Source: Planococcus sp. A6
GTDB lineage: Bacteria; Bacillota; Bacilli; Bacillales_A; Planococcaceae
Reading direction: 5' to 3'
DNA length: 36,840 bases
Assembly (NCBI RefSeq): GCF_028823615.1
Contig: NZ_JAPEHT010000017.1
Location: forward strand, 1-36,840
Shown here: positions 1-36,840 of the stretch, piece after piece
Layout: the number at the start of each line of letters is the position of its first letter
Position numbering within the stretch: position 1 is the first letter of the stretch
Translations under genes and position numbers: made by a program
Notes under the pieces: model-generated
The model's database searches: none
What the model saw: only the letters and a program-made list of their open reading frames with translations
What the model was told of the DNA's origin: nothing

Positions 1-34
1 AGGCTTGGGCGCGAGCCCACGGAAAGCGAGCGAT

Positions 35-55
35 AAGCTTCGGAAAATACGGTTT
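35..55. repeat. Dispersed extragenic repeat, copy A
   Basis: A 21-base stretch starting AAGCTTCGGA matches 22780-22800 at 18 of 21 positions in the same orientation. Both copies lie just past the 3' end of a minus-strand gene (this one about 18 bases beyond the acetyltransferase stop). A loosely similar GGGYGCGA motif lies upstream of each. It could be a remnant of a dispersed intergenic element. Two copies in one window are suggestive only. Confidence 0.35.
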
Positions 56-73
56 CTGACCTTTCACGATAGA

Positions 74-604
74 TTAATCTGTCTTCAATCTTGAATACAT
101 ATTTAAGTCGAAAAACGTATCGTTTATTCTTTCAGTTTCCCGCAAAGTGCCTTCATATTGGAAATTGAGCCTTTCCAACAGTCTGATCGATGGTTCATTG
201 TTTGGGTCGACCTTAGCTTCGATCCTGTTCAGCTGCATTTCAAGAAATCCATGCTGCAATAGAGCGCTGACGGCTTCAGCGGCGAAACCGCGGCGCCAAA
301 ATTTCCGGCTGATATCGTAAGCGACTTCGGCTTTTGCATTTTCGTGATCAACAAAATTAAATCCACAAGAACCGATCAACTCGCCAGTTTCCAACTCGAT
401 GATCGAATAGCGAATGGCTGCCTTTTCCTGATGCAGTTGATCAAATAGTTGAATCATCTCTAGTGCCTGGACTTCGGAAGTGAAGTTTTCGATATTCATA
501 AACTCGGTCACCAGTGGGTCAGACCAGATCTGGAACAGCTCATTAGCATCAGCGGCTTCCATTTTTCTTAATAACAATCGTTCGGTGTTCATTTGTAAAA
601 TCAA
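74..604 (-). CDS. GNAT family N-acetyltransferase (RimJ/RimL type)
   Basis: Predicted acetyl-CoA-dependent N-acetyltransferase. The protein opens with the family-typical NTERLLLRKM strand. It continues through an ELIGSCGF strand and the acetyl-CoA loop region RKFWRRGFAAEAVSALL, and ends with the EAKVDPNNEPSIRLLERLNF block that is diagnostic of RimJ/RimL-like enzymes. The TTG at 604 is preferred as start because GGAGGG at 612-617 lies 7 bases upstream; an ATG at 592 lacks a well-spaced ribosome binding site, and the reading frame stays open to 643. Length (about 176 aa) is normal. The substrate, a ribosomal protein terminus or a small amine, cannot be told. It stands alone, divergent from the transposase remnant. 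Confidence 0.9.
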   Translation of the reverse strand: MILQMNTERLLLRKMEAADANELFQIWSDPLVTEFMNIENFTSEVQALEMIQLFDQLHQEKAAIRYSIIELETGELIGSCGFNFVDHENAKAEVAYDISRKFWRRGFAAEAVSALLQHGFLEMQLNRIEAKVDPNNEPSIRLLERLNFQYEGTLRETERINDTFFDLNMYSRLKTD

Positions 605-733
605 TAGTATTCCCTCCATTTTTGATAGTGTCGAGGTCATCATATTGATATCTGCGCATAGTTCAGTCCCTTCAAGTGAAAAGTTAGTTCCAGTATATAG
701 TGCGGTCGTTGGTGTAACAAGGGCAAGTAAATC

Positions 734-1431
734 TTGAATTATTCATTGAAGAAAAGAGAGGAACCCGCTAGTCAAAATCTTTTATTAAAAGGCTTGGTGA
801 TGACCGTGAGAGCAACTGATATTATGAAAGCCGTTCAAAACTTGAATCCAGCAGAAAAACACCGTTTACGCGAATATTTGATTGATGCTCTCACTGCATC
901 ATCTTCCACAGGAAATATTCTCTTAGAAATTTCAGAGAGAAAAAATAAAAGCGGTTACCGTTGTCCTGACTGCGAATCAGAGCACGCAGTTCGGTTCGGG
1001 AAATATTCGACCATTGTTGAGGATGAGGAAGTAAAGAAACAGCGTTATCAATATAAGGCATGCAAAATCACGTTTACAGATCTAACCAATACTGTCTTAT
1101 ATCGAACTCCTCGTCTTAATCAATGGATTAAATTCGTTGAATGTATGATAGAAGGTTATTCTCTTCGAAAGCTGATGGGAAGGTTCGTACAAAAGGACTT
1201 TATCACATACAGAACGTCAATAATTACCACCGTAGGTTGAAAGGTTGGATGCAGCGGTTCAATGGCGTTGCAACGAAATATTTGGACAACTACCTAACAT
1301 GTGTTCAAGTCTTAGAAGGCATCCATCACCAAAGAAATCAAGTCACAATAAACGACTTCATAATTAAAGGGAATTTAATCCCAAATAAAGAAAGATATAA
1401 TACGCTTAGGTTATCTAAATTTATTAAATAA
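734..1431 (+). pseudogene. IS1595-like transposase remnant with internal deletion
   Basis: The first part (734 to about 1180) encodes the N-terminal zinc ribbon of an IS1595-type transposase: CPDCESEH, a GKYS turn, a degenerate second knuckle (YKACKITFTDLTN) and the block [19 protein letters not shown]. The reading frame then changes. In another frame, about 1185-1431 matches the family's C-terminal end ([28 protein letters not shown]). The DDE catalytic core between them, roughly 100 or more residues, is missing. The second zinc-ribbon pair reads YKAC rather than CxxC, a further sign of decay. No convincing terminal inverted repeats or target duplication were found. The gene cannot encode an active transposase. 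It sits directly upstream of an AT-rich orphan gene. Confidence 0.85.
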
Positions 1432-1455
1432 TTTTTTATTCAATAACGAATTGGG

Positions 1456-1476
1456 TGAACAGATTAAAACTGTTCA
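1456..1476. repeat. Short perfect inverted repeat upstream of orphan gene
   Basis: TGAACAG (1456-1462) and CTGTTCA (1470-1476) form a perfect 7-bp inverted repeat with a 7-base spacer. It lies 34 bases before the start of the secreted orphan protein. There is no T-tract, so an operator or leader hairpin is more likely than a terminator. Function unknown. Confidence 0.4.
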
Positions 1477-1509
1477 TACGGGAGAGAGACATTTTAGGGA
1501 GGCGTTGTT

Positions 1510-2073
1510 TTGAAGAAAATTTTACTAGCCTTTCTTTCTGTGATTGTCATAGCAGGGGGCGGGTATTCTTTATATTATCTAAATCAATATCATATAGAGG
1601 ACAATGATGCATCGATTCAATCTAATTTAGATACCTGGTTGAACCGACCAAATAGTGAAGAAATCAATCCAAAAGTATTAAAGGTGGAACAATTAGAGGA
1701 TACTACTTCTCATATTATTCTTTTTCAATTGGATAATGGAGATTATGGATATGCTCGTTTAGTAAAAGGGATAAATGGAAAATTTAAGATGGATATTGCA
1801 GGACACGGTTCTGGGCAAGGCACAGGGCTCAATGATGCATCTTATCAAGTCATTGATACCAACAAAGGAAAGTACCTGATTGTGTACGGTGGAAATCCTG
1901 ATTTGAAGATTGACCATATTTTGGCTATATCCCAACTTGATGAATATGAATATATTTTCGATGTTTCCGAGGATAAAATGTTTATACATTCCACAAAAAT
2001 ACCAACAGGCATAGAAGGGCCATTTCCTACTAGATTATCATTTTATGATAATGCCGATGATGAGATTAAATAA
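1510..2073 (+). CDS. Orphan membrane-anchored/secreted protein
   Basis: A 187-aa protein of no family I recognise. The N-terminus is a basic MKK followed by one hydrophobic segment (about residues 4-24), ending in Gly and aromatic residues without a clear AxA cleavage site. It is either an uncleaved anchor or a signal peptide. The rest is soluble, acidic and rich in Asn, Asp, Ile and Tyr, with a Gly-rich AGHGSGQGTG stretch near residue 100. The TTG start at 1510 is supported by GGGAGG at 1497-1502. The coding sequence is clearly more AT-rich than most of the window and follows a transposase remnant, so horizontal acquisition is plausible. It ends before a good terminator. Confidence 0.75.
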   Translation: MKKILLAFLSVIVIAGGGYSLYYLNQYHIEDNDASIQSNLDTWLNRPNSEEINPKVLKVEQLEDTTSHIILFQLDNGDYGYARLVKGINGKFKMDIAGHGSGQGTGLNDASYQVIDTNKGKYLIVYGGNPDLKIDHILAISQLDEYEYIFDVSEDKMFIHSTKIPTGIEGPFPTRLSFYDNADDEIK

Positions 2074-2389
2074 TTTAACTCTTATTAAAGTGAAGGATAG
2101 CGTAAATAGCGAAGCCATTATTAACGAAAAAGCAAAATTCCATTTATATGGGAGTTTGCTTTTTATTTAAAAACAACATTAAACTTTAACATAGCCTATT
2201 AAAAAAGTAAGAAGCGAGATTAAAGCGATATCGCCTTGCTAAAGTCAATTTTCAAAAATGGGTGACTATATGAATGTTTTAGCCAAATTATATAGGGAAG
2301 TAGGAACTATAAGAGGTCGAATTGGTAAGTACATACATATATGAGAGTTCATCCCGATTTCTTAATACGATGGAATAGGACGTGTTTAC
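2074..2389 (+). other. Gap with terminator and a 24-codon open frame
   Basis: A 316-base AT-rich gap. It contains the terminator of the orphan gene (2129-2167) and then no clear gene. A short frame beginning MNVLAKLYREVG at 2270 runs 24 codons to a stop at 2344. It has no good ribosome binding site and resembles nothing I recognise, so it may be a gene scrap. The promoter of the LPETA protein presumably lies at the right end, but no strong -35/-10 pair stands out. Confidence 0.5.
2129..2167 (+). terminator. Rho-independent terminator
   Basis: The arms AAAGCAAAATTCCAT and ATGGGAGTTTGCTTT form an imperfect hairpin around a TTAT loop, followed by a T-rich run. It ends transcription of the orphan gene. 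Confidence 0.6.
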
Positions 2390-3307
2390 ATGTTAAAAAA
2401 AGTGATACCTGCCTCCTTTGTGACGGTGCTTGCAGTAGGGACTGCCACTCCGGCTTTAGCTGAGGAAATGAGCGCAGTCGACGTGCTGCAAAAGTCCAAC
2501 GAAGCGATGTCATCGCTCGATAGTTACTCCAGCGAGACGACTATGGAAATCACCATGCCGGACATTGCTACTGGAGAAACGACGACGATTCCGATTCATA
2601 CGAAAGAAGATGTAACATTCAATCCGTTTGCGATGCATCAGACGGTCACTACTTCCGGACCTAATGGGGAAGAAGAGACTTTGGAATCCTACTGGACAGA
2701 AGAGGGCTTTTACCAGGAAGACCCGATGCAAGGTTGGGTGAAATTGCCGAGTGAACTTTCTGAAGGCTTGGATGAACTGATGGCGATGACGACTGCCGGC
2801 GATCAAGTGGCCCAGGCTGAAGCGCTCGGGGAAGACATGTCGGTGGAAGACACAGGAGATGCATACCAGCTGACTTATGAAGGCGACGGAGAAGCATTGA
2901 TGGAAGCTGTGATGGCATCGTTTGAATCCATGATGGGTGAAGAAGACGCGAACATGTCCATGGAAGGCATGATGGAAGAAATCAATTTCAATGAGCTTAG
3001 CTACGAAATGACCATTGAGAAAGACACTTTCTATTTGACGGATATGTCTATGGATGTAGATATGGACATTTCGGCTGCCGGTGAGAGCTTGAACATGGTT
3101 CAAAGCACAGACATGATGATCAGCAACTTCAACGGCGTCGAGCCGATCACCGTGCCACAAGATGTGTTGGATAATGCGGTTCCAATGGAAGGCGGCGAAT
3201 TGCCGGAGACTGCCAGCAACAACCCATTATATGCGTTCACAGGAATGGGCTTGGCTGCTCTAGGTGCTGGACTGCTGCTGTTCAGAAGACGCACAACGAC
3301 TCAATAA
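2390..3307 (+). CDS. Met-rich cell-wall-anchored protein with LPETA sorting signal (DUF6612-like)
   Basis: A 305-aa surface protein. It has a signal peptide (residues 1 to about 24, ending PALA-EE), a soluble acidic domain, and a C-terminal cell-wall sorting signal: LPETA at 271-275, a hydrophobic helix (about 279-297) and an RRR tail. The N-terminal part (VDVLQKSNEAMSSLDSYS) resembles lipoprotein-like DUF6612 proteins. LPXTA rather than LPXTG is the motif class favoured by class D sortases, and such a sortase is the next gene. Composition is unusual: 27 of 305 residues are Met, many in acidic clusters (for example ANMSMEGMMEE), which might serve oxidant scavenging or soft-metal binding. The ATG at 2390 has only a weak AGGA box. 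Confidence 0.85.
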   Translation: MLKKVIPASFVTVLAVGTATPALAEEMSAVDVLQKSNEAMSSLDSYSSETTMEITMPDIATGETTTIPIHTKEDVTFNPFAMHQTVTTSGPNGEEETLESYWTEEGFYQEDPMQGWVKLPSELSEGLDELMAMTTAGDQVAQAEALGEDMSVEDTGDAYQLTYEGDGEALMEAVMASFESMMGEEDANMSMEGMMEEINFNELSYEMTIEKDTFYLTDMSMDVDMDISAAGESLNMVQSTDMMISNFNGVEPITVPQDVLDNAVPMEGGELPETASNNPLYAFTGMGLAALGAGLLLFRRRTTTQ

Positions 3308-3312
3308 AAAAC

Positions 3313-3343
3313 AAAAACCGCAGCTCTTCATGCGGTTTTTTTG
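3313..3343 (+). terminator. Rho-independent terminator
   Basis: AAACCGCA / TGCGGTTT hairpin with a 7-base loop and a T7 run, 6 bases after the LPETA protein stop. It separates that gene from the sortase, which then needs its own promoter or read-through. Confidence 0.85.
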
Positions 3344-3390
3344 TTCTGTAATGATTTATTTCAATAATGAGGGAGGTGCAAGCCGGTTTC

Positions 3391-4041
3391 ATGAATAAAG
3401 TGTATACAATCATTATGATCGCTGGCCTTTCAATGACAGGTTATTTTGGCTTTCAGTGGTGGCAAAGTGCGCAGGCGGCTGAAACGGTGTCACTGGAAGA
3501 AATCGAAGGATGGAATAATGCAGCGTCAAACTCTATGACAGCAACTCCTGAGCCGGCTTCCGAACGCTCCCTTGAACCCGTTCAAGAACCAACACCTATA
3601 ATGAGCAATGACATGAATGACTATGAGCCAGGCGAAGAAGTCGGCCGGTTAGTGATTCCTTCCATTGAAACGGGCTATTCCACTTATTGGGGAGCGGATG
3701 AAGCAACGCTCGACCAAGGAGTTGGCATGTATGTGAGCGAATGGACCACAACACCTGATCAGCAGCGGCATACGGTTCTGAGCGGCCACCGCGATACAGT
3801 GTTCACAGGTTTGGAAGAGATGGAAAAAGGCGATTCTGTCTTTCTGGAGTACGAAGGACAGCGCTATCAATATGCAATCGAGAAGATATGGATAACCGAT
3901 GCTGAGGATCGAACGGTGATTGTGGATAAAGATGAAGCGACATTAACATTGACCACTTGTTATCCGTTCGATTACATTGGCTATGCCCCAGACCGTTACA
4001 TCATTCAAGGAACTCTTGTAGAGGTCCAAGAAATACAATAA
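3391..4041 (+). CDS. Class D sortase
   Basis: Membrane transpeptidase that cleaves a sorting motif and joins the protein to the peptidoglycan cross-bridge. The 216-aa protein has one N-terminal membrane helix (about residues 4-22), a Pro/Glu-rich linker, and a sortase fold starting at GRLVIPSIE. The catalytic triad is visible: His133 in LSGHRDTVF, Cys190 in TLTTCYPF, and Arg202 in APDRYI. TLTTCYPF and the small size fit class D. The ATG at 3391 is preferred over the in-frame ATG at 3367, which has no upstream ribosome binding site; GGGAGGT at 3371-3377 serves the later ATG, though the 13-base spacing is long. The LPETA protein just upstream is its likely dedicated substrate. Confidence 0.93.
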   Translation: MNKVYTIIMIAGLSMTGYFGFQWWQSAQAAETVSLEEIEGWNNAASNSMTATPEPASERSLEPVQEPTPIMSNDMNDYEPGEEVGRLVIPSIETGYSTYWGADEATLDQGVGMYVSEWTTTPDQQRHTVLSGHRDTVFTGLEEMEKGDSVFLEYEGQRYQYAIEKIWITDAEDRTVIVDKDEATLTLTTCYPFDYIGYAPDRYIIQGTLVEVQEIQ

Positions 4042-4086
4042 GCATAGAAACTTCCTTTCGACATATTCGATTCATTATAAAACCCG

Positions 4087-4119
4087 AAACCGGACTTCCT
4101 CTATGGAGTCCGGTTTTTA
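4087..4119 (+). terminator. Rho-independent terminator
   Basis: AACCGGACT / AGTCCGGTT perfect 9-bp stem followed by a T run, 45 bases after the sortase stop. Confidence 0.87.
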
Positions 4120-4307
4120 AGTTGAAGGAATTTTTAAAGATCGTATGCCCAAAACACATACCGGCCTATTTAATATAGGTATTGGTCATTTGAATTCCAT
4201 CGCTTTATGATGATATTGAAAATATAAAATATCCATTTAACACAAGTAAATCAGTCTACTTAATTTAGATTCAGTAAATTTCTCCATAATCTCAAAGGGA
4301 AGGGGAA

Positions 4308-4832
4308 ATGAAAATAAAAAAAATAGCTTTGCCATTAGGTATCATCGTGATGGTTTTTGGCTTAAGTGCTTGTGATGCGAGCGAAACGGATGAAAGATAA
4401 GCGCCAAATGCTGAAGAACAATCAAGCAATGACAATAACCAGGAAAGGGAGGAAGCGCAGATGGCAAATCTACTTGCTTTAGAATTGCAGATAGGGGACG
4501 AAGTATTTTCAGCACAACTTTACGAAAGCGAGACAACCGAAGCATTGCTTGAATTGCTTCCGTTAACCTTAGACATGGAAGATCTTCATAGAAATGAAAA
4601 GTTCTATTACCTTTCAGAAAGGCTCCCAACAGACCCTGAAAGCCCAGATCAAATTAATGCGGGAGACATTATGCTTTATGGAGACGATTGCCTGGTATTC
4701 TTTTATGACAAGCTTTCAACTTCCCATCAATATACTCGTCTCGGATATATCGAAAATGTGGAAAGGTTTACTCAAGCGGTCGGGGAGGGGAATGTTACGG
4801 TCGCTCTTGATTTCACCGGAAATGATGAATAA
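4308..4832 (+). pseudogene. Cyclophilin-like-fold lipoprotein interrupted by one in-frame TAA
   Basis: The frame starts at ATG 4308 with a lipoprotein signal peptide (lipobox LSAC, Cys about residue 22). It stops at TAA 4398-4400, then stays open in the same frame to 4832. The downstream part matches the cyclophilin-like domain found in many bacterial lipoproteins: ALLELLPLTLDMEDL, then NEKFYYLSERLPTDPESP, GDIMLYGDDCLVFFYDKLSTS and YTRLGYIENVE. The stop lies in the low-complexity linker between anchor and domain. A second ATG at 4461 has GGGAGG 8 bases upstream, so a 123-aa cytosolic form without the anchor could be made. This is either a recent nonsense mutation, a sequence error, or genuine reinitiation. 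Confidence 0.8.
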
Positions 4833-4848
4833 AAGGGTTATATAGTTG

Positions 4849-4888
4849 AAGAACGCATCAAGTCCTAGACTCGATGCGTTCTTTTTAT
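4849..4888 (+). terminator. Rho-independent terminator
   Basis: AAGAACGCATC / GATGCGTTCTT outer stem extended by AGTC/GACT, then a T run. It ends the lipoprotein frame. The convergent acetyltransferase may use it too, though its T-tract on the other strand is weaker. Confidence 0.82.
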
Positions 4889-4921
4889 CGCTCATCCAAT
4901 TAGTGAACAAATGATTCGCAG

Positions 4922-5494
4922 CTATTCCGTAATTTTCTTTATGGCTTTTGCCGGAACGCCTGCGACTACTGTGTTTGAAGGGACGTCTTTCGCAACGACA
5001 GCCCCTGCCGCCACAACGGCGTTGTCCCCGATCGTCACGCCGGGAAGGATGGTGGCGTTTGAGCCAATCCATACGTTTTCGCCGATAATTACAGGAGAGG
5101 GCGTGGTGGTGCCTCTTGTTTCCAAGGGCAAGCCATGATTCAAGGTAGCGATCGAGACATTCATGCCGATCAATGAACCATTGCCGATGGTGATGCCGCC
5201 CCGGTCCTGGAATGAACAACCGGTATTGATGAACACATTTTTACCGATGCTTATATTCTTGCCGAAGTCCGTGTGGAAGGGAGGCAAACACAAAAACGAA
5301 GCGTCGACTGGTGCGCCTGTCAGTTCAGAGAACAGTGCGACGATTTCTTCTTGGGTGTTAAAAGTTGAGTTCAACTCCACCATGATCTTCTGGGCTTGAA
5401 AACTGCTTTGCACCAAAAGGCTGTGCAATTCTTTGTCCGTACTTGAAATGGGATTGCCTGCTTTGCAAAAATCGATAAACTCTTGCATCTCCAT
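4922..5494 (-). CDS. Sugar O-acetyltransferase (maltose/galactoside acetyltransferase family)
   Basis: Acetyl-CoA-dependent O-acetyltransferase of the left-handed beta-helix (hexapeptide repeat) superfamily, acting on sugars in the cytoplasm. The 190-aa protein has the family's N-terminal helical region and [20 protein letters not shown]. Hexapeptide repeats follow, with the likely catalytic His in [12 protein letters not shown] (family knowledge). It ends with the coil [22 protein letters not shown] and [11 protein letters not shown], all typical of Maa/LacA enzymes. The ATG at 5494 is used because the protein then has full family length. It lies 31 bases downstream of the SDR gene on the same strand, so the two may be co-transcribed. 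The exact sugar cannot be predicted. Confidence 0.93.
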
Positions 5495-5525
5495 CTGAAT
5501 ACCGCCTTTCCTTGTGTTGCCTCCT

Positions 5526-6260
5526 TTATACCTCTTGAGCTGTCGGGCGAATGATCATATCGCTGACCGACACGCGATCCGGTGTGTCAATGACATACGC
5601 GACTGCCTGAGCAATATCTTCTGCGGCAAGTCCCCACACTGATTGGGCTTGGTGAAGAGCGGCTGATGCTTCTTTATCATTGATGGTTGTATACAATTCG
5701 GTCAGGACAGCGCCCGGTGAGATAATCGTGGATTTGATGTTGTTTTCACGCTGCTCTTGTCTCAAGCCTTCCATAATGGCCCGCACAGCAAATTTGGTTC
5801 CGCAGTAAACGGCTGAATGCGGGTAGACCACATGACCTGCCACAGAATCGGTGGAGATGATGTGGCCGGATTTCTGTTCGACCATCTTCGGCAAGGCCGC
5901 TGCAATGCCATTCAACACACCCATGACATTGATATCCAGCATGTTTCTCCATTCGTCGCGTCGCGTTTCAGCCAACGGGGCGGTCGGCATAATCCCGGCG
6001 TTATTGAACAGTACATCCAATTGACCGTACTCGGCAATCGCCAAATTAATGACTTGCTGCACTTCTTCATGATTTGATACATCAGCTTTTCTGTAGATAA
6101 TGTGTGCTTCCGGCAGTGATTCCTTGATCTCTTTCAAGCGATCTTCTCTGCGCGCTGCCAATACCAACTTGGCGCCTTTTTCGGCCAAAATTCTGGCTGT
6201 TGCTTCTCCAATGCCGCTGGATGCTCCCATAATGATGATGACTTTTCCTTCAATTGCCAT
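5526..6260 (-). CDS. SDR family NAD(P)-dependent oxidoreductase
   Basis: A 244-aa classical short-chain dehydrogenase. The cofactor motif is GASSGIG near residues 13-19, NNAG follows in [12 protein letters not shown], and the catalytic residues appear as Ser in STDSVAGH and YCGTK. ARRE after the second strand favours NADP(H). The ATG at 6260 has AGGAGG 8 bases upstream and gives the usual MAIEGKV start; the longer open frame to 6278 is not needed. It is transcribed divergently from a LysR regulator with 123 bases between the starts, a layout typical of a regulator and its target. Substrate unknown. Confidence 0.93.
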
Positions 6261-6320
6261 GTAGAATTCCTCCTTCAAAATAATTATCTATTCGTTCTCA
6301 TCATAAAATGATAGGATTCA

Positions 6321-6339
6321 GATATCCAATACCTATATC
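6321..6339. promoter_or_regulatory. Candidate LysR-type operator
   Basis: GATAT N9 ATATC is a perfect dyad containing the T-N11-A core (T6323, A6335) recognised by LysR regulators. It sits in the divergent region between the SDR and LysR genes, 45 bases before the regulator start. Assignment by position and symmetry only. Confidence 0.5.
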
Positions 6340-6383
6340 AAATAATCTATTATGCTTTTGGGGCATAAGAAAAGGAGGCTATT

Positions 6384-7259
6384 ATGGAACTTCGCGTATT
6401 GCGCTACTTTATTGCGGTAGCGAAAGAACAAAATATTTCGGCTGCGGCCAAACAGCTGCATTTATCTCAACCGACACTATCCCGGCAATTGAAAGAACTG
6501 GAAGCGGAACTCGGAACGACTTTATTTGAGCGGGGAAACCGGAAAATCACCTTAACGGAAGAAGGACTGTTCCTGTTCAATAAAGCAAAGGAAATCGTGG
6601 AATTGACCGAAAAAACCGAAGCCAATTTGAAAGGAACGAAACAGGAGATTGGCGGGGAAGTGTATATTGGCGGCGGTGAGACCGAAGCGATGCGATTCAT
6701 TGCGACAGCATGCAAAGAGCTGCTCGAAAACCACTCGGGCATTCGTTTCCATCTCTACAGCGGCAATGCGGACGACATCACCGATAAATTGGAGAATGGC
6801 TTGCTGGACTTCGGTATTGTCATCGAACCGATGGACAAGCAGAAATACGATTATATAAAATTGCCGGCGACGGACCGATGGGGCGTATTGATGCGGAAAG
6901 ACAGCCCACTCGCACAAAAATCGTTTATTCAGCCTGAAGATTTGATGGATAAACCCTTGTTGATCTCTCGTCAAACGGCGGTCAGCAATGAAATGTCCGG
7001 CTGGTTCGGGAAAAACATTGAGGACCTGCGTGTGGTTGGAACTTATAATTTGATCTACAACGCGGCATTGATGGTGGAAGAAAACATTGGCTATGCATTA
7101 TGTCTGGATAAGTTAGTGAATACTGGCGAAGACAGCAAACTGTGTTTTATCCCATTGCGCCCGAAACTAGAAGCGAACTTAAATATTATTTGGAAAAAGC
7201 ATCAGGTTTTTTCCAGTGCAGCGAATCTATTTTTGCAACAACTTCGAGTTAATTTATAA
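6384..7259 (+). CDS. LysR family transcriptional regulator
   Basis: A 291-aa LysR-type regulator. The N-terminal winged helix-turn-helix is textbook: MELRVLRYFIAVAKEQNISAAA, then LHLSQPTLSRQLKELE and LGTTLFERG..KITLTEEG. The rest is the two-lobed periplasmic-binding-like effector domain (for example GGEVYIGGGETEA and LLDFGIVIEP). The ATG at 6384 follows AAAAGGAGG at good spacing. It is divergent from the SDR gene and probably controls it and itself through the dyad at 6321-6339. Length and domain order are normal. The inducer is unknown. Confidence 0.95.
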   Translation: MELRVLRYFIAVAKEQNISAAAKQLHLSQPTLSRQLKELEAELGTTLFERGNRKITLTEEGLFLFNKAKEIVELTEKTEANLKGTKQEIGGEVYIGGGETEAMRFIATACKELLENHSGIRFHLYSGNADDITDKLENGLLDFGIVIEPMDKQKYDYIKLPATDRWGVLMRKDSPLAQKSFIQPEDLMDKPLLISRQTAVSNEMSGWFGKNIEDLRVVGTYNLIYNAALMVEENIGYALCLDKLVNTGEDSKLCFIPLRPKLEANLNIIWKKHQVFSSAANLFLQQLRVNL

Positions 7260-7336
7260 AGCTACAATCCAATGAATTGAAGTAAAGCATACTGCAATAC
7301 ATTAATTTTAAGTCTACGTAAGCCCGCTTATTGAAA

Positions 7337-7371
7337 AAGAAGAAACTCGGGTATGAGTTGCTTCTTTTTTG
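7337..7371 (+). terminator. Rho-independent terminator
   Basis: GAAGAAACTC / GAGTTGCTTC near-perfect hairpin followed by a T6 run, downstream of the LysR gene. Confidence 0.83.
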
Positions 7372-7423
7372 TTTGGCAGAATAGAATGTACTTTTGCAAA
7401 CCTGAGAATTACCGAAAACAAGA

Positions 7424-7463
7424 TATAAAAACAGAGGTGCAAAGTTACAGTTTGCACCTCTGT
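7424..7463 (-). terminator. Rho-independent terminator of the MBL-fold gene
   Basis: ACAGAGGTGCAAA (7431-7443) and its exact complement (7451-7463) form a 13-bp stem with a 7-base loop. A T-rich run follows when read on the minus strand, downstream of the MBL-fold gene's stop. Confidence 0.87.
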
Positions 7464-7512
7464 TCATAATTAGGGGAAAATCAACTGATAGCTTGGTGGC
7501 TGTATAATGCTC

Positions 7513-8350
7513 TTATCGAAGCCCAAAGCTTTTCATGAAAAATACTAGATCATTTGGAGCTTCTTTATCAAATCGGTTTTCGTATTCAATGAGCCCTGCT
7601 TCCAAACTTGAGCAGTTGTCTGCAATGGAGAACCCAAGGCGTAAGTGCTCATCGAACGAGACAAAGTCATTGTTTCCAAAAGCGGGTTCGTATGAAGATA
7701 TAAAATGTTCTACTTCATATTCTTTTATCAAATCCATCATAGGGAAGATTATTTCATCGTCAAAAGAATTGAATCCATCGCTTCTTTTTCCATACAAGCT
7801 ATCTCCTAAAAACATTGTTTTTTCTTCAGGGATATAGATAATTGTCGAATCGTCTGTATGTGGGCTGGTGATGTGGCGAAGTTCGCATGTAATTCCGCCT
7901 AAATCTATTGTCATTTCGCCATCGAAAGACAGCTCCGTAGTGAGCGGCTGAAAATTGTTGCGGTCTTCAATTTCGTTTTTAATGCTGGTTACAAAGAAAT
8001 CATTTAAGATCCCTTTGTGCTTAGCCAACTCTAACGCTTCATCGTCATATGTAATTTCTTGATACGTTTTTAAGTACTCTTTTGTTTTGTAATTCGCAAT
8101 CGACACTAAATTCCATTGACTCATGCCAAATGAATGGTCGCAATGATGATGGGTGAGAACCAAGTACTTAATTGGCGGCAATTCCATTTTTTCTAGCTCA
8201 AGTTGAAATTCACGTGCATGTTTAGGTGAATTTCCTGAATCGACAATTAAACAATCATCATCTCCAATTATAAGTCCAATCAATGGTCTGCCTGTTTCAT
8301 TGCTAGGCATCATGATTGTAGTAAATTCGATCAGTTACTTTTTCCAACAT
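7513..8350 (-). pseudogene. MBL-fold metallo-hydrolase, probably frameshifted near its N-terminus
   Basis: Metallo-beta-lactamase-fold hydrolase carrying the metal motif THHHCDH, a later SPHTDDSTI His, GDSLYG with the bridging Asp, and a C-terminal SSYEP region where a final His is usual. The main frame is open from 8313 to 7513 but starts abruptly at MMPSNETGRPLIG. In the adjacent frame just upstream, MLEKVTDRIYYN (start ATG 8350, AGGAG 10 bases before it) reads as the missing first strand of this family. The frames meet near 8303-8320, implying a net one-base shift. Either a shortened protein is made from ATG 8313 or 8310 without the first strand, or the gene is dead. The substrate cannot be predicted. 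Confidence 0.72.
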
Positions 8351-8482
8351 TCCTGTCACTTCTCCTATCGTTTTCATTTTAATTGACCCATTTTTTAGCA
8401 GGCTATCCATTAATTTTACACTAAACCAAGCCTCCGAACTTGTTGTTGACAGAAAAATCTGTGTAAATTGACAATATTTAGA

Positions 8483-8623
8483 GATGAACAATGTAAAGTG
8501 GACTTGACTCTTGAAGAAGAATTCTATTATGAAGTGGAAGTGGAAAGTTCAGTGCGTGAATACGAGTTTCTGGTCGATGCCGCTTCGGGTCGCTTTTCGC
8601 AAAGAAAACCCATCAAGCTTTAA
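8483..8623 (+). pseudogene. PepSY-domain C-terminal remnant
   Basis: An open frame of 46 codons without a convincing start. It reads like the last strands of a PepSY domain: YYEVEVESSVREYEFLVDAASGR matches the usual YEVE...GREYE..VDA.TG pattern. The final codons (KPIKL) fall inside the inverted repeat that terminates nhaC, so the real C-terminus is lost. The rest of the gene is absent upstream. It is probably a deletion remnant of a PepSY lipoprotein or protease propeptide. Confidence 0.6.
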
Positions 8624-8638
8624 GCAGCTTGATGGGTT
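8600..8638 (-). terminator. Rho-independent terminator of nhaC
   Basis: AACCCATCAAGC (8607-8618) and GCTTGATGGGTT (8627-8638) form a perfect 12-bp stem. Read on the minus strand it is followed by a T-rich run. It lies 8 bases past the nhaC stop. Confidence 0.82.
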
Positions 8639-8646
8639 ATTGGTAT

Positions 8647-10110
8647 TCACGTCAATACAGAATCTGAAGTGGTGCCTGTTTTCGCGGATTGCCGCGCCTC
8701 TTTTTCTTCCAATGCTTTTAATTCTTCCTCGGTCAGGAATTCGACTTTCAGCCCGACGAATGCCATGAAAATGGAGATAATCGGCACGGTGTAGTTTAGT
8801 ACAGCATACGGGGCGTAGGCGAAAGTGCTGACGCCGAGAGTCGCCACAATAAACACGCCGCATGTATTCCACGGAATCAAAGGCGACGTGACGGTGCCGC
8901 CGTCTTCCAATGTCCGTGATAAGTTTTTCGAATGCAATTTTTTGTCCCTGTACGCTTTGGCGTACATTCTTCCAGGGAGAAGGATCGATATGTATTGTTC
9001 AGAAGCAGTCGCATTCGTGAAAAAAGCCGAAACGATCGTTGCGGCAATCAGGCTGCCCGCTGACTTCGCCACTTTCAGGATTTGGTTGACGATGGCCTGG
9101 AGCATCCCGACTTGTTCCATGATGCCACCGAAGATCATCGCGACAATCGTCAAGGACACCGTATACATCATCGACTCGATGCCGCCGCGATTAAATAGAT
9201 TGTCGACCATTTCATTGCCGCTCGAGATCACGAACCCGTCGTGGAGTGTATTGACGGCATCGGCTACACTGCCGCCTTGGATAAATACATAACATAGCCA
9301 ACCGAGCAAAACACCGATCGTCAAAGCGGGCAGTGCAGGAACTTTTTTCGCTACCAAGACGATGACCGCAAGCGGTACGAGCAGTAGCCATGGAGAAATC
9401 ACGAAATTGCTTTCCAACGCGGATAGGATGCTGTTGATGTTGCCGATATCCACTGCCGTTCCCGCAAACTGCCTGCCGAGGACAAAGTAAACGACTAACG
9501 CGATGATGAGGCCGGGAATCGTCGTATAAATCATATGCTTGATATGCGTAAACAAAGGTGTTTCGGTAATGCCGGCCGCCAAGTTGGTCGTGTCAGACAG
9601 CGGGGACATCTTGTCGCCGAAATAAGCGCCGGAAATGACTGCGCCGGCTACCATGGCTGCAGGGATTCCCATGCTCACGCCGATACCCATTCCCGCGACG
9701 CCGATCGTTCCCATCGTCGACCACGAACTGCCGATGGCCAAAGTGACGATTGCGCAAATGATGCAGATGGTCACGAGGAATAGGGAAGGGGTGATGATTT
9801 TCAATCCATAATAGATCATGGTGGCCACGATGCCGCCGCCAATCCAAGCCCCGATGATCAACCCGACGAGAAGGATGATGACAATCGCCGGAAGTGCCAT
9901 GCGGATGCCTTTATAGGCGCCTTCTTCGATGATTTCCCATTTATAACCGTAGCGCCAGCCGATCAAAGCGGCAATAGCTGCCCCGATTAATAATGGGATG
10001 TGCGGGCTGCCTTCGAATTTAATGATGGTGATGGCCATGATGCTGATCATGACAACGAATGGAATTAACGCCATAATAAATGGAATTTCTATTTTCTGTT
10101 GATTCTTCAT
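8647..10110 (-). CDS. nhaC: Na+/H+ antiporter NhaC
   Basis: A 487-aa multi-pass membrane antiporter of the NhaC family, expected to extrude Na+ in exchange for H+ in the cytoplasmic membrane. About 11-12 hydrophobic segments can be traced. Family landmarks include AIGSSWSTMGTIGVAGMG, the block GAYFGDKMSPLSDTTNLAAG, and a C-terminal half containing NATASEQYISILLPGRMY and LIPWNTCGVF. The start ATG 10110 is preceded by GAGGAGATGAACC. Length is normal. Some relatives are annotated as malate/lactate antiporters (MleN), so the physiological substrate is less certain than the family. A strong palindrome lies about 110 bases upstream. Confidence 0.92.
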   Translation of the reverse strand: MKNQQKIEIPFIMALIPFVVMISIMAITIIKFEGSPHIPLLIGAAIAALIGWRYGYKWEIIEEGAYKGIRMALPAIVIILLVGLIIGAWIGGGIVATMIYYGLKIITPSLFLVTICIICAIVTLAIGSSWSTMGTIGVAGMGIGVSMGIPAAMVAGAVISGAYFGDKMSPLSDTTNLAAGITETPLFTHIKHMIYTTIPGLIIALVVYFVLGRQFAGTAVDIGNINSILSALESNFVISPWLLLVPLAVIVLVAKKVPALPALTIGVLLGWLCYVFIQGGSVADAVNTLHDGFVISSGNEMVDNLFNRGGIESMMYTVSLTIVAMIFGGIMEQVGMLQAIVNQILKVAKSAGSLIAATIVSAFFTNATASEQYISILLPGRMYAKAYRDKKLHSKNLSRTLEDGGTVTSPLIPWNTCGVFIVATLGVSTFAYAPYAVLNYTVPIISIFMAFVGLKVEFLTEEELKALEEKEARQSAKTGTTSDSVLT

Positions 10111-10205
10111 GGTTCATCTCCTCAATGCAGGATAATGAAAGCCTTTTCAACTATTTTGCCATGCACTTCTTTCAGGCGCAAATGATTTTTTCAATAATTT
10201 AAAAA

Positions 10206-10243
10206 TCGAAAATTTTTGCGCAAAAAAATTTTGCGCTATTTCG
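10206..10243. promoter_or_regulatory. Nested palindrome upstream of nhaC
   Basis: GCGCAAAA (10218-10225) and TTTTGCGC (10229-10236) form a perfect 8-bp inverted repeat around AAA. Outside it, TCGAAA and TTTCGA give a second, looser symmetric pair. It sits 108 or more bases upstream of the nhaC start, between nhaC and the preceding terminator. It may be a regulator binding site or leader hairpin. Confidence 0.45.
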
Positions 10244-10313
10244 AAATTAATGTTCATCCGAAAACGTGGCTGAGGCAGCGGATAAATTAGCTTGCCACAG
10301 AAGAAGGTACCCA

Positions 10314-10364
10314 TCAAAAAAACACCGATGGAAACCTTGGTTATAAGGTGTCTCCATCGGTGTT
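10314..10364 (-). terminator. Rho-independent terminator of the M4 protease
   Basis: AACACCGATGG (10321-10331) pairs with CCATCGGTGTT (10354-10364), with further internal pairing (ACCTT/AAGGT). On the minus strand a T7 run follows directly. Confidence 0.88.
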
Positions 10365-10422
10365 CATATTTAGTTCCACTGCGTAAAAGATTCATTGCCA
10401 GAGTTGATGGCAAATTGGGGAT

Positions 10423-12491
<2,069 letters not shown>

Positions 12492-12933
12492 ATGGAGACC
12501 ATCTATTTTGCAGGCGGATGCTTATGGGGCGTACAGGCGTTCATCAAGACTTTGCCGGGTGTGGAGTCGACCGAAGCGGGACGGGCAAACGGCAGGACGC
12601 AATCGCTAGCAGGCGATTATGATGGATACGCGGAATGCGTCAAAACTACATTCGATCCTTCGCGCGTGTCGGTCCAACAACTGATGGGGTATTTCTTTGA
12701 AATCATCGATCCCTATAGCGTCAATAAACAAGGCGAGGATGTCGGCGAGAAATACAGGACCGGCGTCTGCGAAAGCCTTCATTAATGAAAGAACGGATTC
12801 GGCACGCACCGCAGTCGAAGTCTTGCCGCTTGAGAATTATATAGCGAGCGCAGCAGAGCATCAGGACCGTTTGGACAGATGTCCGGATGATTATTGCCAC
12901 ATCCCAACGGCGTTATTGACCAAGTATGCGTAA
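12492..12933 (+). pseudogene. msrA: Peptide-methionine sulfoxide reductase MsrA, frameshifted by deletion
   Basis: The first frame (12492-12785) is an MsrA N-terminus with the active-site Cys in GGCLWGVQAF, then GYAECVKTTFDP and EIIDPYSVNKQGEDVGEKYRTGV. It then runs into a stop. The next frame continues in register as AKAFINERTDSARTAVEVLPL and the family ending YIASAAEHQDR. About ten residues normally found between YRTGV and AKAF (the YS...EHL segment) are missing. The lesion is therefore a small out-of-frame deletion near 12765-12775 and not just a single-base error. The enzyme would repair Met-S-sulfoxide in proteins but is unlikely to be functional here. The ribosome binding site (GAAGAGGAG) is intact. 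Confidence 0.85.
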
Positions 12934-12954
12934 AGAAAAGGGCGTGATGACAGG

Positions 12955-13341
12955 ATGATTTCACTCGTATTGACCTTAAGGCGCTTGTTGTCGGCCATTT
13001 ACCGCATCGGCAAAGAGCCCTTGTTCAGGACCTTGCTGCTGACTTTGGCATTCATCGTGCTGTCAGGGACTTTGTTCTATTATCAAATAGAAGGCTGGGC
13101 CTTTTTTGATGCCTTTTATTTTGCCTTCGTCAGCCTGATTCCCACAGGAGTTGATACGGGTCTCGTGCCCAGCGGCAACCTGAGCCGAAGCTTTACGATG
13201 ATTTATTTGGCTGTCGGTGTTGGTGTAATGGTCATGGTGTTGATGAGGCTCGCGTATGCGGTAGTGAAGCTCGAGCGGCCCGAGCAATTGGACGTGAAGG
13301 CAGGCAATCTTAAGTCTACACCGAAACAAAAAACTAAATAG
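12955..13341 (+). CDS. Two-TM ion-channel-like protein with degenerate selectivity filter
   Basis: A 128-aa membrane protein with the Ion_trans_2 layout: an amphipathic basic N-terminus, TM1 (about residues 24-43), a pore-helix-like segment (FFDAFYFAFVSLIPTG), TM2 (about 79-103) and a charged C-tail. Potassium channels carry TxGYG or TxGFGD at the filter; here the equivalent stretch reads IPTGVDTGLVPSG. The scaffold is thus channel-like but K+ selectivity is doubtful. The ATG at 12955 lies 21 bases after the broken msrA, with only a modest GGG-type ribosome binding site upstream, so it may be read from the msrA promoter. No regulatory RCK domain is attached. Confidence 0.75.
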   Translation: MISLVLTLRRLLSAIYRIGKEPLFRTLLLTLAFIVLSGTLFYYQIEGWAFFDAFYFAFVSLIPTGVDTGLVPSGNLSRSFTMIYLAVGVGVMVMVLMRLAYAVVKLERPEQLDVKAGNLKSTPKQKTK

Positions 13342-13348
13342 AAATAGG

Positions 13349-13404
13349 AAAGAACCCCGAACGGGCTGCTGTTGAAGGCAGCTGCCGTTTGGGGTTCTTT
13401 TTGT
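13349..13404. terminator. Bidirectional terminator
   Basis: A long hairpin, AAAGAACCCCGAACGG paired with CCGTTTGGGGTTCTTT with an inner GCTG/CAGC extension, flanked by T5 on the plus strand and T-rich sequence on the minus strand. It lies between the convergent channel and SDR genes. Confidence 0.85.
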
Positions 13405-13408
13405 AGTC

Positions 13409-14239
13409 TTATTGTTCTTTTGTGGTCGTTTTCTTCCAGCTGTCGTCCATGACCATTTTGCCCGGCCATGTGTAAGCGGTAAGCCCGCCGTCTACGACGA
13501 TGTCTTGGCCCGTCAGGTAAGAGCTGTCGCTTGAAACGAGGAATAGTACCGTCGTAGCGATTTCCTTCGGTAAGCCAAGGCGACCTAGAGGAGCAAGCCA
13601 TCTATTGCTTTCTCTGAACTCCCGTCCGGCTTCTTCCTCTTTCGATCCGGCCAATTCGTCGATCAGAGGTGTTTCGATCGTGCCAGGAGATACGGAGTTG
13701 GCGCGGATGCCGGATCTTCCGTATTCGATGGCGATGGATTTCGTGAAGTTGATGATGCCGCCTTTCGCTGCATTATAGCCCGAGCGGTCCAAATCGGCAA
13801 AGCTGCCGGACATGGAAGCGTTGTTGACGATCGCCCCGCCATTGTCCATCATGAGCGGGATGAAATATTTGCTCATCAAGAAAGTGCCGCGCAAATCAGT
13901 AGCAGTGATGTCGTCGAATAAATCGACCGGATATTCATGCACTTTGCCGCCTTCTTGGTCGATCCCGGCGTTATTGAACAACGCATAAACCGTTCCGTAT
14001 TGTTCTTTTACTTGATTGGCGAAAGATGTGACATCCTCTTCCTTGGCGATATTCACTTGGAAGCTTTTCGCCGTGCCGCCGTTTTCATTGATTTTGGTGA
14101 CCGTTTCCTGCAATTCTTCTTCTTTAATATCCGCAAGCAGGACAATCGCACCTTCTTGTGCAAATACTTCCGCTGTTGCTTTCCCGATGCCTGTCGCCGC
14201 GCCTGTAATGACGGTTACTTTATCTTGTAATTTACCCAT
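13409..14239 (-). CDS. SDR family oxidoreductase (glucose/3-oxoacyl dehydrogenase-like)
   Basis: A 276-aa classical short-chain dehydrogenase. It has GAATGIG at the cofactor fold (about residues 12-18), an acidic LADIKEEE after the second strand (favouring NAD), NNAG in LFNNAGID, the catalytic Ser in NNASMSGSF and YNAAKGG, and the C-terminal YLTGQDIVVDGG. The ATG at 14239 has GAGGAGGAAC at proper spacing; the open frame to 14350 adds 37 residues without family resemblance. No operon partner. Substrate unknown. It differs clearly from the SDR at 5526. Confidence 0.93.
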   Translation of the reverse strand: MGKLQDKVTVITGAATGIGKATAEVFAQEGAIVLLADIKEEELQETVTKINENGGTAKSFQVNIAKEEDVTSFANQVKEQYGTVYALFNNAGIDQEGGKVHEYPVDLFDDITATDLRGTFLMSKYFIPLMMDNGGAIVNNASMSGSFADLDRSGYNAAKGGIINFTKSIAIEYGRSGIRANSVSPGTIETPLIDELAGSKEEEAGREFRESNRWLAPLGRLGLPKEIATTVLFLVSSDSSYLTGQDIVVDGGLTAYTWPGKMVMDDSWKKTTTKEQ

Positions 14240-14402
14240 GTTCTGTTCCTCCTCTATATAGTGTGTTCTTGAAAATCCTGTTATCTGACCGGCCATATCT
14301 TGTGCCGGGGCCTTCGTATTTAAATGACGATACTTTATCTTAACTACCACCTGAAATGGGCGCTAAACTGGCTTTTCCAATGTAACCGCTTAACAGTTAA
14401 AA

Positions 14403-14420
14403 ACTTTTTTTAAAAAAAGT
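14403..14420. repeat. A/T palindrome upstream of the repeat protein
   Basis: An 18-base perfect palindrome, ACT6 TA6AGT-like (AC, seven T, seven A, GT), 61 bases before the start of the secreted tandem-repeat protein. It could be a regulator site or an intrinsically bent tract. Confidence 0.35.
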
Positions 14421-14480
14421 GATCTAAAATGAAACCCGCTCCGTTGAGCTTATAAGAAAACAAAACAGAGGAGTGGTTAG

Positions 14481-15815
14481 ATGAAAATGAAAAAGCTTTT
14501 ACTACCAGTAGTAGGTGCATCACTTTTAGTTCCGGGAATCGGATCTACAGTGTTGGCAGCTGAAGAAGCACCGCCGACGGAAACAACAGGCGTCGAACTT
14601 CGCGCAACTTTGGATTCGCTATTGTCCGAGCATTATGCGCTCGCAGTGGATTCCATGATGAAAATTTATGATGGCGACGAAGCGGCAGAAGAAGCCATGG
14701 CAGCACTCGATGAAAATGCAGCCGATATGGAACCGGTCATCGCTTCCGTTTACGGGGAAGATGGCGGAGCGGCTTTCGTTGAAATCTTCGATAAGCACAA
14801 TATGGGAACAGATGAATACGCAGCGGCCGTGAAAGCGGATGACGCCGCGATGCAAGAAGAAGCATTAGCTCAAATCCAGTCGTTCGTCGATGAAATGGGC
14901 GAATTCCTTGGCACGGCAACGGAAGGCAATCTTCCGGAAGACGGTGCGACAGCCGCACTTCGTGAACACGAAGATTACGTACAAAATACGTTTGATCTTT
15001 ATGTAGAAGGCGATTACGAAGCTGCTTACACGATGTACCTTGAAGGCTTCACGCAAATCTTCGGTGCAGGCAGCGCAATCAGCGGAGCGATTTCGGCACA
15101 ATTCCCGGATCAGTTTTCTGACCCGAACACACCAGCCGGCGACTTCCGCTCGACAGTAAACCGCATTGCAGCAGAACATTTTGCCCTTGCGCAATTGAGC
15201 ATGGCAAAAGGTTACAATGGTTCAGCTGACTTCGATTTCGTCAACTGGGCACAAGACCAAAACACAGAAGAGTTCCGTTCAGCGCTAGCTTCAGTCTATG
15301 GTGAAGAAGCAAGCAACCAGTTTGTTGAACTATGGAATAACGAACACATCGCCGTCCAAGGTGACTTGGCAAATGCGACAGCTTCAGAAGATGAGCAAGC
15401 GAAAGAGCAAGCCGTCTCTACTTTGACTAGCACATTCGCAACAGATCTTGGCACATTCTTGAATAAAGCAACTGAAGACCGCATGCCGTTGGATGAAACG
15501 ATTGCAGGCGTGGAAGCGCATGAACAATCCGTTGTAGATACATTCCAGCAATACGTGAACGGTGATTATGCCGCTTCATATGACACATACCGCACAGGTT
15601 ATGCGATCATGTTCGATATCGGTAAAGGATTGAGCGGCGCAATCGTCGACCAATTCCCAGAGAACTTCGAGAACACAGCTCCTGACAAAATGCCTTCAAC
15701 TGGATTCGGCGGCATGTCTGGCCAATCCAATACAATGATCTTGTGGGTAGCACTTAGCACATTGATCTTCATGGCAGCTGGAACACTAACGTATCGTCAA
15801 ACTAAAAAACAGTAA
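14481..15815 (+). CDS. Surface protein of two tandem His-bearing helical repeats with MPSTG-like sorting signal
   Basis: A 444-aa exported protein. It has a signal peptide (1 to about 27, VLA-AEE), two homologous blocks of about 177 residues (about 38-214 and 221-397), then MPSTG at 404-408, a hydrophobic helix (about 417-437) and a basic KKQ tail. Matching landmarks in the two blocks are SEHYALA / AEHFALA, ASVYGE in both, DKHN / NNEH, REHEDYVQNTF / EAHEQSVVDTF, and AQFPDQF / DQFPENF. Each block carries three equivalent His (51, 106, 163 and 233, 289, 347) on predicted helices next to acidic residues, which suggests a metal- or ligand-binding helical bundle. I do not recognise the family. The MPSTG-helix-basic tail resembles a sortase signal with Met for Leu. 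The ribosome binding site GAGGAG is good. Confidence 0.8.
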   Translation: MKMKKLLLPVVGASLLVPGIGSTVLAAEEAPPTETTGVELRATLDSLLSEHYALAVDSMMKIYDGDEAAEEAMAALDENAADMEPVIASVYGEDGGAAFVEIFDKHNMGTDEYAAAVKADDAAMQEEALAQIQSFVDEMGEFLGTATEGNLPEDGATAALREHEDYVQNTFDLYVEGDYEAAYTMYLEGFTQIFGAGSAISGAISAQFPDQFSDPNTPAGDFRSTVNRIAAEHFALAQLSMAKGYNGSADFDFVNWAQDQNTEEFRSALASVYGEEASNQFVELWNNEHIAVQGDLANATASEDEQAKEQAVSTLTSTFATDLGTFLNKATEDRMPLDETIAGVEAHEQSVVDTFQQYVNGDYAASYDTYRTGYAIMFDIGKGLSGAIVDQFPENFENTAPDKMPSTGFGGMSGQSNTMILWVALSTLIFMAAGTLTYRQTKKQ

Positions 15816-15825
15816 TTTACGATTG

Positions 15826-15858
15826 AAAAAGAAAGGGCCCAGGCCCTTTCTTTTTTTG
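15826..15858 (+). terminator. Rho-independent terminator
   Basis: AAAGAAAGGGCC / GGCCCTTTCTTT stem with a very small loop and a T7 run, just past the repeat-protein stop. Confidence 0.87.
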
Positions 15859-15940
15859 ATTGGGACTGCGTTCCCTCCTGTTATATAAGTTCTGGAACAG
15901 TATGTATAGTGCTTAACGTCCAGGTTGGCGGGCATACAAA

Positions 15941-16002
15941 AGAATAACAGCAGAAAAGTACAGGGTAATGGTATAATTTAATGGAAAGAAAGCTGTTATT
16001 CT
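15941..16002 (+). promoter_or_regulatory. Extended -10 promoter enclosed by an 11-bp inverted repeat
   Basis: TGG-TATAAT (15969-15977) is a strong extended -10 upstream of the MEDS gene; no good -35 is seen. AGAATAACAGC (15941-15951) and its exact complement GCTGTTATTCT (15992-16002) flank it with a 40-base spacer. The left arm lies where a -35-region repressor would bind and the right arm in the early transcript. Two half-sites for a looping or dimeric regulator are plausible. Confidence 0.55.
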
Positions 16003-16073
16003 CGATTCTCCAGTTTGTCGAGTATTGAACTTCTTTTTTGGTTGAAATTACGTAGAGAAAGAAGGTAGATCGC

Positions 16074-16646
16074 TTGAGAAGTAAGATGGATCAATTGCTT
16101 GAAAGCCAGCGCAGTGTTCACGTGCTATATGCTTTCGATGGAACTGAAAATTATGTGAGACAGCTATTGAACTACATAGATGAGGGAATTCACGCCGGTG
16201 ATCATATTTTGATTGTTGAAAATGAGAGAGTGACGTTCAAAATCAAACAAGAGATGGGCAAACTATATAGTGAACAACAAATAAATAACGTACATTTCGT
16301 CAATAGCCTTCATTTCTATTGGTCGAGTGGAAGTTACCATCCACCCGCCATCCATGAGTATTTCACCAAAACCGTGGCCCCTTATATTGAAAACAAATTG
16401 AGCTTCCGGTCATGGGCGCATGTGGAATGGGAAAGTGTGAAAGAACCATTATTCCTTATAGAAGATTTCGAAAAGATTGCGGATCGCGCAGTGAACGAAT
16501 TTGATTTCCCGCTGGTTTGCGCTTACGAAAAAAAGAAAATGCCTGTTCATTTAAGGGAAAGCTTGATGAAAACCCATCCATATGTCTTGATGGAAGACGA
16601 ATTGATTGCTTCACCACAGTACCAATCAGTATCGAACCAGGCTTAA
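16074..16646 (+). CDS. MEDS-domain sensory protein
   Basis: A 190-aa soluble protein resembling the MEDS (DcmR-type sensory) domain: HVLYAFDGTENYVRQLLNYIDEGIHAGDHILIVEN, a central strand NVHFVNSLHFYWSSG, and RSWAHVEWES near the middle. MEDS proteins are linked to stress signalling and small-molecule sensing in soil bacteria. The TTG at 16074 is preferred because GAAGG lies 8 bases upstream; the next ATG (16086) is too far from it. It sits behind the promoter framed by an inverted repeat and 161 bases before a GAF-STAS gene, so the two may form a sensory pair. There is no DNA-binding domain. The ligand is unknown. Confidence 0.72.
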   Translation: MRSKMDQLLESQRSVHVLYAFDGTENYVRQLLNYIDEGIHAGDHILIVENERVTFKIKQEMGKLYSEQQINNVHFVNSLHFYWSSGSYHPPAIHEYFTKTVAPYIENKLSFRSWAHVEWESVKEPLFLIEDFEKIADRAVNEFDFPLVCAYEKKKMPVHLRESLMKTHPYVLMEDELIASPQYQSVSNQA

Positions 16647-16807
16647 GACTGGTTTTTCATTTAGCCCAAAACTTTGTGGAGTACGGGTTCCGCCGATTGC
16701 GGCGATACCAGAAATCCTGCACATTGCATTCAAAGAACGGCTTATAGTATCGTTAGGAAAAGTGCGCCAATTTTCTCATTGGACACTCCCCATAGAGGAG
16801 GGATCAC

Positions 16808-17689
16808 ATGCACCACCAGACAATCGGCCCTTCCAGAAAATTTCAGAACTTCAATGATGCAGCTAATCAGATCTTGAACATGTTGAGCAAGCAAATGGAT
16901 ATCAACACGCTCTTCATTGCTGAAAATGATGGAAAAACCAATACCATCAAGAAAGCGTTCAATAGACATGAAGAGCTGGTAGTGGAAGACAGCCAATCGC
17001 CGCTTGACCAGACTTTCTGCAGCTTAGCGATCAATTATGGGCAGGAGCCGCTATTGATCGAAGACATCTCAAAAGACGACAATGCCGGCAAGCTTGAGAT
17101 TTCGGCACAATTCGGCAACGGCGCGTTCATCGGCATCCCGATCTATTACGAAAACGGGGAAGTGTACGGCACGATTTGCGGCTTGGACAAGCATCCGGTT
17201 TCGTTCACGGAAGAGCAGCAGGAGATGTTCGAGATGATGTCTTCTTTGCTGAGCTATATTTTGGAACTCGACAAAGCCCAAAAGGAAATCCAGACCTTGT
17301 CGTCGCCGCTTGTGCCTTTGTCGGATGAGATTTCGATCCTGCCGATCATCGGCCACATTACGCTCGAACGTGCTTACCAGCTGATCGAGGACGTCGTGAT
17401 GAAAGCGAGCGAAGGCATCGATTTCCTGATCTTGGATTTCTCGGGAATTACGCAAATCGACCCGCGCATCGAAGAGCCTTTGCTGGACTTGATCAAAGCC
17501 TTGAAGATCATGGGAATCACCCCGATCATCACCGGCATTTTGCCGACGATGGCCATGAAAGTCCCGCATTTTGCCCATTCCCTGAAAGGCGAACGAATGG
17601 AAGCGACTTTGAAGATCGCTATTGAACAGCTTGGGTTTGAGTTAACGAAGAAAAATGAATTTGCGGCTTCCCGGCCGAAATCAAAATAG
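16808..17689 (+). CDS. GAF-STAS regulator (RsbR-like)
   Basis: A 293-aa soluble regulator. The GAF domain spans about residues 10-155 (FCSLAINYGQEPLLIEDI, then AFIGIPIYYENGEVYGTICGLD). A C-terminal STAS domain covers about 165-280 (LSSPLVPLSDEISILPIIG, then LDFSGITQIDP). The layout matches RsbR co-antagonists of the Firmicute stressosome, where an N-terminal sensor precedes STAS. RsbR proteins are phosphorylated on Thr near the DITG loop; here the loop is DFSG, so Ser212 is the likely equivalent (inference). GAGGAGG lies at good spacing before ATG 16808. No kinase or phosphatase of the Rsb system is in the window. Confidence 0.87.
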   Translation: MHHQTIGPSRKFQNFNDAANQILNMLSKQMDINTLFIAENDGKTNTIKKAFNRHEELVVEDSQSPLDQTFCSLAINYGQEPLLIEDISKDDNAGKLEISAQFGNGAFIGIPIYYENGEVYGTICGLDKHPVSFTEEQQEMFEMMSSLLSYILELDKAQKEIQTLSSPLVPLSDEISILPIIGHITLERAYQLIEDVVMKASEGIDFLILDFSGITQIDPRIEEPLLDLIKALKIMGITPIITGILPTMAMKVPHFAHSLKGERMEATLKIAIEQLGFELTKKNEFAASRPKSK

Positions 17690-17784
17690 TGAAAACCTGG
17701 GCCCCTTTATTGTCTCATCAAAGGGTAAAGGGATAGCACAAGGAAAAGGGACTGAGAGCCCATAATGAAAAGGAGGTTTCTCAA

Positions 17785-17967
17785 ATGGCTCAATCAAAAT
17801 GGTTGAAACTGGGGACAGCGGCTTTTTTGTCTATCGGCATGCTGGCAGCTTGCGGGGACGTAGAAGATGAGCAGCCTGTAGACGAAGACATCGATGTGAC
17901 ACCGGAAGAGGGCGAAGAAGAAATGGTTCCTGAAGAACCGATAGCGGACGAAGAAGACGAAGAATAA
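17785..17967 (+). CDS. Small acidic lipoprotein
   Basis: A 60-aa protein with a clear lipoprotein signal peptide (MAQSKWLKLG, hydrophobic core, lipobox LAAC with Cys about residue 23). An almost purely acidic mature part of about 37 residues follows, rich in Glu, Asp and Pro. AAAAGGAGG precedes the ATG. The mature chain has no fold-forming hydrophobic residues and may serve as a negatively charged surface tether. Such short lipoproteins are common in Planococcaceae and Bacillaceae but without assigned function. It is followed by a terminator and then by cls. Confidence 0.8.
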   Translation: MAQSKWLKLGTAAFLSIGMLAACGDVEDEQPVDEDIDVTPEEGEEEMVPEEPIADEEDEE

Positions 17968-17992
17968 GTGGAAAACTTCGCATAAGGGAATG

Positions 17993-18037
17993 CCTTAGTC
18001 ACCAGCTCTTTAGCAGGCGGTGACTGAGGATTTTTTC
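17993..18037 (+). terminator. Rho-independent terminator
   Basis: CCTTAGTCACC (17993-18003) pairs with GGTGACTGAGG (18019-18029), with a 15-base loop and a following T6 run. Confidence 0.85.
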
Positions 18038-18082
18038 AAATAGAAATTGCATAACCAAGCCGGAGCTCGAGGGGGGATTAAG

Positions 18083-19537
18083 ATTTCATTTGAGTGGTTC
18101 AGTGCTATAAGTAACCTTTTTATAATTGTAAATATTGTACTGGCATTTTTCATTCTGTTTTTCGAACGGAAAACGGCTTCTTCGGCATGGGCATGGATCT
18201 TGATCCTGTTCTTTATCCCGATTCTTGGCTTTGTGCTGTATTTATTGTTCGGGAAACCTTTGAGGCGAAGCCGGCTGAAACGGCCGGTTGCTTATGAGAA
18301 CCGCGACTTCACGGATCTGAAGGACCAGCAGCTGTCCGAAATGAAATTAAAAAATTTCCAGCCGCCTGCTGGACTCGAACAGAAATGGATGGACATTGTC
18401 CAAATGAATGCTGCGCGGACCGACGCGCCTTTGTCGACAGCCGCTGATATTCAAATCTTCAACGACGGCAAACGGAAGTTTGATGCCTTGTTCGACGATA
18501 TCCGCGCTGCCTCAAAACATATCCACCTCCAGTATTTCATCCTTAATGACGACGATCTTGGCCAAGCACTTTTGGCACTGCTGACTGAAAAAGCGCAGCA
18601 AGGTGTCAAAGTCCTGGTCTTATACGACGATTTAGGATCGAGCAGCCTGCCGAAGCATTTCTTTGATGCGTTCCACGAAGCAGGAGGCAAGTCGGCTGCA
18701 TTTTTGCCGGCCATGCTGACGAGCATCAATCCGCGGCTCAATCACCGAAATCACCGGAAATTGGCGGTCATCGACGGACATATCGGCTATACTGGCGGCT
18801 TTAACGTCGGCGATGAATACATTGGCAAGAAAAAAGAGTTCGGCTATTGGCGCGATACGCATCTGCGCATTGAAGGGCACGCGGTGCATTCCCTGCAAAA
18901 CAGGTTCTTCATCGACTGGAACCAAGCTGCTGAGAAATACCCGATGAAATATGCGGAAACCTATTTTCCGAAAATGGATCATTCGTCTGGCGTCCCGATG
19001 CAAATGGTGGCAAGCGGGCCACTGGAAACGCATGAAGACATCAAGAACGGCTATTTGAAGATGATTCATCATGCCCGGGAATCGATTTATTTGCAGACAC
19101 CTTATTTCATTCCGGATAAATCCATCATGGATGCCCTAAGGACCGCGGCGCTTGGTGGAGTGGACGTGCAGCTGATGATTCCGCATTTGGCGGATCACCT
19201 CTTCGTCCATTCGGCGACGCTGTCCTTTGCCCGCGAATTGCTCGAAGATGGCGTCAAAGTCTATAGCTACCAGAATGGGTTTCTGCATGCCAAAACACTC
19301 GTTGTTGATAGGCAGGCGTTCTCGGTCGGCTCGGCCAATATGGATGTCCGCAGCTTCGCCTTGAACTTTGAATTGAACGCCTTCGTTTACGATGCTGAAT
19401 CGGCACAGGAAATGGCGGATTTGTTCCTGCAGGACCGCAAACTCTCTGTCGAATTGACGGAAGCGGACTTCAAGGATCAGCACTGGATTGAAAAAGCCAA
19501 ACAGGATATCGCGAAATTGGTGTCGCCGATTCTGTAA
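18083..19537 (+). CDS. cls: Cardiolipin synthase, probable AUU start
   Basis: Membrane phospholipase-D-type enzyme that joins phosphatidylglycerol molecules into cardiolipin. Two N-terminal membrane helices precede two HKD motifs: NHRNHRKLAVIDGHIGYTGG and FLHAKTLVVDRQAFSVGSAN. Length (about 485 aa) fits Bacillus Cls. The frame is open from TTG 18047, but that codon has no ribosome binding site. AGGGGGG at 18070-18076 lies 6 bases before ATT 18083, which would give a protein starting SFEWFSAISNLF. This aligns in length with known ClsA N-termini (two helices ending in FERK..S.WAW). No ATG or GTG exists near that point in frame. AUU initiation is therefore my preferred model; a sequence error at the start codon is the alternative. 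Confidence 0.9.
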   Translation: MSFEWFSAISNLFIIVNIVLAFFILFFERKTASSAWAWILILFFIPILGFVLYLLFGKPLRRSRLKRPVAYENRDFTDLKDQQLSEMKLKNFQPPAGLEQKWMDIVQMNAARTDAPLSTAADIQIFNDGKRKFDALFDDIRAASKHIHLQYFILNDDDLGQALLALLTEKAQQGVKVLVLYDDLGSSSLPKHFFDAFHEAGGKSAAFLPAMLTSINPRLNHRNHRKLAVIDGHIGYTGGFNVGDEYIGKKKEFGYWRDTHLRIEGHAVHSLQNRFFIDWNQAAEKYPMKYAETYFPKMDHSSGVPMQMVASGPLETHEDIKNGYLKMIHHARESIYLQTPYFIPDKSIMDALRTAALGGVDVQLMIPHLADHLFVHSATLSFARELLEDGVKVYSYQNGFLHAKTLVVDRQAFSVGSANMDVRSFALNFELNAFVYDAESAQEMADLFLQDRKLSVELTEADFKDQHWIEKAKQDIAKLVSPIL

Positions 19538-19573
19538 AGCCGGGCCATCGTTTTCGGGGAAAGTGCACCAAAG

Positions 19574-19608
19574 CTTGAGGCAGTCGCTGCCTCAAAAGGT
19601 CTTTTTTT
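19574..19608 (+). terminator. Rho-independent terminator
   Basis: TTGAGGCA / TGCCTCAA stem with a 5-base loop and a T7 run shortly after. It ends cls transcription. Confidence 0.8.
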
Positions 19609-19769
19609 AATGGCTGCTTGCAGATATACATGAGGAACAGCGAGAAAAAAGATTCTAAAAATAGTGAAAATCGTATACTATGGCAAGAGAAGGAATTTTA
19701 CAATGAAGGTTAAATTTTGAAATTTTTATTTGCTATATAAAACCAAGGAAAAGCTGGGAGCGAGGCATC

Positions 19770-22634
19770 ATGCATGTATCATCGGAAAAAGGCATTAGGC
19801 ATAAATATCTTAGATTGACTTTATCTTCTTTACTCATCTGCAGCATATTAATTGCCGGAGTTTATTTTTACATGGATAAACAACGGCAAGACAAGCAAGC
19901 GGAGTATGATTTGCTTGCTGAAAAGCAAGATACACTCCAGGAACTTTCCCAATCATTGAGCCAGCTTTTTTTCCGAACAAGGGGATATTACGCTTTCCAG
20001 AATGAGGAAGAGCTTAGGTTGGCTTATATAGAATTGGACGAGTTGAAAATTTCAATCGGAAAAATAGAAAATTTATCTATAAAAAATGAAGAACAGCAGC
20101 GAATTTCAGCGTTAAAAAGCTTTATCGCTACATTTGAGGGACAAGTACTGCCCCAAGCGATTGAAGCTGTACAAAATGATGATTATGAAGAACTAAGAAA
20201 CCTTTCAAGGGGCGGGACCAATACCACAGTTAATGAATTCGTCGCTTTTGCCGATGAATATAAATCTACTTCCGAGGCAGAACGCGAACAACTGAACGAA
20301 GATATGATCAGACAGTCGGAAAACTTTTCGTTTGCGCTTATTTTATTGTTTATCCTACTATTTATCATTACAGCGTTGATTATTTATAGAGCCATGAACG
20401 ATCTTGTCAAACCTTTGGAAGGTATGCGTGAATCTATCGAAGGATTCGGAAAAGGCGAGCAGATTTCTTACACTCCTATCGAACGGAAAGATGAGATCGG
20501 CTTATTGTCGATGACTTTTTACCGAATGATGAATACCATCCGCAAAAACCAGGAAGACCTCACTTCCCAAAACCAGGCATTATTGGTGAACAAGGGCCAG
20601 CTGCAGGAAAAGCAGGCAGAACTGCAAGTTGCACTGGAAGAAACCGGGAAGACGAAGGACCGCTTGATCCGCTTCAACGATTTGAACCATATCCTGTCGT
20701 TTACGTTAGATAAACAGAAATTGATCAATGCCACACTCAAGTATTTTACCGACACGTACGAGATTGATACGGGTGTGCTATGGCTTCCGGGTTCTGGCGA
20801 ATACGCGCTGAAAGGCTTCACGGAGAATATGTTCGAGCAATTCCAGGAGCAGCAAATTCCTTACCTATCGACGCGTCTGAGAGAAGATGAATCCTTTACG
20901 GTCACAAGGGAAGCGCTGGAGCAAAAAGGCTTTGTGGACGGGCCGGTTTATATCCATGATTTATACGCGTCTGTAAAAAATGAGCAAAACGAAGGCATCG
21001 CGCTGATCGGTTTGTCGCGTGTCGGCAGAGCCTTTTCAAAAGAGGAAGAAGCCGATATCGATGGATTGCTGAAACGCATCCATTTGGCAATCGACCGGAT
21101 CCAATTGTACGACGCGGCAATCCATGAACGGACATTGAACGAACGCATTGTCAATAATATCAATGAAGGCATCCAATTCATTGCGAAAAATGGCAGCATG
21201 GTGCAGCGCAATGAAACGATGTGCACGATGCTGAGCTGCGGCAATGCGCCGCTGGATGCAGTCATTTCGCAAGATGTATGGATTCACCGGATGGCCGAAC
21301 AAACGACCGATTCACAAGCGATGGTCGATTTCCTCAGCGTTTGCATCCATGAAAAAGGAAACGAAGCAAAGACCTTCCAATATACGGTCAAAGCCCCATA
21401 TGAACGGGTCATCGATGTTTATAGCACCCCGGTCATTGTAGATGGGGAACGTACAGGGACGATCTTTGTGCACCGCGACATCACGAGAGAACACGAAGTC
21501 GACAAGATGAAATCCGAATTGGTCAGCACTGTCAGCCATGAGCTGCGGACACCGCTTTCGAGCGTACTTGGCTTTACGGAGCTGCTGCTCAATAAGGAAT
21601 TGAAACCGGACAAGCAAGTGCGCTATTTGAGGACGATCTATAAAGAAGCGATGCGTTTGACCAACTTGATCAACGACTTCCTGGATTTGCAGCGGATGGA
21701 ATCCGGTGACCAAGTGTACCGGATGGATAAGCTGTTGATGAATGAGCTGGTCATTGAAGCGGCCGAAAAATTCAGGACGCAATCGACGCATTCGATCGTC
21801 TTGGTCGATGATGCATCAGACGTCAAAGTAGAAGGCGACCGAGAGCGCCTGGCACAAGTATTGATGAACCTGGTCGGCAATGCCATCAAGTTTTCCCCAG
21901 AAGGCGGCAATGTGACCATCTGCATGAAAAACCACGCCAATAATTTGCGCGTGTCGATTCAAGACGAAGGAATCGGCATTCCGGCTGAAGACATTCCGAA
22001 GCTGTTTTCCAAATTCCAGCGCATCGACAATAGTTCGCGCCGCAAAATCGGCGGCACCGGGCTTGGACTTGCGATTTGCCAGGAAATCATCGTCAAGCAC
22101 GACGGCAAGATTTGGATTGAATCACAAGAAGGGCGAGGTACGACGATCCACTTTGACTTGCCTCTTATTGCCGGGCTGCACGATCATGCTGCGCACGAAG
22201 GCATTGAAGAGAATCCGCCTGTGATGATTGTGGAAGACGATATGAGCCTTGCCCTGCTGTTGTCAGAAGAGCTGAAACTCAACGGCTTTAAAGTGATTTA
22301 TCACACTTCGCCGAAAGAAGCATTTAAAGAAGCGAAGCGTACGCCTCTGGTCGGCGCTGTCGTAGACATCATGCTCGGCGAGGAATTGAGCGGCTGGGAC
22401 CTGGTCGATATGATGAAAGAAGATTCGGCGACACAGAATATCCCAATTGTCATTTCTTCTGCACTGGATCCATCAACCGATGCCAATAAAATCAGCAAGA
22501 TCAATCATTACCTGACCAAACCGTATGCGCCGGTGAATTTATCGAAAGTGATGAAGAACATCCAAAACGGGCAAGAGCAAAACGGTGTCATCTTCTACGC
22601 CACACACGGCCTGGACGACGAGCCGGAGAGCTGA
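19770..22634 (+). CDS. Membrane hybrid sensor histidine kinase/response regulator
   Basis: A 954-aa sensor kinase. Order: TM1 (about 16-34); an extracytoplasmic helical sensor (about 35-187, CHASE3-like by its length and helical pattern); TM2 (188-208); HAMP (208-262); coiled coil (262-298); GAF-like (300-450); PAS-like (455-575); HisKA with His590 in STVSHELRTPLSS; HATPase with the N box NLVGNAIKFSP, DEGIGIP and GGTGLGLAIC; and a C-terminal receiver with acidic pocket EDD, Asp866 in AVVDIMLG and Lys917 in YLTKPY. All catalytic residues are present. A hybrid kinase needs an Hpt partner. One occurs in the convergent operon ending 168 bases away (25623-27236), which suggests a local phosphorelay. 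The ribosome binding site GGGAGCGAGG precedes ATG 19770. Confidence 0.95.
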   Translation: MHVSSEKGIRHKYLRLTLSSLLICSILIAGVYFYMDKQRQDKQAEYDLLAEKQDTLQELSQSLSQLFFRTRGYYAFQNEEELRLAYIELDELKISIGKIENLSIKNEEQQRISALKSFIATFEGQVLPQAIEAVQNDDYEELRNLSRGGTNTTVNEFVAFADEYKSTSEAEREQLNEDMIRQSENFSFALILLFILLFIITALIIYRAMNDLVKPLEGMRESIEGFGKGEQISYTPIERKDEIGLLSMTFYRMMNTIRKNQEDLTSQNQALLVNKGQLQEKQAELQVALEETGKTKDRLIRFNDLNHILSFTLDKQKLINATLKYFTDTYEIDTGVLWLPGSGEYALKGFTENMFEQFQEQQIPYLSTRLREDESFTVTREALEQKGFVDGPVYIHDLYASVKNEQNEGIALIGLSRVGRAFSKEEEADIDGLLKRIHLAIDRIQLYDAAIHERTLNERIVNNINEGIQFIAKNGSMVQRNETMCTMLSCGNAPLDAVISQDVWIHRMAEQTTDSQAMVDFLSVCIHEKGNEAKTFQYTVKAPYERVIDVYSTPVIVDGERTGTIFVHRDITREHEVDKMKSELVSTVSHELRTPLSSVLGFTELLLNKELKPDKQVRYLRTIYKEAMRLTNLINDFLDLQRMESGDQVYRMDKLLMNELVIEAAEKFRTQSTHSIVLVDDASDVKVEGDRERLAQVLMNLVGNAIKFSPEGGNVTICMKNHANNLRVSIQDEGIGIPAEDIPKLFSKFQRIDNSSRRKIGGTGLGLAICQEIIVKHDGKIWIESQEGRGTTIHFDLPLIAGLHDHAAHEGIEENPPVMIVEDDMSLALLLSEELKLNGFKVIYHTSPKEAFKEAKRTPLVGAVVDIMLGEELSGWDLVDMMKEDSATQNIPIVISSALDPSTDANKISKINHYLTKPYAPVNLSKVMKNIQNGQEQNGVIFYATHGLDDEPES

Positions 22635-22652
22635 GAAATATAGATTATAGAT

Positions 22653-22699
22653 AATAAAAAAAAACGACTAGCCCTTAAGTTAAAGGCTGGTCGTTTTTT
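22653..22699. terminator. Bidirectional terminator between kinase and c-di-GMP operon
   Basis: ACGACTAGCCCTT / AAAGGCTGGTCGT stem, flanked by T6 on the plus strand and by nine T on the minus strand. It lies between the convergent kinase gene and the response-regulator end of the minus-strand operon. Confidence 0.85.
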
Positions 22700-22779
22700 G
22701 TAGCGTTAACTATTTTTTAATTTTACATAAACATAGGGTGCGAAAGCCTTTCTCATCCTAATGAAGCATTGGGCTACCC

Positions 22780-22800
22780 AAGCTTCGGAGAACACAGTTT
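22780..22800. repeat. Dispersed extragenic repeat, copy B
   Basis: AAGCTTCGGAG and the next ten bases match 35-55 at 18 of 21 positions. This copy ends one base before the stop codon of the response-regulator gene. Like copy A it lies just beyond the 3' end of a minus-strand gene and in the same orientation. Confidence 0.35.
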
Positions 22801-22801
22801 A

Positions 22802-23158
22802 TCAAGACACCAATATATCTTCCACAAGCGCCAAGAGTTCCATCGGGCTGAAAGGTTTGGACATGAAATAATCTGCCCCGTTCAAAATGGCTTTCTCGCG
22901 GTCCGCGTCTTGCGCTTTCGCTGTCAGCATTAGCACTTTCGTGTCGTTTTGGTCTTTTCTAACTTCCTCCAGCACTTCCATACCAGTCAAATACGGCATC
23001 ATATAATCCAACACGACCAAATCGTAGTCATTGGACCGGATCTTCTCCAGGGCTTCTTTGCCGTCTTCGGCTTCTTCTATCAGGAAGTCATCTTCCAATG
23101 TATCCGCGATCAGGATGCGCAAAATATCTTCATCATCTGCGACTAGTATTTTCTTCAT
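22802..23158 (-). CDS. Single-domain response regulator (CheY-like)
   Basis: A 118-aa stand-alone receiver: acidic pocket ADDED (residues 7-11), phosphoacceptor Asp51 in LVVLDYMMP, Thr in MLTAKAQD and Lys in FMSKPFSP. There is no output domain, so it must act by protein contact or as a phosphate shuttle or sink. The ATG at 23158 has AAGGAGGG at good spacing; the longer frame to 23176 is unnecessary. It is the last gene of a four-gene operon, 18 bases after the glycosyltransferase stop. With the hybrid kinase next door and an Hpt domain in the same operon, it may take phosphate from that relay and act on the synthase complex (inference). Confidence 0.93.
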   Translation of the reverse strand: MKKILVADDEDILRILIADTLEDDFLIEEAEDGKEALEKIRSNDYDLVVLDYMMPYLTGMEVLEEVRKDQNDTKVLMLTAKAQDADREKAILNGADYFMSKPFSPMELLALVEDILVS

Positions 23159-23176
23159 AAGTATCCCTCCTTGCAA

Positions 23177-24574
23177 TTAAGTCGAAATTCCTTTGCGTTT
23201 CATATCGCCCCAATGTGCTTTCTTTTGGAAAGTGGCGAAAATCCCTTTGACCCGCCACAATACCATAAGCGGGCGATACCAAAATGCCTCAGTCAATGCC
23301 CAGAAATACAGGCGCATCAAATGGGAGACTTTCGGGTATTTGTGGAGCGTCAATTCTTCTAGCAACACGGCGAGTGCCGAAATGAGCGATCCGTAGAATA
23401 CCGTCACCAAGAACATGACACCGGCGACTTGCGGATCGACCAGCGAGAAGAAAAAACCGCCAAAAATGATAAAATAGCCGATAAACTCGAATACGGCGCC
23501 GAGTAGTTCAACAAACAAGAAATAAGGCATCGAAAACAAACCGATCGAGCCGTATCTCGGGTTGAGCATCATTTTTCTGTGATTCCACAAAGTTTCAAGC
23601 AGTCCGCGCTGCCAGCGGATCCGCTGAGACCTGAGCACTTCCAGCGATTCAGGGGCTTCCGTCCAGCAGACAGGGTCTGGGATGTATTCGATGCGCTGCT
23701 TGGATTTTTCTTCCCGCAGCAAACGGTGCAGCCGTACGACCAATTCCATATCCTCACCGACCGTGTTCTTATTGTAGCCACCGGCTTGGATGACGCGCTC
23801 TTTATTGAAGACGCCAAATGCCCCGGAGACGATCAACAAAATATTCAAATGACTCAACGCCAGACGGCCGATCAAGAAGGCGCGGAAATACTCGACGATC
23901 TGCATGAGGACGATTGGGCTTTTCGGCAAGCCAATCAGTTCCACTTTGCTTCTTGAAATGGTCGAGCCGTTGGCGATTCGGACAGATCCGCCGGTGACGA
24001 TGATTTGTCCGTCTGATTCGATAATCGGTTTCATGCATTTTAACAGGCCGTCGTTTTCCAAAATGGAATCTCCATCAATCGCACAGAAGTATGGGAAAGA
24101 AGAGAGATTGACCCCGGCATTCAACGCATCCGCCTTGCCGCCGTTCGCTTTTTTGATGAGGCGGATATAAGGGAAGATCGAGGATTGATAAATGGCCTCG
24201 ATTTCCGCGGTCTCAATGTGTGTGCGGACAGCGAAAGGGATTTTCTTCATTTTGAATTCTTCGATCATGCGCAGCGATGTGCTGTCTTTCGATCCGTCAT
24301 CAATAACGATGATTTCTTTTTCAGGGTATTCCAGTGCCAATAACGAACGCACCGTGCTGACAACGCCGACTTCTTCATTGTATGCAGGCACCAGGATCGA
24401 CACTGGATAGGTCGATTGGTTTCTTAAAAAATCCTCTGTAGACTCTCGCTTATCAAGCTTATTTTCTTTTTTGACTTTCCCATATGCCAGTGCAAAAAGA
24501 CCAAGGTAGCTCAGGCTTGAAAAAAGCATATAGGCGATGACGATATAGGATAAAATCAGCGCTATTTCCTGCAT
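23177..24574 (-). CDS. Processive family 2 glycosyltransferase (membrane polysaccharide synthase)
   Basis: A 465-aa membrane glycosyltransferase of the PgaC/BcsA type, expected to polymerise a beta-linked exopolysaccharide from a UDP-sugar and pass it through the membrane. One N-terminal TM (about 5-30) is followed by the GT-A domain: VPAYNEE, IDDGSKDST (92-98), DGDS (167-170), GED (273-275) and QRIRW (317-321), the signature of processive enzymes. At least three C-terminal TM segments (about 340-405 and 420-445) follow, ending in HWGDMKRKG. No PilZ domain is present. Its start ATG overlaps the HEAT gene stop (TAATG), implying translational coupling. The sugar cannot be told; glucosamine-type or cellulose-like polymers are both possible. 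Confidence 0.93.
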   Translation of the reverse strand: MQEIALILSYIVIAYMLFSSLSYLGLFALAYGKVKKENKLDKRESTEDFLRNQSTYPVSILVPAYNEEVGVVSTVRSLLALEYPEKEIIVIDDGSKDSTSLRMIEEFKMKKIPFAVRTHIETAEIEAIYQSSIFPYIRLIKKANGGKADALNAGVNLSSFPYFCAIDGDSILENDGLLKCMKPIIESDGQIIVTGGSVRIANGSTISRSKVELIGLPKSPIVLMQIVEYFRAFLIGRLALSHLNILLIVSGAFGVFNKERVIQAGGYNKNTVGEDMELVVRLHRLLREEKSKQRIEYIPDPVCWTEAPESLEVLRSQRIRWQRGLLETLWNHRKMMLNPRYGSIGLFSMPYFLFVELLGAVFEFIGYFIIFGGFFFSLVDPQVAGVMFLVTVFYGSLISALAVLLEELTLHKYPKVSHLMRLYFWALTEAFWYRPLMVLWRVKGIFATFQKKAHWGDMKRKGIST

Positions 24575-25626
24575 TATTGTTCACTTCCTAGAAGGGAGGT
24601 TTTCCATTGATTCGCCATATCGCGTGCATAGCGGTCGGGATGGCTTTCTGCGAGATGAGTCAGCACGATATCCCCTTCCGAAAACTGCGTCAAGGCTTCG
24701 GCGGATGAGTGGCGGACCCACCAGACCGGATCCCCGAGCAGCTCGCCAAGCGTTTCCTTATAGCGCGACAATTGCAATTTCCCGGCAATCTGAGCGGCAA
24801 ACATGCGCTCCGGCCAAGCGGTCGACTCGAAAAACGGCGCAAGGGCGCTTGGGGAATTCATGTATTGAAGATGAAGGATCGCTTTCAATGCCTGAATGCG
24901 CATCTCCATCTCGGGGTGCTGCAATTCTTCTTCAACGCGTGGAAGAAACAGCGTCATTCCCGCCATTCCGATATAGGAAACGGCAGAATGCTTCAGCGTC
25001 TGGTTGGTATTTTCATCTTTTAATGCAGCATCCAGCTCGTCTAGTTTCGTCAGTTCATCCAGCCGTTTGAATACATCGATATACAACCGGGCCGGGGCAT
25101 CGAGGTATTTTGCAAGCGCCTCAATGGCCACTGTCTCGTTTAAAGAAGCGAGCGTGCGGATCAATTGCTGCGTTTCTTGGTCGAGCTTTGAACTTTTCGC
25201 TAATTTTTCCTTTAGCTGCGGCACGAGTGATTCCATCCGGAAATCTTCGATGAAATACAAAGTGTTCATTCGCATCGCCCAGTTTCCGCGCTTGAGCAGC
25301 TTCATATAGCGCTCGGAAAGGAATTCTTCCGACAGGCGTGAAACCGCGGGTGAATCAGCTCCCGCTTTAGTGACGGATACGTAATGATTCAATAAGCGTT
25401 CAAGTACGATCAATTGATAAGGAGAAGCTTTCAATTCTTGGATGAACCGTTCGTCTGAAGGGTCCATCATATAAGAACTGAACGAATCGGCTAAGGCACT
25501 GTATTGATGGTCGATGGTGGCTTCTCGTTTATTCGATTGCTGCTTGCGCCAAGCTAAGGTCAACAAGAGAAGCAATTGGCCGAAGAACAGGGAGATTATG
25601 AGGATCCAGAAATGCGACAAGTTCAC
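24574..25626 (-). CDS. Membrane-anchored HEAT-repeat protein
   Basis: A 350-aa protein with one N-terminal membrane helix (about 7-26). A long alpha-helical solenoid follows whose spacing and residues fit HEAT repeats: ALKHSAVSYIGMAG-like and HPEMEMRIQALKAILHL units, and a clear C-terminal unit GDPVWWVRHSSAEALTQF. With a short N-terminal segment before the helix, the solenoid probably faces the cytoplasm and may act as a scaffold. It overlaps the diguanylate cyclase gene by ATGA upstream and the glycosyltransferase by TAATG downstream, so the three proteins are made together. It probably connects the cyclase to the synthase (inference). I know of no named family for it. Confidence 0.85.
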   Translation of the reverse strand: MNLSHFWILIISLFFGQLLLLLTLAWRKQQSNKREATIDHQYSALADSFSSYMMDPSDERFIQELKASPYQLIVLERLLNHYVSVTKAGADSPAVSRLSEEFLSERYMKLLKRGNWAMRMNTLYFIEDFRMESLVPQLKEKLAKSSKLDQETQQLIRTLASLNETVAIEALAKYLDAPARLYIDVFKRLDELTKLDELDAALKDENTNQTLKHSAVSYIGMAGMTLFLPRVEEELQHPEMEMRIQALKAILHLQYMNSPSALAPFFESTAWPERMFAAQIAGKLQLSRYKETLGELLGDPVWWVRHSSAEALTQFSEGDIVLTHLAESHPDRYARDMANQWKTSLLGSEQ

Positions 25627-27236
25627 TGGAACATCCTCTTTGTGAGCCGTTGGACACGAGCTACGACTTCCTGTGCATAAAACGGTTTGACGATGTAATC
25701 ATCGGCTCCGCTCTTCAAGGCCAACACGATATCGGATTCGTTGTTGCGGGACGTGAGCATGGAGACGACGATATTGTCATGCGGATATTGCGAGCGCACA
25801 TGGCTCAGCACCTCGAGCCCGTCCATCTTCGGCATGACGCCGTCCAGCAAGATCATGTAATTCTCGTCCGGCCGGTACCAGTCGGAATCGACCAGCGCGA
25901 GACCGTCTGCGTATTCTTCGATGTGAATATCGAAATCCTCCGCTTTCCAATTGGAAAATTGCCTGGCGACCAATTTGCGCACAAGCGAGTCGTCATCGAC
26001 AATGACGATATTCAGTTTGCGCTTCAAATCGTGTTCTTCGGATTCGTACACCATCGTCTGATTGCGACCGTTTCGTTTGGCTTGGTACAAAGCTTTGTCG
26101 GCTTTGTCGACGATCGTTTCCTGTTTGAGCCGGTATTCGCTCACTCCTGCGGAGAATGTCAAGCGAAGCGGCGCAGTGGCGTTGACGGTGAATTCCGTTT
26201 CAGATAGCGCTTTATGCAGGTGAGCGATGAATGCAGCGGCTTCCTGCGGCTTGGTCTCGGGGAGAATTAATGCGAATTCCTCTCCGCCGTAGCGGAAGAA
26301 CGAGTCCGAATCTCGCTTCAAGTTCAGCACAAATTGGCTGAATGAACGCAAAACTTCGTCTCCGGATGAATGCCCGTAGTCATCATTGATTTTCTTGAAA
26401 TAATCCAAATCAAGCAATGCCAGTGTAAAAGGCTTTCCGGTTCGTTCTGCGAGATTGGTCATTTGTAGCAAGACTTCATCAAAGGCTTGGCGATTTCCGG
26501 CTCCGGTCAATTCATCAATTCGCGTGACTTGCAAGATGATTTCCTGGCCCCGCAGGCGATTTGCTAAATACGGGAGGAAATACGCCATATTCAATGGCTT
26601 GGCCAAGAAATCGGTGGCACCGACTTCCATTGCCCGGATTTGGTTATCAATTCGGTCATCTTCACTCATGATAGCGAGGGGAAGGTGTCGGCTTCTGCCG
26701 GCTTCGGCGATTCTTTCGGCTAGGTTGAACCCATCGGCATCCGGCAGCTTTGCATCCAATAACACCATCTGCGGATGCAATGTGTAAAATAATTCCGTGC
26801 CTTTTTGGCCATTCAAAGCGATGACGACAGGAATGCCTTTAGGCTCCAATGTCTCTTTGAGCTTCGCGGCAAATTCAGCATCGGAATCGATGACCAATAC
26901 GAGGGCTTCATCATTCGAAGCTTTGCTTTCCGGTGCCTCCACCTCTGTCTCTTGTTGGCTTGCAGACTCGTCAGCTGCAAAATAATTTCGGAATGAAGAC
27001 ATGAATCCTGCCAGTGAATCGACAGCAAGCAACTCGGTGCTGTGTTCAGAGAAAGCGTCCAGCTCGCGTGCACAAAATTCGGATAGGTCCATCATGCCAA
27101 TCGTCCCAGCGGTACCTTTCATCGTATGCAAAAACCGATAGACTTCACGCTCTTGGATCAGGCCTTGAGCAGCCCATTTCGAGAAATCCCGTTCCATTCG
27201 TGTGGCAAGTAAAGCTTTGTAATCTGTTTGGGCCAA
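25623..27236 (-). CDS. Hpt-REC-GGDEF-REC diguanylate cyclase
   Basis: A 537-aa signalling protein. Hpt domain (1 to about 90) with His37 in FLHTMKGTAG; receiver 1 (about 112-228) with Asp161 in VLLDAKLP and Lys213; GGDEF domain (about 235-398) with DELTGAGNR, the active site YGGEEF (317-321) and an intact RxxD inhibitory site (308-311) exactly five residues before it; receiver 2 (about 408-535) with DDD pocket and Asp465 in ILLDGVMP. It should make cyclic di-GMP from GTP, limited by product binding and controlled by phosphorylation at up to three sites. The start is TTG 27236, preceded by AAGGACGGTG. It is the first gene of the operon. The PleD-like two-receiver set-up with a built-in Hpt is unusual. 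Confidence 0.95.
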   Translation of the reverse strand: MAQTDYKALLATRMERDFSKWAAQGLIQEREVYRFLHTMKGTAGTIGMMDLSEFCARELDAFSEHSTELLAVDSLAGFMSSFRNYFAADESASQQETEVEAPESKASNDEALVLVIDSDAEFAAKLKETLEPKGIPVVIALNGQKGTELFYTLHPQMVLLDAKLPDADGFNLAERIAEAGRSRHLPLAIMSEDDRIDNQIRAMEVGATDFLAKPLNMAYFLPYLANRLRGQEIILQVTRIDELTGAGNRQAFDEVLLQMTNLAERTGKPFTLALLDLDYFKKINDDYGHSSGDEVLRSFSQFVLNLKRDSDSFFRYGGEEFALILPETKPQEAAAFIAHLHKALSETEFTVNATAPLRLTFSAGVSEYRLKQETIVDKADKALYQAKRNGRNQTMVYESEEHDLKRKLNIVIVDDDSLVRKLVARQFSNWKAEDFDIHIEEYADGLALVDSDWYRPDENYMILLDGVMPKMDGLEVLSHVRSQYPHDNIVVSMLTSRNNESDIVLALKSGADDYIVKPFYAQEVVARVQRLTKRMFQ

Positions 27237-27466
27237 TTTCTTTCACCGTCCTTCGAAGAATGTCCCGAACTTGCTATGGGACGATATGCGGAGTTTTAAG
27301 CTCGCAAAGGATATTCCGTAATATGTCATTTAAATAGTTAAATAGATAATATTTTCCACTTATAGAATAACATCAATCAGCTTCTACGTAAGTGATTTAC
27401 TCTTTCAAAAGTGACTTTCCAATGAAATTTTTCCGGTTCTCTGCAAAACAGAGTGCGAGAAATGAA

Positions 27467-27505
27467 AAAACAAAAAGACACTTCCAAAAATCATGAGAAG
27501 TGTCT
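27467..27505 (-). terminator. Rho-independent terminator of the TIM-barrel gene
   Basis: AGACACTTC (27476-27484) pairs exactly with GAAGTGTCT (27497-27505), followed on the minus strand by T-rich sequence. It separates the riboswitch-controlled gene from the cyclase operon. Confidence 0.85.
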
Positions 27506-27512
27506 GATCTTT

Positions 27513-28397
27513 TCATGGCTTGAGCGTCATCCAGCTGCCAACATGATGGATAGCAATTCCTTCGTAGGCAGAGTATCCCGAGTAATGGGCGGCCACTTCG
27601 CCCAACTGAAGATTCATGAACGCTTCGCCTTCCTCTGCAAAAGTGATGATGCTGCCTTCATCGGTTGTGCCTGTTTCTACGCCCACCACCACATGTTTGC
27701 CGTATTTTTCGGCCATGGCGATTTCGTTTTTGACGATTTCGATGATCATCGGGGCTGAATCCCGGTAAGCCATCAATGTGACTCCGTCCGTATTTGCAAT
27801 GACCCATTCAGCCAATAATCCGCTGCCAAAGGTATTATTGTAAGGAATTTCGTCGAACCAAAAAGGCATGTCGGCTTCGAGCGGCAAGTTCAATTGAGAT
27901 GAGCTGACGACGGCTCTTTGCAGAAGCGATTGATAGGACTTCACTGTAGTAGCGCGATTCGAATTCCATCCGCTGTACAAATAAGGCTCCACATCCAAAT
28001 GGATGCCGTCAAAACTCGCCTGCTCCGTCGACCCGCTTTGGTAATTGCTCAGCCAGTTCATCAACATATTCTGATTTGTATAACCTTTTGGCGCAACCCA
28101 AGAAGGCGCCCCGTCGAGTGCGAACACGGCTATGCCGCGTGCGTGCGCTTGCGTGACAAAGCTGCGGTACGTATCTTTAGGAATGTCGCGGTCGATTTGA
28201 ACGTAGACTTTATTGACGTTTTTGTTTTCGAGAAAAGCGAGCACAGCTGCTTCATCTTTCACGAACATCCATGGGTTCCATAGCCAAGTGGCACGGGTAT
28301 CAGGCGCATCGCCGCTTGCCTGTACATTTTCTGCATGGCTGAACGCTGTCAGCATGAGAGACATTGCGAACATCAACATCGCCGCTTTCTTCAACAT
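27513..28397 (-). CDS. Secreted TIM-barrel glycosidase-like protein under c-di-GMP riboswitch
   Basis: A 294-aa exported protein. It has a Sec signal peptide (1 to about 27, ending ENVQASG) and a single domain whose strand motifs fit a TIM barrel: ATWLWNPW, NKVYVQIDRDI, GIAVFALDGAP, FDGIHLDVEPY, LPLEADMPFWFDE, DGVTLMAYRD, VVVGVETGT and IAIHHVGSW. The Asp-x-Glu in HLDVEPY resembles the catalytic acid position of GH18-like hydrolases, so polysaccharide cleavage is likely but unproven. ATG 28397 has GGAGG 8 bases upstream. Its leader carries a c-di-GMP-I aptamer (28440-28528). Upstream of the cyclase/synthase operon on the same strand, it may trim or release the polymer made by the GT2 enzyme (inference). 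Confidence 0.85.
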   Translation of the reverse strand: MLKKAAMLMFAMSLMLTAFSHAENVQASGDAPDTRATWLWNPWMFVKDEAAVLAFLENKNVNKVYVQIDRDIPKDTYRSFVTQAHARGIAVFALDGAPSWVAPKGYTNQNMLMNWLSNYQSGSTEQASFDGIHLDVEPYLYSGWNSNRATTVKSYQSLLQRAVVSSSQLNLPLEADMPFWFDEIPYNNTFGSGLLAEWVIANTDGVTLMAYRDSAPMIIEIVKNEIAMAEKYGKHVVVGVETGTTDEGSIITFAEEGEAFMNLQLGEVAAHYSGYSAYEGIAIHHVGSWMTLKP

Positions 28398-28408
28398 ATT
28401 CTTTTCCT

Positions 28409-28438
28409 CCATTCTGTTAGCCGAGGCCCACAGAATGG
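28409..28438 (-). promoter_or_regulatory. Ribosome-binding-site hairpin (expression platform)
   Basis: CCATTCTGT and ACAGAATGG form a perfect 9-bp stem between the riboswitch aptamer and the start codon. Its 3' arm includes the first two G of the GGAGG ribosome binding site. There is no U-tract, so control would be on translation initiation. Confidence 0.6.
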
Positions 28439-28439
28439 G

Positions 28440-28528
28440 TACCTGGCAACCTGACGACCGTGCACTGCTTAAGCAGTGGGTAGGCTCATGGCTTTGCGTC
28501 CTTCCTTTTCAGGTAAGTTTGCCTTTTT
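28440..28528 (-). promoter_or_regulatory. Cyclic di-GMP-I (GEMM-I) riboswitch aptamer
   Basis: Read on the minus strand, the leader contains the GEMM-I hallmarks in order. GGCAAAC (28523-28517) comes first, then a stem capped by a GAAA tetraloop. The invariant GGACGCAAAGCC (28501-28490) follows, then AGCCTA and a second arm with the perfect hairpin CACTGC-TTAA-GCAGTG. The closing AGGTTGCCAGG (from 28452) completes it. The tetraloop and second arm are positioned for the known docking contact. It lies 43 bases upstream of the TIM-barrel gene's ATG. Whether binding turns expression on or off cannot be read from sequence. Confidence 0.92.
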
Positions 28529-28541
28529 CAGTTTTTTTCTT

Positions 28542-28547
28542 ATTATA
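28542..28547 (-). promoter_or_regulatory. -10 element of the riboswitch transcript
   Basis: A perfect TATAAT on the minus strand lies about 14 bases before the aptamer's 5' end, fitting transcription start near 28535. The -35 region (T-rich, TTTTAA-like) is weak. Confidence 0.55.
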
Positions 28548-28606
28548 ATTCCAGTATGTTGCATTAAAATAGTAACTATGTACCTATTAAAGCTTCTACG
28601 TGACGT

Positions 28607-28807
28607 TTATTGAGAAGTTTGAAACAAAAACAAAGCCGCATTCAGGAAAATGGCTATGAGGGGGATCGTAATCATCAAAATGCCTTTTCGTGTTTGCTGC
28701 GGGTCGTTTCCGTGTTGCTCGTTAAAATGTCGAGCCCATTTGCTGACCAGAAGGTGAGTCATAACAATAAAACCAAAAAGCCCCAATGAAATAAAAAGCT
28801 GTGTCAC
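28607..28807 (-). CDS. Small two-TM membrane protein (paralogue 1)
   Basis: A 66-aa protein with two hydrophobic helices (about 4-22 and 43-62) joined by a charged loop. It opens MTQLFISLGLFGFIVMTHLL and is clearly homologous to the next gene upstream (28853-29047), sharing TQ, LGFIV, TH, LV, KWA and an ND in the loop. The start is GTG 28807, preceded by AGGATAGGA. Such tandem small membrane proteins may be toxins, channel-like or stress proteins; no known family is recognised. Confidence 0.7.
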   Translation of the reverse strand: MTQLFISLGLFGFIVMTHLLVSKWARHFNEQHGNDPQQTRKGILMITIPLIAIFLNAALFLFQTSQ

Positions 28808-28852
28808 GTCCTATCCTATCCTTTCGTGATTTCGCGATGTTTAAAAAGAAGA

Positions 28853-29047
28853 TTAAGATTGCATGAGAAAGAGCGCGGACAAACCGAACAATGCCGCAAG
28901 GGACATAAAAAGGATGCCCCCAGCAATCCGCCTCTTCCTGGCATCGTTGGCATATTTTTCTCGAATATAGGCGGCCCATTTCCAAACTAGAATATGAGTT
29001 ATCACGATAAAACCGAGAATGAGCAAGCTGATAAGAGATTGTGTCAT
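28853..29047 (-). CDS. Small two-TM membrane protein (paralogue 2)
   Basis: A 64-aa protein with helices at about 4-24 and 43-62, opening MTQSLISLLILGFIVITHIL. It is a tandem duplicate of the following gene, with about half the positions identical in the first 30 residues. The ATG at 29047 has AAGGA at good spacing. The 45-base gap suggests co-transcription of the pair. Function unknown. Confidence 0.7.
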   Translation of the reverse strand: MTQSLISLLILGFIVITHILVWKWAAYIREKYANDARKRRIAGGILFMSLAALFGLSALFLMQS

Positions 29048-29648
29048 AACAAGTCCTTTCCATTAAAAGTTGGTTCCTGTTATTCCTCCTTACCCGTAAA
29101 TGGCTCAATCACGCTAGACTCTCAGGAATGAAAAATTTATGGTTCAAAAATTTGTGGATTGAGCATAAAAAATTTGTTTCTAGCTAAAAAGAAGGTTATT
29201 TTTCTGAATAATCGGGTAACTAAGGTTATGTTAATATTCCTAGTTATATTTCATTAGATAAAACCCAATTTTGTATAAAGATATTAATTCAATTAGACTC
29301 TATTTTATTCAATTTTTTTACATTTAATTTTATTTGACCAAATCCACTGTAAATCATTCCATCTCAATGTACGTTCCCTCACAAAAACACTCTTCGTTTC
29401 ACTTCTTATAGAGCATAGCTTAGCGCATTAAAATAAATACATAATTCTTCAACTAAAATGTAAATAGGTTCAAGCAGACATCAGAGCCCAAAAATAGAAA
29501 ATGCGATCATTTTCCACGCGGGCGCATTTTTGCATGCATAAAGCATAAACAAAATTTCAGCGTTATTAGTAAATAAGCAGTCCATCCAACGCGATCATCC
29601 GTTTTCACGAAAAATTGAATAGCGGCATCATGAACAGGAGGGACAACC
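29048..29648. other. Long AT-rich intergenic region
   Basis: A 601-base gap between divergent genes, strongly AT-rich from 29120 to 29460, with no open frame worth calling. It includes one 8-bp inverted repeat, AAAATGCG (29498-29505) and CGCATTTT (29523-29530), followed by TTGC. It may be an upstream hairpin of the peptidase gene. No riboswitch or small RNA was recognised. Confidence 0.5.
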
Positions 29649-30782
29649 ATGTCTACAGAACGTTTAGTCGAGGAATTCAAGTCGCTTGTCCGCCTCGACT
29701 CGGAATCGTTTGCGGAAGGAGCATTTCAAAAAGACTTGGTGCAAAGATTTAAAGGTCTTGGCTTGGACATGTGGGAAGACGACACAGTAGCGCAGACCGG
29801 GCTTGGCGCCAATAATTTCATCGCCCGTCTCGACGGGAATGCTTCCATCGAGCCGTTGTTTTTCTCGTCCCATATCGATACAGTATCTCCCGGCCAAGGG
29901 ATTCAGCCAATCGAGAAAAATGGCCGCGTTGAATCGGATAAGACGACCATTTTGGCGGCCGATGACAAGGCTGGCATCGCAATCATGCTCGAACTGATCA
30001 AGCGCTTGAAAGAACAAAATATCCAACACGGCCCGCTTGAGTTTATCTTGACGCCTGGTGAAGAAGTAGGCTTGCTTGGGGCGAAAGCAGTGGATATTGA
30101 TCAGCTGCAAGCTCAGTACGGATATGTGCTGGACAATGGCGGCCCGGTCGGGGGCATTATTACCGCGAGCCCGACCATGCAGCGCCTTAATATCAGTGTG
30201 ACGGGCAAAGCGGCGCACGCTGGCTTGGAGCCGGAAAAAGGAATTTCTGCCATCGAAGTCGCGTCAAAAGCAATCGTACGGATGAAGCTTGGCCGCATTG
30301 ACGACGAGACGACAGCCAACATCGGCCAGGTTCATGGCGGGACTGCGATGAACATCGTCATGGATCATATGGAAATGATCGCGGAAGTGCGTTCTCTCAA
30401 TCATCAAAAATGCCTAGCTCAAGTGGAATCGATGCGACAAGCGCTGGAAGAGGAAGTGGAGCGTTCCGGGGCGCAGCTAGACTTTCAAGCGACGCAATTG
30501 ATCACGGGTTATCAATTTGACCCAGCGCATCCACTTCTCGCCCATGCCAAGCGCAGCCTAGAGCCTTTAGGGCGAAAAGCCCGCTTTGAGCGGAGCGGCG
30601 GTGGAACCGACGCCAATGTTTTTAATGAAAAAGGAAAAGCCGTGGTCAATGTGTCTATTGGCTACGAAAATATCCATACAGTCGAAGAATATATTCCGGT
30701 TGATGAATTCGAGCATGCAGTGGAATTTGCGTTGCAATTAGTAAAAGGGATGCCTGCTTTCCATGCTGAATTAAGCGAATAG
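29649..30782 (+). CDS. M20 family metallopeptidase (peptidase T-like)
   Basis: A 377-aa cytoplasmic di-zinc aminopeptidase-type enzyme. Metal ligands: His75 and Asp77 in SSHIDTVSPG, Asp105/106 in LAADDKAGIA, the catalytic Glu pair in LTPGEEVGLLG (138-139), Asp162 in YVLDNGG and His in YENIHTVEEY. The dimerisation lid domain (GKAAHAGLEPEKG onward) is in place. It belongs to the PepT-like/YqjE group that trims peptides or N-acylated amino acids. The ATG at 29649 has AGGAGGG at ideal distance. The next gene is a membrane transporter on the same strand, so product uptake or export may be linked. Confidence 0.93.
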   Translation: MSTERLVEEFKSLVRLDSESFAEGAFQKDLVQRFKGLGLDMWEDDTVAQTGLGANNFIARLDGNASIEPLFFSSHIDTVSPGQGIQPIEKNGRVESDKTTILAADDKAGIAIMLELIKRLKEQNIQHGPLEFILTPGEEVGLLGAKAVDIDQLQAQYGYVLDNGGPVGGIITASPTMQRLNISVTGKAAHAGLEPEKGISAIEVASKAIVRMKLGRIDDETTANIGQVHGGTAMNIVMDHMEMIAEVRSLNHQKCLAQVESMRQALEEEVERSGAQLDFQATQLITGYQFDPAHPLLAHAKRSLEPLGRKARFERSGGGTDANVFNEKGKAVVNVSIGYENIHTVEEYIPVDEFEHAVEFALQLVKGMPAFHAELSE

Positions 30783-30879
30783 AATCGAAAAAACGAATGC
30801 TAGCAACACTCCTTTCAACTTCTGCGGCCATCCAAGGGTTTTCAATGATCTATCTGCTGTGTAAAAGGGCGGAATCAGC

Positions 30880-32049
30880 ATGACACCGATCATCGCCTTT
30901 ACCCTTATCATGCTCATCTGGACAGTCAGTGATTACATCTCCAAGAAAACAAAAGCTTTATTGTCGTCGCTATTCGTCGCCTCGATCATTTTCCTGATCG
31001 GATTCAAGACCAATTTATTTCCGGAAGATTTATTGCCAACCTCTGCTTTGCTGCCTCTTGGCCAAACCGTTGTCGGCATGATCATCGTCCATTTGGGCAC
31101 ATTGATCAGCTTGGATGAATTCAAGCGACAATGGCGGACGTTCTTGATCGGCGTCTCCGCAGTCCTTGGGATCGCCATTATGTTGTTCACCATCGGCAGG
31201 CTGCTGCTGGACACGAATTATGTATTGAGTGCAATCGCAGCGATTAGCGGCGGGACCATTTCAGTCATCATCGTCCAAGAACAGGCCTTGAACGCAGGAT
31301 TAATCTCGGTCGCTGTATTCCCGGTGCTGATTGCTGCCTTGCAAGGGCTCATCGGATTTCCGCTTACCTCCATCATTTTACGAAAAGAGGCGATGCGGAT
31401 ACGGGATGGCGTGCGTGATGGCAGCATTACCCGAAAAGCAGCTGTCGAAGAAGAGAAGACGGACGTCAAGGAGACGATCTTGCCGGAAGCCTTCCAGACG
31501 ACGGCAGGAACTCTCTGTGTGGTCGGGCTCGTTGTAATTCTTGCCATGTTTTTGAGCGGGCTGACGAATGGCTGGTTGAACACCTTTGTTATCGCATTGC
31601 TGCTGGGGATTGCGCTACGGGCAACCGGCGTCTTGAAACCAAATGTCTTAAATGGCATCGATGCGTACGGTTTGATGATGCTGGCGATTCTTTTGATTAT
31701 TTTCGGGCCGCTTGCAACGACTTCGTTTGCAGACCTCGTGGAGTTATTGGTGCCGCTACTGATCGCGTTTAGTCTCGGCGTCATCGGTATTGTGCTGTTT
31801 GCGATGCTGGCCGGCAAATTTTTGGGCTACACATACCCGATGGCCGTCGCAATCGGCCTGTCCTCGCTTTACGGATTCCCGGGGACCTTGATCTTGAGTG
31901 AGGAAGCAGCCAAAAATATCGGCGAAACGGAAGACGAAATCCAGGTCATCGAAGACGAGATTTTGCCGAAAATGGTCGTTGCCGGCTTTTCGACCGTTAC
32001 GATCACTTCTGTCTTCCTTACCGGGATATTGGCATCATTTATTTACTAA
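30880..32049 (+). CDS. ESS/GltS-like multi-pass membrane transporter
   Basis: A 389-aa integral membrane protein with about ten hydrophobic helices in two halves. They are separated by a charged cytoplasmic loop (about residues 175-205, rich in Lys, Arg and Glu). Gly- and Pro-containing helix breaks (AAISGGTISVIIVQ and LSSLYGFPGTLILSEEA) recur in equivalent places of both halves, as in the GltS and related secondary transporters with inverted repeats. The substrate is unknown; small carboxylates or amino acids are likely. ATG 30880 has a modest GGGCGGAA ribosome binding site and lies 97 bases after the M20 peptidase. Confidence 0.7.
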   Translation: MTPIIAFTLIMLIWTVSDYISKKTKALLSSLFVASIIFLIGFKTNLFPEDLLPTSALLPLGQTVVGMIIVHLGTLISLDEFKRQWRTFLIGVSAVLGIAIMLFTIGRLLLDTNYVLSAIAAISGGTISVIIVQEQALNAGLISVAVFPVLIAALQGLIGFPLTSIILRKEAMRIRDGVRDGSITRKAAVEEEKTDVKETILPEAFQTTAGTLCVVGLVVILAMFLSGLTNGWLNTFVIALLLGIALRATGVLKPNVLNGIDAYGLMMLAILLIIFGPLATTSFADLVELLVPLLIAFSLGVIGIVLFAMLAGKFLGYTYPMAVAIGLSSLYGFPGTLILSEEAAKNIGETEDEIQVIEDEILPKMVVAGFSTVTITSVFLTGILASFIY

Positions 32050-32094
32050 TTGAGCTACTGCTGCCGCCAAAAACTAAAAATGGAGGAGATATCG

Positions 32095-32568
32095 ATGGCT
32101 AGAAAGAAGTCCGAGCATTTTCACATCATCACCTTGTCATTCGAAGACAATTTGAAGGCGTATCAATTATTCAGCCAGCTCAAGCAATACCACGTGGAAG
32201 GACAGATCGAGCTGCAGCAGATTGTCGTGATCGAACGGGAAGAAAACGGGTCGTTCGCTTTTAAAGATGCGGCCGATTTATCCAGATCGAACACAGCCAC
32301 TAAAGGGGCGTTGATCGGAATGGCTGTCGGGATTTTGGGCGGGCCGTTCGGCGTGCTTTTCGGTACGCTGACAGGCGGCATGATCGGAACTAGTAAGGAA
32401 TTGAAACGATTGAAATCCACTGAAGAATTGTTCAAAAAGACCATTGGCAATATTGAACTCGGGACGACGGGCATCATCGCGATCGGAAAAGAATACGAAG
32501 AATCCGTGCTGGATGGATTGGTGGACGAACTGGGCGGCAAAGTGACGAGAACCGATGAGGAACTGTGA
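32095..32568 (+). CDS. DUF1269 domain-containing protein
   Basis: A 157-aa protein matching the DUF1269 pattern: HIITLSFEDNLKAYQLFSQL at the N-terminus, a central glycine-rich hydrophobic hairpin (GALIGMAVGILGGPFGVLFG, then TGGMIG) and a C-terminal strand GIIAIGKEYEESVLDGLVDELGG. The central segment is probably membrane-associated. The family has no settled function but is linked to stress and membrane processes. The ATG at 32095 has TGGAGGAGAT upstream and is preferred over the earlier frame start at 32050, which abuts the transporter stop. Confidence 0.87.
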   Translation: MARKKSEHFHIITLSFEDNLKAYQLFSQLKQYHVEGQIELQQIVVIEREENGSFAFKDAADLSRSNTATKGALIGMAVGILGGPFGVLFGTLTGGMIGTSKELKRLKSTEELFKKTIGNIELGTTGIIAIGKEYEESVLDGLVDELGGKVTRTDEEL

Positions 32569-32607
32569 ACCAGGCGAAGTTCGGTACATCATGAAGGAGG
32601 GATTCAA

Positions 32608-33378
32608 GTGGGGCTATCTACAGAAATCAACCAGCTGAAAAACCTTGAAAATTCCGAAGCTGGCGTCTTGTCGATTTATTTAAGCACCAAGCCGGAAGAG
32701 CGAAGCCAATGGAAAACCCATCTGAAAAACGGATTCAAGCAACTCGAACAGCAAGTGGAAGGAGACGCTGAAAAACACAAGGCCTTTCAAGAGCTAAAGG
32801 GTAAAGTTGAACAGGAGCTGAAACATAGCGAACCGCGTATGCTGCGCAGCCTCATTGTTTTTGCGGAAGGCAGCGACGGGCTTTTTGAAGTGCATTTCTT
32901 GCAATTGGATGTCGATAACGAATTTGTTTACGGCGACTCTGCCAGCACCTCCCAACTGGAAGCTCTGGACCGCAAATTTCCACAGACCGGCATCGTGGTT
33001 GCGCAAACGGAAACCGTTACGGTGCATAATTCCAGCTTGGGTGAAATTGACGACAGCTGGGTATTCGAATTGGATTTGGATACCGATGACTGGCGCAAAT
33101 TTCAAGGAAGAAGCGCCAAAGGCCAAGCTTCGTCGAGCAGCCAAGTCGACCAGTTCGACAACCGGAAAGAAAAACAGATCCGCAGGTTTTACCGTGAACT
33201 TTCCGCTGAACTGGCGAAGTTACACAAAGAATACGGCTGGTCCGAACTGGTGTTGATTGGCCATCAACGGCCGGTCAATTTGCTCGAGGATGAATTAGAC
33301 ATGAAAGCGGACCGTGTAGTAAATAAGAATTTAGGAGGGGCAGAACACCAACAAGTGCTTCAAGCTGCGTTTGAATAA
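32608..33378 (+). CDS. VLRF1 family aeRF1-type release factor homologue
   Basis: A 256-aa soluble protein of the bacterial VLRF1 group, related to archaeo-eukaryotic peptide release factor 1: GVLSIYLSTKPEERSQWKTHLKN, a middle strand VVAQTETVTVHN, an acidic WVFELDLDTDDWRKFQG linker and YGWSELVLIGHQRPVNLLEDEL. Members are thought to act in ribosome rescue or stress. The start is GTG 32608 preceded by AAGGAGGG. It lies 39 bases after the DUF1269 gene, so the two are probably one transcript. A GGQ-like catalytic motif is not seen. Confidence 0.82.
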   Translation: MGLSTEINQLKNLENSEAGVLSIYLSTKPEERSQWKTHLKNGFKQLEQQVEGDAEKHKAFQELKGKVEQELKHSEPRMLRSLIVFAEGSDGLFEVHFLQLDVDNEFVYGDSASTSQLEALDRKFPQTGIVVAQTETVTVHNSSLGEIDDSWVFELDLDTDDWRKFQGRSAKGQASSSSQVDQFDNRKEKQIRRFYRELSAELAKLHKEYGWSELVLIGHQRPVNLLEDELDMKADRVVNKNLGGAEHQQVLQAAFE

Positions 33379-33395
33379 GAATAGACGGCTTTTAC

Positions 33396-33441
33396 AAAAA
33401 CTGTGTCTTGCACTCGAATTGTGCAATGCGCAGTTTTTTTT
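33396..33441 (+). terminator. Rho-independent terminator
   Basis: AAAACTG...TGCA pairs with TGCA...CAGTTTT in a mismatched stem followed by a T8 run, downstream of the VLRF1 gene. Confidence 0.8.
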
Positions 33442-33616
33442 GTCTGCCTGCCCATTTTCTCCCGTCCTTCAATTAATACTAGAGCCTTCACGGAAACTGC
33501 TATAGACTGGGAATATAGAGAAATTCCTTCCACATACCTGTTTGGTGAATACGCTTTTCAGGAATTTACTTTCAAATGAATTCGATTCAGACATATTACT
33601 TGAAGGAGGGTTCCGT

Positions 33617-35551
33617 ATGATCAGTTCAAAATACTTGGATCTACTGGCAGAAAAATACGATAGCGAAGAAAAAGTGGCGACGGAGATCATCAACCTGGAA
33701 GCCATCTTGAATTTGCCGAAAGGGACGGAGCATTTCGTCAGCGACCTTCACGGCGAATACCAGGCGTTTCAGCATGTGTTGCGCAACGGCTCCGGCAACG
33801 TCAAAGTGAAAATTAGGGATCTTTTCAAGAACGAGATGGGAGAAGAAGAGCTTAACGAATTCGCGACGCTTGTCTACTACCCAGAAGAGAAATTGAGCCT
33901 GATCAAGAGCCACTTCAGCAGCAAGAAAGAGCTGAAGGAATGGTATATCGAAACGATCGAGCGGCTGCTCAAGCTGGTGTCTTACGCATCGTCTAAATAC
34001 ACGCGCTCCAAATTGCGTAAAGCCTTGCCAAAGCAATTCGTCTATATTATTGAAGAACTTCTGTACAAGACGGATGAATTCACCAACAAAAAAGATTATT
34101 ACGCAAAGATGCTCGAACAAATCATTTCTTTGGGGCAAGTAGACAAGCTGATCGTCGGACTTGCTTATACGATGCAGCGGCTGACCGTCGACCATCTGCA
34201 CGTCGTCGGCGATATTTACGACCGGGGCCCGGATCCGCATAAGATTATGGACACGCTTATTGATTACCATTCCGTCGACATTCAATGGGGCAACCACGAT
34301 GTCCTGTGGATTGGTGCCTATTCTGGCTCCAAAGTCTGCCTCGCGAATATTATCCGCATCTGTGCACGCTATAACAACCTGGACATCATCGAGGATGTCT
34401 ATGGCATTAATTTGCGCCCGCTGTTGAATTTGGCGGAGAAATATTACGAAGACAATCCGGCATTCCATCCGAAGCGCATTTCAGATGAACAATTGACGGA
34501 TCAGGAACAACTGCAGATCACGAAGATCCACCAGGCGATTTCGATCATTCAGTTCAAGCTCGAAAGCCCGATCATCAAACGGCGCACCTGCTTCGCCATG
34601 GAAGACCGCTTGCTCTTGGAGAAAGTCGATTACGACAAGAACGAAGCGACGATCCACGGCAAAACCTATCCGCTTGAGAACACGTGCTTTGCCACGATCG
34701 ATACAGAACATCCCGACCGCTTGCTCGATGAAGAGAAGCAAGTCATCGATAAATTGTTGTTCTCCATCCAGCATTCCGAAAAACTGTCTCGGCATATGAA
34801 CTTCCTCATGAAAAAAGGCAAGCTGTATCTTCAATACAACGGCAATCTGCTGATCCATGGCTGCATTCCGCTCGAAGAGAACGGCGATATGAAGCAAATG
34901 GAAATTGAAGGCGAAAGCTACGCCGGACGGGAACTGCTCGATGTTTTCGAAGAATACACCCGCTACGCATTCGCGCATCCGGAAGAGACCGATGATTTCG
35001 CGACCGATATGGTGTGGTACCAATGGACAGGCGAAAATTCCTCGCTGTTCGGCAAACGCGAAATGACGACGTTCGAACGCTATTTCATCAAAGACAAAGA
35101 AACGCATAAAGAACGGAAAAACCCGTATTATCATTTGCGTGAAGACGAAGACATGTGCCGCAAAATGCTTGCGGAATTCGACTTGAATCCCGATCATGGC
35201 CGCATCATCAACGGTCATACGCCGGTCAAGGAACGGGACGGCGAAGACCCGATCAAAGCGAACGGCAAAATGATCGTCATCGACGGCGGGTTTTCGAAAG
35301 CCTATCAATCGACGACCGGAATCGCCGGCTATACGCTTCTATATAATTCTTACGGCATGCAGCTCGTCGCCCACCAGCGCTTCAATTCCAAAGAAGAGGT
35401 ATTGCAAAACGGTACCGACGTCTTATCGATCAAACGATTGGTCGACGAAGAACTTGAGCGCAAAAAAGTGCGGGAGACGAATATCGGGGAAGAGCTCCTG
35501 CAGGAAATCGCCAATTTGAACAGCTTAAGAAAGCATCGCTATATGAATTAA
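33617..35551 (+). CDS. fbp: Fructose-1,6-bisphosphatase, class III
   Basis: Gluconeogenic enzyme hydrolysing fructose 1,6-bisphosphate to fructose 6-phosphate in the cytoplasm. The 644-aa length is typical of the Firmicute-specific class III type. Metallophosphoesterase-fold metal motifs are visible: [43 protein letters not shown] and [15 protein letters not shown], followed by [21 protein letters not shown]. The ATG at 33617 has AAGGAGGG 7 bases upstream. The open frame reaching back to 33542 adds residues of no family resemblance. It stands alone between two terminators. Regulation of the class is by phosphoenolpyruvate and AMP in relatives; nothing visible in the leader shows control. Confidence 0.97.
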
Positions 35552-35560
35552 CCGCATCAA

Positions 35561-35599
35561 GAGCAAGAACTGGCATCCAGTTCTTGCTCTTTTTTATTG
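35561..35599 (+). terminator. Rho-independent terminator of fbp
   Basis: GAGCAAGAACTGG (35561-35573) pairs exactly with CCAGTTCTTGCTC around a CAT loop, followed by T6. Confidence 0.9.
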
Positions 35600-35749
35600 A
35601 GGAGAAAATCGGCAGATCTAATTATTGCGAAATTAAAACCCAGTTAATTGGCATTTGCATTGTGGGAATTTTTGGTTATCTCTGTTAGTCTAATAAGGAC
35701 AAGGTCTTAAAGAGTGTGAATAAAATAAAAAACTGAATGGGGGGAGTCC

Positions 35750-36049
35750 ATGCCGATTTGTCAAAATTGCCATAAGCAATGGAGTTGGAAACAGACGGTT
35801 AAAAAGATGTTCACATTGGATACGGGAATGATTTGCCCGCATTGCGGGAAAAAGCAATTGCTTACTACCCAATCGAAAAAAAGAGCCGGCCTTACCAACT
35901 TTCTGACGCCATTGGCTATGCTTTTCGGGGTTTTATTTAATCTTTCGTTCGTTACGATATTCCTGCTGATTATCGCTAGTGGCGTCACCGTTATAGCTGC
36001 TTACCCATTTTTAGTCGAATTGACAGAGGAAGACGAACCGCTTTGGTAA
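35750..36049 (+). CDS. TIGR04104-type zinc-ribbon membrane protein
   Basis: A 99-aa protein. An N-terminal double-knuckle zinc ribbon (CQNC at 4-7 and CPHCGKK at 29-32, with WSWKQ between) is followed by two membrane helices (about 50-66 and 68-88). The pattern fits the CXXC-CXXC putative zinc-finger family of Bacillales. The ATG at 35750 is preceded by GGGGGAG. It starts a run of three membrane-protein genes to the window end. Confidence 0.85.
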   Translation: MPICQNCHKQWSWKQTVKKMFTLDTGMICPHCGKKQLLTTQSKKRAGLTNFLTPLAMLFGVLFNLSFVTIFLLIIASGVTVIAAYPFLVELTEEDEPLW

Positions 36050-36076
36050 AGTAAGCGGGAAGAAGGACGTGTTCAT

Positions 36077-36493
36077 ATTTTCTATCCATTCAGTTTTTAC
36101 ATCGCCATTTTAATCGCCATCCTGTATTGTGTAGTCTTGTGGATGCTACGAAACTTGAAGAAATTCAGGTTGCCTTTGTTTGTCTACGGGCTTGTGGTGC
36201 AACTTTCGTTTCTCGCGTTCTTTTTTGGGATGAGCCGTTACTTCAGGACCAGTGACAGTGTGAACCGGGATTATTACGATGTCTTTGGGAACGGCCTCGC
36301 GATCTTCTATCTATTGATGGTCGTTCCATTCGTCGTGGCGCTATGGGTGCAGGTCTATAAAGGCGTATGGCGGCTAGAAATCGGCAAGTTTTCCAAAATC
36401 ATCATGGTGGTGTTATTTGTCCTGGTGACTTTAGTAGTCGCATTCGTCGGTTTTTATGCACATATCCTGTTCTACTACGGCTTTGCGCCGTGA
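36077..36493 (+). CDS. Multi-pass membrane protein, start probably upstream at AUU
   Basis: A hydrophobic protein of about 138 aa if begun at ATT 36077, or 118 aa from TTG 36137. No family is recognised. In-frame sequence upstream of the TTG encodes a complete membrane helix (FYPFSFYIAILIAILYCVVLW), and the TTG has no ribosome binding site. GAAGGA at 36062-36067 lies 9 bases before ATT 36077, so initiation there is the better model; no ATG, GTG or TTG occurs in frame upstream of 36137 after the previous stop. That gives four membrane helices. It lies 27 bases after the zinc-ribbon gene. Function unknown. Confidence 0.65.
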   Translation: MFYPFSFYIAILIAILYCVVLWMLRNLKKFRLPLFVYGLVVQLSFLAFFFGMSRYFRTSDSVNRDYYDVFGNGLAIFYLLMVVPFVVALWVQVYKGVWRLEIGKFSKIIMVVLFVLVTLVVAFVGFYAHILFYYGFAP

Positions 36494-36532
36494 TGGCAGG
36501 CCGCGAGCTTTCTTGGAAAAGGGAGAGATGAG

Positions 36533-36808
36533 ATGTTCGGTAAATATTCAATGGGACTCATCGTATTGGGAAGTCTATTGCTCATGTTCAACCGGCTGAT
36601 GTCTGGGTATTCCGAGCCGCTCGCACTTATCGGTTTTCTTTTGCTGTTTGCAGCGGCGGGCGCCGTTTTCTTGGCTGTGTTGAAAAGAGAGCCGGGGCAA
36701 TTGAAGGTTTGGTCGCTCTCTATTTTCTTCGTCATCCTTTTTGTCATCACATGGGCAGAACCCTTCGAAATTTTGCGCCTGATGACGTGGTTGAAAAATA
36801 TTCAATAA
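36533..36808 (+). CDS. Small membrane protein
   Basis: A 91-aa protein with three hydrophobic helices (about 7-22, 30-50 and 58-75) and no recognised family. The ATG at 36533 is preceded by GGGAGAG. It follows the previous gene by 39 bases and is the last of the three-gene operon before a terminator at the window edge. Confidence 0.75.
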   Translation: MFGKYSMGLIVLGSLLLMFNRLMSGYSEPLALIGFLLLFAAAGAVFLAVLKREPGQLKVWSLSIFFVILFVITWAEPFEILRLMTWLKNIQ

Positions 36809-36812
36809 AAAA

Positions 36813-36840
36813 GCGTGGGGCACCGATTCAATCGGTGCCC
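36813..36840 (+). terminator. Terminator cut by the window end
   Basis: GGGCACCGATT and AATCGGTGCCC pair perfectly across one central base (36818-36840), just past the last gene. The expected T-tract lies outside the window. Confidence 0.7.

Follow-up and report, generated by a model that had tools for sequence, protein, structure and literature searches.

A c-di-GMP-I riboswitch ahead of a putative secreted glycosidase in Planococcus, probably OFF at high c-di-GMP, and its association with a HEAT/GT2 polysaccharide synthase

The closest known logic to the circuit described here is that of ppep-1 in C. difficile where, as outlined in excerpts of PMC11477304, a class I c-di-GMP riboswitch controls a secreted enzyme which, at low c-di-GMP, strips away the bacterium's own sessile-state factor, and another class I riboswitch lies before the flgB operon; in both respects it resembles the genome studied here. 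PPEP-1, however, is a protease, its substrates are protein adhesins under class II riboswitches with which it is inversely regulated, and the flgB switch acts by transcription termination (excerpts of PMC11477304), whereas the platform in our window appears to be of the translational type, and a putative glycosidase and a polysaccharide take the place of the protease and the adhesins. GEMM-I RNAs in general control very diverse genes, and some of them sense c-AMP-GMP (excerpts of PMC7266159). The window aptamer is the same as other RF01051 riboswitches in sequence and structure, and differs from them in the family of the controlled gene; full-text searches of the open-access literature for a c-di-GMP riboswitch on a glycosidase, or in Planococcus or Lysinibacillus, brought up nothing about this pairing among the matches listed. 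The riboswitch class is known; what appears new is its pairing with an unclassified barrel family, the spread of this pair in the Bacillales, and the link of the pair with a single GT2 glycosyltransferase.

On the enzyme side, PslG of P. aeruginosa and dispersin B act on biofilm polysaccharide, and the Pss polymer of Listeria is the product of a separate operon, its synthesis depending on c-di-GMP; we know of no riboswitch on pssZ. Both PslG and dispersin B are among the fold matches of the enzyme studied here, P0001 (TM 0.61 and 0.53, respectively), but are absent from its sequence search of the PDB. Listeria PssZ (GH126) is likewise a glycosidase that cleaves the exopolysaccharide of its own species (excerpts of PMC7479077), but is built on an (α/α)6 barrel, as opposed to the (βα)8 barrel predicted for P0001.

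The window, by which we mean the whole stretch of 36,840 nucleotides from Planococcus sp. A6 that was analysed, carries the following leader, gene and gene end, in the order of transcription:
28542..28547, minus strand: TATAAT, a candidate −10 box, read in the sequence
28442..28533, minus strand: c-di-GMP-I (GEMM-I) aptamer
28420..28447, minus strand: stem B (anti-sequester), GCCAGG..CCCA / TGGG..CCT.c.GGC, from the fold of the nascent leader; takes the last GCC of the aptamer
28409..28438, minus strand: hairpin A (sequester), CCATTCTGT/ACAGAATGG, from folding and alignment; its 3′ arm enters the Shine-Dalgarno
28406..28410, minus strand: Shine-Dalgarno GGAGG, its first two bases inside hairpin A
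27513..28397, minus strand: P0001, 294 aa, a probably secreted (βα)8-barrel and putative exopolysaccharide glycosidase, from AlphaFold2, Foldseek and alignment
27468..27505, minus strand: likely intrinsic terminator of the enzyme gene, a stem followed by a T-run

We consider it probable, with appreciable room for doubt, that this c-di-GMP-I riboswitch controls a putative secreted glycosidase directed against the HEAT/GT2 polymer and turns it OFF at high c-di-GMP. The riboswitch would command a single-gene transcript, and the exported glycosidase would trim or remove the polymer of the HEAT/GT2 synthase, which in the genome of the window is encoded next door together with its own diguanylate cyclase. 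This explanation best accommodates what is read at the level of sequence, namely the aptamer, the two stems found in many relatives, a likely terminator, the recurring pair and the co-occurrence with the GT2, from which we infer ligand binding, direction, secretion, glycosidase activity and substrate.

The original prediction had recognized a c-di-GMP-I riboswitch in this leader by its GEMM-I motifs, all of which were found in the order claimed. The covariance model agrees, since RF01051 matches 28533..28442 on the minus strand over its full length (positions 1–87 of 87) with 67 bits, well over its gathering score of 35 (Rfam scan, E 3.6e-11), and this is the sole Rfam match over threshold in the whole window. 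The riboswitch is thus confirmed as a sequence element; it occupies a 5′ UTR position, is followed by an expression platform and lies 44 nt from the start codon of the enzyme. Our own model R1, built from 33 aptamers and including the window among its 33 training rows, gives it 99.8 bits. When 33 of the 39 distinct aptamers were aligned (A3), G11 G12, ACGCAAAGC and C88 C89 were invariant in 33 of 33, and it is in these places that the c-di-GMP contacts of Vc2, which are G20, A47 and C92 (excerpts of PMC4744006), are expected, by stretch and not base to base. The genome (265 contigs) contains one other RF01051 match besides that of the window. This second aptamer (L134:14697-14783, minus strand, contig C213) precedes a flgB-fliE-fliF-like gene run, as read from the ORFs, has a hairpin and then a T-run downstream, and resembles a switch that acts on flagellar genes at the level of transcription.

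The TATAAT that had been noted ahead of the aptamer is present at 28547–28542 on the minus strand, and a TANNNT box was found 12–23 bases ahead of the aptamer region in all 24 leaders examined (the first 24 of the list, window included), 18 of them with the exact TATAAT, by a loose pattern used with no control. A simple sigma-70 scan of the minus strand near the aptamer gave no −35/−10 pair and no consensus −35. The likely start codon of the enzyme, at 28397, fits the conserved Shine-Dalgarno, while an in-frame ATG at 28412 was rejected as the start because it overlaps the Shine-Dalgarno and is not conserved. Of the extent first proposed for the leader element, 28409–28547, the element itself stands, but its 3′ boundary has to be moved, as the leader continues to 28398.

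Two stems make up the expression platform. In stem B, the final GCC of the aptamer and the bases following it pair with the loop of hairpin A. Both stems were followed in an alignment (A2) of 37 of the 41 distinct platforms, the other four (G054, G038, G001 and G020, all of one genus) being left out because of their different length, and in nascent folds of the 37 distinct leaders out of 42. Hairpin A is paired in 88.4% of the 481 cells of the alignment, against 36.0–50.5% for slid versions of the same stem, and none of 500 shuffles came as high as its covariation score of 0.322 (slid versions, 0.081–0.165). It pairs at least two of the five Shine-Dalgarno bases in 33 of the 37 distinct leaders, and its energy beats 95% of dinucleotide shuffles in 30 of them; in the window itself it covers only two of the five. 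Stem B is paired in 89.2% of 333 cells (slid versions, 21.5–59.3%), with a covariation score of 0.238 that was reached by one of 500 shuffles (slid versions, 0.042–0.154). Stem B engages two or all three of the GCC bases in 36 of 37 nascent folds, compared with about 26 of 37 for shuffles of the same composition, and its fold energy ranks above 95% of shuffles in only 16 of 37. The number of doubly changed pairs is unexceptional for either stem. For hairpin A, seven of 13 pairs are changed on both sides, a number reached by 50 of 500 shuffles and also by slide −1, and the doubly changed cells amount to 30, against 34 for slide +2; for stem B, the corresponding values are three of nine pairs, reached by 274 of 500 shuffles, and 16 cells against 17 for slide −2.

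Since stem B uses both the 3′ strand of the aptamer and the 5′ arm of hairpin A, the bound aptamer and hairpin A should go together; stem B competes with the bound aptamer for the GCC and with hairpin A for the 5′ arm, and on a simple reading the ligand thus means OFF. At low c-di-GMP, the 3′ strand of the aptamer (GCC) would pair downstream to form stem B, which would occupy the 5′ arm of hairpin A and leave the Shine-Dalgarno free, so that the enzyme is made and exported. At high c-di-GMP, the bound aptamer would retain its 3′ strand, stem B would not form, and hairpin A would shut the Shine-Dalgarno, keeping the enzyme OFF while the polymer is made. With such an OFF platform, synthesis and cleavage would therefore be set in opposite directions. 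As to direction by itself, we place a clear majority of the weight on OFF, a small share on ON, and the remainder on a weak or silent switch.

It is rather improbable, in our judgement, that the same parts work with the reverse sign, that is, that c-di-GMP turns the enzyme ON and the polymer is trimmed or remodelled during its synthesis. Whether or not the aptamer strand is available, hairpin A is the predicted minimum-energy fold in the window, as it is for most leaders viewed, so the ligand could act otherwise than through stem B, and Vc1, a c-di-GMP-I riboswitch, raises gbpA (excerpts of PMC4744006); yet a stem that takes the aptamer 3′ strand together with the 5′ arm of hairpin A, in a geometry that recurs with different sequence, argues for the opposite sign. 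Equilibrium folding with the aptamer 3′ strand either free or held supports neither direction, because exposure of the Shine-Dalgarno was higher with the free strand in only 24 of 42 leaders, with no consistent shift (the Shine-Dalgarno was mis-set in five leaders of this test, G198, G084, G121, G033 and G174). The same result would suit a real aptamer whose hairpin A keeps translation weak at every c-di-GMP level, leaving the switch near-idle in this strain, as would the partial cover of the Shine-Dalgarno in the window and the case of Bc1 of B. thuringiensis, which binds c-di-GMP while its downstream genes are unresponsive (excerpts of PMC11218506). Against this, the aptamer and both stems persist across genera that include Planococcus, Lysinibacillus, Domibacillus and Neobacillus, and we regard an idle switch as very improbable.

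The platform was also followed outside the first family. From the best 80 of 363 relatives, 68 aptamer-bearing named loci were available, of which 38, chosen by their titles as outside the first family (with Jeotgalibacillus included on title alone), were folded and 35 were usable. Hairpin A reaches the Shine-Dalgarno in 33 of these 35 leaders and stem B reaches the GCC in 27, no shuffles being run here; eight of the 35 are without stem B by the same folding test. The leaders L212, L214 and L218 have the geometry of hairpin A and stem B with quite different letters. A T-run (at least four T) close after hairpin A was seen in none of the 42 leaders of the window family, versus 12 of the 37 other-genera leaders (L149, L150, L152, L155, L156, L158, L166 of Domibacillus, L171, L174, L180, L186 and L199). 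In these 12, hairpin A may double as a terminator, which would also be OFF and speaks against an ON switch. Control thus looks translational in the window and perhaps proceeds also by termination elsewhere, and a purely translational switch across the relatives was rejected on account of these T-runs, with the weights given to the alternatives unchanged.

The enzyme gene appears to end its own transcript. The likely terminator behind it has a fold of −13.3 kcal/mol (z −2.69), and a permissive search with no shuffles found a hairpin with a T-run at most 140 nt past the gene in all 24 cases examined, that of the window among them; the built-in terminator scan, which has a loop limit of 8, found none after the enzyme gene. 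With a likely terminator behind the enzyme gene, the enzyme alone, rather than the operon beyond, is the most probable target of the riboswitch, and a role as whole-operon controller was set aside in view of the 24 genes of this permissive search. As originally predicted, a diguanylate cyclase/GT2 operon adjoins on the same strand, with overlapping genes from 27236 to 23177; a GGEEF cyclase and a GT2 stand in one operon-like run, as would be expected of a c-di-GMP-controlled synthase operon. The operon and its convergent neighbour comprise:
25623..27236, minus strand: Hpt-REC-GGDEF-REC protein (Pfam), with GGEEF and an RxxD (RDSD) five residues before it
24574..25626, minus strand: HEAT-repeat protein of the synthase operon (Pfam HEAT_2), with an N-terminal hydrophobic stretch seen by eye
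23177..24574, minus strand: GT2 glycosyltransferase, PgaC/IcaA-like, below the cut-off of that model
22802..23176, minus strand: single-domain response regulator (Pfam), at the operon end
19770..22634, plus strand: hybrid histidine kinase (Pfam), convergent with the operon

GGEEF denotes an active diguanylate cyclase, and an RxxD five residues ahead of it denotes feedback inhibition; by motif, then, the Hpt-REC-GGDEF-REC protein would be an active, feedback-inhibited diguanylate cyclase. Pfam and NCBIfam scans of the operon listed no PilZ or other c-di-GMP receptor domain. Among 23 named loci that have the GT2 in their flank (from the best 80 of 363 relatives), the HEAT gene is present in 23 and a cyclase scoring 100 bits or more in 16; HEAT and GT2 are therefore taken as the core, and the cyclase as a lineage-specific neighbour. 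Overall, the analysis supports the idea that c-di-GMP could both drive polymer synthesis and determine how much of a polymer-cleaving enzyme is present, and sharpens it by the likely terminator and the seemingly OFF-type platform added here.

The pairing of aptamer and enzyme recurs widely. By the R1 model, 68 of 80 named loci (the best 80 of 363 relatives, their genomes partly common with the family set) have the aptamer directly ahead of the enzyme gene, as do 43 of the 71 family-set loci. For other genera, whose leaders were not used for the model, it was found in 38 of 45 named loci, again from the best 80 of 363. Genera with both aptamer and gene include Planococcus, Domibacillus, Neobacillus, Peribacillus, Jeotgalibacillus, Lysinibacillus, Alkalicoccus and others, and the closest named relatives among the matches listed are Planococcus with 94% identity. 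Of 200 same-family genomes, 70 have the enzyme gene and 117 have some c-di-GMP-I aptamer. One aptamer, L125, is weak with R1 (34 bits) and scores 72.2 bits with the Rfam model. The aptamer is absent at the gene in 12 of the 80 named loci (best 80 of 363) and in 28 of the 71 family loci, and an Rfam rescan of eight of those 12 gave no c-di-GMP-I match. On a tree of 71 proteins the aptamer trait needs 5 changes, versus 21.4 for shuffled labels, and hence is clustered, with a small number of gains or losses. At 11 sites, from three genera, the copy that shares its locus with the GT2 has no aptamer, and in G198 the copy beside the GT2 is without one (L101) while a distant copy has it (L089); cleavage and synthesis may be co-made at such places, which would favour ON. 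Aptamer-less copies were also noted at L168 (8001-8855, P. chinensis, a second enzyme copy besides that of L145) and L161 (8001-8843, P. glaciei), two loci that have SAM riboswitches about 7 kb off.

The link between enzyme and GT2 is better seen across whole genomes than in gene order, since the GT2 lies within about 8 kb in only 23 of the 80 named loci (best 80 of 363) and 31 of 73 family-set places, and adjacency was accordingly dropped as the evidence for it. In the 200-genome set, the GT2 (E at most 1e-80) is present in 98 genomes, namely in 65 of 70 enzyme carriers versus 33 of 130 non-carriers (Fisher p 1.1e-21, which ignores shared descent; the count includes the enzyme fragment of G107 and becomes 64 of 69 without it). 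Two of the five carriers without GT2 in this set, G136 and G110, have only partial enzyme matches. A second set of 150 genomes, from the order round Neobacillus, gave the GT2 (E at most 1e-60) in 32 of 34 carriers versus 27 of 116 (p 3.5e-14, likewise ignoring shared descent), and in G343, which is one of the two exceptions, the enzyme gene is interrupted by a stop. This second set makes shared descent a less likely cause of the co-occurrence. Of 45 named genomes picked from the loci of the best 80 of 363 relatives, 43 likewise have the GT2, which in 38 of the 43 lies outside the fetched flank. By eye, 83 of 87 enzyme carriers of the whole set, which overlaps the 200 genomes, have the GT2, and among 45 genomes of the window genus, 37 have both, six have neither (one of these, G136, with an enzyme fragment), one has the enzyme only (G237) and one the GT2 only (G215). 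At the thresholds used, the enzyme occurs without the GT2 in G031, G050, G195, G237, G317, G343 (internal stop), G259 and G267, and as fragments in G110 and G136. That the enzyme and the GT2 so often occur together strengthens the proposal that c-di-GMP could set the level of a putative polymer-cleaving enzyme, and the polymer of the GT2 is most likely the substrate of P0001. Four genomes, G335, G373, G405 and G432, have 7 to 11 enzyme matches each, several as tandem pairs, which flank a divergent GT2 on both sides.

The TIM barrel anticipated for the product was recovered by AlphaFold2, whose model (mean pLDDT 91.6, from 71 sequences) is a (βα)8 barrel; as for secretion, also anticipated, a Sec-type signal peptide can be seen by eye at the N-terminus of P0001, so export stands as a prediction. 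P0001 has no Pfam match at E 0.001 and only a chance-level NCBIfam match, the best Pfam E among 71 homologues is 0.0043, and the matches of single family members at E 0.004–0.1, including the EndoS barrel model at 0.031, were taken as noise. Foldseek placed GH18 chitinases first among solved structures (E 7.3e-9, TM 0.43), while dispersin B (TM 0.53) and PslG (TM 0.61) came lower among the 50 rows shown; as regards a (βα)8 barrel of the GH18 type, the GH18 matches span TM values of about 0.42–0.57. GH18 enzymes carry the signatures DxxDxDxE on strand 4 and MxYD, which the strand-4 motif DGIHLDVEPY and MAYRD of P0001 resemble. Membership of GH18 was rejected, as DGIHLDVE has H for the second D, this H133 is invariant in 71 rows, and there is no Pfam GH18 match. 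The only significant sequence relative in the PDB, and thus the only one of solved structure, is 10yv, 'Putative GH97 from Cellulomonas fimi' (profile E 4.1e-21), which comes from a different phylum; membership of GH97 was rejected too, as it rests on this PDB title, with no Pfam match at E 0.001 and none of the 71 members named GH97. Invariant residues in the 71 rows include H133, E137, Y139, D176, W180, Y211, E241, H284 and W289, and the candidate active-site residues are H133/D135/E137, D176, Y211 and E241.

P0001 is thus best described as a putative glycosidase of a family without a curated name, for which the fold matches make glycosidase activity likely. Such a protein might instead have a different glycan as its target, be it the cell wall or a host or plant polymer, or bind without cutting, with a switch of either direction. 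The lack of a curated family, the mixture of fold matches, which range from GH18 chitinases to sugar epimerases and other proteins with TM-scores near 0.4–0.6, and the bare label 'Putative GH97' on its sole relative of known structure all leave room for this; but the enzyme goes with the GT2 in two genome sets, and among its invariant acidic and aromatic residues several lie at predicted strand ends, so we consider such a role unlikely, if less so than an ON switch.

For the glycosidase under an OFF switch, we go one step further, to a proposal that we hold evenly balanced: the barrel family would be a dedicated eraser of the Bacillales HEAT/GT2 exopolysaccharide, and the OFF riboswitch, which occurs also where the synthase is distant, would make eraser and polymer mutually exclusive, as a polysaccharide counterpart of PPEP-1. 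The recurring pair together with the GT2 suggests a built-in 'no slime cutting during settling' control. Sensor, enzyme and synthase are linked in many Bacillales despite the missing curated family of the enzyme; if the proposal is true, an uncharacterised exopolysaccharide gains its own dispersal enzyme, a ready tool for identifying the polymer, and the cell has an RNA-only means of separating polymer synthesis from its removal.

Other genes of the window near the riboswitch were also looked at. At 30880-32049 on the plus strand lies an ORF of 389 aa that has no Pfam match and only sub-threshold NCBIfam ones (AbrB duplication, E 0.0065), and probably encodes an uncharacterised membrane protein. 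Just upstream of the riboswitch promoter are two tandem small membrane-protein ORFs, 28607-28807 and 28853-29047, both on the minus strand, of 66 and 64 aa with 45% mutual identity. They have no NCBIfam match and only chance-level Pfam matches, and among the 151 loci searched their matches are confined to close Planococcus loci.
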